Position numbers and translations under genes: made by a program. 64,000 bases of DNA from Arthrobacter sp. SLBN-122. GTDB lineage: Bacteria; Actinomycetota; Actinomycetes; Actinomycetales; Micrococcaceae. This document shows, one piece after another, positions 1 through 64,000 of this stretch. Each line of letters starts with the position of its first letter. The first letter of the stretch is position 1. The stretch lies in the NCBI RefSeq assembly GCF_006715165.1, contig NZ_VFMS01000001.1:2790001-2854000 (forward strand), in the 5' to 3' direction. The notes under the pieces are model-generated. The model was not told the origin of the DNA. It saw only the letters and a list, made by a program, of their open reading frames with translations, and searched no databases.

Positions 1-269
1 TGCAGTGGGCCGCCATCCGGCGCATGCAGGAACTCGGCTGCACGGAATACGACTTCTGCGGAACCCCGCCGGCCGCGCGCATCAAGGACAAGACCCACAA
101 CCTGTACGGAATGGGCATGTTCAAGACCAGCTTCACCAAGACAGTCACCGACTTCGTGGGCTGCCACGACTACGTCCTGTCCCCGCTGCGGCACCGGCTC
201 TGGGTCAAGGGCGGCGAAAAGGTCTTCCGCCGCATCGAAACCGCACGGACCGGCCGGCAGTTCTACTGA
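1..269 (+). CDS. FemX/FemAB-type peptidoglycan bridge aminoacyltransferase, C-terminal end (partial)
   Basis: The gene enters from the left edge; the reading frame is open from position 3 and stops with TGA at 267-269, giving about 88 residues. The visible part reads MQELGCTEYDFCGTPP, then KTHNLYGMGMFKTSF and a basic C-terminus. This is the GNAT-fold end of FemAB-family enzymes (lipid II peptide-bridge ligases using aminoacyl-tRNA), in which a FKTSF or FKKGF segment follows the F-x-G turn. The next gene (401-1717) is a full-length member of the same family with the matching segment YNFYGTFGIS...EFKKGFGG, so this is a tandem pair. The enzyme would act at the inner face of the membrane to add an interpeptide-bridge residue. 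Family assignment is fairly sure; the amino acid added cannot be read from the sequence. Confidence 0.75.
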   Translation, partial: QWAAIRRMQELGCTEYDFCGTPPAARIKDKTHNLYGMGMFKTSFTKTVTDFVGCHDYVLSPLRHRLWVKGGEKVFRRIETARTGRQFY

Positions 270-400
270 CCTGCCGCCGCCGCACCCCACAGCCAACGCG
301 ACCCCAAAGGTCCGCCCGACCCCGTGCGGCCCTGCCCCCGAACACCTCCCGTCCAGCGCGTGCCCGCCAGGCCGCGACGAGTCCAGAAGAAGGTCACCCC

Positions 401-1717
401 TTGAATCCAGTTTCCGCCGCTACCGGGCTTGAATACGCCAACCTCAGCGACGCCGAATTTGAGGCCTTCGCCCTGAAGCACCCGCAGAACAGCTTCCTGC
501 AGTCTGTCGATTTTGCCCGTTTCCAGCGCTCCCGCGGCCAGCAGGTGGAACTCTTCGGGGTCCGGCGCAACGGGGAACTCCTGGCGGCGGGGAAGCTCAA
601 CTACACCACTACGCGCCTCGGCTACACCGTCTGCGAATGCGCCAAGGGTCCCCTCATGGACTACACGGACCGTGAACAGGTAAGTGCCGTCGTCGAAGTT
701 CTCCGCAAGCACGCGGCAGGCCGCAAGGCCGCCGAACTGCGGATCTCGCCGAATATCCGTTACATCGCCCGCGACGCCGACGGCGTCGAACACCCTGACA
801 TCGAGGACAACCGGCCGCTGGTGGCCGGCCTGGAACGGCTGGGATTCCGGCACCAGGGCCTGGACATGAACTTTGTCAACGTCAACTGGATGTTCATCAA
901 GAACCTGGTGGGCATCCAGGACGCCGAAGAACTGATCATGAGCACCAGTTACCGGACCCGCAAAGCCATCCGTAAGGCGGAAAAGAACGGCGTCTTCCTG
1001 GAACAGGCCACCCTGGAAACCCTGGATGATTTCTACGGCGCCCTGAGCCGGGCCGGTGACGAAAAAGGATTCGTCTACCGTGAACGCGAATACTATGAAC
1101 ACCTGCTCCGCACCACCTCTGCGGAATTCACCAAGCTGATGATGGCCAAGATCGACATCCCGGCCTACCGGAAATCCATTACTGAGCGCCTGGCCACGGA
1201 GTCAGCCACCGCCGCAGATCTCCGCCGTGAAGTGGAGGAGACGGGCAGCAAGAAGAAGGCCAACCGCCTCAAAGTGGTCCAGGACTTGGTGGACAGCTAC
1301 GAGCGCAGCCTGAAGGACATCGAAAGGTTCCCCGATTCCGTGGGGACCGCCACCGTGGCAGCCATCCACTTCGTCTGTTACGGGGACGAGGTGGTGTGCG
1401 TCATCGGCGGCACCGTGCAGGACTACATCTACTTCAATGGCGCCACCTCCCTGTACTGGGGAATGATGCTGCATGCGCTCGAGAAGGGATACCCCAGGTA
1501 CAACTTCTACGGCACCTTCGGCATCTCCGGCCAGGACGAGGAAGGCCACGGCGGCTACGAATTCAAGAAGGGATTCGGCGGGGAAGTGGTCCAGCTGGTG
1601 GGCGACTTCGTCCTGCCGGTGCGGCCGGCCGTCTTCCACGCCAACCGGCTTGCCAGGTCCGCCGCGGCGGCTGCCCGCACGCTGCTGGGCAAGCTGCCTT
1701 CGAAGCGTGCAGCCTGA
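401..1717 (+). CDS. FemX/FemAB-family lipid II peptide-bridge aminoacyltransferase
   Basis: A 438-residue protein. I chose TTG at 401 because AGAAGAAGG lies about 7 bases upstream; the frame stays open further upstream but overlaps the preceding gene. The protein begins NPVSAATGLEYANLSDAEFE, has the FLQSVDFARFQ segment typical of FemAB N-termini, and ends with YNFYGTFGIS and EFKKGFGG. Residues about 250-310 are rich in Lys, Glu and Arg with heptad spacing, matching the antiparallel coiled-coil arm inserted in FemA/FemX/MurM, where it is thought to help bind tRNA. The family transfers amino acids from aminoacyl-tRNA onto the lipid II stem peptide to build the interpeptide bridge. It lies 131 bases after another family member, so the two probably add successive or alternative residues. 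Specificity is unknown. Confidence 0.85.
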   Translation: MNPVSAATGLEYANLSDAEFEAFALKHPQNSFLQSVDFARFQRSRGQQVELFGVRRNGELLAAGKLNYTTTRLGYTVCECAKGPLMDYTDREQVSAVVEVLRKHAAGRKAAELRISPNIRYIARDADGVEHPDIEDNRPLVAGLERLGFRHQGLDMNFVNVNWMFIKNLVGIQDAEELIMSTSYRTRKAIRKAEKNGVFLEQATLETLDDFYGALSRAGDEKGFVYREREYYEHLLRTTSAEFTKLMMAKIDIPAYRKSITERLATESATAADLRREVEETGSKKKANRLKVVQDLVDSYERSLKDIERFPDSVGTATVAAIHFVCYGDEVVCVIGGTVQDYIYFNGATSLYWGMMLHALEKGYPRYNFYGTFGISGQDEEGHGGYEFKKGFGGEVVQLVGDFVLPVRPAVFHANRLARSAAAAARTLLGKLPSKRAA

Positions 1718-1751
1718 CCGTCCATAAACCGCGTACAGGGAGGAAACGGGC

Positions 1752-3239
1752 ATGACCGACCGGCCCCCACGGCCAGGCCACAGGCCGAAGACTGACGGCC
1801 TGCCCAAGACTGAATCGCTAACCCCTGCGCAGCTTCGCCAGGACGCAGCCGCCAAGAGGATGCTGCGCCGCCTGGTGCAGGGGGAGAACCCGCCAACGGC
1901 ACCGTTGAGCATCGTGGACCGGCTGGCGGGCAGCCCGTATGCCAACCCCACCATCCAGGTGGGCGGCGTGGACACGTCCGCCCGGAAGACCCTGGACTTC
2001 GCCCTGCACCTGGCCGAGACCATGTTCCGGTACGGTGCCGGCGCCCTGGAGGTGGAGACCAGCATCATCGCCGTCACCGCGGCGCTGGGGCTGAAGAACA
2101 TCGAGGTGGACATCACCAACCAGTCCGTGGGCATCAATTACGCGCCCAAGGACCAAACGCCCATCGCCTTGCTGCGGGTGGTGCGGTCCTGGACCAACAA
2201 CTATGCCGGCCTGGCCAAGGTGCACCAGCTGGTCACGGACATCGTGGCCGGCGGCGTGGGCCGTGACGAAGCGATCCGCCGGCTCAACGAGGCCATCACC
2301 AGCCCCAAACCGTACCCGCGCTGGATGGTCACGGTGGCGTTCGGCATCTTCGCGGCCGTGTTCGTCGGCGTTCTGGGCGGCGGTCCCGTGTCCTCGGCAG
2401 TGGCGTTCGCGGCCAATATCGGCATCAGCCTGCTGGCCCGGCAACTCGGGCGCTGGCGGGTGCCGGACTTCTTCATCACCGCCAGTTGCTCCTTCGTGGT
2501 CACCATGCTGGCGCTGCTGCTCTGGCAGTTCGGCCTCACCGCGTCGCCGTCCATCGTGGTGGTGGGCGGCATCCTGCTGCTCCTGCCCACCGGACGCCTG
2601 GTGTCCTCTGTGCAGGACGCCATCAACGGCTTCCCGGTGACGGCGGCCGGACGGTTCCTGTCCACCCTGCTGACGTTCGGCGCGATCGTTGCAGGAATTG
2701 CTGTGGCCTTCGTGGTGGGGGAGTTGACCGGGCTGCAGCGCATCGACGTCACGCAGACCTTCCCGCCCGCCTACGATCTGTGGGTCCTCATCATCTTCGT
2801 GGCCACCGCAGTGATGGCCATCGGCATCACGGAACAGACCACCTGGAAGCTCCTGCTGCCCACGGCAGGCGTCGGCGTAGCGGGCTACCTTGTGCTGCTC
2901 GGCTGCGGCCTGCTCGGCATCGGCGACCGTTTCGCCCCCGCCATTGCCGCCGTCGTCATTGGCCTGCTGGCCAGGGTGGTGGCGCTGCGGATGGGGGCGC
3001 CCCAGCTCGTGGTGGCAGTTCCCGCCGCCCTGATCCTGCTGCCGGGCCTCACAATATTCCGTTCCATGTATGTCTTGACCGTCGAGGAGTCCGAAATCCT
3101 GGCCGGCGCGGGAGGAATGCTCAGTGCCGGGGCCATCGTGCTGGGAACGGCAGGGGGAATCGTCCTGGGTGACGTGCTGGCCCGTCCGCTGACCCGCAGC
3201 CTGGCGAGCAACGAGCGGCGCCGGGCCCGCCGCCGCTAG
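1752..3239 (+). CDS. Threonine/serine exporter family membrane protein (ThrE type)
   Basis: 495 residues; ATG at 1752 is preceded by GGAGG 8 bases upstream. The cytoplasmic N-terminal half carries the ThrE/DUF1212 pattern: LHLAETMFRYGAGALEVETS, then a regulatory-looking globular part up to about residue 190. The C-terminal half has roughly ten hydrophobic segments (from TVAFGIFAAVFVGVLGGG to GAIVLGTAGGIVLGDVLA). The founding member, ThrE of Corynebacterium glutamicum, exports L-threonine and L-serine by proton antiport. The length agrees with the single-chain ThrE form, in which both halves are fused. It follows the femX gene by 34 bases on the same strand and may be cotranscribed. The substrate is inferred from the family only. 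Confidence 0.88.
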   Translation: MTDRPPRPGHRPKTDGLPKTESLTPAQLRQDAAAKRMLRRLVQGENPPTAPLSIVDRLAGSPYANPTIQVGGVDTSARKTLDFALHLAETMFRYGAGALEVETSIIAVTAALGLKNIEVDITNQSVGINYAPKDQTPIALLRVVRSWTNNYAGLAKVHQLVTDIVAGGVGRDEAIRRLNEAITSPKPYPRWMVTVAFGIFAAVFVGVLGGGPVSSAVAFAANIGISLLARQLGRWRVPDFFITASCSFVVTMLALLLWQFGLTASPSIVVVGGILLLLPTGRLVSSVQDAINGFPVTAAGRFLSTLLTFGAIVAGIAVAFVVGELTGLQRIDVTQTFPPAYDLWVLIIFVATAVMAIGITEQTTWKLLLPTAGVGVAGYLVLLGCGLLGIGDRFAPAIAAVVIGLLARVVALRMGAPQLVVAVPAALILLPGLTIFRSMYVLTVEESEILAGAGGMLSAGAIVLGTAGGIVLGDVLARPLTRSLASNERRRARRR

Positions 3240-3256
3240 CTGCCGCCGCCGGTCCC

Positions 3257-4096
3257 CTAGATCTGGCCGACGGGAAGCTTCTTCTCGGCCTGGAATACAT
3301 CCTCTACCCGGCCCTGCGCCCAGTATCCAGAGAGGGACACCTGCCGGCGCTCCAGGCCGCGCTGCTTGAAGAAGACTTCGCGGAGGGACTTCATGTAGCC
3401 GCGTTCGCCATGCGCAAACACATCCACAGTGCCGCCGGGCCACTCGGCCTCCGCCACTGCCTTGAGCAGCAGGTCGCTGGAACCTGCCGGAGTCCCGTTG
3501 CGGACCAGCCAGGTGATGTCCAGCCCGCCAGGAGCGGAGATGGGTTGGATGTCGGCCTCGGAACCAACCTCAAGGAAGGCAAGGCCGGTTGCGTCTGCCG
3601 GCAGCGCCTCGATGCAGGCGGCGATGGCCGGCAGCGCCGCTTCATCTCCGGCGAACAGGTACCAGTCGGCGTCCGGGTTGGGGTTGTAGGCCCCGCCGGG
3701 GCCTGTGAAGATGAGGGTCTCGCCAGGCTGGGCCGCGGCCGCCCAGGGACCAGCCAGGCCTTCGTCGCCATGGACTACAAAGTCGATGGCAAGCTCCCGG
3801 GCCTCCGGATCAACCCACCGCAGCGTGTAGGTGCGGGTGAACGGCCACTGTTCGCGCGGCATCGTTTCCCGGACAGCCCACAGGTCCAGCGGGGAGGGGT
3901 AATCCACGCCGGGCTGGGGGAAGACGATCTTCACATACCTGTCCACGAAGCCGTTGTTGGTGAAGTCGCTGAAGCCCTCGCCGCCGGCCACGATCCGGAC
4001 CATGTGCGGGGACAGTTGCTCCTTGCGCAGCACGGTCAGGTTGACCTGGGGACGGCTCTTCTTCGTGGCGCTGGTGGCGGCAGGGACGGTGCTCAT
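3257..4096 (-). CDS. Siderophore-interacting FAD-binding reductase (SIP/ViuB family)
   Basis: 279 residues. The N-terminal half has the flavin-binding motif TRTYTLRW and the VHGDEGLAGPWA segment of siderophore-interacting proteins; the C-terminal half is the NAD(P)H-binding SIP domain with the conserved end LSGYWAQGRVEDVF. The family reduces ferric siderophores in the cytoplasm so that iron is released. The start ATG at 4096 has no Shine-Dalgarno. A TAGGCT element sits 6 bases upstream, so the mRNA is probably leaderless. That same stretch forms a DtxR/IdeR-type iron box (4096-4114), which predicts repression in iron-replete cells by the IdeR protein encoded at 24109. No siderophore transport gene adjoins it in this window. 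Confidence 0.9.
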   Translation of the reverse strand: MSTVPAATSATKKSRPQVNLTVLRKEQLSPHMVRIVAGGEGFSDFTNNGFVDRYVKIVFPQPGVDYPSPLDLWAVRETMPREQWPFTRTYTLRWVDPEARELAIDFVVHGDEGLAGPWAAAAQPGETLIFTGPGGAYNPNPDADWYLFAGDEAALPAIAACIEALPADATGLAFLEVGSEADIQPISAPGGLDITWLVRNGTPAGSSDLLLKAVAEAEWPGGTVDVFAHGERGYMKSLREVFFKQRGLERRQVSLSGYWAQGRVEDVFQAEKKLPVGQI

Positions 4097-4114
4097 AAGG
4101 TAAGCCTAAGCTAG
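4096..4114 (-). promoter_or_regulatory. DtxR/IdeR iron-box operator with embedded -10 element
   Basis: The 19-bp plus-strand sequence TAAGGTAAGCCTAAGCTAG agrees with the DtxR/IdeR consensus TTAGGTTAGCCTAACCTAA at 15 of 19 positions by hand count. On the minus strand it contains TAGGCT six bases before the ATG of the SIP gene, so operator and -10 box coincide. It also overlaps the stop codon of the upstream ung gene (TAG at 4111-4113). Confidence 0.8.
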
Positions 4115-4881
4115 GGCGACGGCGGGAGCTCCCAGGTTACGGTCGACGCACCTTGTTCACGCAGCAGCTGGTTGACGCGGCTGAACGGCCGGGAGCCAAA
4201 GAACCCGCGGGAGGCGGACAGGGGGCTTGGGTGGGGACTGGCGACGGCGGGGGCACCGGCCAGGAGCGGCCGGACGCCCTCGGCCTCCTTGCCCCACAAC
4301 ACCGCCACGAGGGGCATCCTGGACCCGTCCGGGGCCCGGCGGCCGGCGAGCGCGGTGACTGCCGCCGTCGTAATCTCCTCCCAGCCCTTGCCCCGGTGGG
4401 ACCCCGCGGCTCCTGCCCTGACCGTGAGCACGCGGTTCAGGAGCAGCACGCCCTGGTCCGTCCACGCCGACAGGTCGCCATGGGCGCGTGGCGGAACTCC
4501 GAGGTCCGATTCGAGCTCACGGTAGATGTTCACGAGGCTGCGGGGGAGGGGGCGCGTGCGCGGGTCGACGGAAAACGACAGCCCCACGGCGTGTCCCGGG
4601 GTGGGGTACGGATCCTGCCCAACAATGAGGACCTTCACCCGGTCAAGCGGCTGGCGGAAGGCGCGCAGGACGTTCGACGGCGGCGGCAGGAGTTGGTGCC
4701 CCGCCGCCTCTTCAGCGGCCAGGAAGGCCAGGACCGACCGGAGCCTGCCTTCCACTCCCTGCAGGGCTGCCGCCCAGTCCGGAGCCATCAGCTCTGCCAG
4801 GGGCAGGGCGGCCAGGTCAGCGAAGCGGATTCCGTCCGCCCGGTCCTGCTCCAGCTCGAAGAGCGCGTCCGATTCAAACAT
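4111..4881 (-). CDS. ung: Uracil-DNA glycosylase, family 1
   Basis: 256 residues from ATG at 4881, preceded by GGAACG; an upstream in-frame extension exists but lacks family similarity. The enzyme removes uracil from DNA as the first step of base-excision repair. Diagnostic motifs are all present: [17 protein letters not shown], with catalytic Asp at residue 90, and [13 protein letters not shown], with His at 217. The N-terminus is some 25 residues longer than in E. coli Ung. The stop codon overlaps the iron box of the downstream SIP gene, only 14 bases away, so some readthrough transcription into SIP is possible. Confidence 0.96.
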
Positions 4882-5031
4882 CGTTCCATTCTTGCAGGCC
4901 TCCTTGCAGGCGCTCGGCCCAAGCCCTCCCGCCGGCACCATCGGCTGCCCGCACGTGCGCAAATGACACTCGTGTTGTTCCACCGGTACCATGGGGGTGA
5001 GACATTACCGTAACCAGCGAAGGAGTGTGCC

Positions 5032-5361
5032 GTGGCGGAACCGGCCCGGGAACATCTGCCGGAGCAGGATCCACGGAAGTCCCTCCTGGCGGATTTCACC
5101 CTCCGTGAGTCCTCCCTCTCAGAGCGGGAACAGCAGATGCTGGCCCTGGAACGGCAGTGGTGGAAGTACGCAGGGGCCAAGGAACAGGCCATCCGCGACC
5201 TCTTCGACCTCTCCGCGACGCATTACTACCAGCTCCTCAACGCACTGATCGACCGCGAGGATGCCCTGGCCCACGATCCCATGCTGGTGAAGAGATTGCG
5301 TAGACTACGTACGTCGCGCCATCGCGCGCGCACTGCCCGGCGCCTGGGATCAGACGCTTAA
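5032..5361 (+). CDS. DUF3263 family protein
   Basis: 109 residues starting at GTG 5032, with AAGGAG seven bases upstream. The core runs LSEREQQMLALERQWWKYAGAKEQAIRDLFDLSATHYYQLLNALIDRE, the DUF3263 pattern, which looks like a small helix-turn-helix; the tail is very basic (RRLRRLRTSRHRARTARR). The function of the family is not established. A basic tail plus HTH-like core suggests nucleic-acid binding, but this is inference. It is followed 51 bases later by a LytR_C-domain gene, a pairing often seen in Actinobacteria, so the two probably form one transcription unit related to the envelope. Confidence 0.82.
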   Translation: MAEPAREHLPEQDPRKSLLADFTLRESSLSEREQQMLALERQWWKYAGAKEQAIRDLFDLSATHYYQLLNALIDREDALAHDPMLVKRLRRLRTSRHRARTARRLGSDA

Positions 5362-5412
5362 CACGCCCCAGGCCGGGAGAACCGCCGCAATCAACAAGGA
5401 TGTCCTTCCACC

Positions 5413-6051
5413 ATGACCAGATACGCCCGCGATGAATTCGACAAGGTCCCGGAGGCCGCGTCGCGACAAGGTGTCCACCGGACGGCTTCGGCCCCGTCAC
5501 GGGTACGGCTGTGGCCCATCCTGGCGGTGGGAATGGCGGCCCTGGCCATTGGGCTGGTGTCCTTCCTGATCCTTCCCAAGCTGGGGCTCAACGCCACGGT
5601 CAGCCAAGCCTCGGCAAACGTGGAGGCATCACCGCTGGCCGGCACCGGAACCACCCCACCGTCCACGCAGGCATCCGCTCCCCCTGCCGCGACCGGGCCG
5701 TCTGCCTCGTCCGTGCAAACCCCGAGCAGCGACCCCGAGCCCCTGGCGAGCCCTTCTGCCACTCCCCAGGCCGCCGTCGACAGGACCCAGGCCGTTGCCG
5801 TCTATAACGCAGCAGGGACGGCAGGGCTGGCCAGCCGGGTGGGCGGAACGGTCCAAGCGGACGGGTGGCGCCTGGGCCAGGTAGGCAACTGGTCCGGAGC
5901 CCCCCAGAAATCCTCCGTGATCTTTTACTCCGGCCCCCAGCAGCTGGCCAGCGCGCAGGCCCTTGCTGAGCTGCTCAACATCCCCACCGTGGTGAGCAGC
6001 ACCGAATTCCAGGTGCCGCTGGTGGTAGTGCTCGGCCCCGGGTACCGGTAA
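5413..6051 (+). CDS. Membrane-anchored LytR_C-domain protein
   Basis: 212 residues. There is a short cytoplasmic N-terminus, one hydrophobic segment at about residues 33-55 (LWPILAVGMAALAIGLVSF), then a Ser/Thr/Pro/Ala-rich linker (about 65-120). The C-terminal domain of about 85 residues starts at VYNAAGTAGLASRVGGTV and ends VPLVVVLGPGYR, which is the LytR cell envelope-related C-terminal domain. There is no LCP phosphotransferase domain, so this is the LytR_C-only form. It is expected to sit outside the membrane in the wall region; its biochemical role is unknown. It is probably cotranscribed with the DUF3263 gene. Confidence 0.85.
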   Translation: MTRYARDEFDKVPEAASRQGVHRTASAPSRVRLWPILAVGMAALAIGLVSFLILPKLGLNATVSQASANVEASPLAGTGTTPPSTQASAPPAATGPSASSVQTPSSDPEPLASPSATPQAAVDRTQAVAVYNAAGTAGLASRVGGTVQADGWRLGQVGNWSGAPQKSSVIFYSGPQQLASAQALAELLNIPTVVSSTEFQVPLVVVLGPGYR

Positions 6052-6217
6052 CCGCACCCTCTCCCGTCACACCTGCATAACGTTCCTGGTTCCGGGCAGG
6101 CCGCTGTCAGGGTCGGGCTGCGGGGATTGGCTAGAGTGATTTCCAGGCCAGGGCCTGCCCGGCTTGACGCCCCACGGTCCGGTCCCGCCCGGCCCCCAAC
6201 GGAAAGAGTTGTTCATC

Positions 6218-6424
6218 ATGGCACTGGGAACCGTCAAGTGGTTCAACGCTGAGAAGGGCTATGGCTTCATCACCGTTGACGGCTCCGGTGACGACGTCTT
6301 TGTCCACTGGTCCGCGATTCAGGGGGAGGGCTACCGTGCCCTCGATGAGGGACAGCGGGTGCAGCTGGACCTCGGTGAGGGCGAAAAGGGCCCGCAGGCG
6401 GAAAACGTCCGGCCCGCCCAGTGA
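6218..6424 (+). CDS. Cold-shock domain protein (CspA family)
   Basis: 68 residues from ATG 6218 (GGAAAGAG upstream). A single cold-shock OB-fold: [15 protein letters not shown] carries RNP-1 and DVFVHWSAI carries RNP-2. The family binds single-stranded RNA/DNA and acts as an RNA chaperone. The stop codon overlaps the start of the following lipoprotein gene (GTG at 6421, TGA at 6422-6424), which implies translational coupling of two functionally unrelated products. A TAGAGT element at 6132-6137 could be the -10, giving a leader of about 75 nt as is usual for csp genes. Confidence 0.95.
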
Positions 6425-7704
6425 CCCGGTTGTACCGTTCCACAGTCCGCGTCCGCCCGGCGCTGGCCGTTTCCCTGGGAGCCGTCCTGGCGGTCACGGC
6501 ATGCTCGGGGGCCGGCGGCAACGCCCGGGTGGACACACCGGAAGCCTCCGGAGACGGTGTGCTCCGGGTTGGCCTGATCCTGGACAACACCGGGAACAAC
6601 GCCTTCCTTAATGCGCCCCAGCTGGCCGCCGCCAAGCTGGCCATTCAGGAGATCAACGCCGCGGGCGGACACAAAGGCCGTCCGGTGGAGCTGCTCCCGG
6701 CGCATCCGGACCATGAAGCCGCAGGGCAGGCGAAGGACCTCGCGGCTGCCAAAGCGGATGTGGTCATTGGACCGACAGATTCCAGCCACGCGACCGCCGC
6801 TGTGGACGTCCTGTCCCGTGCGCACATACCCCTCATCTCGCCGGCCAACACCGCTGCCGCCCTCTCCGGAATCGCCAGCGGAGGCTACTACTTCCGCACC
6901 GCTGCCGCTGACGTCGCACAAGGACCCGTGCTCGCCAAACTCGCCAGGGACGCCGGGGCCGCCACCATCAGCGTGCTGCACCAGGAAGGCGCCTACGGCA
7001 AGGACCTCTCGGCTGCCGTCACGGAGGCTGCCCAACAAGCCGGCCTCACGGTCCTGCCCGGGGCCGGCTTCAAGCCAGGCGACCCCGCCCAGGCCGCGCG
7101 CTCCACCGCCAAGGCCAACCCGGACGCCGTCGTCCTCATTGCCCGGGAAGGTGCACAGGGGGCATTGGCCGAGCTGAACAATTCCGGCCTCAACGGTTCG
7201 AGAATCATCCTCAGCGACGGCGGCTTCGCCCGCTACGGATCCGGGCTCGCCTCCCGGGTCCTGGACGGAGCCCGCGCCGTCGTCCCCGGCCAGCTGCCCA
7301 CTGCCGCCTTCCAGGGGAGACTCCTGGGCGTGGATCCTTCCCTGAAGGACGTTTCCTATGCTGCTGAAACCTACGACGCCGTAACGCTGGCGGCACTGGC
7401 TGCTGCCAGGGCCCAGGACGACGCGGGGCGCTCCATCGCCGCCAACCTGATCCCGGTATCGGGCGGAACTGCACCTGCGGGCGGTGGCAGTGCAGGTGCA
7501 TCGCCGCCGGCCCCGTGCCTGACATACAAGGAGTGCCTGGGCGGGCTGGCTGCCAGCAAGGACATCAATTACGACGGGGAATCGGGGTCAGTTGCCTTCG
7601 ATTCCAACGGGGATATCACCAGCGCCGTTTTCTCCGTCTATAAATACGGCCCGGACAACAACCCCAGCCCCACAGGCCGGGAGACGGCCGGGCGCGCCGG
7701 CTGA
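6421..7704 (+). CDS. ABC-transporter substrate-binding lipoprotein, branched-chain amino acid type
   Basis: 427 residues from GTG 6421, which shares bases with the csp stop. A lipoprotein signal peptide ends at LAVTAC with the lipidated Cys at 28. The mature protein is a periplasmic-binding-protein type I fold of the LivJ/Leu-Ile-Val family: [15 protein letters not shown] at the start, [51 protein letters not shown], and a second lobe from about residue 160. It would be tethered outside the membrane. No permease or ATPase genes lie nearby, so it is an orphan binding protein whose partner must be elsewhere or which acts as a sensor. The ligand cannot be assigned. A Gly/Ala/Pro-rich insert occurs near residues 345-360. 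Confidence 0.85.
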
Positions 7705-7754
7705 TCGCCCTGGGCGAAGCGGCTCCCTTCACCCGTCTCTGCGGCGTCTTTTCG

Positions 7755-7781
7755 CTTGCACTCTCACCTGGGGAGTGCTAA
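7755..7781 (+). promoter_or_regulatory. CIRCE operator 1 (HrcA site) overlapping the groL promoter
   Basis: Left half CTTGCACTC (7 of 9 to the consensus TTAGCACTC), a 9-base spacer, and a perfect right half GAGTGCTAA. The element spans a likely sigma-70 promoter: TTGCAC at 7756-7761 and AATTAT at 7780-7785, 18 bases apart. HrcA bound here would block transcription of groL; hrcA itself is not in the window. Confidence 0.9.
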
Positions 7782-7788
7782 TTATTGA

Positions 7789-9630
<1,842 letters not shown>

Positions 9631-9662
9631 GCCTTCCTGCCGGGACCTGTCCCGCTAAACAA

Positions 9663-9696
9663 AATGCGGCCCCCTCGTTCGCGAGGGGGCCGCATT
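9663..9696. terminator. Bidirectional terminator hairpin between groL and the convergent binding-protein gene
   Basis: A perfect 15-bp stem (AATGCGGCCCCCTCG and its complement) closed by a TTCG tetraloop. Flanking A/T bases on both sides give short U-tracts in either direction, so it probably ends both convergent transcripts. Confidence 0.9.
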
Positions 9697-9712
9697 CTTG
9701 TGTCCGGTGGGA

Positions 9713-11023
9713 TTACTTCCGGGCCGAGTCCAGCATTCCTTGGACTTCCTTCTTGAAGGCTTCCGCCGCAGCCTGGGGAGTCATCCGGTCATACAGCACT
9801 TCATCCGTGTACCGCTTGATGACGTTCTGGACACTGCCCGCACCCACTGGCGGGACCGGCGGTGCCTCCTTGATGTCCGGCGCGATGTCCTTCAGGAATC
9901 CAACCACGGTGGTGTCGGCCGGCTTGAGTTGCGGAGTGATGCCGGCAACGATCTCCGAATTCGTGGGGACGCCCCTGTCCGTCATCAGGATGGCGCCCGC
10001 CTCGGGGCTGTTGGTGAGGTAGTTGATGAACTCGGCAGCCTGCTGGGGATGCTTTGAGCGGGAGGAAGCTGACCAGAACATGGTGGGCTTGTAGTACATG
10101 CCGTTGCCGGCCGAGGTGCCGCCGACGCTGGGGGCCCGCAGCATCTTGATGCTGCTGCCGGTGGTGGCTTGAAGCGAACCAAGCTGGTTGGTCCACCACC
10201 AGGCCATGCCCACCCGGTTCGTTCCAAACAGGCTTTCCTCCAGGCCGGCGCCTGCGTCCTCGGTGGCCACGGTGGCCGGCGGGCTGGCCTTGGAGTCGCG
10301 TTGTTCCTTGAGCCGTTCCCAGAAGGATGCCGCAGTGGCGGTCTCAAAGTCGAGCTTGCCGTCCGCCGAGTACAGGTTCTCCCCGTGCTGGCGGAGCCAG
10401 ATGATCAGGTCCGCTTCGTTGCTCCCATAAGCGGCCCCGTAGCTCTTTCCGTCTCCTGCGGCGCTGATCTTCGCCGCCGTCTCCACGAAGTCTTTCCACG
10501 TCCACGTCTTGTCGTCCGGAACAGGCACTCCCGCGTCCTGGAACACCTTGGTGTTGGCCATGATGACGTAGGCGTTCTGGCCTGTGCTCAGGCCGTACTG
10601 GGCGCCGTCGTACTGGCCGGAGGCCAGTGCTTCCTTGTCGAGTTTTGAGGTATCGATGCCGTTCTGCTTGGACAGGTCCAGCAGCGCTCCGCGCCCGCCG
10701 TACTCGGCGATGTATTTCTGGTCCATCTGGATGACGTCCGGCGCATCATTGGCGGCAGTTTTCGTTGCGAGCTTGTCCCAGTAGCTGGACCATTCGCCCG
10801 GTTCCGCCTTGATCTTGATGTTGGGGTGCGATGCTTCAAAGGCCGCGATGACCTTGTCCGTCTGTGAGTTCAGGTATTCATTTCCCCACCAGGCGAACCG
10901 CAGGGTGACCTGGCCGTTGTCGCCTGACCCGCCGGGGGCTCCGCAGCCCGTGGCCAGGATGGAAAGGGCCAGTGCGGCGGCACCCAGCTGGAAGCGGCGC
11001 CGGCTTACGGCTGGAGTCGTCAT
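9713..11023 (-). CDS. ABC-transporter sugar-binding lipoprotein (family 1 extracellular solute-binding protein)
   Basis: 436 residues from ATG 11023, with AAGGAA upstream. The signal peptide has SRRRFQLGAAALAL, a twin-arginine-like motif, followed by the lipobox ILATGC (Cys 27); it may therefore be a Tat-exported lipoprotein. The mature part is an SBP_bac_1 protein: VTLRFAWWGNEYLN, a FEASHPNIKI segment, and WKDFVETAAKI. Such proteins bind oligosaccharides or polyol glycosides for an ABC importer. No permease or ATPase gene lies beside it, and two LacI-like operators sit upstream (11088-11101, 11154-11167), so sugar-dependent derepression is likely. Ligand unknown. Confidence 0.85.
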   Translation of the reverse strand: MTTPAVSRRRFQLGAAALALSILATGCGAPGGSGDNGQVTLRFAWWGNEYLNSQTDKVIAAFEASHPNIKIKAEPGEWSSYWDKLATKTAANDAPDVIQMDQKYIAEYGGRGALLDLSKQNGIDTSKLDKEALASGQYDGAQYGLSTGQNAYVIMANTKVFQDAGVPVPDDKTWTWKDFVETAAKISAAGDGKSYGAAYGSNEADLIIWLRQHGENLYSADGKLDFETATAASFWERLKEQRDSKASPPATVATEDAGAGLEESLFGTNRVGMAWWWTNQLGSLQATTGSSIKMLRAPSVGGTSAGNGMYYKPTMFWSASSRSKHPQQAAEFINYLTNSPEAGAILMTDRGVPTNSEIVAGITPQLKPADTTVVGFLKDIAPDIKEAPPVPPVGAGSVQNVIKRYTDEVLYDRMTPQAAAEAFKKEVQGMLDSARK

Positions 11024-11087
11024 TGATGTTCCTTCCGGATTGGCTCCTCCTGGGCGGGGCAGCAACCGCCGCTAACCCACTTGCGCG

Positions 11088-11101
11088 AGAAACCGTTTTC
11101 T
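11088..11101 (-). promoter_or_regulatory. LacI-family-like operator (proximal)
   Basis: AGAAACCGTTTTCT, an inverted repeat (AGAAA/TTTCT) around CCGT, 65 bases upstream of the sugar-binding lipoprotein start. The A/T arms around a CG core are typical of LacI/GalR operators. The regulator is not encoded nearby. Confidence 0.55.
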
Positions 11102-11153
11102 TAACTAGTGCTGTGATTGTTTCGCGCGATCGCCGCTCGAGTCAAGAACTTTC

Positions 11154-11167
11154 GGTAAACGTTTTCC
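11154..11167 (-). promoter_or_regulatory. LacI-family-like operator (distal)
   Basis: GGTAAACGTTTTCC, a palindrome with a single mismatched pair and a central ACGT, close to the GGAAAACGTTTTCC type. It is centred 66 bases from the proximal site, about six helical turns, so looping between the two is possible. The remainder of the 302-base gap 11024-11325 shows no gene. Confidence 0.6.
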
Positions 11168-11325
11168 CATCGCTTCGACCGGCCACGCCTGTTTGCCGCT
11201 TTCCTCGCCCTTGGCCTGGCCCCGCCCTGCACGCCCCGCTCAAGTGTGCAACGGCGCGGTTGAACGCCCATGATGCCCCCCGCCAATGGCATTCCGTTGT
11301 CGGTGGCTTCTGGCAGGATGGATTG

Positions 11326-12426
11326 GTGACGATTACTGCAGCGGCTGATGGTTCGGCCTTGGGAAATCCCGGTCCGGCCGGTTGGGCCTGGTACGTGAAT
11401 GACGATTGCTGGCGGGCCGGCGGCTGGCCGCACGGCACCAACAACCAGGGCGAGCTGATGGCTGTCCTGGATCTCCTGCGGGCCACCGCGCATCTGCCTG
11501 GGGAGGACCTGCGCATCCTTTGCGACAGCCAGTATGTCATCAACTCAATTACCAAGTGGATGCCGGGCTGGAAGCGCAAGGGCTGGCGCAAGGCCGATGG
11601 CAAGCCCGTCCTGAACGTGGAACTCCTGAAGGAACTCGACCGAGAACTGGCCGGCCGGACCTACACGTTTGAGTGGGTCAAGGGCCACGCCGGACATGAG
11701 CTGAACGAGGCCGCCGACGAACGGGCCAGGGCCGCGGCGACCGCGTACCAGCAGGGAGTGGCAGCGAGGTCCGGCCCCGGTTTCCCCGGCGGGCACCATC
11801 CGGGCACACACCAGGCCGCTTCCGGGCGAAGCGCGAATGCCCATTCATCCTCGGGCAGGGCGTCGCAGCCCGCCACCCTGGGCATCCCTTCCGCAACCTT
11901 TAACATCCCGGCCAGCGCGTCTGCACGCCGGGCAGCCGGAGCCGGCGCCAGCGCACCTGTGGCGGGGGGCGGCCAGCCCCGGATTACCCCTGAACCGGTC
12001 ACTGCCTTCGATGAACTTGACCTGTTCAGCGAACTGGACAGCGAGGCCCTTGAAGAGGCCGAGGCAACGCAGCAGGCCGGCTCCATCCCGCCCGAGGCGC
12101 TGGTGGAGGAGCTCGAACGCGAGCTGCTGGGCCCACTGGTCCGGGGGGATATTGGCCGGACCGCTGTCCTGCTGCACCCGGACTTCATGGAGATCGGCAG
12201 CTCTGGAAGGGTCTGGACCCGGGACGCCATGATGATGGCCCTCGAAGAGGACCCAGGGGAACGGACCGACATCGAGATTCTGGGCGCTGACCGCATCGGT
12301 GCCGGCGCCGTCCTCCTGACGTACCGGAGTTTCGCCCGCTCCGGCACCACGCTGCGCAGCTCGCTGTGGGTCCTGGACGGCGACCGGTGGCGGCTGCGGT
12401 TCCATCAGGGAACGCCGGAAGCCTAA
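11326..12426 (+). CDS. RNase HI domain fused to a C-terminal DUF4440/SnoaL-like domain
   Basis: 366 residues from GTG 11326 (AGGATGG upstream); a TTG one codon earlier is an alternative. Residues 1-140 are a complete RNase HI: Asp8 in ADGSALGNPG, Glu43 in NNQGELMA, Asp67 in LCDSQY, His121 in VKGHAGHE and Asp131 in NEAADERA, the full catalytic set. Residues about 145-250 are a low-complexity Ala/Gly/Ser/Pro linker. Residues about 255-366 begin LVEELERELLGPLVRGDIGRT and continue DFMEIGSSGRVWTRDAMM to WRLRFHQGTPEA, matching the DUF4440 (NTF2-like) pattern. RNase HI cleaves the RNA of RNA-DNA hybrids. What the second domain adds is unknown; it may bind a small ligand or mediate dimerisation. Confidence 0.85.
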   Translation: MTITAAADGSALGNPGPAGWAWYVNDDCWRAGGWPHGTNNQGELMAVLDLLRATAHLPGEDLRILCDSQYVINSITKWMPGWKRKGWRKADGKPVLNVELLKELDRELAGRTYTFEWVKGHAGHELNEAADERARAAATAYQQGVAARSGPGFPGGHHPGTHQAASGRSANAHSSSGRASQPATLGIPSATFNIPASASARRAAGAGASAPVAGGGQPRITPEPVTAFDELDLFSELDSEALEEAEATQQAGSIPPEALVEELERELLGPLVRGDIGRTAVLLHPDFMEIGSSGRVWTRDAMMMALEEDPGERTDIEILGADRIGAGAVLLTYRSFARSGTTLRSSLWVLDGDRWRLRFHQGTPEA

Positions 12427-12449
12427 GGCCCCTCCGGCTGGGGGGACTG

Positions 12450-12737
12450 TCAGCTGAACCGCTGCGTGTTTCCCTGCTCGGCTTGGGCATACGTGGCGGC
12501 GGCAGAGGCCAGGGCCGCGTTGATGGACGCCAGCGACGCCTCCACCCGGCCTTGGGTGATGGTCCATTCGGTGACGAGCGCCTGGAAGCTGGTGGCCGCG
12601 GAACCGCGCCAGGAACCCTGCAGTTCGTCGAGGCCGCGCTTCATTGTCTGCACGTCCGCACTGATCCGGTCCACGGTTGCCTGGACGTTGGCGGACTTCA
12701 GCTGCAGTAATTCGGTGTCGACGGAAATGATGCTCAT
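12450..12737 (-). CDS. WXG100 (ESAT-6-like) protein
   Basis: 95 residues from ATG 12737 (AAGGGA upstream). Two predicted helices are separated by the W-x-G turn (GSWRGSA, Trp43-Arg-Gly45), the hallmark of WXG100 proteins, and the length is right. Family members are secreted as helical-hairpin dimers by type VII (ESX) systems. No EccC ATPase, EccD, mycosin or second WXG gene lies nearby, so this is an orphan substrate whose secretion apparatus must be elsewhere. It stands alone, convergent with the RNase HI fusion gene. Confidence 0.88.
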   Translation of the reverse strand: MSIISVDTELLQLKSANVQATVDRISADVQTMKRGLDELQGSWRGSAATSFQALVTEWTITQGRVEASLASINAALASAAATYAQAEQGNTQRFS

Positions 12738-12840
12738 GGCTGTCCCTTTCGAACGGCGGGCTGAACGCCCGCGCCCGGCGGATCCGGGCTGCTGGGACGA
12801 GCCTACGGAGCATGGGCAGGAGGCAGCCATGGGCGGCAGG

Positions 12841-14340
12841 CTATATGTGGATAACCGATCCGCCGCTGGCTTCGGCAGCGGCAGCAACGTCCTGCGCGTC
12901 CGCGCCGTCGGTGCCGGCTGCATCCTCACGCCGCGGAAGGCTGACCACCAGCGTGGCGCCGCCGCCGTCGGTCCTTTCCACCCTTACCGACCCGCCGTGT
13001 GATCCCACGATCGCCGCCACGATGGCAAGCCCAAGGCCGCTGCCGCCCGTCTCCCTGGTCCGGGACGTGTCAGCCCGGTAGAAGCGTTCAAAGACCTTGG
13101 CGGCGTCCTCTTCCGAAATGCCCGGACCATGGTCCCGCACTTCGATGACCGAGCGTTCCCCGCCGTCGGTCCTGCGGACCCCAACGGCGAGTTCGATGGG
13201 GCTGGCCTCCGGGGAGTAGCGCAGCGCGTTGCCCACGAGGTTGCCCACTACCTGGCGCAGCTTGGCCTCGTCCCCAAGCACGGGGGCCGGTGCCGCTGGT
13301 CCGCCGTCGAGCCCGGTGAGCGAAATCAGCCGGGACCGGTCACTGGCCTGGGTGTCAACCACTGCGTCGTGTGCAATGAGCTGAAGGTCCACAGGCTTCT
13401 GCTGCAGCGGCCGCTGTTCATCGAGGCGGGCCAGCAGGAGCAGGTCCTCCACCATGGACCCCATGCGTTTGGCTTCGCTTTCTATCCTGCCCATGGCTGT
13501 GGCAACGTCTTCATCTGTGGCCAGGGCGCCATGGCGGTACAGCTCCGAGAATCCCCGGATGGTGACCAGGGGAGTGCGCAGCTCGTGGGAGGCGTCAGCG
13601 GCGAAGCGGCGCATCCGTGCTTCGGAGGCAGTCCTGGCAGCGAACGCGGTCTCGATGTGCGCCAGCATGGCATTCAGCGAACTGCTCAGCCTGCCAAGCT
13701 CGGTAGCCGGGTTCTCCACCTCCACACGGCGGGAGAGGTCGCCGGCGGCAATCGCAGCCGCCGTTTTCTCCACGCGGGCCAGCGGCCGGAAGGACCGCGA
13801 CACGGTCCAGCTGGCAATCAGCGAGGCCAGCAGCAGCGTCAACAGGCCCACGCCGGTGACTACCAGGGTGGCATGCTTGAGGACATCGTCAACGCTCTCC
13901 AGGGGCAGTCCGATGACCACCACGGCGGTGGTCTGGCCGTTCTGGACGGTCACTGCAACCACCCGCCAGTTTTCCCCGTCAGTCCCGCGTACCTGGAAGG
14001 GAACCAGCCCGCGGGCCTGTGCCTGCTCCACGGTGATGGCGCTGATGTCGGGGTGGTCGGCGGGATCCCCGCCGAACGTGTACGGCTCCTCACCCGGGGC
14101 GAAGAGCATCAGCGAATAGTCGGTGGGAATGGAACTGGGCGCCTGCAGCTGGGTGAACGAGCGTTGTTTCCGGGCAGAGTCGACGGCGGCATTCAGCTTG
14201 TCGTCCACCTGGCCTTGGAGATAGCTGTGCAGCAGCGTCAGCGTGACCGCCCCGGTTACCGTCAGGGCCACGATCAGCAGGGCCATGATCATGGCCACCA
14301 GCTGGGACCTGAGCGAGGCCGACTTCCACCGCTTAAGCAA
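12841..14340 (-). CDS. Sensor histidine kinase (OmpR-type two-component system)
   Basis: 499 residues from TTG 14340, two bases after the response regulator stop. Layout: TM1 about 13-38; an extracytoplasmic sensor of about 120 residues with no cysteines; TM2 about 159-180; HAMP to about 235; HisKA with ASHELRTPL (phosphorylated His at 252); then a GHKL ATPase with an N box around NLVGNALRYSP and the GGSGLGLAIVAAIVGSHGG G-box. The tail after about 475 is Ala/Gly/Asp-rich. It autophosphorylates and donates phosphate to the 14343-15053 regulator. The stimulus is unknown. It resembles mycobacterial TrcS/MprB-type kinases in layout. Confidence 0.93.
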   Translation of the reverse strand: MLKRWKSASLRSQLVAMIMALLIVALTVTGAVTLTLLHSYLQGQVDDKLNAAVDSARKQRSFTQLQAPSSIPTDYSLMLFAPGEEPYTFGGDPADHPDISAITVEQAQARGLVPFQVRGTDGENWRVVAVTVQNGQTTAVVVIGLPLESVDDVLKHATLVVTGVGLLTLLLASLIASWTVSRSFRPLARVEKTAAAIAAGDLSRRVEVENPATELGRLSSSLNAMLAHIETAFAARTASEARMRRFAADASHELRTPLVTIRGFSELYRHGALATDEDVATAMGRIESEAKRMGSMVEDLLLLARLDEQRPLQQKPVDLQLIAHDAVVDTQASDRSRLISLTGLDGGPAAPAPVLGDEAKLRQVVGNLVGNALRYSPEASPIELAVGVRRTDGGERSVIEVRDHGPGISEEDAAKVFERFYRADTSRTRETGGSGLGLAIVAAIVGSHGGSVRVERTDGGGATLVVSLPRREDAAGTDGADAQDVAAAAEASGGSVIHI

Positions 14341-14342
14341 GA

Positions 14343-15053
14343 TCAGCGCTTTTCAGCCGTCCGCAGCACGTAGCCCACGCCGCGCTTGGTCTGGATGAGG
14401 GCAGGCGCCTCCGGGTCGATGTCCACTTTCCGCCGGAGGTAGGAGATGTAGGACTCCACGATGGAGGCGTCGCCGTTAAAGTTGTACTCCCAGACGTGGT
14501 CCAGGATCTGCGACTTGGACAGGACCCGGTTGGGGTTGAGCATGAGGTAGCGCAGCAGCTTGAATTCGGTGGGGGAGAGTTCGATGACGGTACCCCCGCG
14601 CCGCACCTCGTGGGCGTCGTCGTCGAGTTCCAGGTCGTCGACCCGGATCACCGCGTCATCGTCCAGGAGGGGCTGCGTCCGGCGGAGCACGGCGCGGATC
14701 CGCGCCACCACTTCGTCGAGGCTAAATGGTTTGGTCACGTAGTCGTCGCCGCCTACCGTAAGCCCGGTGACTTTGTCCTCGGTGTCGTCTTTCGCTGTGA
14801 GGAAGAGGACAGGGAAGTGCTTTCCGGAGGCACGGAGCCGGCGGGTGACGGTGAACCCATCCATGTCCGGGAGCATGACGTCCAGTACGGCCAGGTCAGG
14901 GGCGTGGGTATCGGCTGCGGCCAGGGCGTCGCGCCCGTTCGCAGCGGAGACCACCTCGAAGCCGGCGAACCGCAATGAGGTGGAGAGGAGCTCCCGGATG
15001 TTGGGTTCATCATCGACGACGAGCAGCCTGGCTTCTGGACCGTTCTTGTTCAT
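14343..15053 (-). CDS. OmpR/PhoB-family response regulator
   Basis: 236 residues from ATG 15053 with TGGGAG just upstream. The receiver domain has the acidic pair Asp14/Asp15, phospho-acceptor Asp58 (LAVLDVMLPDMDG) and Lys108 (YVTKPF). The C-terminal winged helix has LSPTEFKLLRYLMLNPNRVL and a typical end IQTKRGVGYVLR. It would bind DNA as a dimer when phosphorylated by the kinase encoded directly downstream. The direct repeat GCTCCCA/GCTCCCA around the start region includes the ribosome site. Target genes cannot be inferred. Confidence 0.94.
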   Translation of the reverse strand: MNKNGPEARLLVVDDEPNIRELLSTSLRFAGFEVVSAANGRDALAAADTHAPDLAVLDVMLPDMDGFTVTRRLRASGKHFPVLFLTAKDDTEDKVTGLTVGGDDYVTKPFSLDEVVARIRAVLRRTQPLLDDDAVIRVDDLELDDDAHEVRRGGTVIELSPTEFKLLRYLMLNPNRVLSKSQILDHVWEYNFNGDASIVESYISYLRRKVDIDPEAPALIQTKRGVGYVLRTAEKR

Positions 15054-15126
15054 GCTCCCATCATGCTCCCAGTGTCTGGGAGTTGTCTGGATATTCGTTG
15101 TGAGCATGATGGGCGGGCGCCTGCCC

Positions 15127-15627
15127 TTACCAGTCCATGGTTCCAGGGTCTCCCTTGAAGGGCCCCACCACGCGGCTGGTGATCCAGCCGCCGTAGAAGC
15201 GGCCGGGCTGCGCCCGCACCCGTTCGCCGTCCACTTCGCAGTAGTCCATCCTTCCCGGGTAGACGGCAACCCGGTCAGCGAGCACCTCAAACCCGGAGGC
15301 CGGCTGGGGATACGACCAGGCAGCGCCCTCCGCCTCTTTCCCGCCGCCGCGCACGGTCAGGTAGTCCGCCGCGCCCTTGAATTCGCAGAAGCTGCTGCCC
15401 GCAGCGGGCTCCAGCGCGCCGGGGACAAATGCAGACTGCCGGACGTAGTACACCGGCGGATGGCTGGTCTCAAGAACGCGGAGGGAATCGGTGGTGTCAA
15501 GGATTACCTCGCCGCCGAGGACGATGCGTACCCGTTCCGTGCTCGGTTCGATCCGCGGCGGACGGGGATAGTCCCAGGCGGACTCCTGGCCGGGTCCGGG
15601 CACATCGGGAATGATTCGTGGACTCAT
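15127..15627 (-). CDS. DUF427 domain protein
   Basis: 166 residues from ATG 15627 (GGAAGC upstream; the frame stays open further upstream without family-like sequence). The DUF427 core is clear: RVRIVLGGEVILDTTDSLRV, ETSHPPVYYVR, FCEFKGAADYLTV and an AVYPGRMDYCEVDGERV segment. These are beta-rich cytosolic proteins (beta-tent fold) of unestablished function. It lies downstream of the two-component operon on the same strand, 73 bases after the regulator promoter region but read independently. Confidence 0.85.
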   Translation of the reverse strand: MSPRIIPDVPGPGQESAWDYPRPPRIEPSTERVRIVLGGEVILDTTDSLRVLETSHPPVYYVRQSAFVPGALEPAAGSSFCEFKGAADYLTVRGGGKEAEGAAWSYPQPASGFEVLADRVAVYPGRMDYCEVDGERVRAQPGRFYGGWITSRVVGPFKGDPGTMDW

Positions 15628-15880
15628 GCTTCCAGTGTGCGTCCCGGACCGCTGTTGCGCACGCTTGCGCTCGCGGGAACCCAATTCTCGGCAAGAACGT
15701 TCCGCGCCCCGCGTCTTCCGCAGCCATGTCCCCGGGAATACAGTGATGCTTGCCGGGCGGTCAAGCCGGCACCAGCGTTCCAACGGATCACCTGTTGCTG
15801 CCTGTACCTCTGCCGGTGACCCTGCGCCAACCACGGTAGTTACCCGATTGTTCCTGGCCCATCGAAGGGGATAGACCATC

Positions 15881-16138
15881 ATGACTGACCTGAGTGCTTC
15901 TGAAAACGCAACTGCCAACGAACGCAGCATCCGTGACTGGGCAGACCTTGCCGAGGAGATGTGGTCCTATCTCACCGGCAAAGGTGCTGCGATCAATTAC
16001 CAGTTCATCGATATGACGGTGGAAGTTCCACGGGACATTGGCCCTGATGCGCCGCGTGCCACCTGGAAGCTCAACGGCAGCCTGCGCGTCACCACCAGTG
16101 ACAGGGATGCCGCCGGGTCGGACGCGAACCGCGGCTGA
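15881..16138 (+). CDS. Small conserved-looking acidic protein of unknown function
   Basis: 85 residues from ATG 15881, with GAAGGGG about 10 bases upstream. I do not recognise it. Residues 15-35 look helical and acidic (RSIRDWADLAEEMWSYLTG), and 36-72 look like a beta region (INYQFIDMTVEVPRD, ATWKLNGSLRVTT). No signal peptide, cysteines or membrane segment. The next gene starts 6 bases later, so they are one operon. The 253-base gap before it (15628-15880) contains no feature I can support. Confidence 0.6.
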   Translation: MTDLSASENATANERSIRDWADLAEEMWSYLTGKGAAINYQFIDMTVEVPRDIGPDAPRATWKLNGSLRVTTSDRDAAGSDANRG

Positions 16139-16143
16139 CGGAC

Positions 16144-17013
16144 ATGCCGGAGTACCGTCTGGACCTTGACCTGGACTTCTCATACACGGACGGGGCCGGC
16201 GCTGTCACAACGGGCAGCGCCAAGGCTGCCGGGACCGAAGTAACGGTGTCCCTGGCGGGCCTGGCACCCTTGACCGGCGGTGGGCTGCCCTCCCTGGAGG
16301 AGATCAAACCGCTGGCAGAGCTGCTGGCCGGCAAAGGGGTCAGCATCACCGTGGCCGGCCCTGACGGAAACATCCTCAGCCTGGGCAAGGTGGACGGCCC
16401 TGCCTCACAGCGGCTGATTACGCGTTCGCCCCACATCAAGCTCGGGAAGCTCGGCTCCCTGCTGCCGCTGGTCCGGCAGGGCAGGCGGAAGCCCAAGGGC
16501 ATGCCGCTGTTGCCGCCGTCCACACCCCTGCCGCTGGTGCCTACCGTCCAGCGGAAGATCAAGCGCCGCATCACCACCACCCACTACGCCAGGGGCGGTG
16601 GCCGGCCGCGGCTGATCTTTGTCCAGGACGCCGCGACCTGGACCGGACAGATTCCGCGGGAGGTGACCCTGACGGCAGACGTTACAACGATCGGTAGCGG
16701 CGCGGGGGCGGATGTGCGGCTGGACGGCCTGGAGGAGCTGCACGCCGAGATCAGGCACGACGGGCAGGACGAATATGTCCTGGTGCCAAACGGGCCCGTG
16801 AGCGGCAGCGTCTCCCGGACCGGGCCATCTGTCCTGCGGACTGGGGCAAGGATCCAGATGGGGCAGTGGTGCCTGGCCTTTTTCCGGGAGGAGTTTGCGG
16901 ACCACGGCCGTCCCTACGGCGGCCGCAGCGGCGGGGAGCTGGCCTACGAACGTCCGCAGCTCGACCCCAGGACAGGCACCATGGAGCGGGACAGTTCCGA
17001 GGGCGTGACGTGA
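16144..17013 (+). CDS. FHA-like domain protein
   Basis: 289 residues. The N-terminal part (1-90) is a beta-rich stretch not recognised (YRLDLDLDFSYTDGAGAV). A basic/proline-rich middle follows (about 105-145). About 170-245 resembles a forkhead-associated domain: VTLTADVTTIGSGAGADVRLDGLEELHAEI, then a VLRTGARIQMG strand. The usual FHA Arg and the Ser before xxH are not clearly present, so phosphothreonine binding is uncertain. It is cotranscribed with the 85-residue protein upstream and converges on the XPB helicase gene with a 16-base gap. A regulatory scaffold role is possible but unproven. Confidence 0.6.
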   Translation: MPEYRLDLDLDFSYTDGAGAVTTGSAKAAGTEVTVSLAGLAPLTGGGLPSLEEIKPLAELLAGKGVSITVAGPDGNILSLGKVDGPASQRLITRSPHIKLGKLGSLLPLVRQGRRKPKGMPLLPPSTPLPLVPTVQRKIKRRITTTHYARGGGRPRLIFVQDAATWTGQIPREVTLTADVTTIGSGAGADVRLDGLEELHAEIRHDGQDEYVLVPNGPVSGSVSRTGPSVLRTGARIQMGQWCLAFFREEFADHGRPYGGRSGGELAYERPQLDPRTGTMERDSSEGVT

Positions 17014-17029
17014 ACGGCGTGCGGGGCGG

Positions 17030-18676
17030 CTACTCCGCCGCGTGCACGTCCTTGGCGTCCATGATCCGGTAGGCATACCCCTGTTCGGCCAGGAACCGCT
17101 GGCGTTTAGCGGCGAAGTCCTGGTCCAGGGTGTCGCGTGCCACCAGCGAGTAGAAGCGTGCCGCCCGGCCGTCTTTCTTGGGCCGCAGCAGCCGCCCCAG
17201 CCTTTGCGCCTCCTCCTGGCGGGAGCCAAAGGAGCCGGAGACCTGGATGGCCACCGAGGCCTCCGGCAGGTCGATGGAGAAGTTGGCCACCTTGGACACC
17301 ACAAGGGTCTGCAGTTCCCCGGCGCGGAACGCGTCAAAAAGTTTCTGCCGTACCTTGACGGAGGTATCGCCCTTGATCACCGGTGCCTGCAGGCGCTCGC
17401 CGAGGTCGTCCAGCTGGTCGATGTACTGGCCGATCACCAGCAGCTGCTCTCCGGCGTGCCGTGCCACCAGCTGCTCCACCACCTGCGTCTTGGATTCGGA
17501 GGTGGCGCACAGCCGGTACTTGTCGGCGTCGTCGGCCATGGCGTAGGCAACGCGTTCGTCCTTTGGCAGGTCGACGCGGACCTCCACACAGTCGGCAGGC
17601 GCGATGTAGCCCTGGGATTCGATGTCCTTCCAGGGCGCGTCGTACCGCTTGGGCCCGATCAGGCTGAACACCTCGCCCTCGCGCCCGTCCTCCCGCACCA
17701 GCGTGGCGGTCAGCCCAAGGCGGCGGCGGGCCTGCAGGTCCGCCGTCATCCTGAAGATCGGTGCCGGCAGCAGGTGGACCTCGTCGTAGATGATCAGTCC
17801 CCAGTCATGGCCGTCCACCAGCTCCAGGTGGGGGTAGATGCCGCCGCGCTTGGTGGTCAGTACCTGGTAGGTGGCGATGGTCACCGGCCGGACCTCTTTC
17901 AGGGCTCCGGAGTATTCGCCCACTTCCTCCTCCGTGAGGGAGGTGCGCCGCAGCAGTTCGTCCTTCCACTGCCGGGCGGCGACGGTGTTGGTGACCAGGA
18001 TCAGAGTGGTGGTGGACCCGGTGGCCATGGCGGCAGCCCCCACCAGCGTCTTGCCGGCGCCGCAGGGCAGCACCACTACGCCGCTGCCGCCCGCCCAGAA
18101 GTTTTCGCTGGCCAGGCGCTGGTACGGGCGCAGTTCCCAGCCGTCCTCGTTGAGCGAGATCAGGTGCGGCGTGCCGTCCACGTAGCCGGCCAGGTCCTCT
18201 GCCGGCCAGCCGAGCTTCAGCAGCAGCTGCTTGAGCTGCCCGCGCTGGGAGGCGTGCACAACCACCGTCTCGCCGTCGATCCTCGGGCCCAGCAGCGGCG
18301 CAATCTTCTTGGCACGGATCACTTCCTCCAGGACCGGATAATCGTCCGTCCGCATGACCAGTCCGTGGCGCGGGTCCTTTTCGAGGCGCAGCCGGCCGTA
18401 CCGGGACATGGTTTCCTCCACGTCGATCAGCAGCGAGTGTGGAACCGGAAAGCGCGAGTACTTCAGGAGCGCGTCCAGCACCTTTTCCGCGTCCAGTCCG
18501 GCGGCACGGGCGTTCCACAGTCCCAATGGGGTCAACCGGTAGCTGTGCATGTGCTCGGGCGCCCGCTCCAGCTCCGCGAATGGCGCGATGGCGTGCCGGG
18601 CCTCGGTGGCCAGCTCATGGTCCACCTCGAGGAGGATGGTCTTATCGCTTTGGACGATCAGGGGTCCGTCGGTCAC
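17030..18676 (-). CDS. XPB-family DNA repair helicase
   Basis: 548 residues from GTG 18676 (AAAGGA upstream). The N-terminal damage-recognition-like region runs from about 1-180. RecA domain 1 has Walker A LPCGAGKT (203-210) and the DEVH box (298-301), followed by the XPB-specific RED motif in TLVREDGREGEV. RecA domain 2 carries SKVANFSIDLPEASVAIQVSG and QRLGRLLRPKKDG (motif VI). The family is a 3'-5' DNA helicase related to the TFIIH subunit; the bacterial role is presumed DNA repair. The upstream gene ends 12 bases before it and encodes the large partner normally found with bacterial XPB, so they form an operon. Confidence 0.92.
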   Translation of the reverse strand: MTDGPLIVQSDKTILLEVDHELATEARHAIAPFAELERAPEHMHSYRLTPLGLWNARAAGLDAEKVLDALLKYSRFPVPHSLLIDVEETMSRYGRLRLEKDPRHGLVMRTDDYPVLEEVIRAKKIAPLLGPRIDGETVVVHASQRGQLKQLLLKLGWPAEDLAGYVDGTPHLISLNEDGWELRPYQRLASENFWAGGSGVVVLPCGAGKTLVGAAAMATGSTTTLILVTNTVAARQWKDELLRRTSLTEEEVGEYSGALKEVRPVTIATYQVLTTKRGGIYPHLELVDGHDWGLIIYDEVHLLPAPIFRMTADLQARRRLGLTATLVREDGREGEVFSLIGPKRYDAPWKDIESQGYIAPADCVEVRVDLPKDERVAYAMADDADKYRLCATSESKTQVVEQLVARHAGEQLLVIGQYIDQLDDLGERLQAPVIKGDTSVKVRQKLFDAFRAGELQTLVVSKVANFSIDLPEASVAIQVSGSFGSRQEEAQRLGRLLRPKKDGRAARFYSLVARDTLDQDFAAKRQRFLAEQGYAYRIMDAKDVHAAE

Positions 18677-18688
18677 GCGGGGAATCCT

Positions 18689-21160
18689 TTACTGGCGCAG
18701 TTCCTCTGCGGCCTCAATGTCGATGATGCGGTGGACGGACAGGACCCGTTCGGTGTCCTTGGCAGGATCGAACACGCGGACCCGGCCCCCGCTTACAGAG
18801 AGCGGAACAACAACTTCCAGGCTGGCATTCCCCAGGTTGTCCACCACATTCATGTTGATCCGTTGCTTCAGCCGGATGGCCCGTTGCAGCGCTTCAAGCC
18901 CCAGCTGGGTGGCTGCCTCGCCGTCCGCGGCGCCGGAGTGGTGTCCGACGGCGGGGCCGGCCTGCCGCAGGACGTCCAGCTGGGCTTCGACCTCCTCCGC
19001 CGCCGGCGCAATCCCCGGAGCGCTGTAGACAGGACGGGGGCTTTCCTGCGCTGCGGCAGCCCGGCGCAAGTGCGCGGCGGGTTCGGTCCCGTCGATGGAC
19101 GGGGAGAGGCCTAGGTTCTTGAGTGCGGCGGCCAGTTCGCGCGGCGGTGCCGATGACGTCAGGACCGTGGGGGAAAGCCTGGCCAGGCCAAGCTGCGCCG
19201 CCTTGGGTCCTGCCAGCAACTCCCGGAGTGCGGCTTCATCATCGCTCTGGATGAAGCTTGCGGCCTGGCCCACCCGAAGGCTGCCGTGCCGGGAAGCGGT
19301 GTCCTCCACCAGGTACTCCAGCGGCTGGGGAACAGCGGTGGCGGAGTGTTCCCGCAGGAATGCCAGCAGGCCGGCGGCGTCGTAGCCCTCGTCGAGTGCG
19401 CGTTTGATGGACGTCGCCGAGAACCGGTAGATGGTGGCCGGCCCCCGCCCCTCGGCATCGGCCATGACCAGGAGTTTTTCGGTCAGGGCGGGAGCGAGGT
19501 AGCCGGGCGCCACAGCGGTGAGGTCGGCCTGCAGCAGCACGTGGTTCAGGGCCGCCGGGAGGTGTTCACCCAGGATGGCCAGGGCGGCATCGGGGTCGTC
19601 TTCGGCGAAGGCGCTCCCTAATTGGCTCAGGGCCCCCGATCCCACCAGGCCCAGCAGCTCCGCCTCGGCGAGCACCCCGCGGATGAGGGAACTGAACCGC
19701 CGGGCCATCCGCGGCTGTGACCATTCCGCACGCTCCAGGACCGCAGCGGCGTCAAGGACGGGCACGGCACCGTCCGGCTCTTCGGCTTCGAGGGTGAGTT
19801 CGTGCAGGATCTCCAGGATGCGCTTGCGGACCACGGGCGCGTCAGGCCGCTGCGCCCCGGCGGACAATGCCGCGATGGTGGTTCCTGCTGCGCCCCGGGA
19901 CGGGGCCCCCGGCGCCGTGTTCACGGGCTGGCCCACCATGGAGGGCACGCGCTCGCTGGCCAGCCAGGCGTTCACCAGCCACAGCCACTGTTCCTGCCGC
20001 GGCAGCACCAGCCACTCCAGCTGCGGCGGCTGCACCCATGACGACGAGTCGACGTCGAGGCGGATCAGCCCTGCCAGGCCGCACAGCTCCAGCAGCCGGC
20101 CGGCTGCGTCCTGGTCAATGCGCAGCTGGTCGGACAGCCGGCGCATCTCGCGGACCCCCACGCCTCCGCTGCGCAGCGTGGACAGCGGGGTTTCCCTGAC
20201 GGCATGCAGCAGTTCGGAGACCAGTCGCAGGGTTTCCGAGATGGCGCTGAGCGCTGCGTTCCTGCGCAGCGCCGCGGTGGTCCGGCCCAGCTCCGGAACC
20301 GGCGGTGACAGGGTGAAGTCGTTGATGATTGCGCCGCCGCGCAGGGCCAGCCCCACGCTGTGCGGCAGCTCCACGTGGGCGGCGTCCAGCGGAACCAGCA
20401 GCCCGCGCGCAAGGAGCCAGTCAACGGGCCCGACGTCGGCACCCTCCGTGGTGACCGATGCCTTCCGTTGCGCCTGGGGGACGGCACCCATGGCCCAGTT
20501 GCGGAACCGGGCGAGCAGCGCCGTCGTCCGTTCCGGAGCGTTGGCGAGGATGTCCCGCAGTGCCTCGGGGGAGGAGGTCCAGTGCTGGAGCGCAAGGGCC
20601 GCCTCCATGGGCGTGGTGGCATCGTGGATGGCAAAGCCGCTGCGGTGCAGCTCGGATACCAGCTGGACCACACGTTGGGCGAAGGCAGGCTGAAGGCGGA
20701 CCAGTTCCGTGTAGCTGCGGCCCAACCCGGCGGGATAGATTCCCACCACATCCTTGAGGGAACCGACGGGAAGGTAGAAGTGTTGCGCGGCAGCCTGGGG
20801 CGGGGTGCCGTGCGGGGGAATGGCAGGGTGTGCCAGGGCAAGTTCCTGCAGGGTCGCCATGATTTGTTCGACGACGGCCAGCGACGCACCCCGCACCAGC
20901 TGGTGCAGGTGCTCGGTCGAGGCGCTGTGGCCGGTATCTGTGTTGGTGCACAGGTGGAGGGTCTCGAGGACCTGCATCTGCGGCCGGTTGAGGCGCTCCA
21001 GGGCGCGCTGCACGCTGACTCGTGAACTGGCCCGGGCCGCCAGCGCGGCGAAGTCCGGAACAGGCGGGGAAATGAGGTCCGGCCGCGCGGCGAACAACGC
21101 GCGCAACGAGTCGTTGCTGCGCGCCTCCAGGTCCTTGCCGAGCGCACGAATGAGGGACAT
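18689..21160 (-). CDS. XPB-associated large protein (helicase-associated, Rv0862c-like)
   Basis: About 823 residues from ATG 21160; no clear Shine-Dalgarno is seen. It begins MSLIRALGKDLEARSNDSLR and contains winged-helix-like stretches (LNRPQMQVLETLHL). The C-terminal segment RLKQRINMNVVDNLGNASLEVVVPLSVSGGRVRVFD resembles the WYL-like beta unit and the XPB/Ssl2-like helicase family annotation. No Walker A motif is seen, so it is not itself a helicase. Its conserved position directly upstream of xpb, as in mycobacteria, suggests that it works with XPB, probably in DNA binding. The activity is not established. Confidence 0.8.
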   Translation of the reverse strand: MSLIRALGKDLEARSNDSLRALFAARPDLISPPVPDFAALAARASSRVSVQRALERLNRPQMQVLETLHLCTNTDTGHSASTEHLHQLVRGASLAVVEQIMATLQELALAHPAIPPHGTPPQAAAQHFYLPVGSLKDVVGIYPAGLGRSYTELVRLQPAFAQRVVQLVSELHRSGFAIHDATTPMEAALALQHWTSSPEALRDILANAPERTTALLARFRNWAMGAVPQAQRKASVTTEGADVGPVDWLLARGLLVPLDAAHVELPHSVGLALRGGAIINDFTLSPPVPELGRTTAALRRNAALSAISETLRLVSELLHAVRETPLSTLRSGGVGVREMRRLSDQLRIDQDAAGRLLELCGLAGLIRLDVDSSSWVQPPQLEWLVLPRQEQWLWLVNAWLASERVPSMVGQPVNTAPGAPSRGAAGTTIAALSAGAQRPDAPVVRKRILEILHELTLEAEEPDGAVPVLDAAAVLERAEWSQPRMARRFSSLIRGVLAEAELLGLVGSGALSQLGSAFAEDDPDAALAILGEHLPAALNHVLLQADLTAVAPGYLAPALTEKLLVMADAEGRGPATIYRFSATSIKRALDEGYDAAGLLAFLREHSATAVPQPLEYLVEDTASRHGSLRVGQAASFIQSDDEAALRELLAGPKAAQLGLARLSPTVLTSSAPPRELAAALKNLGLSPSIDGTEPAAHLRRAAAAQESPRPVYSAPGIAPAAEEVEAQLDVLRQAGPAVGHHSGAADGEAATQLGLEALQRAIRLKQRINMNVVDNLGNASLEVVVPLSVSGGRVRVFDPAKDTERVLSVHRIIDIEAAEELRQ

Positions 21161-21170
21161 TAGTTCAACG

Positions 21171-21404
21171 TTACCGCGGCTCCCGCTTCCCCGCCCGGCG
21201 CCGGGCGGCAACCCCGTCCAGGACCAGCAGGAGCATCAGGATGAAGGCGACCGGGAGGCCGTACAGGGCCGAGTAGGTGACCCATGCCGGGGCGACGGAG
21301 TTCCCGAAGGCCAGCGCCATGACCGTCCCCACGGCGACGAGGGAAAGCACGGCAATAACTGCGGCGAGGACCATCAACGGCCGCCGGTAACGCGATGGAG
21401 TCAT
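21171..21404 (-). CDS. Small two-span membrane protein
   Basis: 77 residues from ATG 21404. Two hydrophobic segments (about 10-33, LMVLAAVIAVLSLVAVGTV; and 42-63, VTYSALYGLPVAFILMLLL) with basic ends, RRRAGKREPR at the C-terminus. The gene ends 10 bases before the XPB-partner gene and is probably the first of that three-gene operon. The Shine-Dalgarno is weak. I do not recognise a family. The 225-base divergent gap 21405-21629 holds promoters for both directions that I cannot place. Confidence 0.65.
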   Translation of the reverse strand: MTPSRYRRPLMVLAAVIAVLSLVAVGTVMALAFGNSVAPAWVTYSALYGLPVAFILMLLLVLDGVAARRRAGKREPR

Positions 21405-21629
21405 GGACGTAACCGTACAGCGGCCGGGCCGCCGCCCGTGAAAGCCGTGGAGCTTGCGCCTGGGGCGGAACGGTGCGGCCGGAAGCATGATTAGGGCATG
21501 CGGCAGGATAACCTTGAAGGATACAGACCAACACGGTTTGCGCTGGCCATACCCTGAACCCGCACGACAATGCGGACGCGGTGGCAGCGGGCCGTGTCTC
21601 ATGACAGCAGAACGAAGAAGGTTGATTAC

Positions 21630-22013
21630 GTGCCTACCGGCAAGGTCAAGTGGTATGACAAGGACAAGGGCTTTGGCTTCCTCGCAGGCGAAGACGGCCA
21701 GGAGGTCTTCCTGCCCAAGTCGTCACTGCCCGAGGGAGTGACGGAACTGAAGGCGGGCACCCGGGTGGAATTCGGGGTGGCGGACGGCCGCAAGGGCGCC
21801 CAGGCCCTGGGACTGCGGGTGCTGGACAAGACACCGTCCATCGCCAAGGCCAAGCGCCCAAGTGCGAAGGACCTCGCCCCGCTGGTGCAGGACCTCGTGA
21901 CCGTCCTGGACAACCTGTCCGGCACCCTGTCCAAGGGCAAGTACCCGGACGGCAACAAGGGCAAGGCCATTGCTGCCGCCCTGCGCAAGGTCGCCGACGA
22001 GCTGGACGTTTAG
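21630..22013 (+). CDS. Cold-shock domain protein with C-terminal extension
   Basis: 127 residues from GTG 21630 (AGAAGG upstream). Residues 1-65 are a cold-shock OB fold: GKVKWYDKDKGFGFLAGED and EVFLPKSSL replace the usual VFVHxS, so RNP-2 is altered. Residues 80-127 are a helical extension (DLAPLVQDLVTVLDNLSGTL...IAAALRKVADELDV). This longer form is common in Actinobacteria and distinct from the 68-residue CspA type at 6218. Nucleic-acid binding is expected. The next gene begins 6 bases later. Confidence 0.9.
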   Translation: MPTGKVKWYDKDKGFGFLAGEDGQEVFLPKSSLPEGVTELKAGTRVEFGVADGRKGAQALGLRVLDKTPSIAKAKRPSAKDLAPLVQDLVTVLDNLSGTLSKGKYPDGNKGKAIAAALRKVADELDV

Positions 22014-22019
22014 GCGCCC

Positions 22020-22622
22020 ATGGACCCCCAATCTGAACAGCCGGGCACGCCAGTGCAGGAGCAGGCTGCCAAGACTCCGCCCAAGCGCAAGGCAGGCGTG
22101 CCCGTGTGGCGTACGGGCAAGCCCGATGCTTTCCTGGCCGCGGCGGTGGACACTGCCCGGACCGCAGTGGAAGGCATCACCCCGGCCGGCACCATAGGGG
22201 CGCACCTGGCAGCCAAGAGCGAGGGCGACCGGTTGGTCACGCACCTGTTCGAGTCCCGGCTGCCCGGTTACGTGGGCTGGCAGTGGTACGCGGTGCTGAC
22301 CCGCAACTCGCGCTCCAAGGCTGTCACGGTCAACGAGTTGGGCCTGCTGCCGTCCGAGGAGTCCATCCTGGCGCCGGAGTGGGTGCCGTGGGCCGAACGT
22401 GTCCGTCCCGAGGACGAGCAGCAGCAGGAGCCTGAGCAGCAGGAGCCCGAACAGCAGGAGCCAGGGCAGGAGACTCCGGAAGAGCTTCCGGCAGGGCAGC
22501 AGGAACCTGGCGGCCAAGGGCCTGACGACGACGGCGGCGGGCCTGGCGGCGTCGCGGAGCATGGCGATGTCGCGGAGCCTGGCGATGTCGCGGAGCCTGG
22601 CGACGAAGCAAGGACTTCCTGA
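22020..22622 (+). CDS. DUF3027 family protein with repetitive acidic tail
   Basis: 200 residues. The conserved part (about 25-125) matches DUF3027: WRTGKPDAFLAAAVDTAR, EGDRLVTHLFESRLPGYVGWQW, VTVNELGLLPSEESILAPEWVPW. After residue 128 the protein becomes a repeat-rich acidic tail of QQEPE units and two copies of GDVAEP. Function unknown. It is cotranscribed with the cold-shock gene; the same order (csp then DUF3027) is usual in Actinobacteria, which hints at an RNA-related role. A strong terminator follows. Confidence 0.85.
   Translation: MDPQSEQPGTPVQEQAAKTPPKRKAGVPVWRTGKPDAFLAAAVDTARTAVEGITPAGTIGAHLAAKSEGDRLVTHLFESRLPGYVGWQWYAVLTRNSRSKAVTVNELGLLPSEESILAPEWVPWAERVRPEDEQQQEPEQQEPEQQEPGQETPEELPAGQQEPGGQGPDDDGGGPGGVAEHGDVAEPGDVAEPGDEARTS
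22563..22598 (+). repeat. Two exact 18-bp tandem repeats in the DUF3027 tail
   Basis: GGCGATGTCGCGGAGCCT occurs twice back to back, keeping the reading frame (GDVAEP twice). A diverged third copy precedes it, and a 15-bp period coding for QQEPE lies at about 22418-22466. Such in-frame repeats can vary in copy number by slippage. Confidence 0.85.
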
Positions 22623-22632
22623 CCACAAACAA

Positions 22633-22666
22633 ACGGCGCCGCCCGGGAAAACCCGGGCGGCGCCGT
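22633..22666. terminator. Bidirectional terminator between DUF3027 gene and serC
   Basis: A 15-bp perfect stem (ACGGCGCCGCCCGGG and complement) with an AAAA loop, placed in the 60-base gap between convergent genes. U-tracts are weak (ACAAACAA upstream gives U-rich RNA on the minus strand). Confidence 0.85.
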
Positions 22667-22682
22667 CGTGCATTAACTTTGG

Positions 22683-24810
<2,128 letters not shown>

Positions 24811-24861
24811 TCGGGCACTTTCCATACCCCAGACAGGCACGTCCACGCAAAGGTAACGGAA

Positions 24862-24891
24862 TTGTTACCTAGGGACTTAAGCCCCTATAGT
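24862..24891 (+). promoter_or_regulatory. Sigma-70-type promoter of the M23 peptidase gene
   Basis: TTGTTA at 24862-24867 and TATAGT at 24886-24891, 18 bases apart. The -35 lies within a 7-bp inverted repeat (AGGTAAC/GTTACCT, loop GGAATT), a possible operator. Transcription from about 24898 would give a leader of about 270 nt containing the riboswitch. Confidence 0.6.
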
Positions 24892-24936
24892 GGAACCAAG
24901 CGTTGATACATAAGCGTTACCTGACCCGGAGCCGAG

Positions 24937-25146
24937 CTCTGCCAGCGGGCCAGGTGAACGAGTTCGTTACTGGCAGAGGCGGGGGAACCACAAGCGGCAG
25001 CGGGGGACTGCCTTGGGGTGAAGTCCGTCAGCAGCAAGCCTCTCCAGTGAAGGATTCTTCCGGGAATACCCCTGCGCAGAAGCTTGCCTACGGCGGACCG
25101 GGTCTTTGAACTCTCTGACCCGAATCCGACAGCTAACTCCGCAGGC
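24937..25146 (+). ncRNA. c-di-AMP riboswitch (ydaO/yuaA type) of the M23 peptidase gene
   Basis: The leader contains the ydaO conserved blocks in order: paired CTCTGCCAG/CTGGCAGAG, then GGCGGGGGAACCA, a hairpin GGCAG...CTGCC, TTGGGGTGAA, and the 3' block CCGAATCCGACAGCTAACTC followed by CGCAGGC. In Actinobacteria this riboswitch usually controls Rpf, NlpC/P60 and M23 cell-wall hydrolases, and c-di-AMP binding normally turns expression off. Boundaries are approximate. Apart from this and the promoter, the gap 24811-25168 is empty. Confidence 0.92.
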
Positions 25147-25168
25147 TTCTTCCAGAGAGGAACCCTTC

Positions 25169-25996
25169 TTGACCATGCAGACCCCACGGGGCCGCCGACG
25201 CGCGGCCGGCCCCCCTTCGGCACCCCGGGCTGCCGAAGTCGTCGCAGCGGAGCGCCCCCGCGACCTGCATCGCGACGCGCGCCGCCGCCGGGGTCCCTTC
25301 CGGCAGATGACGGAGTTTGCCGCCGCCAGCGGCATCGGCCAAAAAGCCGGTATGGCCCTTGCCGCAACGGGCCTGGTGCTGACGGTTACGGTGCCCGCCA
25401 CGAGTCCCGTCATGGCCACGGACGCCGCCGGCAGTACCCCCATGGCTGCTTCCGCCGTCAGCCCGCAGCCTCAGATTTCCGCTGATATCGGAGCCCAGGT
25501 CGACTTCAGCCGCTCCGCGGTGGTGACGCAGGCGGACCCGGACGGGAAGCTGAAGCAGCTCCTGAGCGCGCAGTCCGCCGGCTCCGTCACGCGTGCCGCT
25601 TCGGCCGGCACCCTGGCTGCACCCCTCGGGTCCCTCGCCACCGCTTCCCCCTTCGGTTACCGGGTCAGTCCCATCACCGGAGGTTCCGGAGACTTCCACA
25701 GGGGCCAGGACTTCGTGGCGCAGTGCGGCACCTCGGTCCTGGCGGCCGCAACAGGGACGGTCACCTTCGCGGGCTGGCACCCGTTCGGCGGCGGAAACCG
25801 GGTGGTCATCGACCATGGCAATGGGCTGGAAACCACCTACAACCACCTCTCGTCCTTCAGCGTCAAAGTCGGCCAGACCGTCTCCCGCGGGGATGTCGTG
25901 GCACTGAGCGGCACCACCGGCGCGTCCACCGGCTGCCACCTGCACTTCGAGGTCCAGGTCAATGGCGAAGTGGTCGATCCAATGGGCTGGCTGTAA
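25169..25996 (+). CDS. Secreted M23-family peptidase (LytM-type)
   Basis: 275 residues if read from TTG 25169, which is 8 bases after AGAGAGG; ATG 25175 is the alternative but is spaced 14 bases. A long basic N-terminus is followed by a hydrophobic signal segment (about 56-84, MALAATGLVLTVTVPATS). The C-terminal LytM domain (about 155-275) has zinc ligands His177 and Asp181 in HRGQD and His257/His259 in HLHFE. The enzyme should cleave peptide bonds in peptidoglycan, aiding growth or separation. Its mRNA leader holds a c-di-AMP riboswitch, as does the following gene, so the two are controlled together with osmotic and wall state. Confidence 0.92.
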   Translation: MTMQTPRGRRRAAGPPSAPRAAEVVAAERPRDLHRDARRRRGPFRQMTEFAAASGIGQKAGMALAATGLVLTVTVPATSPVMATDAAGSTPMAASAVSPQPQISADIGAQVDFSRSAVVTQADPDGKLKQLLSAQSAGSVTRAASAGTLAAPLGSLATASPFGYRVSPITGGSGDFHRGQDFVAQCGTSVLAAATGTVTFAGWHPFGGGNRVVIDHGNGLETTYNHLSSFSVKVGQTVSRGDVVALSGTTGASTGCHLHFEVQVNGEVVDPMGWL

Positions 25997-26125
25997 CCGA
26001 ATGATTGCTCACTCTCAGATCGTCGTGACTCGTCGTGACCTGAATGTGACATTGAAACAAAACTGCTGTACCGTCTAACTCGCGTCAACTTTTCCGAAGT
26101 TGACGCTCTTGAGTGGATTGCCTAA

Positions 26126-26291
26126 CTCTGCCACCGCTCAAGGTCCGTTCGCATTTCATCGTCTGGCAGGGGCGGGGGAACCAATTTTGGCCTTCATTTC
26201 CAGAAGGCCTTGGGGTTAAGACACAAAGCTTCCCAGGAAGCAGCGTGGCCGGGTGACTCCCATCCGAATCCGACAGCTCACCTCGCAGGCA
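26126..26291 (+). ncRNA. c-di-AMP riboswitch (ydaO/yuaA type) of the NlpC/P60 gene
   Basis: A second copy of the motif: CTCTGCCA/TGGCAGGG pairing, GGCGGGGGAACCA, a GGCCTT...AAGGCC hairpin, TTGGGGTTAAG, and the 3' block ATCCGAATCCGACAGCTCAC followed by CTCGCAGGC. Its own promoter is probably TTGAAA at 26052-26057 with TAACTC at 26076-26081 (18-base spacing). No gene lies elsewhere in 25997-26308. Confidence 0.93.
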
Positions 26292-26308
26292 TTGGGAGAG
26301 GCTACTTC

Positions 26309-27061
26309 GTGTCTTCACGCCATCATTCTGCGCGCCACCGTGCGCAAACGGTTCGCACCAACCCGCTGGACGCCATGTCCAAGGCTGTCACTGCAAATGC
26401 CGGGACCGTAGGCCGCCAGGCTGCCGTTGTGGCAGCGGCTTCGGGCCTCATCCTGAGCATGGGCCTGCCCGCCACGGCAGCTGACACCACTGCCGGTGTC
26501 TCTGCCTCCACCGAGTCCGGTTCGGCCCAGACGGCACTCGCCGTCACCGCTGCCCCCACGGCCACGGTGTCCTTCGAGCGTCCGGTCGTCAAGACCACCG
26601 CCGCTCCCAAGGTTGAAGCGCTACGTACCCAGTCCACGGCAGCAGCCAACCGCGCGGCCAACACCGCCACTGCAGGCCAGGAGGCGTCCCCGGCCGCAAA
26701 GGCGGAAGAGTCCGTATCCGCTGCGGCAACCTCGGGCATTGCCGCTATCGCCTACACCGGCATCGGCCACTCCTACGTGTGGGGCGGCACCAGCCCCGTC
26801 ACCGGCTGGGACTGCTCCGGTTTCGTGCAGTGGGTTTACGCCCAGGCCGGAATCAGCATCCCCCGCACCAACGCGTGGAGCATCATGACCCCCACCTCCG
26901 CACCGCAGCCGGGTGACCTGGTTGTCCAGAACGGTGGCGCGCACGTCGGCATCTACGTCGGTAACGGCATGATGATCAGCGCCCTCAACCCCTCGCAGGG
27001 CACGCTGCTCCACTCGCCCGCGGCCACCGGTTCCTCCACGTACTACCACTACAGCAAATAG
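26309..27061 (+). CDS. Secreted NlpC/P60 peptidoglycan endopeptidase
   Basis: 250 residues from GTG 26309, 8 bases after GAGAGG, the same start arrangement as the M23 gene upstream. The signal segment (about 36-57, AAVVAAASGLILSMGLPATA) is followed by an Ala/Thr-rich linker. The NlpC/P60 domain (about 140-250) has catalytic Cys169 (GWDCSGFVQW) and His212 (GGAHVGIYVG); the third polar residue may be Asn227. It should cut D-Glu to diamino-acid bonds in wall peptides. Regulated by its own c-di-AMP riboswitch. Its N-terminal region is a clear paralogue of the next gene. Confidence 0.93.
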   Translation: MSSRHHSARHRAQTVRTNPLDAMSKAVTANAGTVGRQAAVVAAASGLILSMGLPATAADTTAGVSASTESGSAQTALAVTAAPTATVSFERPVVKTTAAPKVEALRTQSTAAANRAANTATAGQEASPAAKAEESVSAAATSGIAAIAYTGIGHSYVWGGTSPVTGWDCSGFVQWVYAQAGISIPRTNAWSIMTPTSAPQPGDLVVQNGGAHVGIYVGNGMMISALNPSQGTLLHSPAATGSSTYYHYSK

Positions 27062-27134
27062 TTCTTGGGCTTCACGCTCCAGGGGCTTTTTCTTTGCCCA
27101 AAGCTTCTTCGCTAAAAACCACATCCCCGTTCGG

Positions 27135-27169
27135 GACGCGCCGGCGTACCCCCAAGATGCCGGCGCGTC
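27135..27169. terminator. GC-rich hairpin between the two NlpC/P60-like genes
   Basis: GACGCGCCGGC pairs perfectly with GCCGGCGCGTC (11 bp, 13-base loop), with no U-run afterwards. It may be a factor-dependent terminator or a stabilising leader element of the next gene. This gap has no ydaO motif. Confidence 0.5.
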
Positions 27170-27223
27170 CAACACCCTTCGCCTGCCCACCTGCGGTTCG
27201 AGGGAAAACGAAAGAGAGAACTG

Positions 27224-27997
27224 ATGACGACTCGTGCCACCGCACGGCATCGCGCCGAGGTCACCAAAACCAACTCAATCGCTGTCATTGCCAAGGCTGT
27301 CAGCGACAACGCAGGCGGCATGGGCCGCCAGGCTGCGGTCATCGCTGCCGCTTCCGGCCTGGTCCTGACCTCCGGCATCGCTGCCAACGCTGCCGACGCC
27401 AACGTCAAGCGTGATTCCGCGCCGGCCTCCGCGCTGGAAGTTGGATCCGCCGTTGACGCCCCGATTTCCGCGGCTTCCACCATCTCCATCAGCTACGAGA
27501 AGCCTGCCGTGACCACCACGCCGGCTCCCGTCGTCGAGCCTGAGCCCGAGGTCGAGGTGCAGGAAGCCGCTCCCGCTCCTGCCGCGCAGCCCGCTGCTGC
27601 CCCCAAAGTCACGGCCAAGGTTGCCACCGCCGCCGCTCCTGCCGCTCCCGCAGCCCAGGCATCCGCCAGTGGTAAGGGTGCCGCCATCCTCTCCGCCGCG
27701 TACGCACAGCTCGGCGTGATGCAGGACTGCACCATGCTGGTCACCAACTCGCTGGCCGCCGTCGGAATCCACTTCCACGACTGGCCCGCCGGCTACCTGT
27801 CCCTGGGCCGCACCGTCAGTGCAGCCGAGGCGCAGCCGGGCGACCTGATTTACTACGCTGACGGCGGCGCGGGCATGGCCCACATTGCTGTCTACGCCGG
27901 AAACGGCATGGCCGTCCACGGCGGCTACAACGGAAACCAGACGGTGGTCTTCAGCGCAAACGTTGGGTCCGGCCCCGTCTTCATCCGCGTCAACTAG
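27224..27997 (+). CDS. Secreted NlpC/P60-like protein, diverged paralogue
   Basis: 257 residues from ATG 27224 (AAAGAGAG upstream). The N-terminus repeats that of the preceding protein (AKAVSDNAGGMGRQAAVIAA against SKAVTANAGTVGRQAAVVAA), so the pair arose by duplication. After a Pro/Ala/Glu-rich linker (about 95-150) the C-terminal domain keeps an NlpC/P60 arrangement: Cys169 in MQDCTMLVTN, His220 in GMAHIAVYAG and His232. The usual D-C-S-G-F is replaced by D-C-T-M-L, so activity or substrate may have changed. It lacks the riboswitch present in front of its two neighbours. A terminator follows at 28041. Confidence 0.85.
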   Translation: MTTRATARHRAEVTKTNSIAVIAKAVSDNAGGMGRQAAVIAAASGLVLTSGIAANAADANVKRDSAPASALEVGSAVDAPISAASTISISYEKPAVTTTPAPVVEPEPEVEVQEAAPAPAAQPAAAPKVTAKVATAAAPAAPAAQASASGKGAAILSAAYAQLGVMQDCTMLVTNSLAAVGIHFHDWPAGYLSLGRTVSAAEAQPGDLIYYADGGAGMAHIAVYAGNGMAVHGGYNGNQTVVFSANVGSGPVFIRVN

Positions 27998-28040
27998 GCA
28001 TTCCGGCGCTGGCGTGAACGGCCGCCAGCCTCAAAATGTC

Positions 28041-28075
28041 CCAAAGACCCCCGCCCATGAGGTGGGGGTCTTTGG
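28041..28075 (+). terminator. Intrinsic terminator after the cell-wall hydrolase cluster
   Basis: CCAAAGACCCCC pairs with GGGGGTCTTTGG (12 bp, extendable by three inner pairs) and is followed by TGTTT. It ends the NlpC/P60-like gene transcript. Confidence 0.9.
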
Positions 28076-28264
28076 TGTTTAAGTGGGGTGCCGCCGCCGG
28101 GGCGGACGCCTCCTGACGTGTCAGCCGCTGGTTGGCTCCCGGGCGGAGATTACCTGATTCTGCATTTCTTTGTTTACTCTTGTGATGTCGATCCATAGCC
28201 CGGACATGCCGAGGGCAGCCGGCCCTCGTGCCCCTGACGGGTGCGGCCGTGAAGAGGTAAGTGC

Positions 28265-28765
28265 ATGCGCACTCTCGTTCTGAATGCTGGATATGAACCG
28301 CTGGCGGTTATTACTTTCCGCCGGGCGCTGGTGCTTGTGCTGACAGGCAAGGCCAGTGTGGTGGCCGAAGGGGACGACCCCGTGGTGGGCCCCACCGACG
28401 TCCTGGGGCGCCCGTCCGTGATCCTCCTCAACCGCTACATCCGACCCCGGTACAACCATTCCACTGCCGTCAGCCGCAGGGGAGTGCTCCGGCGCGATGG
28501 GCATAAATGCGCCTACTGCGGGAAGGCTGCGCACACCATTGACCACGTGCATCCGAAATCCAGGGGCGGGGCAGATTCGTGGGAGAACCTGGTGGCCGCC
28601 TGCCTGAGGTGCAACAACGTCAAAGGAGACCACACTCCCGCCGAGATGGGATGGACCCTGCGGTTCGTGCCGGCACCTCCGCATGGAACCATCTGGCAGA
28701 TCAAGGAGCTGGAGAAACCCACACCGGCGTGGGATCCCTTCCTGCTTCCGGAACGCGCTGCCTGA
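28265..28765 (+). CDS. HNH endonuclease family protein
   Basis: 166 residues from ATG 28265 (AGAGG upstream). The first 75 residues are a conserved N-terminal region (RTLVLNAGYEPLAVITFRRA, VLNRYIRPRY-like). The HNH domain follows: CAYCGKAAHTIDHVHPKSRG, NLVAACLRCNN, with paired CxxC zinc ligands and the catalytic His in DHVHP. This form is widespread and chromosomal in Actinobacteria and is not linked here to a restriction or phage module. It probably cuts DNA; its cellular role is not known. Confidence 0.92.
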   Translation: MRTLVLNAGYEPLAVITFRRALVLVLTGKASVVAEGDDPVVGPTDVLGRPSVILLNRYIRPRYNHSTAVSRRGVLRRDGHKCAYCGKAAHTIDHVHPKSRGGADSWENLVAACLRCNNVKGDHTPAEMGWTLRFVPAPPHGTIWQIKELEKPTPAWDPFLLPERAA

Positions 28766-28880
28766 CCCGCTGCTCCGGCAGCGACCTGTCTGCGGCGTGA
28801 CTTGTCGTTTCGCCCTGACCTCTCAGGCCGCCCTGATCCCACGTGCTGCCGGCCGGCACGCGGGTAGTTAGGCTGGGGGA

Positions 28881-29666
28881 GTGGAAGTGAAGAGCCCTGC
28901 CTTTGACGCCCTGGTCCTGGCCGGCGGGAGGTCATCACGGCTGGGAGGCATGCCCAAGCAGTCGCTGGTCTTCCAGGGCCAAACCCTCCTGGAACGGGCT
29001 GTGGCTGCTGCCGCGGGGCCCGGGCTTACTGTCGTCGTGGGCGACGCGGAGTTCCTGCCGCAGCGGCCATCGGCCGCGCAACCCCTGCCGGCCTTGCCTG
29101 CCAATCTTCTGACCTGCCGGGAGGAACCCCGCTTCGCCGGTCCCGCGGCTGCCATCGCCGCCGGTCTGGAGGCGCTGGCGGCCCACCACGCCCGGACGGG
29201 CGACGGCGGCGGGCTGCCCTACACCCTGGTGCTGGCCTGCGATATGCCGTTGGCATCCCAAGCGGTGGCCGTGCTGCAGGACGCATTGGGCGCCTCCATC
29301 GAAACGGCGTCCGGAGGTGTCATGGCCTGTGCCGAAGACGGCAGGGCCCAGCCGCTGGCAGGTTTTTACCGCACGTCTGAGTTAACTAAAGCCTGTAAGA
29401 CCCTTGCGGCCCGCGACGCGTTGGTCAACGGCTCTGTCAGGGCGCTCCTTGCTAGTCTGGACGTGCAGCTTGTCACAGTCCCTGCCGGGTCCACCGCCGA
29501 CGTGGATACCTGGGATGACGTTGCCGCGCTGGGGATTGCCGCCGGGAACCAGCGTGATGGCCAGGACCGGCATTCGGGCGAGCAAACGTGGGAGGCAATT
29601 CGTGAAGAGCCAGGACGAAACGCTGGAAGAGTGGTGCAGGGCCCTTCTCCAGGCGTACAAGCTTGA
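28881..29666 (+). CDS. mobA: Molybdenum cofactor guanylyltransferase (MobA-like)
   Basis: 261 residues from GTG 28881. A TAGGCT element ends six bases before the start, so a leaderless mRNA is possible, although GGGGGA could also serve as a ribosome site. The nucleotidyltransferase signature ALVLAGGRSSRLGGMPKQSL and the Mg-binding ACDMP motif identify a MobA/MobA-like NTP transferase. It would attach GMP to molybdopterin to make the bis-MGD cofactor. The C-terminal about 30 residues, after the DVDTW(D) motif, overlap the next gene by 65 bases. It forms an operon with DUF6457 and moeA. Confidence 0.88.
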   Translation: MEVKSPAFDALVLAGGRSSRLGGMPKQSLVFQGQTLLERAVAAAAGPGLTVVVGDAEFLPQRPSAAQPLPALPANLLTCREEPRFAGPAAAIAAGLEALAAHHARTGDGGGLPYTLVLACDMPLASQAVAVLQDALGASIETASGGVMACAEDGRAQPLAGFYRTSELTKACKTLAARDALVNGSVRALLASLDVQLVTVPAGSTADVDTWDDVAALGIAAGNQRDGQDRHSGEQTWEAIREEPGRNAGRVVQGPSPGVQA

Positions 29667-29898
29667 GGATGTCCAGGTGGATGTCAACGCGGTGCTGGCG
29701 CTTGCCGGTGTTGCCGCCCATGCTGTAGTCCGTCCGGCTGCCCCGCTCACCACTTTTATCGCCGGATTCGCAGCAGGCCTGGCTGCCGCTCCCGGCAGGG
29801 AAATGGATGCCGAAGCAATGGACGCGGCATTGGCCGTTGCCCGCACGCTGGCAAAGGACTACGAGGCTGAGGCCGCCGCCGGGACTCCCGGCGAATGA
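29602..29898 (+). CDS. DUF6457 family protein
   Basis: 98 residues from GTG 29602 (GGGAGG upstream), inside the end of mobA in another frame. The protein is helical: DETLEEWCRALLQAYKLEDV, VDVNAVLALAGVAAHAVVRPAAPLTTFIAGFAAG. This is the DUF6457 pattern, a small protein regularly found between Moco genes. By context it may assist MobA or MoeA. Its stop overlaps the moeA start as ATGA. Confidence 0.8.
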   Translation: MKSQDETLEEWCRALLQAYKLEDVQVDVNAVLALAGVAAHAVVRPAAPLTTFIAGFAAGLAAAPGREMDAEAMDAALAVARTLAKDYEAEAAAGTPGE

Positions 29899-31418
29899 CT
29901 GCAGAACCCCAGGGCGATCCTGATGCGCCACCTGGCAGTGACATGGATATCCCGGCCGGCAAAACCGAACCGGCAGCGACTGAACCCGGTACCGCTGAAG
30001 CCGGTATGACTGAACCCGGTACCGCTGAACCAGGCACCGGAGGATCCGGGGCTCCGGATGTCCGGTCGGCTGAAGAAGGACATGCGGACCATCACCATCT
30101 GGCCCATACCTGGGAAGAAGCACGGCGGGCTGCGTTCGATGCCGCAACACCGATTCCCCCGGGGCCGGTGCCCCTGCGGATCGCCTTGGGCCGCAAACTC
30201 GACCGCGACATCGTTGCCCTCCAGGACATGCCCCACTACGCCTCATCAGCCATGGACGGCTGGGTGGTCAACGGAAGCGGCCCCTGGATACCGGTGGAGC
30301 CCGGCACCCGGCTGGCGCCGCACCAGGCCAGCCCCATCGCCACGGGCGGGCTGATCCCCGCCGGCGGCAAGGCGGTTCTTCGCACCGAGAACGCGGTCCT
30401 TGGCCAGGATGATGAAGGACTTCCTGTCCTGATGACCGGAGGCAAGGCCCGGCCCGGCGAACCCCGCGCCGGGGAGCATATCAGGAAGGCCGGGGAGGAA
30501 GCCCTGGAGGGGGACGTCCTGGTCAAAGCGGGGGTGGAGCTGAATCCGGCCCACCTGGCACTGGCCGCCTTGGCCGGCTACGACGAACTGCAGGTCCAGG
30601 GCAAGCCCGTGGTGCGCCTGGTGTTGACCGGGTCCGAGGTGGTGGAACACGGTACGCCGGCTCCCGGCCAGGTGCGCGACACCTTCGGTCCGCAAATGCC
30701 GGACGTCGTTTCAACGCTGGGGGGCATCCCCGGCGGGCAGCAGCGGATCGGCGACTCGTACGACGAATGGCTGGCGGCGCTTGAGGACGTGCTGCCGGAG
30801 GTGCCGGGCGCGCCGGACCTGCCGGCCGACGTCGTCATTACGACCGGGGGCACCGGGCGCTCGGGAACGGATCATCTCCGGCGGGCGGTGGCCGAACTCG
30901 GCGGCCGCCTCATTATCGATGGCGTGGCCATGCGGCCGGGCCACCCCGCGGTCCTCGCCGAACTGCCGGACGGACGCTTTGTCCTGGGGCTGCCGGGCAA
31001 CCCGTTGGCGGCAATGATGGCGCTCTCCACCGTGGGTGCACCGCTGCTGGCAGCGCTGGGGCACCGCGCCATGCCGGCGGTGGAGGAGGTGCCCTGCGGG
31101 ACGATGATCGAGCCGGATCCCGGCCGTACCCGCCTGATGCCGTTCCGGTTGCTGTATGGCATGGCGTCCCCGGCACAACATACGGGCCCGGGGATGATGC
31201 GGGGACTGGCCGCTGCCGACGGTGTGCTGGTAGTGCCCCCGCATGGCGTGCAGCTTGGGGAGCCGGTGCCGGCATTCGCCCTGCCGTGGGGGCCGCCCAT
31301 ACCCCGCGTCCAGGAGGGCCGGGTTAAAACCAAACCGCGCAGCAACGCACGTGGCGCCCAGCCCAAGGGCAAACCGGCAGCGAGTGGACCCGTGGACTGG
31401 AGCGCGCTCTTGGGCTGA
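29895..31418 (+). CDS. moeA: Molybdopterin molybdenumtransferase MoeA
   Basis: 507 residues from ATG 29895 (ATGA overlap with DUF6457). An unusual N-terminal extension of about 65 residues is Pro/Glu/Thr/Ala-rich and repetitive (TEPGTAEAG, TEPGTAEPG), then HHH; the MoeA core starts near TWEEARRAAFDA. Family motifs: DMPHYASSAMDGW, PIATGGLIPAG, VVITTGGTGRSGTDHLR and LGLPGNPLAAMMAL. The C-terminal domain is followed by a basic tail (residues about 475-507). It inserts molybdate into adenylylated molybdopterin. It is followed by fdhD 50 bases later. Confidence 0.92.
   Translation: MTAEPQGDPDAPPGSDMDIPAGKTEPAATEPGTAEAGMTEPGTAEPGTGGSGAPDVRSAEEGHADHHHLAHTWEEARRAAFDAATPIPPGPVPLRIALGRKLDRDIVALQDMPHYASSAMDGWVVNGSGPWIPVEPGTRLAPHQASPIATGGLIPAGGKAVLRTENAVLGQDDEGLPVLMTGGKARPGEPRAGEHIRKAGEEALEGDVLVKAGVELNPAHLALAALAGYDELQVQGKPVVRLVLTGSEVVEHGTPAPGQVRDTFGPQMPDVVSTLGGIPGGQQRIGDSYDEWLAALEDVLPEVPGAPDLPADVVITTGGTGRSGTDHLRRAVAELGGRLIIDGVAMRPGHPAVLAELPDGRFVLGLPGNPLAAMMALSTVGAPLLAALGHRAMPAVEEVPCGTMIEPDPGRTRLMPFRLLYGMASPAQHTGPGMMRGLAAADGVLVVPPHGVQLGEPVPAFALPWGPPIPRVQEGRVKTKPRSNARGAQPKGKPAASGPVDWSALLG
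29978..30029 (+). repeat. Direct repeat in the moeA N-terminal extension
   Basis: GACTGAACCCGGTACCGCTG and its next two bases occur at 29978-29999 and again at 30008-30029, a 30-bp period that preserves the frame and codes for the TEPGTAE repeats. Confidence 0.9.
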
Positions 31419-31468
31419 GGCGGGTGCTGTTGGTGCCATGATGGAGTAATGAACAGGCAGGGTGGAAC

Positions 31469-32347
31469 ATGGGACGAGTAACCCAGCGCCGCAAAGTGCA
31501 CAAGTATGTTTTGGACGGTTCGCCGAAGGCCCTGGAATACCCGGTCCGGCATCGCGAGGACGTCCTCGCCGTCGAGGAGCCGCTGGAAATCCGGCTGGGC
31601 AGCCTTTCCTATTCGGTCACCATGCGGACTCCGGGGGACGACTTTGACCTGGTGGCCGGGTTCCTGGTCTCCGAGGGCGTCATCTGGGCTCCCGAGCAGC
31701 TGGTCTCGCTCCGCTTTTGTGCCGGCGAGGACGAGAACGGCGTCCAGACATTCAACGTAGTGGAAGCCCAGCTGCGGCCGGACGTCCCGCTTCCCGACAC
31801 AGGCCGCAAGGTCTACACATCCAGCTCCTGCGGCATCTGTGGAACCGACTCCATCGAGGCCGTGCAGAAGTCCTCCCACTTCAGCCCGCGGGCGGACCCG
31901 TTGACCGTGGATGCCAAAGTCCTGGCCGCCCTCCCGGGGCTGTTGCGGAAGTCCCAGCGCGTCTTCGAGGACACCGGCGGCGTGCATGCGGCTGGCCTGT
32001 TCAGGATTGGGGACGACGGCGACCCGCAGCTCCTGTGCCTGCGCGAGGATGTTGGACGGCACAACGCCGTGGACAAAGTGGTGGGTTGGGCACTGCGCGA
32101 GGGCCTGCTGCCGCTGACCGGCACAGTCCTTCAGGTATCCGGCAGGGCATCCTTTGAACTGGTCCAGAAAGCGTCCCTTGCGGGAATTCCCGTCCTGGCC
32201 GCTGTCAGTGCCCCCTCCAGCCTTGCGGTGGAGCTGGCGGAGGCGAACGGGCTGACTTTGGCGGGTTTCAGCCGGGAAACCAGTTTCAATGTCTACGCCG
32301 GGGACGCGCGAATCCTGCGCCCCGCGCCCGCCGTGCCCATTGCCTAG
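31469..32347 (+). CDS. fdhD: Formate dehydrogenase accessory sulfurtransferase FdhD
   Basis: 292 residues from ATG 31469. The FdhD CxxC motif is SSSCGICGTDS (Cys121 and Cys124). Other conserved parts are EEPLEIRL near the start, TGGVHAAGLF, CLREDVGRHNAVDKVVG and VSGRASFELVQK. FdhD transfers sulfur from the IscS desulfurase to the bis-MGD cofactor and is needed for formate dehydrogenase activity. It sits with the Moco genes, but no formate dehydrogenase or other molybdoenzyme is in the window. It probably belongs to the same transcription unit. Confidence 0.95.
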   Translation: MGRVTQRRKVHKYVLDGSPKALEYPVRHREDVLAVEEPLEIRLGSLSYSVTMRTPGDDFDLVAGFLVSEGVIWAPEQLVSLRFCAGEDENGVQTFNVVEAQLRPDVPLPDTGRKVYTSSSCGICGTDSIEAVQKSSHFSPRADPLTVDAKVLAALPGLLRKSQRVFEDTGGVHAAGLFRIGDDGDPQLLCLREDVGRHNAVDKVVGWALREGLLPLTGTVLQVSGRASFELVQKASLAGIPVLAAVSAPSSLAVELAEANGLTLAGFSRETSFNVYAGDARILRPAPAVPIA

Positions 32348-32471
32348 GCCGTCTCTGCCGGGATGGCCAGTGCCTGCCCTGGAAGGGGGGTTGGTTGAGG
32401 TGCTCCCAGCGGGTAGATTTGTCCATCGAATGGACGCGATGATCCAGCCACGAGCCTAAAGAGGATTCATA

Positions 32472-35400
32472 TTGCATGACGACCGCAGGATCACGGAAGT
32501 CCGCATGGCCAGGTTTGTGCGCGAGCGCATCGCCCCTGCCGTGTACAGCCGGACAGTTCCGCTTGCCCTGAGCAGCTGGGAAGTCCCCGGCGAACCGGTT
32601 CCCGCGCTCGAAGCAATGCGGCAGGAGTTCCAGCCGCAGGAGCACGGCGCCGCGTGGGGCCGGCCCTGGGGCACCACGTGGCTGCGGCTGCAAGGGGAGG
32701 TACCGGACTCCTGGGGCGGCGGGCCGGACACCACCGTTGAGGTGGTGGTGGATCTTGGGTTCACCACCGAAGCGCCCGGGTTCCAGTGCGAGGGCATTGC
32801 CTGGCGGCCGGATGGGACCATTATCAAGGCCATCTCACCCCGTAACCAGTACATTCCGCTGAAGCTGCTGGGCGGCGGCATGGCGGTGGACTTCTACGTG
32901 GAGGCGGCAGCGAACCCGGACATGGCGCAGGGCTGGACCTTCGCCGCCACCCCGCTGGGCGACAGGGCGACGGCCGGGGAAGCGCCGCAGTACCGGCTGG
33001 GGAACATCGCCATCGCTGAACTTAACCAGTGTGTCTGGGAACTCCAGCAGGACGTGTGGACGTTGGCCGGCCTGATGGAGCAGCTCCCGCTGGAGCTTCC
33101 CCGCCGGCATGAGATCCTCCGGGCCCTAGAACGCATGATGGATGTGATGGACCCGGACGACGTTGCCGGCACCGCCGCGGCAGGGCGGGAAGCTCTCGCC
33201 GAGGTCCTGGCCCGGCCCGCGTACGCGTCCGCGCACCAACTGGTGGCCACGGGGCATGCGCACATCGACTCGGCGTGGCTCTGGCCGGTCCGCGAGACCA
33301 TGCGCAAATGCGCCCGGACGTTCTCCAATGTGGTGGCACTGATGGATGAAGACCCCAATTTCGTCTTCTCGTGCTCCTCAGCCCAGCAGCTGGCGTGGAT
33401 TAAGGAGTTGTATCCGGAGCTGTTCAGCAGGATCCGGGAAAAGGTGCGGGCGGGCCAGTTCGTCCCCGTCGGCGGCATGTGGGTGGAATCGGATACCAAC
33501 ATGCCCGGCGGCGAAGCCATGGCGCGTCAGTTCGTGGAGGGCAAGGGCTTTTTCCTGGCGGAATTCGGCATTGAATGCAGGGAGGCGTGGCTGCCGGACT
33601 CCTTCGGATACAGTGCGGCACTGCCGCAGATCGTGAAAGCCGCGGGCAGCCGGTGGTTCCTCACCCAGAAGATCTCCTGGAACCAGACAAACAGGATGCC
33701 GCACCACACCTTCAACTGGGAAGGGATCGATGGCACCCGGCTGTTCACCCATTTTCCCCCGGTGGACACCTACAACTCGGACCTGAGCGGCAGGGACCTG
33801 GCCCACGCCGAGCGGAACTACCGGGACCACGGCCGGGGGAACGTGTCACTGGTGCCGTTCGGTTATGGCGACGGCGGAGGCGGACCCACCCGTGAAATGC
33901 TTGCGGCGGCTGCCCGGACCGCTGACCTGGAGGGATCACCCAAAGTCAGGATCGGCTCCGCGGAGAGTTTCTTCCGGCAGGCCGAGGACGACTACCCGGC
34001 CCTGCCCGTGTGGGTGGGTGAGATGTACCTGGAGCTGCACCGGGGCACCTACACCAGCCAGGCCAGGACCAAGAAAGGCAACCGGCGCAGCGAGCACCTG
34101 CTGCGTGAAGCGGAGTTGTGGTGCTCCACGGCTGCGGTCCGTGCGGGCGGCGCTTTCGATTATCCGGAGGCAGAGCTTAAGCGCCTCTGGCAACTGGTGC
34201 TGCTGCAGCAGTTCCACGACATCCTTCCCGGCAGCTCCATCGCCTGGGTCCACCAGGACGCCGAGCGGAACTACCAGGCCATCGAAACCGCACTCGAAGC
34301 GATCATCAGCCAAGCTGCTGCGGCCATGCTGGGCCCGGGTGACCGGCAGTTCGTCCTCAACGCGGCACCGCATGAGCGGAACGGGGTGCCTGCACTGGCT
34401 GCAGGTGAAGCCTTGGCGGTCCGGGACCCGGTGCAGGCCACAGCCCACAACGGCGGCTACATCCTGGACAACGGAGTAATCCGGGCCGTGGTGGACGCCG
34501 ACGGGCTCCTTGCTTCCCTGCGCGACCATGCCAGCGGCCGCGAGGCCATCGCGCCCGGCCAGCGTGGCAACCTGCTGGAGCTTCACCGCGACACCCCCAA
34601 CGAGTGGGATGCCTGGGACATTGACGAGTTCTACCGGCGCAACGTCACACCGCTGGTCCACGCGGAGTCAGTCCGGCTGTCCGGTGAGGGCGGCAGTGCC
34701 GTGGTGGTGGTGGAACGGCTGGCAGGCAACTCCCCGCTGATCCAGCGAATCACGCTGGCCCCCGGCAGCCCGTCGTTGGAAATCACCACTTCCGTGGACT
34801 GGCAGGAGCGCGAAAAGCTTCTGAAACTCGGGTTTTCCCTCGATGTGCGGGCAGACCGTTCCGCCGCTGAAACCCAGTTTGGCCACGTCTTCCGGCCCAC
34901 CCACACCAACACCTCGTGGGAAGCCGCGAAGTTCGAAATCTGTGCCCATCGGTGGATCCACGTAGGTGAACCCGGGTACGGCGTGGCGGTGGCAAACGCA
35001 TCCACCTACGGCCATGACGTGGGCAGGACCATCCGGGAATCCGACGGCGGGACCACCACCACCGTGCGCCTGTCCCTGCTGCGGGCGCCGAAGTTCCCCG
35101 ACCCCGATGCCGACCGCGGCCACCACGAGCTGACAGTCACCATCCGGCCGGGTGCTGACATTGCCGCCGCCGTCCAGGAAGGGTACCGAACCAACCTGGC
35201 GCCGCGGCTGGCCGGGGGTGGCTCCGCGGTGGAGCCGCTCTTCTCCGTCAACAACCCCGCCCTTGTCATTGAAGCCGTGAAGCTCGCCCAGGACGGATCG
35301 GGCGATGTGGTGGTCCGGCTTTATGAGTCGCTGGGCGAACGGTCCGCCGGAACCCTCACAGCCAACTTCCCAATGAAGGGCGCGGTGCCGACGGATCTCC

Positions 35401-35504
35401 TGGAGCGTCCCACCGACGCGCCCGGAATTGTTCCTGCGGACAACGGCGCCCAGCTCACGCTCCGGCCGTTCCAGCTGGTGACGATGAGGTTTACCCGGAA
35501 ATAG
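32472..35504 (+). CDS. Alpha-mannosidase, glycoside hydrolase family 38
   Basis: 1010 residues from TTG 32472 with AAAGAGG upstream. After a beta-rich N-terminal region (to about 250) the GH38 catalytic barrel starts at ATGHAHIDSAWLWPVRET, with zinc-binding His-x-Asp. The nucleophile Asp376 lies in WLPDSFGYSAALPQI. Other signatures are FVPVGGMWVESDTNMPGGE and QQFHDILPGSSIAWVHQD. The C-terminal beta-sandwich domains extend to residue 1010. There is no signal peptide, so it is cytoplasmic and would trim imported alpha-mannosides. It is a single gene with no sugar transporter adjoining, preceded by an unrelated fdhD. Confidence 0.94.
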   Translation: MHDDRRITEVRMARFVRERIAPAVYSRTVPLALSSWEVPGEPVPALEAMRQEFQPQEHGAAWGRPWGTTWLRLQGEVPDSWGGGPDTTVEVVVDLGFTTEAPGFQCEGIAWRPDGTIIKAISPRNQYIPLKLLGGGMAVDFYVEAAANPDMAQGWTFAATPLGDRATAGEAPQYRLGNIAIAELNQCVWELQQDVWTLAGLMEQLPLELPRRHEILRALERMMDVMDPDDVAGTAAAGREALAEVLARPAYASAHQLVATGHAHIDSAWLWPVRETMRKCARTFSNVVALMDEDPNFVFSCSSAQQLAWIKELYPELFSRIREKVRAGQFVPVGGMWVESDTNMPGGEAMARQFVEGKGFFLAEFGIECREAWLPDSFGYSAALPQIVKAAGSRWFLTQKISWNQTNRMPHHTFNWEGIDGTRLFTHFPPVDTYNSDLSGRDLAHAERNYRDHGRGNVSLVPFGYGDGGGGPTREMLAAAARTADLEGSPKVRIGSAESFFRQAEDDYPALPVWVGEMYLELHRGTYTSQARTKKGNRRSEHLLREAELWCSTAAVRAGGAFDYPEAELKRLWQLVLLQQFHDILPGSSIAWVHQDAERNYQAIETALEAIISQAAAAMLGPGDRQFVLNAAPHERNGVPALAAGEALAVRDPVQATAHNGGYILDNGVIRAVVDADGLLASLRDHASGREAIAPGQRGNLLELHRDTPNEWDAWDIDEFYRRNVTPLVHAESVRLSGEGGSAVVVVERLAGNSPLIQRITLAPGSPSLEITTSVDWQEREKLLKLGFSLDVRADRSAAETQFGHVFRPTHTNTSWEAAKFEICAHRWIHVGEPGYGVAVANASTYGHDVGRTIRESDGGTTTTVRLSLLRAPKFPDPDADRGHHELTVTIRPGADIAAAVQEGYRTNLAPRLAGGGSAVEPLFSVNNPALVIEAVKLAQDGSGDVVVRLYESLGERSAGTLTANFPMKGAVPTDLLERPTDAPGIVPADNGAQLTLRPFQLVTMRFTRK

Positions 35505-35679
35505 TCTGGGGCCGGGGCAGCGGTTAGAGGCCTTAAATAGGCTGAGTGGGGGCGGTCCCCAACGATCCGCCACCACTCATCCCCCCAATGTGTGCAAAGG
35601 CCCCCGGGGCGGCCAGCGCCTTGAATTTATCCCCGTTCGAAAACGCTCGGGCGGCCCCGCCTTCACACATTCATGATTG

Positions 35680-35705
35680 TTTCACATTCTAATGATTTTG
35701 TGAAA
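35680..35705. repeat. AT-rich inverted repeat in the gap between convergent genes
   Basis: TTTCACA and TGTGAAA form a 7-bp stem around 12 AT-rich bases, within an AT-rich pocket (35665-35710) unlike its surroundings. TTCACA-like words are repeated just before it. It may act as a terminator for the leftward membrane-protein gene or the GH38 gene; no long U-run is seen. The rest of 35505-35679 shows nothing. Confidence 0.4.
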
Positions 35706-35717
35706 GTCGGCGGAAGG

Positions 35718-36455
35718 TTACATTTCGGTAGATGTCCTGCGGTGTTGTGCGGTCCGGACATTGACGATCCTTGCCACCCAGATCAAGGCCAGCCCAACGA
35801 CGAAGCACAGCACGGCCGTGTAGTTGATGAGGAACTCTATCTGGCCCAGGGCGGGTGGGATAAGGGGGAAGGACAGGCTCAGTCCCGTGGCTACGGCGCC
35901 GAGCCCCAGCAGCCCGGCGGCAACCCGGATCAGGACCGGCAGCCGGCTGGCGACGGCCCGTACCATGGCCGGCAGCAGGGCCAGCGTGATGTAGGCAGGG
36001 TAAGCCCGGCCGGCGGCCCCGTAATACTCGAGCAAGGCAGAGTTCCAGGGGTCAGTAGGCACCACCCCTGTGAGGCCGGCCGATGACCCGCTGGTGCCCA
36101 TCATGAAGAACAGTGCCACCATGACAACAGAGATGACCACGAGGACCGAAACCCCGGTGCGCCCGGTGATGAGCCTGTACGCATCTTTTGCGCCGAAGCC
36201 CCTGGAAATCCGGATGCCCATGAAGAAGATGGCGCCAAAGATGACGAAGCGCAGCAGCAGGTTGGCCAGGTTGATCCCGCCCAACGCCTGGTCGATGACG
36301 ATGTAGGGCTCCTGGATGCTTAGCAGGATGGCCAGCGTCATCAACGCGAAAATGCCAAAGAGGGAGCGGTTCTCACCCCGGAGGGTGCTGGGGATGCGGG
36401 CCGCCGCAATAAGGGCACATATCGCCAGCGTGGTCCACTGCAGTGTCGCGATCAT
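35718..36455 (-). CDS. Polytopic membrane protein of unknown function
   Basis: 245 residues from ATG 36455 (GGGAGAACC upstream), overlapping the previous gene's stop as ATGA. About seven hydrophobic segments can be picked out, for example LQWTTLAICALIAAA at the start, LFGIFALMTLAILLS, LLRFVIFGAIFFMGI, VSVLVVISVVMVALFFMM and FLINYTAVLCFVVGLALIWVA. Soluble loops are short. The C-terminal tail is Arg/Thr-rich. I do not recognise a family. Translational coupling to an HTH protein means the pair is likely to work together. Confidence 0.75.
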   Translation of the reverse strand: MIATLQWTTLAICALIAAARIPSTLRGENRSLFGIFALMTLAILLSIQEPYIVIDQALGGINLANLLLRFVIFGAIFFMGIRISRGFGAKDAYRLITGRTGVSVLVVISVVMVALFFMMGTSGSSAGLTGVVPTDPWNSALLEYYGAAGRAYPAYITLALLPAMVRAVASRLPVLIRVAAGLLGLGAVATGLSLSFPLIPPALGQIEFLINYTAVLCFVVGLALIWVARIVNVRTAQHRRTSTEM

Positions 36456-37183
36456 CCGAGGTTCTCCCAAATTTTTTCTGTCTGCGCTTGGTCCTGCTCC
36501 TGGCGGCGCAGCACTTTGCCCATCGCCTGAAGCCGGTCTCCAGCAAGGGCTGTAAGTTCGCCATCCGAGAGGCTGTCCAGCGCCGCCTGCCGGGCACCGG
36601 GAGGCCAACCGGCCTCCTCCTCCGTAATGATTCCGGTGGCCACCAGCCCGCCTGCCGGCCCCACTCCGGCTGCCAGCGCGGTGGCGACGGCGAGCTCGGG
36701 GGACAGCCGGTTGGCGGTCAATTGGGCGGAATAATTTTGCGGTGCCACTCCTGTGGAGGCCGAAACGCGGTGCCGCACCTCGCCGTCGTCTATGGCATCC
36801 ACCCAGTTCTTCACGGAGGTGGCGTGCGGGGCATGACTGAGGGCCGGAGCGGCTGCTCCCAAAGCCGCGTCCATGGCCGGACGGGCCAGCAGCGCCCGGA
36901 GAAGGTCCGGGGTGGAAACCTGGCTGACCAGCTCGCTTCTGGTGGGTGGGCGCTGCGGCCCCGCCAAGGCGGTGTAGGCGTCAAATCCGGCCAGTGCGGC
37001 GACGGGGTTGATCTTGTACGCGCGGCTGATGCTGACCACTGTGCTCACGGAAACCTTGCCCCGGACCAGCTGCTGCGCCAGCGTGGTCCGCTTGATTCCG
37101 GAGACCCTGCAGACGTCTGCAGTGCTGGCATCGGGCGCGATGCCTTGCAGCCAGCGCTGGAACGCCTTGGCGGAAAGGGTCAT
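36452..37183 (-). CDS. HTH-domain regulator coupled to a membrane protein
   Basis: 243 residues. The N-terminal 65 residues look like an XRE/Cro-type helix-turn-helix: STADVCRVSGIKRTTLAQQLVRG then VSVSTVVSISRAYKINPVAAL. The middle (about 80-160) includes helices and HATSVKNWVDAIDDGEVRHRVS; the C-terminus is helical and charged. The first start ATG 37183 is used; no better candidate is seen. The gene overlaps the downstream seven-span protein by 4 bases. Role unknown; it might repress its own operon in response to a signal relayed by the membrane partner. It lies divergent from the ABC-F operon, so it could also act on that promoter. Confidence 0.75.
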   Translation of the reverse strand: MTLSAKAFQRWLQGIAPDASTADVCRVSGIKRTTLAQQLVRGKVSVSTVVSISRAYKINPVAALAGFDAYTALAGPQRPPTRSELVSQVSTPDLLRALLARPAMDAALGAAAPALSHAPHATSVKNWVDAIDDGEVRHRVSASTGVAPQNYSAQLTANRLSPELAVATALAAGVGPAGGLVATGIITEEEAGWPPGARQAALDSLSDGELTALAGDRLQAMGKVLRRQEQDQAQTEKIWENLG

Positions 37184-37256
37184 GGAGGGCTCTCTGCAGA
37201 ACGGGTGGTGCGCACGATTTTACCGTGCCGCCGGCCCCGTGCCGTGACGGACGATT

Positions 37257-37284
37257 TTGCCCATTGAGTCGGTTCGTCTATAGT
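37257..37284 (+). promoter_or_regulatory. Promoter of the ABC-F operon
   Basis: TTGCCC at 37257-37262 and TATAGT at 37279-37284 with 16-base spacing. Transcription would begin about 37290, immediately before the hairpin at 37296, leaving a leader of about 143 nt. Confidence 0.55.
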
Positions 37285-37295
37285 TGATGGTCGAG

Positions 37296-37334
37296 CCCGC
37301 TGGTCCGTACACCCCCCAAGTCCGGACCAGCGGG
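37296..37334 (+). terminator. Terminator-like hairpin in the ABC-F leader (possible attenuator)
   Basis: CCCGCTGGTCCG pairs perfectly with CGGACCAGCGGG (12 bp, 15-base loop) and is followed by TTCTTCTAT, a weak U-rich tail. It lies between promoter and coding region, so it could cause premature termination. Leaders of antibiotic-resistance ABC-F genes are often controlled by attenuation, which makes this site notable. Confidence 0.6.
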
Positions 37335-37433
37335 TTCTTCTATGTCCTGCAGCCCCAGCGGCGCCGCGGCCCGGTTTACGCCGCATCTGCCGGCCGCCGA
37401 CGGCTGTCCGGGCAGCGGCGAAAGGACGAATCG

Positions 37434-39095
37434 ATGACTGCAACCCTTGTTGCCAAAGACATCTCAGGTGGCCATGGCCACCGTGTGCTCTTTTCCGGGC
37501 TCTCGCTGACGGTGGCACCCGGCGACGTGGTGGGCGTCGTGGGAGCCAACGGCGCCGGGAAATCAACGCTGTTGCGCCTCCTCTCCGGCGTCGACCAGCC
37601 GCAGCAGGGCACGGTGAGCCTTGCCCCGTCCGACGCCTTCGTTGGCTGGCTGCCACAGGAGCACGAGCGGGTTGCCGGCGAAACAGTGGCGGCCTACATT
37701 GCCCGCCGGACCGGCTGCACGGAAGCCACCCTGGAGATGGAGTCCACGGCGGAAGCGCTGGGTTCCGGCGCACCGGGAGCTGACGATGCCTACGCCCGTG
37801 CCTTCGACCGGTGGATGGCCTCCGGCGCCGCCGACCTGGATGACCGCATCCCGGCCGTGCTTGCAAACCTGGGGCTGGACGCCGGCTCCGAAGCGCTGAT
37901 GACGGGACTTTCCGGCGGCCAGGCCGCCCGGGTGGCCCTGGCTGCCCTCCTGCTGAGCCGCTTCGACGTGGTGTTGCTGGACGAGCCCACCAACGATCTT
38001 GACCTTGCGGGCCTGGCCATGCTGGAGGGCTTTGTGAACGGGCTGCGCGGCGGAGTGGTGCTGGTCAGCCACGACCGCGAATTCCTGGCCCGCTGCGTGA
38101 CCCGGGTGGTTGAGCTGGATCTGGCCCAGAACAGTGTGGCCGTTTACGACGGCGGCTACGACGCCTTCCTCGAGGAACGCGCAGTGGCGCGGCGGCACGC
38201 ACGCGAAAAGTACGAGGATTTCGCCGCCACCAAGTCGGACCTGGTGTCCCGCGCACGGACCCAGCGTGAGTGGAGCTCACAGGGTGTCCGGAACGCCATG
38301 AAGAAGAACCCCGACAATGACAAAATCCGGCGCGCGGCCAGCACCGAGTCCTCCGAAAAGCAGGCGCAGAAGGTCCGGCAGATGGAGTCCCGGATCGCCA
38401 GGCTGGATGTCGTGGAGGAGCCCCGGAAGGAATGGCAGCTCCAATTCAGCATCGGCCAGGCACCACGCTCCAGCGCCGTCGTCGCCACCCTGCGCAACGC
38501 CGTGGCACGCCAGGGTGAGTTCACGCTGGGACCTGTCAACCTCCAGCTCAACGGCGGCGAACGCGTAGGCATTACGGGCCCGAACGGAGCTGGCAAGTCC
38601 ACCCTGCTGCGGCTGCTGCTGGGCACCCAGGCGCCGGACGACGGCGATGCCTCCATGGGTGCCAACGTGGCCGTAGGCGAGATAGACCAGGCCCGCGGGC
38701 TGCTCGACGGTGCCCTGCCGTTGGGCGACGCGGTCGAAGCAGTTTTGGCGGATTGGAACAGCGCCGATGTCCGCACCCTCCTGGCCAAATTCGGCCTTAA
38801 GGCGGACCACACGTCGCGGACCGTGGATTCGCTGTCGCCGGGGGAGCGGACGCGGACAGCCCTGGCGCTGCTCCAGGCGCGCGGCGTGAACCTGCTGGTG
38901 CTGGACGAACCCACCAACCACCTCGACCTGCCGGCCATTGAGCAGCTCGAAGAGGCCCTGGAAAGCTACGACGGAGCGCTGCTGCTGGTCACCCACGACC
39001 GCCGGCTGCTCGAAAATGTCCGACTCGACTACCGGTGGCATCTGGAAAACGGCACGGTCCAGGAGCTCCACCACACTGCAAGCCAGGAGAAATAA
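37434..39095 (+). CDS. ABC-F family ATPase (ribosome-associated)
   Basis: 553 residues from ATG 37434 (AAAGGA upstream). There are two ABC domains and no membrane segments. Domain 1: Walker A GANGAGKST (37-45), signature LSGGQAARVAL, Walker B LLDEPTNDLDL. A charged linker rich in Arg/Lys follows (about 230-330). Domain 2: Walker A GPNGAGKST (about 381), signature LSPGERTRTAL and LVLDEPTNHLDL. ABC-F proteins act on the ribosome in translation or antibiotic protection. A TAA stop lies 2 bases before the start of the exporter gene, and the leader hairpin suggests regulated expression, so a resistance role is plausible. An in-frame upstream extension to 37284 is not favoured. Confidence 0.92.
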   Translation: MTATLVAKDISGGHGHRVLFSGLSLTVAPGDVVGVVGANGAGKSTLLRLLSGVDQPQQGTVSLAPSDAFVGWLPQEHERVAGETVAAYIARRTGCTEATLEMESTAEALGSGAPGADDAYARAFDRWMASGAADLDDRIPAVLANLGLDAGSEALMTGLSGGQAARVALAALLLSRFDVVLLDEPTNDLDLAGLAMLEGFVNGLRGGVVLVSHDREFLARCVTRVVELDLAQNSVAVYDGGYDAFLEERAVARRHAREKYEDFAATKSDLVSRARTQREWSSQGVRNAMKKNPDNDKIRRAASTESSEKQAQKVRQMESRIARLDVVEEPRKEWQLQFSIGQAPRSSAVVATLRNAVARQGEFTLGPVNLQLNGGERVGITGPNGAGKSTLLRLLLGTQAPDDGDASMGANVAVGEIDQARGLLDGALPLGDAVEAVLADWNSADVRTLLAKFGLKADHTSRTVDSLSPGERTRTALALLQARGVNLLVLDEPTNHLDLPAIEQLEEALESYDGALLLVTHDRRLLENVRLDYRWHLENGTVQELHHTASQEK

Positions 39096-39097
39096 CC

Positions 39098-41011
39098 ATG
39101 AGCATGGACCGCGTGGCATGGAGCTCGCTCTACAACATCAGCACCGCCAAGAGCGGCTCCAAGCCGTTCTCCAAGGAAACCCTGAAGCGGGTGCTGGCCT
39201 TCGCCGCTCCCCACAAGGGCAAGCTCATCGCCTTTGTGCTCTCCTCCATCGCAGCGGCCTTCCTGGCCGTCGCCACCCCGGTGCTCGCCGGGCAGGTGGT
39301 TGACGCCATCATCGACAAGGCTGCCGCCAGCACGGTGATCTGGCTGGCCGTGCTGATCGCCATCGTGGCCGTGGGCGAAGCGGGAGTGGGGCTGCTGACC
39401 CGCTGGCTGTCCTCCACCATCGGCGAAGGCGTCATCGTGGACCTGCGCACCCGGGTGTTCGACCATGTGCAGCGCATGCCCATTGCCTTCTTCACCCGCA
39501 CCCGGACGGGAGCGCTGGTCAGCCGCCTCAATAATGACGTCATCGGGGCACAGTCCGCTTTTGCCGGCACCCTCTCCGGCGTGGTGAGCAACTCCGTGGC
39601 GCTGGCCCTGACCCTAATCGTGATGCTCAACAAGTCCTGGCTGGTCACCGTGCTCGCCATGGTCCTTCTGCCGATCTTCCTGATCCCTGCCCGGCGCATG
39701 GGCTCCAAACTGGCGGACCTGCGCCGCGAAGCTGCCGCGCACAACGCCGCCATGGGCACCCAGATGACGGAGCGGTTCTCCGCGCCCGGCGCCACGCTGG
39801 TGAAGCTGTTCGGCCGCCCGGATGAGGAATCCCGCGAGTTCGCTGCCCGCGCGGGCCGCGTCCGCGACATCGGCGTCCGCATGGCGATGCTGCAGTTCAC
39901 GTTTGTGACCGCCCTGACGCTGGTGTCCGCGCTCGCACTGGCGCTGGTCTACGGCCTGGGCGGCTGGCTCGCGCTGGGCGGCCAGTTGGCGCCAGGGGAC
40001 GTGGTGGTCCTGGCACTGCTGCTCACCCGCCTCTACGCTCCGCTCACGGCATTGTCCAACGCCCGGGTGGAAGTCATGAGCGCCCTGGTCAGCTTTGAAC
40101 GCGTCTTTGAAATCCTGGACCTGCAGCCGCTGATCCAGCAGAAGCCGGACGCAGTGCCGGTACCGGCCGGTCCGGTGTCGGTGGAGTTCGACGACGTCCG
40201 CTTCGCTTATCCCTCCGCGGACAAGGTCTCCCTGGCCTCGCTGGAGGAAGTGTCCACCCTGGATACCCGCGGCGGCGAGGAGGTTCTGCACGGCGTCAGT
40301 TTCCGGGTGGAGCCCGGCCAGACGGTTGCCCTGGTTGGTTCCTCCGGCGCCGGCAAGTCCACCATTGCCCAGCTGCTGTCGCGGCTGTACGACGTCGACT
40401 CCGGGGCCGTGCGGCTTGGCGGTACCGCTCCGGGGACCGGGCTGGACGTCCGCGATGCCACCTTTGATTCACTGCGCGACACCTTGGGCATGGTGACCCA
40501 GGACGGCCACCTGTTCCACGAAACCATCGCGTCCAACCTTCGGCTAGCCAAGCCCGGCGCAAGCGAAGAAGACATGTGGGACGTCCTGCGCCAGGCCCGG
40601 CTGGAGACCATGATCAGGTCCCTGCCCGACGGGCTGGAAACGGTGGTGGGGGAGCGCGGCTATCGGCTTTCCGGCGGCGAACGCCAACGGCTGACCATCG
40701 CCCGGCTCCTCATCGCCCAGCCCCGCGTCGTCATCCTCGATGAGGCCACCGCCGCGCTGGACTCAACAAACGAAGCCGCCGTGCAGGCAGCCCTGGGGGC
40801 GGCACTCGAGGGGCGGACCGCCGTCGTCATTGCCCACCGGCTGTCTACCGTCCGGGCGGCCGACGCCATCCTGGTGGTGGAGGGCGGCCGGATCGTGGAA
40901 CGCGGCACCCACACCGAACTGTTGGCGGCCGGCGGCCGCTACGCCGAGCTCTACCGGACGCAGTTCGCGGAGGCCACCGCCGTGGCGCAGGAGTCCGTCC
41001 CCGAGTTCTAG
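39098..41011 (+). CDS. ABC exporter half-transporter (TMD fused to NBD)
   Basis: 637 residues from ATG 39098 (AGGAG upstream), 2 bases after the ABC-F stop. The first about 340 residues have six hydrophobic spans typical of type I exporters (LIAFVLSSIAAAFLAVATPVLAGQ at the start). The NBD has Walker A VGSSGAGKST, signature LSGGERQRLTIARLL, Walker B VVILDEATAALDST and the H-loop VIAHRLST. Family members act as homo- or heterodimers pumping drugs, lipids or peptides; here no second half is visible. The shared operon with ABC-F points to drug or antibiotic efflux. Substrate unknown. Confidence 0.93.
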   Translation: MSMDRVAWSSLYNISTAKSGSKPFSKETLKRVLAFAAPHKGKLIAFVLSSIAAAFLAVATPVLAGQVVDAIIDKAAASTVIWLAVLIAIVAVGEAGVGLLTRWLSSTIGEGVIVDLRTRVFDHVQRMPIAFFTRTRTGALVSRLNNDVIGAQSAFAGTLSGVVSNSVALALTLIVMLNKSWLVTVLAMVLLPIFLIPARRMGSKLADLRREAAAHNAAMGTQMTERFSAPGATLVKLFGRPDEESREFAARAGRVRDIGVRMAMLQFTFVTALTLVSALALALVYGLGGWLALGGQLAPGDVVVLALLLTRLYAPLTALSNARVEVMSALVSFERVFEILDLQPLIQQKPDAVPVPAGPVSVEFDDVRFAYPSADKVSLASLEEVSTLDTRGGEEVLHGVSFRVEPGQTVALVGSSGAGKSTIAQLLSRLYDVDSGAVRLGGTAPGTGLDVRDATFDSLRDTLGMVTQDGHLFHETIASNLRLAKPGASEEDMWDVLRQARLETMIRSLPDGLETVVGERGYRLSGGERQRLTIARLLIAQPRVVILDEATAALDSTNEAAVQAALGAALEGRTAVVIAHRLSTVRAADAILVVEGGRIVERGTHTELLAAGGRYAELYRTQFAEATAVAQESVPEF

Positions 41012-41036
41012 GGCTTCCGGGGTCCGGCGCTGTTTC

Positions 41037-41453
41037 TCAGACTGCCCGTGCCGCCAGGAGCGGAAGGATGTGGTCCGTCAGCAGCGGGGCAAGGTCCTGG
41101 GGGAGGGGCGCGCCCGCCGGCCCGCTGATATCCAGCCAGCGGACCTCGGCGATTTCCGCCGCGGGCGTGGCCTGCCAGGTGCCCGGGGCGAGGAACACGG
41201 TGGCTTCGATGTCGGTGGCGGCCTCGTTCGCGGCGTCCGCGATCCAGACACCCATCAGTTCAAGCTCCTCGGGGTGGACCATGATGCCCACTTCCTCGGC
41301 AAGCTCGCGGGCGGCGGCCTGCACGGCCGTTTCGCCCGGCTCCGGTTTGCCACCTGGGTGCATGAACATGGCGGTTCCGCGCTTCCGCACGGTCAGCAGC
41401 CGCCCGGCTTCATCGAACACACAGACGGCGGAAACCACAATCCGGTCCTTCAT
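41037..41453 (-). CDS. Nudix hydrolase
   Basis: 138 residues from ATG 41453. The Nudix box G-x5-E-x7-REU-x-EE-x-GU is complete: GKPEPGETAVQAAARELAEE followed by VGI. The fold starts IVVSAVCVFDEAGRLLTVRKRG. It should hydrolyse a nucleoside diphosphate linked to another moiety; the specific substrate is not evident, although the short length and context resemble MutT-like housecleaning enzymes. Its start overlaps the DUF6314 gene stop by ATGA, so the two are translated together. Confidence 0.93.
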   Translation of the reverse strand: MKDRIVVSAVCVFDEAGRLLTVRKRGTAMFMHPGGKPEPGETAVQAAARELAEEVGIMVHPEELELMGVWIADAANEAATDIEATVFLAPGTWQATPAAEIAEVRWLDISGPAGAPLPQDLAPLLTDHILPLLAARAV

Positions 41454-41947
41454 GCGGAAATCCTTTCCAAGTGCGAGACCAGCAGCAGGTCCTTGCGGGG
41501 GCCGGTCACATCCCAGCTGTAACTGAACTGGTCAGGCCCCTGGCGGGTGTAGGACACGCGGTAGGTATCCGGATCGCACCAGTGGGTGTCCAGGCTGGAG
41601 TCGGGGGTGAAGCTCATGCGGTGGAACGGCCTGCCGTCGGGGAAGAACACGTCCAGCGCGTCGGGCCGCGGCGCGGGTTTCAGGACGTACTCCCGCGAGG
41701 CGGGGCCGGTGAAAGAAGGCCAGCGCATGGTTCCTTCCTCGCGAAGGGCCAGGCCGCCGTCGTCCACTGAAGTGAAAATGACGACGCCGGAAAAGGTTCC
41801 CTGGGTGCCATCCGACCTGTCCAGCAGGTCCCGCTCCACCCGCCAGCGGCCTGACTGCCGGGGCGGTGCCGGCTGGCCGGCTGCGTTGCCGGCGGGGCTG
41901 CCGAGGAGGTAATCGCGGAGGCTGGGCTCCGGGGAACGGGAGTTCAA
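41450..41947 (-). CDS. DUF6314 family protein
   Basis: 165 residues from TTG 41947, with GAGGG 5 bases upstream; this ribosome site lies at the 3' end of the tRNA-Arg gene. A conserved core reads SGRWRVERDLLDRSDGTQGTFSG, LREEGTMRW, FFPDGRPFHRMSF and WCDPDTYRVSY, a lipocalin-like beta pattern for the DUF6314 family. Function unknown. It overlaps the Nudix gene by 4 bases. The start is only 2 bases from the tRNA 3' end, so the tRNA and mRNA may share a transcript. That start is uncertain. Confidence 0.75.
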   Translation of the reverse strand: MNSRSPEPSLRDYLLGSPAGNAAGQPAPPRQSGRWRVERDLLDRSDGTQGTFSGVVIFTSVDDGGLALREEGTMRWPSFTGPASREYVLKPAPRPDALDVFFPDGRPFHRMSFTPDSSLDTHWCDPDTYRVSYTRQGPDQFSYSWDVTGPRKDLLLVSHLERISA

Positions 41948-41948
41948 G

Positions 41949-42021
41949 TGCCCTCGATTGGAATCGAACCAACGACACCGGCTTTAGGAGAGCCGTGCTC
42001 TATCCACTGAGCTACGAGGGC
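41949..42021 (-). tRNA. tRNA-Arg (anticodon CCT)
   Basis: 73 nt, read on the minus strand. The acceptor stem GCCCTCG pairs with CGAGGGC, then discriminator A. The anticodon stem-loop CGGCT-CTCCTAA-AGCCG gives anticodon CCT, decoding AGG. The T arm contains GGTTCGATTCC. The CCA end is not encoded. Confidence 0.97.
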
Positions 42022-42110
42022 GGGCATCCGGTGGTTCGGGTTCGGCGGGGCCGGTCCGTCCGGACACGGTTACAAGCATACAAGGTGCGGGGCCGTACTA
42101 CGCTCAAGGC

Positions 42111-42875
42111 ATGAGTCCAGCCCCCACTGCCGCTCCCACTGCCTTCATTCCGAATGTAGCCTCCACCCGCCAGTACATCGGGGCCTGGGCCATCCTGAGC
42201 GTGCTGCAGTACTTCGCCGCGGAGGCCGCCGTGGCCCTGGCCTGGGCGGGACCCCGTCCCTACGACCTGCGCACCGGGTACATCAGCGACCTGGGCGCCC
42301 TCCACTGCGGGACATTCTCCGGCCGGGACGTCTGCTCCCCGTTGAACTGGCTGATGAATGCCTCGTTCGTGGTCCAGGGGCTCGGGATGCTGGTGGGGGC
42401 GTTGCTGCTGACGTCGGGGCTGCTGCGCGTGGCCGCCCGGCCCGGTATCCGGATCAACTGGGGCCGGAAGGAACCGTGGCTCGCGGCCGCGGCGGTCCGG
42501 CTGCTCACGGGAGCCGCGGGCGCCGGAACGGTGGTGGTGGGCCTGGTGCCCGAAGACGTTGGCTCCCCATGGCACTACTGGGGCGCGGTCACGTACTTCC
42601 TGACCGGCGGCGCTGCCCTGCTGGTGCTCGGCCTGCTCTGGCTCCGCAAAACCGGCATGGCATGGTTCATCCTGGCATGCGGCGTGGTGTCACTGGCGGC
42701 GGTGGCGACCGGCGGCCTGACGCACATGATGGTTCCGGAGCCCGGCACACTGGAACGGCTGATGGGATATCCCGTGACGGTCGGCATGGCCGCCTCGGGG
42801 CTGGTCATTGCCCAGCGGGTACACCGGCACCGGAAGGAACGGCGGGCTGCTGCCAGCCGGGTAACTGCCGCCTAG
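42111..42875 (+). CDS. DUF998 family membrane protein
   Basis: 254 residues from ATG 42111. A TACGCT element ends six bases before the start and no Shine-Dalgarno is visible, so translation is probably leaderless. About six hydrophobic segments (for example AWAILSVLQYFAAEAAVALAW and WFILACGVVSLAAVATGG) and the DUF998 motif YISDLGALHCGTFSGRDVCSP identify the family. The function is not established. Its stop codon shares the CTAG at 42872-42875 with the convergent membrane-protein gene. Confidence 0.85.
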   Translation: MSPAPTAAPTAFIPNVASTRQYIGAWAILSVLQYFAAEAAVALAWAGPRPYDLRTGYISDLGALHCGTFSGRDVCSPLNWLMNASFVVQGLGMLVGALLLTSGLLRVAARPGIRINWGRKEPWLAAAAVRLLTGAAGAGTVVVGLVPEDVGSPWHYWGAVTYFLTGGAALLVLGLLWLRKTGMAWFILACGVVSLAAVATGGLTHMMVPEPGTLERLMGYPVTVGMAASGLVIAQRVHRHRKERRAAASRVTAA

Positions 42876-43498
42876 GCCTCGTTCCGCATCCGCCTGTTCA
42901 GGAAGACCGCCGCGGCCCCGGCCAGGAGGCTCAACACCAAAAGCACCCAGCCGGCAACGGTGAGGCCGGACGCCATGGCAACCTGGCCGCCGTCGGGACC
43001 TTCCGACGCCAGCATGGCGTCAATCGCCACGTTCCCCCACAACCGGACCACCACGAACAGCATGGGCACGGCCCACAGCGCCCAGCGCAGAGCCTTCCGC
43101 GCCACGTTGGTCCCAATGAGCAGCAGCCAGGTGAACCCGAAGATCAGCGGGAAGAGGGTGCCGGCGGTCTTGTGGACGTAGTTCAGCTGGCCCAGGGCGT
43201 CGCCGTTCATCTCCCCCTGCAGGCGGCCGATGTAGGCGGGGTCGAACCCGCCGATGAGCGAATCCGGCATGGCCAGGCCCTTGGTGAGTTGCGTGAGCTG
43301 GTCCAGGGTCAGCAGGTGCAGGTACCAGAAGAGGAACAGGCTGGCCACGACGCCCGCAATGACGATCAGGTTGCTGTTGCCCTGCGCCTTCTCCGGCGTC
43401 CGGTTGGTGGTGGGGTTGACCACCGGTGGCAGTTGGTGTTGCGGTACAACCGCTTTGGCGCCGTGCTTCTTGATCCGCTGGGCAGGGGTTTTGGCCAT
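42872..43498 (-). CDS. Membrane protein of unknown function with basic N-terminus
   Basis: 208 residues from ATG 43498. The cytoplasmic first 45 residues are basic (KTPAQRIKKHGAKAV). Four hydrophobic segments follow: LIVIAGVVASLFLFWYLHLL, LFPLIFGFTWLLLIG, LWAVPMLFVVVRLW and GLTVAGWVLLVLSLLAGAAA. I do not recognise a family. The start has no Shine-Dalgarno; a GATAAT element ends six bases upstream, indicating a leaderless mRNA. It ends in a 4-base overlap with DUF998. Confidence 0.75.
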   Translation of the reverse strand: MAKTPAQRIKKHGAKAVVPQHQLPPVVNPTTNRTPEKAQGNSNLIVIAGVVASLFLFWYLHLLTLDQLTQLTKGLAMPDSLIGGFDPAYIGRLQGEMNGDALGQLNYVHKTAGTLFPLIFGFTWLLLIGTNVARKALRWALWAVPMLFVVVRLWGNVAIDAMLASEGPDGGQVAMASGLTVAGWVLLVLSLLAGAAAVFLNRRMRNEA

Positions 43499-43530
43499 GG
43501 CACCATTATCCCGCCCCATAAACTGAAGCC
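43499..43530. promoter_or_regulatory. Divergent 32-bp promoter for two apparently leaderless genes
   Basis: On the plus strand TAAACT (43519-43524) is followed by 6 bases and the IMPase ATG. On the minus strand GATAAT (43505-43510) is followed by 6 bases and the ATG of the membrane protein. Both -10 boxes therefore fit in a 32-base gap. The -35 of each must lie inside the other gene. Confidence 0.65.
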
Positions 43531-44361
43531 ATGACCACTGGCCGACACAGCGCAGCTGTTCTTGACCCCTCACTGGACGACTATGAACTGGCGGCGGCGC
43601 TGGTGCGTGAAGCCGGGCAGTTGGCGCTCCTCATGCGCATGGCCGGCCTGCAGTCGGAACAAAAAACCTCCGTCTCGGACGTGGTGACCGCGGCGGACCA
43701 CGCCGCCGAGGCCTACGTGCTGGAACAGTTGCAGCGCTGCCGGCCGGAGGACGGCATCCTGGGGGAGGAAGGCGCCTCCGTCCAGGGAACCAGCGGCCGC
43801 ACCTGGGTGATCGACCCCGTGGACGGCACCTACAACTTCCTGCACGGCTCCACCTACTGGTGCTCCGCCATCGCCCTCAAGGACCGGGACGACGCAGTGC
43901 TGGGCGCCATCTTCCAGCCGGAGGAGGACAAGCTGTGGCTGGGCGGCCGTGACCGGCCCGCCACGCTGAACGGCGACCTCCTCACCGTTTTCAGCGACGA
44001 CGGCGGCAAACGCAACGCCACCAGTGTCGCCGAACTTGGAGCGGCCACCTACATCCACCCCACCTGGCTTATGGACCCGATGTGCGCCATGCCCTGGCAC
44101 GCCGCCGCCACCTCCGCGGCGTCCCTCCGCATGCTGGGCTCCGGGTCCTGCGACCTGGGCCGCGTTGCGGACGGACAGCTGGGATGCTGGTTCCAGCACA
44201 GCTGCCCCGAATGGGATTGGCTGCCGGGCAAGGCGATCGTCCGTGCCGCCGGCGGCGCCGTGGACACGGTCCGGGTCAACGGCCTGGAGTGGTTCCTGGC
44301 AGGAGGAACGACGGCGGTGCAGCAGTTGCGTGCGGCGCTCCAGTCAGGCTCGGTGGCCTGA
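43531..44361 (+). CDS. Inositol monophosphatase-family phosphatase
   Basis: 276 residues from ATG 43531, apparently leaderless. The IMPase metal motifs are complete: GILGEEGAS, WVIDPVDGTYNFLHG and WDWLPGKAIVRAAGG. The family includes inositol-1-phosphatase, histidinol-phosphatase HisN and PAP phosphatases. The length and the YNFLHG variant fit IMPase/HisN equally well; the substrate is not decidable by reading. The next gene, pcrA, follows after 88 bases with its own -10. Confidence 0.9.
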   Translation: MTTGRHSAAVLDPSLDDYELAAALVREAGQLALLMRMAGLQSEQKTSVSDVVTAADHAAEAYVLEQLQRCRPEDGILGEEGASVQGTSGRTWVIDPVDGTYNFLHGSTYWCSAIALKDRDDAVLGAIFQPEEDKLWLGGRDRPATLNGDLLTVFSDDGGKRNATSVAELGAATYIHPTWLMDPMCAMPWHAAATSAASLRMLGSGSCDLGRVADGQLGCWFQHSCPEWDWLPGKAIVRAAGGAVDTVRVNGLEWFLAGGTTAVQQLRAALQSGSVA

Positions 44362-44449
44362 GGCGCTGCCTCCACAGGTTCCCCGCGCAGGGAAGTAATC
44401 CACAGGCTGGAAGGCGTTGTCGGTCCCACCGCCTAGACTTGTATGCACC

Positions 44450-47002
44450 ATGGATATGTTGTTTGACCCGTACTCTGACGGACCGTTCAAGGCCGCTCCT
44501 GCCGCCGCCGCCCGCACCAGGACGGGGCCTGAGGGCGTTGCCACCACGGCCGGGCCCGGCGGAATGCCGGGCAACGGCGGCCTGCAGCACCGGAACAATC
44601 CGGACCAGGACAACGGGGGCTGGAACCACGGGGACAGGCACGACGCCGGACGCCACCACAGCCGCCGCCCGGACGCCGCCCAGCTGCTGGAGGGACTGAA
44701 CCCGCAGCAGGAGGAAGCGGTCAAGCACGCCGGGTCGGCGCTGCTGATCGTCGCCGGTGCAGGTTCCGGCAAGACCCGCGTGCTCAGCAACAGGATCGCC
44801 TACCTGATCGCCACCGGCCGTGCCCACCACGGCGAAATCCTGGCCATCACCTTCACCAACAAGGCGGCCGCGGAAATGCGGGAGCGCATCGAGGCCTTGG
44901 TGGGCGGGCGCGCCAAGATCATGTGGATCTCCACGTTCCACTCGTCCTGCGTGCGGATCCTGCGGCAGGAAGCGGCCAACGTCGGCCTGAAATCAAACTT
45001 CTCCATCTACGACTCCGCCGACTCCCTGCGGCTGGTCACGCAGGTGTCCAAGGCCCTTGACCTGGACCCCAAGAAGTTTGCCCCCAAGGCCATCCAGCAC
45101 AAGATCTCGGCGTTGAAGAACGAACTCATTGACGCCGATTCCTTTGCCTCGGCGGCCAACTACAACGACCCCTTTGAACACGCGGTGGCGGACGTCTACA
45201 AGGGCTACACCCAGCGCCTCCGGCAGGCCAACGCCATGGACTTCGACGACCTCATCGCCGAAACCGTCTACATGTTCCGCGCCTTCCCCGCGCTTGCCGA
45301 GTCCTACCGCCGCCGGTTCCGGCACGTCCTGGTGGACGAATACCAGGACACCAACCACGCCCAGTACGCCCTGGTGCGGGAAATCGTGGGGGAAGGACCG
45401 GGTTCGTCGGAACTTACCGTGGTGGGTGACTCCGACCAGTCCATCTACGCCTTCCGCGGAGCGGACATCCGGAACATCGTGGAGTTCGAAAAGGACTACC
45501 CGGAAGCCCGCACCATCAAGCTGGAGCAGAACTACCGCTCCACCCAAAACATCCTGAGCGCCGCCAACTCAGTCATTTCGCGGAACCCCAACCGGCCGGA
45601 AAAACGGCTGTGGACCGCCGAGGGCGAAGGCCACAAGATCATCGGCTACGTCGGCGAAAACGAACACGACGAAGCGCAGTTCATCGCCAAGGAAATCGAC
45701 CGGCTCCAGGACGAAGACAACCTGCGGCCGGGCGATGTCGCCATCTTCTACCGGACCAACGCCCAGTCCCGCTCCATCGAAGACGTCCTGGTTCGCGTGG
45801 GCCTGCCGTACAAGGTGGTGGGCGGCACCCGCTTTTACGAGCGGAAGGAAATCAAGGACGCCCTGGCGTACCTGCGCGTCCTGGTGAACCCGGATGACGA
45901 CGTCAACCTCCGCCGGGTGCTGAATGAGCCCAAGCGAGGCATCGGCGACCGTGCCGAAGGCGCCGTCGCAGCCCTGGCCCAGCGCGAGCGGACGTCGTTC
46001 ATGGAAGCCGCCCGCCGCGCCGACCAGGCACCCGGCATGGCCACCCGGTCCGTCAACGCAGTCCTGGGCTTTGTGAAAATGCTGGACGACCTCGCCGAGG
46101 TAGCCTCCGGATCCGGAGCCGCCGCCGCACTGGAAGCCGTCCTGGAACAGACCGGCTACCTTGCCGCACTGCGCTCCAGCACGGACCCGCAGGACGAATC
46201 CCGCGTGGAGAACCTGGCCGAACTCGTGGCCGTGGTGCGCGAGTACGAGCAGGAGAACCCGGAGGGCAGCCTCGGCGCGTTCCTGGAACAGGTGTCCCTG
46301 GTGGCCGATGCCGACCAGATCCCGGATGCTCCCGGCGCGGATATTGACGCCGCCGTGGCAGAGGCCAAACGGTTGGGCGTGGTGACCCTCATGACCCTGC
46401 ACACGGCCAAGGGCCTGGAATTCCCCGTGGTCTTCCTTACCGGCATGGAGCACGGACTCTTCCCGCACCAGCGCTCCGCCACTGACCCCAAGGAACTGGC
46501 CGAGGAACGGCGCCTGGCCTATGTGGGGCTGACCCGTGCCCGCAAGCGGTTGTACGTAACCCGGTCCGAGGTACGCAGCATGTGGGGCCAGAGCCAGTAC
46601 AACCCCGCCAGCCAGTTCCTGGAGGAAATCCCGGCCGAGCTCCTGGAATGGAAACGGGAAGGAACCAGCAGGCAGGCCGGCGGTTGGGGCGGCGGCTCCA
46701 TCGGATCCGGCCGCTACAGCGGCTCCTTCTGGGGTGCCGGCACCGCCCGCGGCGCGGCCGCGGACTCCTCCGCCGGGTTCAACGCCGACGTTCCGGCGTT
46801 CATCGCCAAGAACCGGGTGCAGCCGCAGAAGGAAATCATCGCCGTCAGCGTGGGGGACAAGGTCAACCACACCAGCTTCGGCAATGGAACCGTCCTGGCG
46901 CTTGAAGGCGCGGGGGACAAGACCGTAGCCAAGGTGAAGTTCGACGTTGGGGAGAAGCGCCTGCTGCTCCGGTATGCGCCGCTGACCAAGCTGGACGCCT
47001 AA
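44450..47002 (+). CDS. pcrA: ATP-dependent DNA helicase PcrA/UvrD
   Basis: 850 residues from ATG 44450. TAGACT ends 10 bases upstream, so the leader is only a few nucleotides. A 75-residue Gly/Asn/Asp-rich N-terminal extension precedes the SF1A core: NPQQEEAVKHAGSALLIVAG, AGSGKT (Walker A, about residue 102), LVDEYQDTNHAQY (Walker B), EQNYRST and ITFTNKAAAEMRER. The C-terminus has the PcrA Tudor-like segment (VSVGDKVNHTSFGNGTVLALEG). It unwinds DNA 3'-5' in replication and repair and may clear transcription complexes. It stands alone. Confidence 0.97.
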   Translation: MDMLFDPYSDGPFKAAPAAAARTRTGPEGVATTAGPGGMPGNGGLQHRNNPDQDNGGWNHGDRHDAGRHHSRRPDAAQLLEGLNPQQEEAVKHAGSALLIVAGAGSGKTRVLSNRIAYLIATGRAHHGEILAITFTNKAAAEMRERIEALVGGRAKIMWISTFHSSCVRILRQEAANVGLKSNFSIYDSADSLRLVTQVSKALDLDPKKFAPKAIQHKISALKNELIDADSFASAANYNDPFEHAVADVYKGYTQRLRQANAMDFDDLIAETVYMFRAFPALAESYRRRFRHVLVDEYQDTNHAQYALVREIVGEGPGSSELTVVGDSDQSIYAFRGADIRNIVEFEKDYPEARTIKLEQNYRSTQNILSAANSVISRNPNRPEKRLWTAEGEGHKIIGYVGENEHDEAQFIAKEIDRLQDEDNLRPGDVAIFYRTNAQSRSIEDVLVRVGLPYKVVGGTRFYERKEIKDALAYLRVLVNPDDDVNLRRVLNEPKRGIGDRAEGAVAALAQRERTSFMEAARRADQAPGMATRSVNAVLGFVKMLDDLAEVASGSGAAAALEAVLEQTGYLAALRSSTDPQDESRVENLAELVAVVREYEQENPEGSLGAFLEQVSLVADADQIPDAPGADIDAAVAEAKRLGVVTLMTLHTAKGLEFPVVFLTGMEHGLFPHQRSATDPKELAEERRLAYVGLTRARKRLYVTRSEVRSMWGQSQYNPASQFLEEIPAELLEWKREGTSRQAGGWGGGSIGSGRYSGSFWGAGTARGAAADSSAGFNADVPAFIAKNRVQPQKEIIAVSVGDKVNHTSFGNGTVLALEGAGDKTVAKVKFDVGEKRLLLRYAPLTKLDA

Positions 47003-47031
47003 GCCGGCCGGCGGCGGGCATAATGGAGCCC

Positions 47032-47739
47032 ATGCGACGCACAGTATGGGGGATGCTCGCCGCCCTTTTCCTTGCCACCGCCGTGACCGTTACGGGGTGC
47101 AGCGTGACCACCGAGGACCCCTCCTATATTCCGCCGGCGCCGCTGCCTCCCTTGGAGCAGCTGGAAAAGGCGCCCCTGGCCGATCCAAAGAACTTCTCCA
47201 GTGGAGGGGACGTCCTGTCCTTCATCACCGCGGACCGGACCATTTCCTGCTCACTGACGTCCGCGCGCGGGGAACATGTGAACCTGCCGTACGAACAAAA
47301 CGGCTACAGCGATGCTGCCAACAACAAGCTGCCCATTGTCCCGGTGGCCCACTGCGGGCTTGTCACCTATCAGCCTCCCCAACCCGGCGACGTCAAGGAT
47401 GACTGTGCCGGCACCCACCTTGGTTACCTGGGCGGTGTGGCCCTGCTGGCGCCGGACACTGCACGCTACGGGGAATGCCGCTCCGGCGTCACTCCGATGG
47501 AGGCGGCCTACGGGCCCGGGGGGACCAAGGCCGGTCCGCTGACTCAGCTGACTGTGCTGGCGGACGGGCAGAACCTCGAACGCAACGGCTTGCGCTGTTC
47601 GGCCTACAACGGCGGCGTGGCATGTGGAAATGTCTCCGCCGGCGTCGGATTCTTCATTTCCCCCGAACGTTACGAACTGGTCCCGGCCCCCGCCATAAGC
47701 AGCGCATCCCCGCAGGCAGAAGGCCCAAAAACCCCGTAA
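47032..47739 (+). CDS. Secreted lipoprotein-like protein of unknown function
   Basis: 235 residues from ATG 47032, 7 bases after CATAAT; either leaderless or using GGAG as a ribosome site. The signal peptide ends with lipobox TVTGC (Cys23). The mature domain has conserved-looking cysteines (ISCSLT, HCGLVTY, DDCAGTH, GECRSG, LRCSAYNGGVACG), suggesting two or more disulfides outside the cell. No family is recognised. It is not linked functionally to the flanking pcrA and sucC genes. The 225-base gap after it probably holds the sucCD promoter, which I could not fix. Confidence 0.72.
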   Translation: MRRTVWGMLAALFLATAVTVTGCSVTTEDPSYIPPAPLPPLEQLEKAPLADPKNFSSGGDVLSFITADRTISCSLTSARGEHVNLPYEQNGYSDAANNKLPIVPVAHCGLVTYQPPQPGDVKDDCAGTHLGYLGGVALLAPDTARYGECRSGVTPMEAAYGPGGTKAGPLTQLTVLADGQNLERNGLRCSAYNGGVACGNVSAGVGFFISPERYELVPAPAISSASPQAEGPKTP

Positions 47740-47964
47740 ATCCGCGGTTTTTCTACGCTCCATAGAATAGTGTGCTTACTCACATAAGAGGTAGTCTGGG
47801 ACGGCCCGGTCCCTCCAAAGGACTAGAGTTCCCCATGGAGCATCACGCCGCGTGGCTCGTTTCCAAACAGGCCGCCGGTGCGTGCAATCCGCAGCCCGGT
47901 CATTGTCCTATTCGATGGTGTCCGGCTGTATAGAAACTACTTCGACGTAGAAGGACACTAAACC

Positions 47965-49134
47965 GTGGACCTGTTTGAATACCAGGCGCGCGATATGTTC
48001 GAGGCGCACGGTGTACCCGTGCTTGCCGGCATCGTGGCGTACACCCCAGAAGAAGCAAAGGCAGCTGCCGAGAAGATCGGCGGCGTAACCGTTGTCAAGG
48101 CACAGGTCAAGGCAGGCGGCCGCGGCAAGGCCGGCGGCGTGAAGGTGGCAAAGTCCGCCGACGAGGCGTTTGAGCATGCCACCAACATCCTGGGCATGGA
48201 CATCAAGGGCCACACCGTCAACAAGGTGATGATCGCCCAGGGTGCCGACATCGCGGAGGAGTACTACTTCTCCGTTCTGCTGGACCGGGCCAACCGCAAC
48301 TACCTGGCCATGTGCTCTGTTGAGGGCGGCATGGAAATCGAACAGCTCGCCGTCGAACGCCCCGAAGCGCTGGCAAAGATCGCCATCGACCCCGCCGTGG
48401 GCATCGACCAGGCCAAGGCTGACGAAATCGTCGCAGCCGCCGGCTTCGCCGAGGAACTCCGCGGCCAGGTGGCAGGCGTCATCCTGAAGCTCTGGGACGT
48501 CTTCAAGAAGGAAGACGCCACCCTGGTGGAGGTCAACCCGCTGGTCAAGACCGGCAACGGTGACATCCTGGCCCTCGACGGCAAGGTTTCCCTCGACGAG
48601 AACGCCGACTTCCGGCACCCGAAGCACGCGCAACTCGAGGACAAGGACGCTGCAGACCCGCTTGAGGCCAAGGCAAAGGCGCAGGACCTCAACTACGTCA
48701 AGCTCGACGGCGAAGTAGGCATCATCGGCAATGGCGCCGGCCTGGTCATGTCCACGCTCGACGTCGTCGCCTACGCCGGTGAAAACCACGGCAACGTCAA
48801 GCCCGCCAACTTCCTGGACATCGGCGGCGGAGCCTCCGCAGAGGTCATGGCCGCAGGCCTGGACGTCATCCTGGGCGACGAGCAGGTCAAGTCCGTCTTC
48901 GTCAACGTCTTCGGCGGCATCACCGCCTGCGACGCCGTTGCCAAGGGCATCGTCGGTGCACTCGCCGAACTCGGCCACTCCGCGAACAAGCCGCTGGTAG
49001 TCCGCCTCGACGGCAACAACGTCGAGGAAGGCCGCCGCATCCTCACCGAGGCCAACCACCCGCTGGTTACCCTGGCCGCCACCATGGACGAGGGCGCCGA
49101 CAAGGCCGCCGAGCTCGCCAACGCAGCGAAGTAA
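47965..49134 (+). CDS. sucC: Succinyl-CoA synthetase, beta subunit
   Basis: 389 residues from GTG 47965 (GAAGGA upstream). Family signatures: [19 protein letters not shown] at the start, [18 protein letters not shown], and the C-terminal CoA/phosphohistidine-interacting part with [20 protein letters not shown] and [17 protein letters not shown]. With SucD it makes succinate and ATP or GTP from succinyl-CoA in the TCA cycle. The ATP-grasp domain specificity loop does not settle the nucleotide. sucD starts 11 bases later. Confidence 0.97.
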
Positions 49135-49145
49135 AGGGACGCACC

Positions 49146-50048
49146 ATGTCTATTTATCTGAACAAGGACTCCAAGGTCATCGTCCAGGGCATCACCGGCG
49201 GCGAAGGCACCAAGCACACCGCCCTGATGCTCAAGGCCGGCACCAACATTGTTGGCGGCGTGAACGCCCGCAAGGCCGGCACCACGGTCCTGCACGGCGA
49301 CAACGAAATCAGCGTCTTCGGCACCGTCAAGGAAGCCATGGCTGAAACCGGCGCCGACGTCTCCATCGTCTTCGTGCCGCCGGCATTCACCAAGAACGCT
49401 GTGGTTGAAGCCATCGAGGCCGGCATCGGCCTTGTGGTTGTCATCACCGAAGGCGTTCCGGTCCAGGATTCCGCCGAGTTCTGGGCACTGGCCCAGTCCA
49501 AGGTTGACGCCGACGGCAACCAGGTCACCCGCATCATCGGCCCGAACTGCCCCGGCATCATCACTCCGGGCGAGGCACTGGTGGGCATCACGCCGAACAA
49601 CATCACGGGCAAGGGCCCCATCGGCTTGGTTTCCAAGTCCGGAACCCTGACCTACCAGATGATGTACGAACTGCGCGACCTGGGCTTCTCCACCGCCATC
49701 GGCATCGGCGGCGACCCCGTCATCGGCACCACCCACATCGACGCCCTGGCTGCGTTCGAGGCTGACCCCGAGACCAAGGCGATCGTGATGATCGGTGAAA
49801 TCGGCGGTGACGCCGAAGAGCGTGCAGCTGACTTCATCAAGGCCAACGTCACCAAGCCGGTTGTTGGCTACGTGGCAGGCTTCACGGCTCCCGAAGGCAA
49901 GACCATGGGCCACGCGGGTGCCATCGTCTCCGGCTCCGCCGGTACCGCACAGGCCAAGAAGGAAGCCCTCGAGGCCGCCGGCGTCAAGGTCGGCAAGACG
50001 CCGTCCGAGACCGCCAAGCTGCTCCGCGAGGTCTACGCAGCCCTCTAG
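49146..50048 (+). CDS. sucD: Succinyl-CoA synthetase, alpha subunit
   Basis: 300 residues. N-terminal CoA-binding Rossmann domain ([26 protein letters not shown]), then the phosphohistidine region [18 protein letters not shown] with His at about residue 258. The length is normal for SucD. It forms the catalytic heteromer with SucC; the two genes are an operon closed by a large hairpin terminator. Confidence 0.97.
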
Positions 50049-50060
50049 CAGTACTGCACA

Positions 50061-50117
50061 ACGCGGGGTCACCCCCGCCCGGTCCGCTCAACGGACCGGC
50101 AAGGGGTGGCCCCGCGT
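50061..50117 (+). terminator. Terminator of the sucCD operon
   Basis: A long compound hairpin: ACGCGGGG with CCCCGCGT outermost, a CACCCC/GGGGTG continuation across a G-T pair, and an inner CCGGTCCG/CGGACCGG stem with loop CTCAA. It is followed by TTGCTGTTT. Confidence 0.88.
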
Positions 50118-50121
50118 TTGC

Positions 50122-50149
50122 TGTTTAACGAACTTCCTTGTTTAACGAA
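50122..50149 (+). repeat. Two direct repeats upstream of the first GntR-type regulator
   Basis: TGTTTAACGAA occurs at 50122-50132 and again at 50139-50149 (17-bp period, about 1.6 helical turns). The spacing is compatible with operator half-sites for the regulator gene that follows, or with remnants of the sucD terminator tail. Confidence 0.5.
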
Positions 50150-50244
50150 TGACGGCGGCCGGGCAACGGGTGCCCCGGTGCGTCGAGTAATGTTGAGGAA
50201 GGTAAATCAGGGGCGCCCAGGGCGCGCAGGCAGGGGAAAGACGG

Positions 50245-50976
50245 ATGGCAGAGAAGCGACCCACCCTGGTCGACGCCGTCGTGGACAAGGTCCTTGAGCA
50301 CATCCTCAGTGGCGAGATCAAGGCCGACGACGCCCTGCCGCCGGAGGCTGATATCGCCAAGGAGTCCGGCGTCAGCAGGCTGACGGCCCGCGAAGCCATG
50401 AAAGTGCTGAAGGCGCAGGACGTCGTGTACGTAAAGCGCGGCCTGGGCACCTTCGTCAACCCGCCCGAGCGCTGGACGGGACTGGACGCCATTATGCGCT
50501 CAGCTTCCCGGGGAGTGGCCTCGGACCAGGTGGCGCTTCGTTTGCTCGAAGTCCGCCGCATGGTGGAGACCGGCGCGGCGGAACTCGCTGCCTCCCGCCA
50601 CCGGCCGGCTGACCTCGCCGCACTGCAGGACAGCGTGGAGCAGATGGAAGCGGCGCATCACGCCGGCGACGTGGACGCGCTGACCGTGGCTGACATCGCC
50701 TTCCACGACACCGTCCTGCGCGCATCCGGCAACCCGTTCGTGCCGGCCCTGCTTGGCCAGCTGTCCACCTTGCTTTACGCGATGCGGCGCGAAACCTCAG
50801 CGTTCCCTGACGTGCAGCGCCACGCCATCCACCATCACAAGATGGTCCTGGCCGCCATTGCCGCCGGGGACCCGGCCACCGCCCGCTCCACCATGGACGC
50901 GCACATCACCCAGACTTTCGAGGACTACGAGCGCTACCTCGCCGTGTCCAGCCCCACCGGAGCAAGTGCCCGCTAG
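50245..50976 (+). CDS. GntR-family transcriptional regulator, FCD (FadR) subfamily
   Basis: 243 residues from ATG 50245. The winged HTH (about 8-75) reads VVDKVLEHILSGEIKADDALPPEADIAKESGVSRLTAREAMKVL in order, with GLGTFV at the wing. The FCD effector domain (about 95-225) is all-helical with the likely metal-binding histidines in ADIAFHDTVLRASGN and AIHHHKMVLAAI. It is the first gene of the sugar catabolic island and lies just upstream of the MFS gene, whose promoter has a perfect palindrome (51090-51103) suitable as its operator. Such proteins are usually repressors relieved by a sugar acid or related metabolite. Confidence 0.9.
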   Translation: MAEKRPTLVDAVVDKVLEHILSGEIKADDALPPEADIAKESGVSRLTAREAMKVLKAQDVVYVKRGLGTFVNPPERWTGLDAIMRSASRGVASDQVALRLLEVRRMVETGAAELAASRHRPADLAALQDSVEQMEAAHHAGDVDALTVADIAFHDTVLRASGNPFVPALLGQLSTLLYAMRRETSAFPDVQRHAIHHHKMVLAAIAAGDPATARSTMDAHITQTFEDYERYLAVSSPTGASAR

Positions 50977-51049
50977 GCCTGTCTGAACCTCTTCCAACTG
51001 GGTATTTTCCTGCTATCGGCATGCCGTCCGGTCGCGTCGGCACTCGTGT

Positions 51050-51078
51050 TTGACGCTCCCGGTCCCTGTGATTAGAAT
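51050..51078 (+). promoter_or_regulatory. Strong promoter of the first MFS-SDR unit
   Basis: TTGACG at 51050-51055, 17 bases, then TAGAAT at 51073-51078. Transcription should begin near 51085, just before a palindromic operator, so a bound repressor would block initiation or early elongation. Confidence 0.8.
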
Positions 51079-51089
51079 CTCATACAGAC

Positions 51090-51103
51090 ATCAGACATCT
51101 GAT
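51090..51103 (+). promoter_or_regulatory. Palindromic operator downstream of the MFS promoter
   Basis: ATCAGACATCTGAT is a 14-bp perfect inverted repeat around CA, extendable by GA/TC beyond one mismatched pair on each side. A third TCAG-like half follows. The size and position fit a GntR/FCD-type repressor, most simply the one at 50245. Confidence 0.75.
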
Positions 51104-51146
51104 ATCAGTTTTCCCCAAAAAAATGCCGCCAGCCAAAGGAGTCGTT

Positions 51147-51203
51147 ATGCGCGCGCATTCCCCTTTCGAGGGTTTCCTCACCGCACTGGGAGGCCGGCGA
51201 TGA
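51147..51203 (+). CDS. 18-residue upstream peptide (possible leader peptide) of the MFS gene
   Basis: ATG 51147 has a strong ribosome site (AAAGGAG, 5-base spacing). The peptide is MRAHSPFEGFLTALGGRR, and its TGA overlaps the MFS ATG as ATGA (51200-51203). It is placed between the operator and the transporter gene, so it should be translated first and couple initiation of the transporter. It could be a regulatory leader peptide or simply a coupling cistron. No similarity claimed. Confidence 0.6.
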   Translation: MRAHSPFEGFLTALGGRR

Positions 51204-52549
51204 CCTCCCGCGCCACTGCCCCCGCCCTCAGCGAGTTGGGCGAGACCACCCTCCGCAAGGTCCGCCGGAGGCTTATGCCCCTGATCGTCCTGCTGTACTT
51301 CATCGCCTACCTGGACCGGAACAATGTGGGCTTCGCAAAGCTCGGCATGCAGGGGGACATCGGCCTGACCGAAGCCGCCTACGGCCTGGGCGCCGGCATC
51401 TTCTTCCTCGGCTATGCGCTGCTGGAGATTCCGTCCAACGGCGGCATGTACCGCTATGGGGCCCGGAAGTGGATCGCCCGGATCCTGATCAGCTGGGGCA
51501 TTTTTGCCACGGCCATGTTCCTGGTGAACGGTGAAGCCACCTTCTACATCATCCGGTTCCTGCTTGGAGCCGCCGAGGCCGGCTTCTTCCCCGCCATCCT
51601 CTTCTACCTGACCCTGTGGTTCCCCGCAGCGCAGCGGGTGACGGTGCTGGGTATCTTCATCCTGGCCCAGCCCATCTCCAACGCCCTCGGCGCACCCGTG
51701 TCCGGCATGCTCCTGAACCTGGAAGGCGTGGCAGGCCTGCACGGCTGGCAGTGGCTGTACATCCTTGAAGGCATTCCCGCCATCCTGCTGGGCATCATCA
51801 CCCCCTTCGTCATGACGGACCGGCCCGAACACGCCAAGTGGCTCAAGCCGGAAGAACGTGAGTGGCTCTCCACCACGATGGCCGCCGAACTCGCCCACAA
51901 GCAGAAGTCCGGCAACCACAACTTCCTTGCCGGCCTGAAAGACCCCCGCACCATCGCCTACTCGGCGCTGTACTTCGGCCTGGTCTGCGGCATCTACGGC
52001 CTGGGGCTCTGGCTGCCCACCATCGTCAAGGCGCTGGGCAAGTTCGACTCGACCCAGGTGGGCTTCATCGTCTTCATCCCGTACGCCATCGCAGCGGTGT
52101 TCGTCTACTTCTGGAGCAAGCGCTCGGACCGGACCGGCAACCGCGTATGGCATGCCAGCATGAGCATGGTGCTCGCCGCCGTCGGCCTCCTGGGCGCAGG
52201 CTTCCTGCTGCCGGTCAACGCCGTGCTGGCCATGGTGTTCCTGACCCTCGCGGCCATGGGCATCTACTCCGCCATCGCACCGTTCCTCGCCATGCCCTCC
52301 GCAGCCCTCACCGGTGCTGCTGCTGCTGCCGGGCTTGCCATGGTCAACTCCCTTGGCAACCTGGGTGGCTTCGTGGCGCCCTATATCGTGGGCATCCTCA
52401 AGGACGCCACCGGAAACAGCCAGAGCGGGCTGGTGTTCCTGGCCGCCTGCCTCGCCATAACCGCTGCAGCCACCTACCTTTACGCACGCAAACGGCCGGA
52501 AGGTGTCTCCGCCCCCGGGGCCACAATTCCTGCCGCCGAAACACACTAG
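51200..52549 (+). CDS. MFS transporter, anion:cation symporter (ACS) type
   Basis: 449 residues from ATG 51200 (GGGAGG upstream), sharing bases with the leader-peptide stop. Twelve hydrophobic spans are expected. The signatures YFIAYLDRNNVGFAKLGM (loop 1) and LLGAAEAGFFPAILFYLTLWFP are typical of the ACS family, whose members import sugar acids, tartrate, phthalate and similar anions with protons. The C-terminal half ends NSLGNLGGFVAPYIVGILKD. It is followed by an SDR gene 9 bases later and is clearly paralogous to the transporter at 59422. Confidence 0.92.
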   Translation: MTSRATAPALSELGETTLRKVRRRLMPLIVLLYFIAYLDRNNVGFAKLGMQGDIGLTEAAYGLGAGIFFLGYALLEIPSNGGMYRYGARKWIARILISWGIFATAMFLVNGEATFYIIRFLLGAAEAGFFPAILFYLTLWFPAAQRVTVLGIFILAQPISNALGAPVSGMLLNLEGVAGLHGWQWLYILEGIPAILLGIITPFVMTDRPEHAKWLKPEEREWLSTTMAAELAHKQKSGNHNFLAGLKDPRTIAYSALYFGLVCGIYGLGLWLPTIVKALGKFDSTQVGFIVFIPYAIAAVFVYFWSKRSDRTGNRVWHASMSMVLAAVGLLGAGFLLPVNAVLAMVFLTLAAMGIYSAIAPFLAMPSAALTGAAAAAGLAMVNSLGNLGGFVAPYIVGILKDATGNSQSGLVFLAACLAITAAATYLYARKRPEGVSAPGATIPAAETH

Positions 52550-52558
52550 GACACACCA

Positions 52559-53335
52559 ATGACTACACAGCACACCTTTCCCGCAGAACGCACCGCGGTC
52601 CTGACCGGGGCTGCATCGGCCCGCGGGATCGGCCGGGCAACCGCAGACCGGCTGGCCAGCGAAGGCTGGTCCATCGCCATCCTGGACATCAACGACGAAG
52701 ATGCCAAGGCGGCGGCGGCAGAAATCGGTGCCAACCGCGCCGTCAAGGCCATCGGCGTAGGTGCCGACGTCTCTGACGAGGCATCCGTGGACCGCGCCAT
52801 TACAGAGATCGAGCAGGCGCTTCCGCCCATCGTCGGACTGGTCAACCTTGCGGGCATCAGTTCGCCCACCACCTTCATGGAAACCACGGTGGCGGAATGG
52901 GACAAGGTCTTCGCCATCAACATGCGCGGCACCTTCATCGTTTCCCAACGGGTCCTCAAGGGCATGATCGAGCGCGAACTCGGGAGGATCGTCAGCATCT
53001 CCTCCATCTCAGCCCAGCGCGGCGGCGGCACCTACTCCAAGGTGGCCTACAGTGCGTCGAAAGCCGGCATCCTGGGCTTCACCCGTGCCCTGGCCCGCGA
53101 GGTGGGCGGGCACAACATCACCGTGAACGCCATTGCCCCAGGTCCGATCGACACGGACATCATGGGCGGCACGCTGACAGACGAGCGCAAGGCCCAGATG
53201 TCCGAGGGGATCATGATGGGCCGGGTGGGAACCCGTGAGGAAGTAGCCGCGCTGATCGCGTTCCTGCTTGGCGAGGATGCCGGTTACATCACCGCCGCCA
53301 CGTACGACATCAACGGCGGCCTGCAGGTTTCCTGA
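52559..53335 (+). CDS. SDR-family oxidoreductase (first copy)
   Basis: 258 residues from ATG 52559. Classical SDR: nucleotide site VLTGAASARGIGRATADRL; NLAGISSP; catalytic Ser and Tyr-x-x-x-Lys in ISSISAQRGGG then YSASKAGILGF. The segment PGPIDTDIMGGTL resembles polyol or sugar dehydrogenases. The N-terminal Asp in AILDIND favours NAD(H). It forms an operon with the MFS gene upstream and is a paralogue of the SDR at 58570. It probably oxidises or reduces the imported sugar compound. A terminator hairpin follows. Confidence 0.9.
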   Translation: MTTQHTFPAERTAVLTGAASARGIGRATADRLASEGWSIAILDINDEDAKAAAAEIGANRAVKAIGVGADVSDEASVDRAITEIEQALPPIVGLVNLAGISSPTTFMETTVAEWDKVFAINMRGTFIVSQRVLKGMIERELGRIVSISSISAQRGGGTYSKVAYSASKAGILGFTRALAREVGGHNITVNAIAPGPIDTDIMGGTLTDERKAQMSEGIMMGRVGTREEVAALIAFLLGEDAGYITAATYDINGGLQVS

Positions 53336-53344
53336 CCCCCGTTT

Positions 53345-53388
53345 CCTGCTGGTGCCGTGCAGCCGCCCGGCCGCACGGCACCAGCAGG
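53345..53388 (+). terminator. Terminator-like hairpin after the first MFS-SDR unit
   Basis: CCTGCTGGTGCCGTGC pairs perfectly over 16 bp with its complement at 53373-53388; the 12-base loop is itself GC-rich. There is no U-run. It begins 10 bases after the SDR stop and separates this unit from the next regulator gene. Confidence 0.75.
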
Positions 53389-53448
53389 CGTGCCCGGGAC
53401 CACCACACCCACGCGCTCCCGCGCATCTTCCGGCTATAGGATTTCTAC

Positions 53449-54138
53449 ATGGCAACCAAGAACCAGGCCTCCGGCGGCGTGAGCAGGCAGGTCCTCGCCG
53501 ACCACGTGTATGAAGCGCTTCTTGTTGCCCTGATGGACGGCCGGCTGGAAGCCGGCACCCCGGTCAGCATCGACGGGATGGCCCGGGAACTGGACGTTTC
53601 CCCGACACCGGTGCGCGAGGCGCTCGCCCGGCTGGAAGCGACCGGGATGGTGCGCAGGGCCGCCCTGCGCGGTTACCGCGTGGCCCCGCTGTTCTCCCCG
53701 GAGGAACTTGCCGATCTCATGGACGCCCGCCTGGTCATCGAACCGGCCAATGCTTTCATGGCCTGCAAACATGCGGACCCGCAACTGACAGGGCAACTGG
53801 AGCAGGCCATCGAGGACCTGAAGGCAGCGCCGCGCGGGCCGTCCTTCGCGGAGTTCCGCGCCTACTGGGAAGCCGACGAACGCTTCCACCGGCTTATCGC
53901 CGAGTCCGCGGACAACCAGTTCCTGCTGTCTGCCTACAACGCCTTGGGCGGCCAGGTGCAGCGCTTCCGCTTCTTCGGCGGCCTGGGCGTGACGGATGCC
54001 GACTATGCCATCTCCGAGCACACCGAAATCCTCAAGGCCTTCGAAGCCGGCGACGCCGAGCTTGCCCGGCAAAAGATGATCGACCACATTGAAGGGGTCA
54101 AGCAGCGCTCGCAGCACGACAGCGAAGTGCGCAGCTAG
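53449..54138 (+). CDS. GntR-family regulator, FCD subfamily (second copy in the island)
   Basis: 229 residues from ATG 53449. There is no clear Shine-Dalgarno; TATAGG lies 8 bases before the start. Winged HTH (about 10-75): VYEALLVALMDGRLEAGTPV, SIDGMARELDVSPTPVREALARLEATGMVRR. FCD domain (about 95-215): DERFHRLIAESADNQFLLSAYN, EHTEILKAFEAGDAELARQKMIDHI. CTATAGGA occurs both in its own promoter (53434-53441) and at the start of the next operon (54233-54240), so it may regulate both. It differs clearly from the 50245 regulator. Confidence 0.9.
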   Translation: MATKNQASGGVSRQVLADHVYEALLVALMDGRLEAGTPVSIDGMARELDVSPTPVREALARLEATGMVRRAALRGYRVAPLFSPEELADLMDARLVIEPANAFMACKHADPQLTGQLEQAIEDLKAAPRGPSFAEFRAYWEADERFHRLIAESADNQFLLSAYNALGGQVQRFRFFGGLGVTDADYAISEHTEILKAFEAGDAELARQKMIDHIEGVKQRSQHDSEVRS

Positions 54139-54204
54139 CACGTCCCTCAGGCCCCTGTAGGCCCTCCCTGCACAAGCTCCCGCAAGGGAGCAACAAACAC
54201 CCCC

Positions 54205-54256
54205 TTGACAGGACCCACGTAAAGCGTAGATCCTATAGGAAATGCGATTCTAGATC
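54205..54256 (+). promoter_or_regulatory. Promoter and putative operator of the kinase operon
   Basis: A consensus -35 TTGACA (54205-54210) is followed after 16 bases by TAGATC (54227-54232). The 10-bp palindrome TCCTATAGGA lies at 54231-54240, overlapping the -10. TAGATC recurs at 54251-54256. The palindrome shares CTATAGGA with the promoter of the adjacent GntR gene. Just upstream, GCTCCC-GCAA-GGGAGC (54176-54191) is a small hairpin. Confidence 0.7.
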
Positions 54257-54266
54257 TGGAGTGACA

Positions 54267-55265
54267 ATGCCGTACACCGCTGAAAACTGGCCCATCGCCG
54301 CTGCCCTGCTGCAGTTCCCGGGAACCAAACCCGACGGAACCTCTATCCAGGATGCCCCTGCCAGTGACTGGCAGCAGGTCTTCGAAGAAGTGGCAGACGC
54401 CGGCTTCACCAACGCCGACCTCACCGATAGCTGGGTGCGCCCCGGCGATCTCTCAACCGCCCGGCTGGACGAACTGAAGGCGGCCGCCACCGCCGCCGGT
54501 CTGGGGCTTCCCTCCATCTCCGCCATCCGCCGCAGCGTGATCGAAGAAGGCAAGTGGGAGGAAAACCTGGCCTACACGCACCGGACCCTCGAGGCCGCCG
54601 CCCAGCTCGGTTGCGAGGTGGTCTCGATCGGCCTGCACCAGGCCATCACACCGGAGCAGCAGAAGCAGCTCTGGTTCTGGACCGTCGAGGGCCACAAGGA
54701 CCCGGCAGGGGACAAGGAAACCTGGAACAACGCCGTCACCCGCATCCGCGAAGTGGGCAAGCACGCCGCGGAACTGGGGCTCCTGGTCTCGCTGGAGATG
54801 TACGAGGACACCTACCTTGGCACCGCAGACTCCTCGGTCCAGCTGGTCCAGGACATCGACCTGCCCAACGTTGGCTTGAATCCGGACCTGGGAAACCTGA
54901 TCCGCCTGCACCGCCCCATCGAGGACTGGCGCGAGCTGGTCCACAAGACGCTGCCCTACTCCAACTACTGGCACGTCAAGAACTACATCCGTGACGAGGA
55001 CCAGGCCCGCGACCACTATGTTGCAATGCCGGCGCCCATGGAGTCCGGCCTCATCAGCTACCGCGAGGCCTTCCAGTTCGCCATCTCGGTGGGCTTCCAG
55101 GGCATCATCTGCACCGAACACTATGGGGGCGACGGCCTCAGCGTTACGGCCGCCAACCAGGACTACCTGCGCCGGCAGGTCCTCCCGAAGCGGGACAGCT
55201 ACGCACTGGGCACCAGCCTGGTGGCCCAGGGCCGGCAGACGCCGGCGGCCGTTCCGGCACGCTAG
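54267..55265 (+). CDS. TIM-barrel sugar isomerase/epimerase-like enzyme (xylose isomerase-like family)
   Basis: 332 residues from ATG 54267 (GGAG, 5-base spacing). The family pattern of AP-endonuclease-2 type barrels is seen: TDSWVRPGDLSTARLDELKAA, GLPSISAIRRSVIEEGK, REVGKHAAELGLLVSLEMYE (metal Glu), DLPNVGLNPDLGN and YWHVKNYIRDE. Such enzymes act as ketose isomerases, epimerases, or in some acid-sugar pathways as decarboxylases of 3-oxo acids. It is first in the operon with the DhaK-DhaL kinase and RpiB-like isomerase. Its precise reaction is not decided by sequence; decarboxylase, epimerase and isomerase are all possible. Confidence 0.8.
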   Translation: MPYTAENWPIAAALLQFPGTKPDGTSIQDAPASDWQQVFEEVADAGFTNADLTDSWVRPGDLSTARLDELKAAATAAGLGLPSISAIRRSVIEEGKWEENLAYTHRTLEAAAQLGCEVVSIGLHQAITPEQQKQLWFWTVEGHKDPAGDKETWNNAVTRIREVGKHAAELGLLVSLEMYEDTYLGTADSSVQLVQDIDLPNVGLNPDLGNLIRLHRPIEDWRELVHKTLPYSNYWHVKNYIRDEDQARDHYVAMPAPMESGLISYREAFQFAISVGFQGIICTEHYGGDGLSVTAANQDYLRRQVLPKRDSYALGTSLVAQGRQTPAAVPAR

Positions 55266-55310
55266 CACCGGCAGGCATCCCAACCGACCCAACGGGTTCA
55301 ACGAGGAATC

Positions 55311-57032
55311 ATGACAAAAATATTTGACGATCCAGCGCAGTTCGCTGACGACGCCCTCGACGGCTTCGTTGCAGCCAACCGCCAGTACGTGGCCCGGGTG
55401 GACGGCGGCGTTGTCCGCTCCACCGAATCACCCGAGGGCCAGGTGGCAGTGGTCATCGGCGGCGGTTCCGGCCACTATCCGGCCTTCGCCGGCCTGGTTG
55501 GCGCCGGGCTTGCCGCCGGAAGCGCCTGCGGCAACATGTTTGCTTCCCCCTCCGCCGGGCAGGTGTACCGGGTGGCCAAAGCCTCCCAAACCGGCGGCGG
55601 TGTCCTGCTCAGCTACGGCAACTACGCCGGCGACGTGCTCCACTTCGGCCAGGCGCAGGAGAAGCTGAACGCTGAAGGCATCGAAACCCGCACCGTGCTG
55701 GTAACCGATGACATCGCCAGTGCGCCCCTCGAAGAAATCGGCAAGCGCCGCGGCATCGCCGGTGACCTTACCGTCTTCAAGGTGGCCGGCGCGGCCGCAG
55801 AGGCCGGGCTGGACCTGGACGAGGTGGAGAGGCTCGCCATCAAGGCCAACCACCGCACCCGCTCCCTCGGCGTGGCCTTCGCCGGCTGCACACTCCCCGG
55901 CGCAAGCGAGCCCCTCTTCACCGTGCCGGAAGGCATGATGTCGGTGGGACTGGGCATCCACGGCGAACCCGGGATCTCCGAGCAGCCCCTGCCCAGCGCC
56001 AGCGAACTGGCCAAACTGCTGGTGGACGGTCTGTTGAAGGACAAACCGGACGCCGCAGGCCAACGCGTGGTACCCATCCTCAACGGACTGGGAACGGTCA
56101 AGTATGACGAGCTCTTCCTGCTGTTCGGAAAGGTCGAAGCCCTGCTCTCCGCAGCCGGACTGGACATCGTGGAGCCTGAGTGCGGTGAACTGGTGACCAG
56201 CCTGGACATGTCCGGCCTGTCCCTGACGCTGTTCTGGCTGGATGAGGAACTGGAGAAGTTCTGGGCCGCGCCGGCTGACACCCCTGCCTTCCGCAAGGGT
56301 AATCTTGCCCAGCGCCGGGCACGTTCGGTGGAGTCCCTGGCTGAGGCTGCCACGGCGCCTGCGCTGGCCGCCACCGCCGCCTCCACTGCCTTGGCCGCCA
56401 CCGCCGTGGACGCTCTGAAGGAGGCGCGCGCCGTCGTCGTCGAACACGAGGAGGCACTCGGAAAGCTGGATGCCATCGCCGGGGACGGCGACCACGGCAT
56501 CGGCATGCGGCGCGGCGTGGACGCGGCCGTTGCTGCAGCGGAGAAGTCCCACGCAGGCGGCGCCGGCCTGGAGGAAGTCCTCGCGGCGGCGGGGGAGCAG
56601 TGGGCCGAGCGCGCCGGCGGTACCTCCGGGGCCCTTTGGGGCGCGGCCGTCACCGCCGTTGGCAGGACCCTTGGCAGCAAGGACGCCTATACCGCCGCTG
56701 ACGCAGCGGCGGCCGTCAACGCCCTCCGCGATGCCATCATCACCCTGGGCAAGGCGGAAGCGGGAGACAAGACCATGGTGGACGCGCTCCTTCCGTTCGC
56801 TGAGACCTTCACCAAGGCAATTGACGACGGCGGCAGCTTGGCCGGCAGCCTGCGTGCGGCAGCGGAAGCTGCCGCCAAGGCCGCTGACGCGACTGCCGAC
56901 CTCAGCCCGAAGAAAGGCCGTGCCCGGCCGCTCGCCGAAAAGAGCCTCGGCCACCCGGATCCCGGCGCCGTCTCGTTCGGCCTTATCGCCCGCAGGGTGG
57001 CGGACTACGCCGCCACCATCGAAAGCTCCTAA
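55311..57032 (+). CDS. Fused DhaK-DhaL dihydroxyacetone/tetrulose kinase
   Basis: 573 residues. The DhaK domain (1 to about 335) has the [12 protein letters not shown] motif (50-61) and His217 in [11 protein letters not shown], which in this family binds the carbonyl substrate covalently. The DhaL domain (about 360-573) has [12 protein letters not shown] (391-402), the Mg-ATP site. Single-chain ATP-dependent kinases of this type include dihydroxyacetone kinase and the L- or D-erythrulose kinases LerK and DerK. Next to RpiB-like and TpiA-like genes, a tetrulose kinase is more likely than a dihydroxyacetone kinase. An Ala-rich linker joins the domains. Confidence 0.9.
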
Positions 57033-57042
57033 GGAGAATCGC

Positions 57043-57537
57043 ATGACTGAGCAAACCCAGCCAGGCTGGCGCATCGTCGTCGGCAACGACGAAGCCGGCG
57101 TCGAATACAAGAACGCCCTGCGCGAGATGCTTGAGGCGGACCCCCGCGTTGCGTCGGTGGAGGACGTAGGAGTCGGCGCCGACGACTCCACGGCCTACCC
57201 GCACTTGGCCGTCGCCGCAGCCCGTAAGGTGGCCGCCGGCGAAGCGGACCGCGCGCTGTTGATCTGCGGCACCGGCCTGGGCGTGGCCATTTCGGCCAAC
57301 AAGGTACCGGGCATCCGGGCGGTCACGGCCCACGACAGCTACTCCGTGGAACGCTCCGTGCTGTCCAACAACGCGCAGGTGCTGACCATGGGCCAGCGCG
57401 TCATCGGCCTGGAACTGGCCAAGAAGCTGGTGGGCGAGTGGCTCAACTACCGCTTCGATGAAAACTCCGCATCCGCGGCAAAAGTAGACGCCATCTGCTC
57501 CTATGAGGGCGCGTCGGAAGGACTTGAAACCAAATGA
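57043..57537 (+). CDS. RpiB/LacAB-family sugar phosphate isomerase (DerI-like)
   Basis: 164 residues from ATG 57043 (AAGGAG upstream). RpiB-family features: [15 protein letters not shown] at the N-terminus (DEAG in place of DHAG), the catalytic cysteine in [20 protein letters not shown], and [23 protein letters not shown]. Relatives convert ribose/ribulose 5-phosphates or, in tetritol pathways, D-erythrulose 4-phosphate to D-erythrose 4-phosphate (DerI/EryI). Placement between the kinase and the 3-hydroxyacyl-CoA-dehydrogenase-like gene supports the latter. It overlaps the next start by ATGA. Confidence 0.9.
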
Positions 57538-58487
57538 GCACCCGTAACATCGCCGTCGTCGGCTCCGGCTACATGGGCGGCGGAATCGCCCAGGTCCTGG
57601 CACTCGCCGGAGCCCGCGTGGCACTGGCGGACGTCTCCGCCGAAATCGCCCAGAGCAACTACGAGCGCCTGCTGAAGGAATCCGACGAGTTCGTCGCGGC
57701 CGGCCTGTTCCCTGCGAACGCCACCGACCTGCTCAAGGAAAACCTCTGGGCAGCCAAGGACATCGAAGAAGCCGTGGCCGGCGCCGAGTACATCGAGGAG
57801 GCAGTGCCGGAGGTCCTGGAGATCAAGCACGCCACCCTGGGCAGGATCAGCGCCGCCGCCCGCCCCGATGCCATCATCGGCTCCAACACCTCCACCATCT
57901 CCATCGCCAAGCTGGCCGAGGTGGTGGACAACCCGGAGCGCTTCCTGGGCGTCCACTTCTCCAACCCGGCCCCGTTCATCCCCGGCGTGGAAGTCATCCC
58001 GCACGAAGGAACTTCCGAGGCAACGGTCCAGGCCGCCCGCACCATCGTGGGGGAGACCGGCAAGGAAACAGCCACCGTCAAGGACGTCACCGGCTTCGTG
58101 CTGAACCGGCTCCAGTACGCCCTCTTCCACGAAGCCGCACAGGTGGTGGAGGAAGGCATCGCCACCGCGGAGGACGTGGATACCCTGGTGCGCACCACCT
58201 TCGGCTTCCGGCTGCCCTTCTTCGGGCCGTTCGCGATCGCCGACATGGCAGGCCTGGACGTGTACGCCTTCTGCTATAAGTCCCTGCAGACCGGCTTCCC
58301 GGAGCGGTTCGCCACCCCCAAGATCCTGCAGGACAAGGTCGACGCCGGCCAGCTGGGCACCAAGACCGGCTCCGGCTTCCTGGACGTCCCGGCTGACCGG
58401 ACCGCTGCCCTTGTTGCCTACCGGAACAAGGCATACGTCGCCATGCAAAAGCTCATCGAGGACCTGGGCCCCGCCCCGCTGTCCTAG
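57534..58487 (+). CDS. 3-hydroxyacyl-CoA dehydrogenase-family NAD-dependent dehydrogenase
   Basis: 317 residues from ATG 57534 (ATGA with rpiB). The N-terminal Rossmann fold is [20 protein letters not shown] with Asp in ALADV, giving NAD preference. The catalytic pattern [18 protein letters not shown] holds the family His, followed by [20 protein letters not shown]. The C-terminal helical domain closes the protein. The family includes 3-hydroxybutyryl-CoA dehydrogenase and L-gulonate 3-dehydrogenase. Surrounded by carbohydrate genes, a sugar-acid 3-dehydrogenase role is more likely than fatty-acid oxidation; a 3-oxo acid product could then be decarboxylated. Confidence 0.85.
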
Positions 58488-58500
58488 CCAGACCACCGCA

Positions 58501-58535
58501 CGGTAAAGGCGCCGCCCCAGGCGGCGCCTTTACCG
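58501..58535 (+). terminator. Strong hairpin inside the kinase operon
   Basis: CGGTAAAGGCGCCGCC pairs perfectly over 16 bp with its complement (58520-58535), with loop CCA, 13 bases after the dehydrogenase stop. There is no U-run. It could end part of the transcripts or protect the upstream mRNA 3' end. Confidence 0.75.
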
Positions 58536-58569
58536 CGACCGAAACCTGCCTCACCGGAAGGAACAATCC

Positions 58570-59337
58570 ATGACAGCATTTCCCGCAGACCGCACGGTGA
58601 TCGTCACCGGGGCAGTCTCAGAGCGAGGCATCGGCCGGGCCACCGCAGACTACCTTGCCGAACGTGGGTGGAACATCGGCGTGATCGACCTCGATGACGC
58701 TGCCTGCAAGGCAGTCGCCAAGGAGTTGGCGGAAAAGCACGGCGTCAAAGCCCACGGGGCCGGCGCCAATATCGGCGACGAGGCTTCCGTACGTGCCGCC
58801 ATCGACGAGATCGAGGCAGAACTGCCCCAGCTCGTGGCCCTTGCCAACATCGCCGGCGTCAGCTCTCCGGTTCCCTACCTTGAACTCGACGGCGCCGAGT
58901 GGGACCGCGTGATCAACATCAACATGAACGGTGTCCACTACGCCACCCGCCGGGCAGCTGAATCCATGGTGAAGAACCGGCTGGGGCGGATCGTGAACAT
59001 CTCCTCGGTCTCCGCCCAGCGCGGCGGCGGAACCTTCAGCAAGACCCCGTACTCCGTGGCCAAGGCCGGCGTCATCGGCCTGACCCGCGCCACCGCCCGT
59101 GAACTGGGGGAGTACGACATCACCGTCAACGCCATCTCACCCGGTCCCATCGACACCGACATCATGGGCGGCACCCTCAGCGAGGAACGCAAGGATGAGC
59201 TCGTCAAGGACCTGGTGGTGAACCGGGTGGGCACCACTCGAGACGTCGCCGCAGCCATCTCATTCCTGATCGGCGAGGATGCCGGCTATATCTCCGGCCA
59301 GACGCTGAACGTCGACGGCGGCCTGTACATGCACTGA
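58570..59337 (+). CDS. SDR-family oxidoreductase (second copy)
   Basis: 255 residues from ATG 58570 (GGAAGGA upstream). VIVTGAVSERGIGRATADYL is the cofactor site with Asp in GVIDLDD; the catalytic Ser and Tyr-x-x-x-Lys are in ISSVSAQRGGG and YSVAKAGVIGL. Both SDRs share SAQRGGGT and PGPIDTDIMGGTL, so they are paralogues. It would use NAD(P) to oxidise a polyol or ketose. It precedes the second MFS gene, mirrored to the first unit (MFS then SDR). Confidence 0.9.
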   Translation: MTAFPADRTVIVTGAVSERGIGRATADYLAERGWNIGVIDLDDAACKAVAKELAEKHGVKAHGAGANIGDEASVRAAIDEIEAELPQLVALANIAGVSSPVPYLELDGAEWDRVININMNGVHYATRRAAESMVKNRLGRIVNISSVSAQRGGGTFSKTPYSVAKAGVIGLTRATARELGEYDITVNAISPGPIDTDIMGGTLSEERKDELVKDLVVNRVGTTRDVAAAISFLIGEDAGYISGQTLNVDGGLYMH

Positions 59338-59338
59338 C

Positions 59339-59388
59339 GGCACCCCTACCGGGTGCCACCGCAAGACCCGCGGGCCGCCGGCCCGCGG
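59339..59388 (+). repeat. Two consecutive hairpins between the second SDR and MFS genes
   Basis: GGCACCC/GGGTGCC (59339-59357, loop CTACC) is followed by CCGCGGGCC/GGCCCGCGG (59368-59388, loop GCC). Together they could act as an mRNA processing or transcription attenuation point within the operon. Confidence 0.7.
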
Positions 59389-59421
59389 ACAACACCAACC
59401 CACCACTCGAAGGAGAGTGTT

Positions 59422-60768
59422 GTGTCCGAAACCACCGCAACATCCAAGGAACTTCTGGCCCGCCCGGTCCTGAAGTCCGCGATCTTCAAGGCGGCCCGCC
59501 GGCTCATGCCGATGCTGGTCATCCTGTATGTCGTTTCGTTCCTGGACCGCACCAACGTCGGCTTCGCAGAGGCCGCGCTGGGAGCGGACAAGGGGGTGTC
59601 CGCCGCGGCCTTCGCCCTGGGCGCAGGCATCTTCTTCATCGGCTACGCGATCTTCGAGATCCCCAGCAACCTGCTGCTCAAGAAGGTCGGCGCCAAGATC
59701 TGGCTGGCACGCATCGCCATCACGTGGGGCATCGTTTCGGCATGCTTCGCTTTTGTGCAGGGCGAGACGTCGTTCGTGATCCTGCGTTTCCTCCTCGGCG
59801 TGACCGAAGCAGGGCTGTTCCCCGGCGTGATCATGTACCTCGCCGAGTGGTTCCCCAACAAGGTGCGCGTGCAGATGTTCGCCATCTTCTACCTGGCACA
59901 GCCGTTCTCCCAGATGATCGGCAACCCGCTGTCCGGCTGGCTGATCAACATCGGCGACCAGGTGCCCGGCCTGCGCGGCTGGCAGGTCATGTTCTTCGTC
60001 GAAGGCCTCCTGGCCGTCCTTGCCGGCATCGCAGCGTTCTTCTTCCTGATCAACGGTCCGGAGAAGGCCAAGTTCCTCAACAAGGAAGAGAAGTACGCGC
60101 TGAAGGAAGTCATGGCGCTTGAAGACACCATCAAGGACGAAACCGGGCCCCGCGGCATCCTGGCCGCCATGCGCAACGGCCGCGTCTGGTATTTCACCGC
60201 CATCTACTTCTGCCTGCAGATCGCCGTCTACGGCGTGACGTTCTTCCTGCCGCAGCAGGTGTCCTCCCTGACCGGGCAGAAGGTTGGACTGGCCGTCGGC
60301 CTGCTGATCGCGGTCCCGTGGTTCTTCGGCATCTTCTCCTGCTACTTCATCGGAAAAGCCGCAGATACCGTGGCCAAGCGCCGCAAGTTCGGCACCATCC
60401 TGTTCATCTCAACAGGCCTGTGCATCTTCGGGTCGGCCTGGGCAGGCACCAACCACCAGCCGGTCATCGGCATGATCTTCATTACCCTGGCGGTGTGCAG
60501 CTTCCTGGCCGTTGGCCCGGTGGTCTGGTCCTATCCGACCGCGTTCCTCGCCGGATCGGCCGCCGCAGCCGGCATCGGCCTGATCAACTCCCTTGGCAAC
60601 CTGGGTGGCTTCGTGGCCCCGATCCTGCGGACCGCGGTCAACGAGGCCACGCAATCGCCCACCGGATCCATGGGCGTCTACGCCCTGGGCGTCCTGCCCT
60701 TCGTGGCCGCTGCGATGATGTTCGCCACCAAGCGGTTCAAGAACAAGGCCGACGACCTGCTCGACTGA
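59422..60768 (+). CDS. MFS transporter, anion:cation symporter (ACS) type (second copy)
   Basis: 448 residues from GTG 59422 (AAGGAGAG upstream). The loop-1 signature YVVSFLDRTNVGFAEAALG and LLGVTEAGLFPGVIMYLAEWFP mark the ACS family. It shares overall layout and the NSLGNLGGFVAP segment with the first MFS protein but diverges elsewhere, so substrates may differ. It may import a sugar acid or related anion. The TpiA-like gene follows 30 bases after the stop. Confidence 0.92.
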   Translation: MSETTATSKELLARPVLKSAIFKAARRLMPMLVILYVVSFLDRTNVGFAEAALGADKGVSAAAFALGAGIFFIGYAIFEIPSNLLLKKVGAKIWLARIAITWGIVSACFAFVQGETSFVILRFLLGVTEAGLFPGVIMYLAEWFPNKVRVQMFAIFYLAQPFSQMIGNPLSGWLINIGDQVPGLRGWQVMFFVEGLLAVLAGIAAFFFLINGPEKAKFLNKEEKYALKEVMALEDTIKDETGPRGILAAMRNGRVWYFTAIYFCLQIAVYGVTFFLPQQVSSLTGQKVGLAVGLLIAVPWFFGIFSCYFIGKAADTVAKRRKFGTILFISTGLCIFGSAWAGTNHQPVIGMIFITLAVCSFLAVGPVVWSYPTAFLAGSAAAAGIGLINSLGNLGGFVAPILRTAVNEATQSPTGSMGVYALGVLPFVAAAMMFATKRFKNKADDLLD

Positions 60769-60798
60769 GCACGTCACCCCTCTCCACAAAGGAAAGCC

Positions 60799-61611
60799 AT
60801 GAGCACCTCCGGCAGCAGCACAGGGAACGGCACCCTCTACATCGGTGTCAGCACCAAGATGTACCTGGGATACCAGGCAAGCCTGCGCTGGCTGTCGGAG
60901 GTCCGCTCTGTTGTCGACGACAGGCCCGGACTGGGCACGAATTCCGCCAAGGATTCCGCGGTCCGGGTCTTCGTCATCCCATCCTTTCCGGTCCTGGAGC
61001 CTGCCGCGCGGATCCTGGCCGGCTCGCCCGTCCTGCTGGGAGCGCAGAACTGCGCCTGGGGCGACGGGCCCCTGACCGGGGAAGTCAGTCCCGGAATGCT
61101 GGCCGAACTGGGCGTTTCGCTCGTCGAAATCGGCCACGCGGAACGTCGCAAATTCTTTGCCGAGGATGATGCCGTGGTGGCACGCAAGGTGCGCGCCGCC
61201 GTCGGCCATTCCCTCACCCCGCTGCTCTGCATCGGCGAGGCGGACAAGCTCGACGCCGGCGCTGCCGCCGCCTTCTGCGTGCAGCAGGTCCGCGCCGCCA
61301 CGGACGGCGACCCCGCCCTGCTCAGCAGCCTGCTCCTGGCGTACGAGCCGGTCTGGGCCATCGGTGCGCAGGAACCCGCCCCGCCGGAGCACGTCAACGC
61401 CGTCCTGGCCCACATCCGTGCCGAGCTGGGCAGGGACTGCCCCCTTATATACGGCGGCAGCGCCGGCCCGGGCCTGCTTCCACTGTTGCCCGCGGCGGAT
61501 GGACTCTTCCTGGGCCGCTTCGCGCACGACGCCGCCAACCTGGGCCGCGTACTGGACGAAGCCCTCGCCCTTGCCCAGACCCGCGGCTCAGACGCGCGCG
61601 CCTGCCAGTAA
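60799..61611 (+). CDS. Triosephosphate isomerase-like enzyme (tetrulose-1-phosphate isomerase LerI/EryH-like)
   Basis: 270 residues from ATG 60799 (AAAGGAAAG upstream). TPI fold landmarks: GVSTKMYLGY (active-site Lys kept, the usual Asn two residues before is Ser), GAQNCAWGDGPLTGEVS, catalytic His in VEIGHAERRKFF, catalytic Glu in LAYEPVWAIG, and the phosphate loop IYGGSAGPG. The N-terminal change and the catabolic context argue against glycolytic TpiA and for a paralogue acting on L-erythrulose 1-phosphate. Its last 24 bases overlap the convergent SRPBCC gene. Confidence 0.85.
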   Translation: MSTSGSSTGNGTLYIGVSTKMYLGYQASLRWLSEVRSVVDDRPGLGTNSAKDSAVRVFVIPSFPVLEPAARILAGSPVLLGAQNCAWGDGPLTGEVSPGMLAELGVSLVEIGHAERRKFFAEDDAVVARKVRAAVGHSLTPLLCIGEADKLDAGAAAAFCVQQVRAATDGDPALLSSLLLAYEPVWAIGAQEPAPPEHVNAVLAHIRAELGRDCPLIYGGSAGPGLLPLLPAADGLFLGRFAHDAANLGRVLDEALALAQTRGSDARACQ

Positions 61612-62073
61612 TTCCTCGAGCCGCTCGTAGCCTTCAGACATTCCGCCCTCCATGCCCGACTGCGCCATGCCGTCGCGCGCCTCCTGGCTGGGGTACACCG
61701 AGTGCCCCCGCAGCCGGGTCCGTCCATTGCCCAGGTCTTCAAACGTCATGAACTCCAGGCTGACGATGTCCGGGTAACCGCCGAACTCAAACGTCTGCAG
61801 GGCGAACTCGTTCTCGCGCACCGTATGGAAGATGCCACGGAACTCGTAGGCCACCCCGTCCGGTCCCGTATGCAGGTAGCTGTAGCTGCCGCCCGTGCGG
61901 AAGTCGTAGTGGTCGATCGCCATCTTCATGCCCCGCGGGCCCAGCCACTGGACAATGAGGTCCGGCTCTTTGTGCGCGCGGAACACATCCGCGACCGGGA
62001 AATCGAACTCGCGCTCAAAATCGATGAAGGGGACGCCCTCGGGAACGCTGAGTTTCAGGGAATTGCTCATCAT
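61588..62073 (-). CDS. SRPBCC/AHSA1-family protein
   Basis: 161 residues from ATG 62073 (overlapping the ArsR gene stop as ATGA; a second ATG follows at once). The SRPBCC pattern FEREFDFPVADVFRAHKEPDLIVQWLGPRGM, TGGSYSYLHTGPDGVAYEFRGIFHTV and TRLRGHSVYPSQEARDGM identifies an activator-of-Hsp90 C-terminal-like hydrophobic-pocket protein. The usual arrangement is an ArsR regulator followed by such a protein; its ligand is unknown. The 3' end overlaps tpiA-like by 24 bases on the opposite strand. Confidence 0.9.
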   Translation of the reverse strand: MMSNSLKLSVPEGVPFIDFEREFDFPVADVFRAHKEPDLIVQWLGPRGMKMAIDHYDFRTGGSYSYLHTGPDGVAYEFRGIFHTVRENEFALQTFEFGGYPDIVSLEFMTFEDLGNGRTRLRGHSVYPSQEARDGMAQSGMEGGMSEGYERLEELLAGARV

Positions 62074-62429
62074 GACTCCTTGGATGATTCATCGCCGCTG
62101 TCCGCGGTGTTTGATTTGAGTACGGCATCCAGGCTGCGGAACTGCCCTTCACGCACCAACCGGTAGCGGTCGATCCATGCGGTCAGCGCCTCAAGCCGCG
62201 CCGGGTTCAGGTGGACGGGCCTGCGCTGCGCGTCCCTGCTTCGGGTCACCAGTTCCGCCTGCTCGAGCACCTGGATATGTTTCGAAACCGCCTGCTTGGA
62301 GATTTCGAACGGTTCTGCCAATTCGTTCACTGTTGCCGGGCCCCGGCTGAGCCGTGCAATGATGCTCCTTCGCACGGGATCTGCCAAGGCCATGAAGGCC
62401 GAGTCCAAGGCCGCACTTTCAGAGTTCAT
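62070..62429 (-). CDS. ArsR-family transcriptional regulator
   Basis: 119 residues from ATG 62429. A winged HTH: ALADPVRRSIIARLSRGPATVNELAEPFEISKQAVSKHIQVLEQ with the recognition helix in KQAVSKHIQVLE; wing RSRDAQRRPVHL. No Cys metal site is present, so it is not the classical metal sensor; it belongs to the SRPBCC-linked type. It should regulate its own operon. It lies divergent from the tautomerase gene across 153 bases. Confidence 0.92.
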   Translation of the reverse strand: MNSESAALDSAFMALADPVRRSIIARLSRGPATVNELAEPFEISKQAVSKHIQVLEQAELVTRSRDAQRRPVHLNPARLEALTAWIDRYRLVREGQFRSLDAVLKSNTADSGDESSKES

Positions 62430-62521
62430 CGTTACCCGTTTCTAGCCAACCTTTCGGTTTATCAAGCAGATGATTGTCTAAGGATAGTCCCCTCCATGTG
62501 CCGCTTCAAGACCTAAAGCCC

Positions 62522-62563
62522 TTGTCTCGTGGATTCTCAGTTTGTTAGTATGTCAGCACAAAC
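62522..62563 (+). promoter_or_regulatory. Promoter and operator of the tautomerase gene
   Basis: TTGTCT at 62522-62527 and TAGTAT at 62546-62551 (18-base spacing). From 62542 the sequence TTGTTAGTATGTCAGCACAA is an imperfect inverted repeat overlapping the -10. Nearly the same block occurs before the iolC-type gene (63032-63051). Confidence 0.7.
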
Positions 62564-62582
62564 TATGTGAAGGAGAAGTTCC

Positions 62583-62987
62583 ATGCCATTGGTTCGCATC
62601 GACGTTAATGAAGGGCGCAGCGCGGAGGACCTGCAGCAGCTCAGCCGCGGAATCCACGACGCGATCCTTGCCGAGTACGGCATTCCGGAGCGGGACTACT
62701 TCCACATCCTGACCGAGCACCCGCAGGGCCAGATATTCGCCCAGGATGCCGGACTGGGGTTTGAGCGCACCGGGGGAGTTGTGATGATCCAGATCTTCAC
62801 CCAGGGCGGGCGTTCGCAGGAGGCCAAGCAGCGGCTCTTCGCGGCGGTGGCCGAAAAGCTTGCGGCAGTTGGCGTGGCCGGGGAGGACGTCTTCATTGGC
62901 TATGTCGAAAACACGGCCGGTGACTGGTCCTTCGGCTTTGGCCGCGCGCAGTACGTAACGGGCGAATTGGCCGTTCCGAGGAAGTAG
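62583..62987 (+). CDS. Tautomerase-family protein (4-OT/MIF superfamily)
   Basis: 134 residues from ATG 62583 (AAGGAG upstream). After Met the protein begins PLVRIDVNEGRSAEDLQQLS: Pro at position 2 is the catalytic base of this superfamily. It is about twice the length of 4-oxalocrotonate tautomerase and fits the Tautomerase_2 type. The likely chemistry is keto-enol tautomerisation or a related dehalogenation/hydration; the substrate is unknown. The shared operator suggests co-regulation with the inositol genes that begin just downstream. Confidence 0.88.
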   Translation: MPLVRIDVNEGRSAEDLQQLSRGIHDAILAEYGIPERDYFHILTEHPQGQIFAQDAGLGFERTGGVVMIQIFTQGGRSQEAKQRLFAAVAEKLAAVGVAGEDVFIGYVENTAGDWSFGFGRAQYVTGELAVPRK

Positions 62988-63031
62988 AAGAAGCGCCCAT
63001 TCGTTGGGGGGTGGGCGTATCGCAAATCTCG

Positions 63032-63061
63032 TTGTAAGTATGTCAGTACAAACTTTTGACA
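63032..63061 (+). promoter_or_regulatory. Operator and promoter region of the iolC-type gene
   Basis: TTGTAAGTATGTCAGTACAA (63032-63051) is an inverted repeat with TTGTA/TACAA arms, matching the tautomerase operator in all but two positions. It is followed by a consensus -35 TTGACA (63056-63061) with a weak CAAAGT 17 bases on. This points to repression by one regulator, probably of the IolR/GntR type. Confidence 0.7.
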
Positions 63062-63175
63062 GGACATTCGATCTAGGGCAAAGTAGTGCCTGTGGCCCAC
63101 ACCACGGCCTGCCAGTCCCGGAACTCCTGCCCCTCAAAGGATTCGAGTTCCACACCAGAAAGGTCCACGATTCAC

Positions 63176-64000
63176 GTGACCCACGAGCTTCTTACGATCG
63201 GGCGCATCAGCGTTGATATCTACCCGAACGACATCGGGGTTGGCCTGGAGGACGTTAATTCCTTCGGCAAATACCTTGGCGGTTCGCCCTCCAACGTCGC
63301 CGTTGCAGCAGCCCGCCACGGACGCCGCACCGGCGTCATCACCCGCACCGGGGATGATCCGTTCGGCACCTACCTGCACCGCGAACTGCACAAGTTCAAC
63401 GTCGATGACACCTACGTCACGCCGGTCAAGGACTGGCCCACCGCGGTGACCTTCTGCGCCATCAAGCCAGCCACGGACGAGTTTCCGCTGTACTTCTACG
63501 GCCGGTTCCCCACCGCGCCGGACCTGCAGATCGAGGCCGGGGAACTGGACCTCGACGCCATCCGCGGAGCCGGGATCTTCTGGTCCACCGTCACGGGCCT
63601 GTGCCAGGAACCCTCCCGCAGCGCCCACATCGCCGCCCACCAGGCCCGTCCCCGCACCGGCCTGGCCGAGGGGCAGTTCACTATCCTGGACCTGGACTAC
63701 CGGCCCATGTTCTGGGCATCGGAAGAGGAGGCCCGCACCGAGGTCGCCAAGATCCTGCCGCACGTTACCGTTGCCATCGGCAACGACAAGGAATGCGCCG
63801 TGGCCGTAGGCGAAGGCACCCCGGATGAGCAGGCAGACCGGCTCCTGGCAGCCGGCGTGGAAATCGCCGTCGTCAAGCTTGGCGCGGAAGGCGTGATGGC
63901 CAAGACCCGCACCGAACGCGTGGTCTCCGCTCCCGTCCCGGTGGAAACCCTGAACGGCCTGGGTGCCGGCGACTCCTTCGGCGGCGCCTTCTGCCACGGG
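63176..64000 (+). CDS. iolC: 5-dehydro-2-deoxygluconokinase IolC (partial, runs off the window)
   Basis: The first 275 codons are visible, starting at GTG 63176 (AGAAAGG upstream). This is a PfkB/ribokinase-family protein: LLTIGRISVDIYPNDIGVGL, KYLGGSPSNVAVAAARHGRR, VITRTGDDPFG and, near the edge, VETLNGLGAGDSFGGAF with the anion-hole GAGD. The N-terminal DIYPNDIG segment is characteristic of IolC, which phosphorylates 5-dehydro-2-deoxygluconate in myo-inositol catabolism. It is probably the first gene of an iol operon continuing past 64000. Confidence 0.92.
   Translation, partial: MTHELLTIGRISVDIYPNDIGVGLEDVNSFGKYLGGSPSNVAVAAARHGRRTGVITRTGDDPFGTYLHRELHKFNVDDTYVTPVKDWPTAVTFCAIKPATDEFPLYFYGRFPTAPDLQIEAGELDLDAIRGAGIFWSTVTGLCQEPSRSAHIAAHQARPRTGLAEGQFTILDLDYRPMFWASEEEARTEVAKILPHVTVAIGNDKECAVAVGEGTPDEQADRLLAAGVEIAVVKLGAEGVMAKTRTERVVSAPVPVETLNGLGAGDSFGGAFCHG

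Follow-up and report, generated by a model that had tools for sequence, protein, structure and literature searches.

A probable operon for the breakdown of pentonates to tetruloses, with two MFS/SDR inlets, in Arthrobacter sp. SLBN-122

The catabolism of D-apionate reportedly proceeds via ApnO, OiaC, LerK, LerI and DerI, and Mycobacterium smegmatis is said to use erythritol and threitol by means of a DhaK-type tetrulose kinase, a TpiA-like LerI and an RpiB-like DerI. The threonate and erythronate pathways use LtnD, OtnI, OtnK, OtnC, PdxA2 and DtnK, and the L-gulonate 3-dehydrogenase (lambda-crystallin) route leads to L-xylulose. Here we describe a locus with components that resemble those of each of these systems, within a 64,000-nucleotide stretch of the Arthrobacter sp. 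SLBN-122 genome (contig NZ_VFMS01000001.1, positions 2,790,001 to 2,854,000; hereafter the window). It probably encodes a catabolic operon leading from a pentonate to a tetrulose, with two MFS/SDR pairs as inlets.

Layout and control of the locus

Examination of the window confirmed the gene order of the initial annotation (GntR, MFS, SDR, GntR, TIM-barrel, DhaK-DhaL, RpiB, 3HCDH, SDR, MFS, TpiA): all 11 genes are intact, collinear open frames on the + strand at the coordinates assigned to them, and both Pfam and NCBIfam agree with the assigned class of every one. The view of these genes as a single island is amended, as by appearance they look like two transcription units. The first, GntR1/MFS1-SDR1, looks like an optional inlet, and this dispensable trio is kept in 13 of 80 related loci (the best 80 of 567 from named genomes). 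The second looks like GntR2 plus an operon of the XylI-like barrel, the DhaKL kinase, the RpiB-like protein, the 3HCDH-type dehydrogenase, SDR2, MFS2 and the TpiA-like protein.

The first unit opens with GntR1 (50245..50976, +), an FCD-type regulator (Pfam PF00392 and PF07729) presumed to serve MFS1-SDR1, and continues with MFS1 (51200..52549, +), an anion:cation-symporter-type transporter, and the short-chain dehydrogenase SDR1 (52559..53335, +), which is assigned by profile matches, is 56% identical to SDR2 and has FabG-type proteins as its closest solved relatives. An inverted repeat 5' of MFS1 (51084..51109; 12-nt arms, 83% complementary, with a 2-nt spacer) is a candidate operator that GntR1 may bind, and a strong inverted repeat 3' of SDR1 (53345..53388; 21-nt arms, 95% complementary) is a possible terminator of the unit. 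The second unit begins with GntR2 (53449..54138, +), also FCD-type by Pfam and the predicted regulator of the core operon. It is followed (54205..54240, +) by a promoter-like TTGACA at 54205-54210 and the palindrome TCCTATAGGA at 54231-54240, a candidate operator through which GntR2 may act on the core operon. Next come the barrel (54261..55265, +), the fused DhaK-DhaL kinase (55311..57032, +), the RpiB-like isomerase (57043..57537, +), the 3HCDH-fold dehydrogenase (57534..58487, +), the short-chain dehydrogenase SDR2 (58570..59337, +), MFS2 (59422..60768, +), another anion:cation-symporter-type transporter, and the TpiA-like protein (60799..61611, +). SDR2 is likewise assigned by profile matches, and in the surveyed loci MFS2 is usually its next downstream neighbor.

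In 72/80 loci the motif CTATAGG/CCTATAG falls within the 250 nt that precede the barrel gene, as against 81/5934 control windows, and a whole-genome regulon scan by WTCCTATAGGAW located two sites. The second of these precedes genes for an amino-acid permease and an acetamidase-family protein; the region has its own GntR-like gene, and the site yielded no clue to the substrate.

Both transporters had been described as acid-type, and both indeed score best with acid-type NCBIfam models, albeit below the curated cut-offs (MFS1: HpaX, 298.7 bits, and D-galactonate type, 293.9 bits; MFS2: D-galactonate type, 274.9 bits). The accompanying suggestion that MFS proteins have replaced ABC uptake holds for this locus, as profile searches of its 11 genes detected no ABC transporter. 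Any such replacement is local, because the transporters recognized beside the cores of relatives include MFS, GntP, TctABC and, as judged by eye, ABC systems; those recognized are acid types or sugar ABC systems.

Conservation and affinities of the core enzymes

Among the same best 80 of 567 loci, tblastn recovered the kinase in 79, the 3HCDH protein in 77 and the TpiA-like protein in 68, and gene calling recovered RpiB in 76; in three of these loci (L009, L066 and L072) a contig end breaks off the region. Such co-occurrence goes beyond chance, and the barrel is found together with the kinase, RpiB, TpiA and a dehydrogenase across many genera. Of 297 genomes sampled from the host's order, 77 (about a quarter) encode the barrel, and 3HCDH is found in 65/77 of these barrel-positive genomes as against 3/220 barrel-negative ones; members of the barrel family also occur on rhizobial plasmids, on a Streptomyces plasmid and in a mycobacterium-like genome. 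Twelve barrel-positive genomes lack 3HCDH, and in eight of them the cluster contains a replacement dehydrogenase, PdxA-like in three and HIBADH/LtnD-like in five, two of which have a PdxA-like protein as well. Both families are known oxidizers of hydroxy acids. Within 8 kb of the core, none of 3HCDH, HIBADH or PdxA was found in 7/51 loci. A lactonase gene adjoins the core in one relative (L127), and an Alpha-L-AF_C protein and an ALO-type oxidase do so in another (L129).

The 3HCDH protein (PF02737 and PF00725) had been likened to gulonate 3-dehydrogenase, and this likeness stands for its C-terminal, substrate half, where the acid types 4om8 (3.6e-22), 3ado (8.8e-18) and 3f3s (3e-16) precede the next matches (2.3e-14 and 1.8e-13). 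Over the whole length 4om8 also leads (5.6e-49), but CoA types are close behind (3.5e-46), with lambda-crystallins lower (1e-32). Thus, by these rankings, full-length comparison leaves acid and CoA types unseparated, and the substrate half appears to side with the acid types; in NCBIfam the CoA-type and FHMPC models give near-equal scores, both below cut-off. S120, H141, E153 and N191, which we take to be the catalytic-type residues of this fold, are invariant in 32 3HCDH sequences. Loss of the CoA-type lysine in the 3HCDH protein was considered and set aside as weak: lysine is present at position 52 in two of three other aligned 3HCDH proteins of the genome (it is absent in the third, L168) and in 0/10 family rows shown, but some rows, the window protein included, have a lysine at neighboring positions. 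We propose that the protein functions as an aldonate 3-dehydrogenase.

The barrel (PF01261, 5.5e-26) has as its nearest solved relative 5tnv (1.6e-90), a structure whose title names no function. E179, D209 and E286 are invariant in 42 aligned barrel sequences. Its superfamily also includes epimerases, isomerases and dehydratases; we nevertheless favor a role for it as a 3-oxo-pentonate decarboxylase.

The kinase contains the expected DhaK and DhaL domains (PF02733 and PF02734), bearing out its earlier assignment, and we propose that it is a tetrulose (L-erythrulose) kinase. The LerI-type assignment of the TpiA-like protein is upheld by its ranking of solved chains, in which 3s6d (1.1e-40) and 11ef (5.4e-39; titled "L-erythrulose-1-phosphate isomerase") stand above all ordinary TPIs listed (1.6e-31 or weaker), which points to an L-erythrulose-1-phosphate isomerase. 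The RpiB-like protein scores 159 bits against the NF051858 DerI model, below its cut-off of 240; it is a putative D-erythrulose-4-phosphate isomerase of the DerI type. The label TIGR02133 ("ribose-5-phosphate isomerase") was rejected as a DerI marker: it says little, because 271/297 genomes of the host's order exceed its cut-off.

LerI is not universal in these clusters. Whole-genome searches of five GH3/GH51/lactonase-type genomes detected no LerI-like gene, and L-erythrulose is therefore not the general product. Among loci with DhaKL (L178, at a contig end, excluded), a GH3 gene lies beside 5/10 cores without TpiA within 8 kb as against 1/29 others (Fisher p 0.002, kinship ignored). Seven loci were labeled LerI-less on the kinase tree, with L174, L089 and L090, which have no TpiA nearby, left unlabeled. 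Four of the seven labeled loci (L125, L126, L127 and L129) group together with support; L135 and L173 make up a second group, to which L091 is close with weak support. The label requires three changes on the kinase tree (0/500 shuffles as low) and three on the barrel tree (1/500 as low), which suggests that the kinase may be specialized according to whether a cluster bears LerI.

Proposed route and its alternatives

In the proposed pathway, MFS1 or MFS2 would import an aldonic acid, which the SDR of each inlet would turn, each from its own acid, into the form taken by the core. The 3HCDH protein would then oxidize the C3 hydroxyl of the aldonate to a 3-oxo acid, from which the barrel would release CO2 and a tetrulose, here L-erythrulose. 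DhaKL would phosphorylate this to L-erythrulose 1-phosphate, the TpiA-like protein would convert it to D-erythrulose 4-phosphate, and the RpiB-like protein would yield D-erythrose 4-phosphate for central metabolism, with GntR1 and GntR2 each regulating one unit. This order of steps, which had been outlined in the initial annotation, best fits the dehydrogenase swaps and the parallel ApnO-like clusters, though its catalytic steps remain predictions. The substrate could be an L-pentonate, with L-arabinonate the most likely one, but this assignment is doubtful.

An unlikely alternative concerns the decarboxylation step: CO2 would be lost in the dehydrogenase reaction or through spontaneous decay of the 3-oxo acid, and the barrel would act instead as a tetrulose 3-epimerase interconverting D- and L-erythrulose. 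PdxA and 6PGDH-type enzymes are indeed known oxidative decarboxylases, the barrel has weak NCBIfam matches to D-psicose 3-epimerase and L-ribulose-5-P 3-epimerase, and its three invariant acidic residues would presumably suit the metal site of the superfamily. However, the barrel is retained both with and without LerI in the locus and genome surveys, and a different barrel fills what we take to be the decarboxylase slot beside ApnO-like proteins. It is quite improbable that the substrate is threonate or erythronate, C4 acids from which decarboxylation of 3-oxo-tetronate would give dihydroxyacetone, with DhaKL as a glycerone kinase and the TpiA-like protein as an ordinary TPI. PdxA-like, LtnD-like and D-threonate-kinase-like proteins do adjoin some cores, and the rhizobial clusters have neither RpiB nor TpiA within 8 kb. 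Yet the D-threonate-kinase-like gene is near only 5/51 cores, the TpiA-like protein ranks with L-erythrulose-1-phosphate isomerase while a second PF00121 protein elsewhere in the genome scores better than it, and 75/77 barrel-positive genomes (as against 34/220 barrel-negative ones) have at least two TIGR02133 matches, which would be useless in a dihydroxyacetone route.

That the locus encodes the D-apionate pathway itself, with 3HCDH performing the oxidoisomerase step, is very unlikely, even though the kinase and isomerase genes are of the same kinds and a barrel and a dehydrogenase precede them. PF16896, which we take to be the ApnO-type oxidoisomerase, had no matches in a profile search of the source genome. 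It occurs in four of 20 genomes searched, in all of which the ApnO-like protein lies beside another PF01261 barrel, presumably OiaC, and RpiB, and in three of which DhaKL is present too. In one of these (G503, locus L164) both modules stand back to back within 20 kb with a single DhaKL-RpiB-TpiA set, and the 277-aa barrel of its ApnO-like module shares 26% identity with the window barrel over 95 aa. Kinase and isomerase genes of like kinds thus accompany an ApnO-like protein and a barrel of another type in some relatives, so that the window route appears to be a parallel of the D-apionate pathway and not the same one. We give hardly any credence to a tetritol or tetrose (erythritol or threitol) locus that uses the SDRs as polyol dehydrogenases and the barrel and 3HCDH for a side route: an SDR, a DhaK kinase and isomerases are together as reported for M. 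smegmatis, and the source genome has another SDR-DhaKL-RpiB locus (L094), but both MFS proteins resemble acid types, if below cut-off, and an SDR is found near the barrel in 22/51 loci as against 32/51 for 3HCDH.

On the pentonate-to-tetrulose reading, D-xylonate may be the substrate of the variants that lack LerI, which often have GH3 genes as neighbors. This raises the broader possibility, which we would put at somewhat less than even, of a widespread pentonate 3-oxidation in which three dehydrogenase families and a new subfamily of barrel decarboxylases lead via tetruloses to D-erythrose 4-phosphate, one core serving both hemicellulose pentonates: L-arabinonate via L-erythrulose with LerI, and D-xylonate via D-erythrulose without it.

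Comparison with known systems

The open literature searched (including PMC12780249 and PMC6302742) contained no description of this operon or of a pentonate-to-tetrulose route; an earlier account in Carter et al. 2018 or Huang et al. 2015 is possible. If correct, pentonate 3-oxidation would be a third way of degrading pentonates besides the Weimberg and Dahms routes, and one ending at erythrose 4-phosphate, a precursor of aromatic compounds. It would also provide a function for a barrel family that roughly one in four of the genomes sampled from the order encode and that has a solved member titled without one, and the dehydrogenase swaps would be a clear example of a single step filled by different enzyme families.

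With the D-apionate pathway the window set would have in common the conversion of an acid to a 3-oxo acid, a barrel decarboxylase, an L-erythrulose kinase and two isomerases leading to D-erythrose 4-phosphate; it differs in its 3HCDH-fold dehydrogenase, its distinct barrel subfamily and the lack of a PF16896 match in the genome, and the ApnO-like module stands separately in relatives of the set. With the M. smegmatis tetritol system it would share a DhaK-type tetrulose kinase, a TpiA-like LerI and an RpiB-like DerI, but it has a barrel and 3HCDH front end and acid-type MFS proteins, and none of its 11 genes is for ABC uptake. In common with the threonate/erythronate pathways the set has a PF01261 barrel and dehydrogenases of related types, but its kinase is DhaK-type, and Pfam and NCBIfam detected no acid kinase of their type (D-threonate-kinase-like, DUF1537-type) among the 11 genes. 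Finally, the lambda-crystallin L-gulonate 3-dehydrogenase is likewise a 3HCDH-fold acid dehydrogenase whose oxidation at C3 is followed by decarboxylation to a ketose; that route takes animals from C6 to C5, whereas the window set, with its barrel and kinase, is proposed to go from C5 to C4.

Gene layout and family assignments

The window (G000:C1:2790001-2854000) is part of a 4.47-Mb single-contig genome, with Arthrobacter and Pseudarthrobacter the closest named relatives among the matches listed. The eleven-gene order of the initial annotation holds, all genes being intact and collinear on the + strand. MFS1 and SDR1 are separated by 9 nt and the genes of the barrel-to-TpiA operon by 45, 10, -4, 82, 84 and 30 nt, while 223 nt precede MFS1, 113 nt GntR2 and 122 nt the barrel gene. 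These gaps, together with a strong inverted repeat 3' of SDR1 (53345-53388), fit two predicted units, one made up of GntR1 and MFS1-SDR1, the other of GntR2 and the operon that runs from the barrel to TpiA. An AHSA1-domain protein with an ArsR-type regulator is encoded convergently (61588-62429, minus strand) and shares 24 nt with the end of the TpiA-like gene; a Tautomerase-family protein (PF14552) lies at 62583-62987 on the plus strand.

The barrel belongs to Pfam PF01261; among solved structures, 5tnv ('AP endonuclease, family protein 2') alone is a strong match. The kinase combines DhaK and DhaL domains, and two further DhaK proteins occur in the genome. Among solved relatives of the TpiA-like protein, 3s6d and 11ef ('L-erythrulose-1-phosphate isomerase', LerI) outrank ordinary triosephosphate isomerases (TPIs); a second PF00121 protein in the genome scores higher than the window one. 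The best solved matches of the RpiB-like protein are 3qd5 and 3sdw.

In the 3HCDH, S120, H141, E153 and N191 are invariant across 32 sequences. The best matches of its C-terminal half (117 aa) are an FHMPC dehydrogenase (3.6e-22) and lambda-crystallins (8.8e-18 and 3e-16), lambda-crystallin being L-gulonate 3-dehydrogenase, followed by a single chain of an enoyl-CoA hydratase (2.3e-14) and by 3-hydroxybutyryl-CoA dehydrogenases (1.8e-13 at best). Two observations count against this acid-type match: over the whole length the FHMPC dehydrogenase ranks first (5.6e-49) with CoA types close behind and lambda-crystallins later (1e-32), and the NCBIfam CoA-type and FHMPC models score about equally, both below cut-off.

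Distribution and a candidate operator

We evenly sampled 297 genomes from 94 genera of the order, including the source genome. The barrel (E <= 1e-40) is present in 77 genomes from 30 genera, and in 4 of 396 genomes of a phylum sample. The 3HCDH (E <= 1e-70) accompanies it in 65 of these 77, as against 3 of 220 barrel-negative genomes (Fisher p 5e-49, shared ancestry uncorrected). The RpiB model TIGR02133 is matched in 271 of the 297 genomes, and at least two matches occur in 75/77 barrel-positive versus 34/220 barrel-negative genomes (p 1e-40, likewise uncorrected for shared ancestry).

Upstream of the barrel gene, shortly 3' of a TTGACA, lies the palindrome TCCTATAGGA (54231-54240). The 250 nt that precede the barrel gene contain a core of this palindrome, CTATAGG or CCTATAG, in 72 of the best 80 of 567 relatives in named genomes, as against 81 of 5934 control windows. 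We infer that GntR2 binds this candidate operator. The sequence WTCCTATAGGAW has two sites genome-wide, the other (L184:6378-9386, within G000:C1:836000-852000) lying between an FMN-type hydroxyacid-oxidase-like gene (by eye) and an amino-acid permease, in a region that has its own GntR-like gene.

Exchange of dehydrogenases and apparent inlets

About 20 kb around the barrel, less at contig ends, was examined in 46 of the 77 barrel-positive genomes, chosen for family spread and long contigs, with five included for being without 3HCDH. Three plasmids (L089-L091) and L093, from a genome of the class, bring the sample to 51 loci, two from one genome. We take L093 to be mycobacterial, since by appearance its barrel is almost the same as 5tnv, a structure from M. 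smegmatis. Within 8 kb of the barrel are found DhaKL (40 loci), RpiB (37), TpiA (32) and SDR (22), and of the dehydrogenases 3HCDH (32), HIBADH (12) and PdxA (7); seven loci have none of these three dehydrogenases in that range.

Eight of the twelve barrel-positive genomes without 3HCDH carry PdxA (G540, G662, G634) or HIBADH (G648, G485, G416, G431, G522, with PdxA too in G485 and G431) in the cluster. In G413 a 2-hydroxyacid-dehydrogenase-like frame (by eye) adjoins one barrel and a 32% HIBADH match lies about 5 kb from a second; G567 has no obvious substitute in the stretch examined, and the barrels of G591 and G423 are on short contigs. A Streptomyces locus (L091) has the order barrel-DhaKL-RpiB-GntP-LtnD-like, and two rhizobial plasmids PdxA-TctABC-barrel-DhaK. 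The LtnD-like, PdxA-like and D-threonate-kinase-like labels are best NCBIfam model names, all below cut-offs. At five loci (L161, L163, L164, L136, L130) D-threonate-kinase-like (DUF1537-type) and LtnD-like genes adjoin the core, possibly a C4-acid module at a shared site. A 2-hydroxyacid dehydrogenase and an FMN-dependent dehydrogenase adjoin it in L158:12921-15223 (by Pfam) and L160:3385-5754 (by homologues), perhaps an additional means of oxidising or epimerising the acid.

ABC sugar importers (by eye) stand next to some cores. They are accompanied by a GH39 or GH3 gene, by a lactonase in L127, or by an Alpha-L-AF_C protein and an ALO-type oxidase in L129; one GH39 and one GH3 protein were searched, and both have beta-xylosidases as nearest solved structures. 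Beside several cores (e.g. L137, L139-L142) no transporter was recognised. In L050-type Arthrobacter loci an ABC importer, two Gfo/Idh/MocA genes, a second PF01261 barrel and ThuA precede the core, and these importer genes recur in 7 of the best 80 of 567 loci. GntR1 occurs together with MFS1-SDR1 in 13 of the same 80. In L032 and L051 MFS1-SDR1 lies directly 3' of 3HCDH, the slot of SDR2-MFS2 in others. SDR1 and SDR2 are 56% identical, MFS1 and MFS2 39%. The MFS/SDR pairs look like interchangeable inlets into one core.

Proposed substrate and relation to known pathways

LerI was sought in 16 barrel-positive genomes and four barrel-negative controls, our own split from TPI using score and coverage. 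Nine of the 16 contain a LerI-like gene, G400 being a borderline case; the other seven gave only a canonical-looking TPI (G518, G630, G669, G552, G648, G490, G422), and each control gave one such TPI. Five of those seven are of GH3, GH51 or lactonase type, and GH3 is near five of ten cores without TpiA as against one of 29 with it (L131). On stereochemical grounds, partly established and partly our own reasoning, if an acid-type 3HCDH attacks a C3 hydroxyl of L configuration, its substrates would be L-arabinonate or D-xylonate, whose 3-oxo acids would yield L- and D-erythrulose, respectively, by decarboxylation; LerI would be required only for L-erythrulose 1-phosphate. As the window has LerI, our guess at its substrate is L-arabinonate or another L-pentonate. 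Elsewhere in the genome, L094 (G000:C1:2268000-2287999) combines an SDR-DhaKL-RpiB run with a sugar-type MFS and two transketolase half-proteins. Its 20 kb gave no match to the barrel, the 3HCDH or TpiA, and it is possibly a tetritol or tetrose locus.

PF16896, which we take to be a domain of the D-apionate oxidoisomerase ApnO, was found in 4 of 20 barrel-positive genomes searched. The single such protein run through Pfam also matches KARI_N, as would be fitting for an oxidoisomerase. The PF16896 protein of each of the four genomes has RpiB and a PF01261 barrel of another kind as neighbours, joined by DhaKL in three of them. These loci (L164:6693-8464, L179, L180, L181) and a fifth (L158:5162-7005) are probably D-apionate modules, carried by relatives within the order. 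In L164 the ApnO-like and 3HCDH-barrel modules stand back to back with a single DhaKL-RpiB-TpiA set in 20 kb, which both would share. Between the window barrel and the ApnO-side barrel of L164, identity reaches only 26%, over 95 aa. Such parallel clusters are our main argument, by analogy, that the window barrel would decarboxylate a 3-oxo acid. The main line of the initial annotation, from acid through 3-oxo acid and decarboxylation to a tetrulose, kinase and isomerases, is upheld at the level of predicted functions.

The structure 5tnv shows that a homologue of the barrel has already been worked on by a structural group; a prior description of the pathway was not found in the searchable literature, a scope outside which the two most pertinent papers fall. 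The window route appears to be an analogue of the D-apionate route that uses a different dehydrogenase and a different barrel, and we rate it as a variant among the known tetrulose-kinase pathways.
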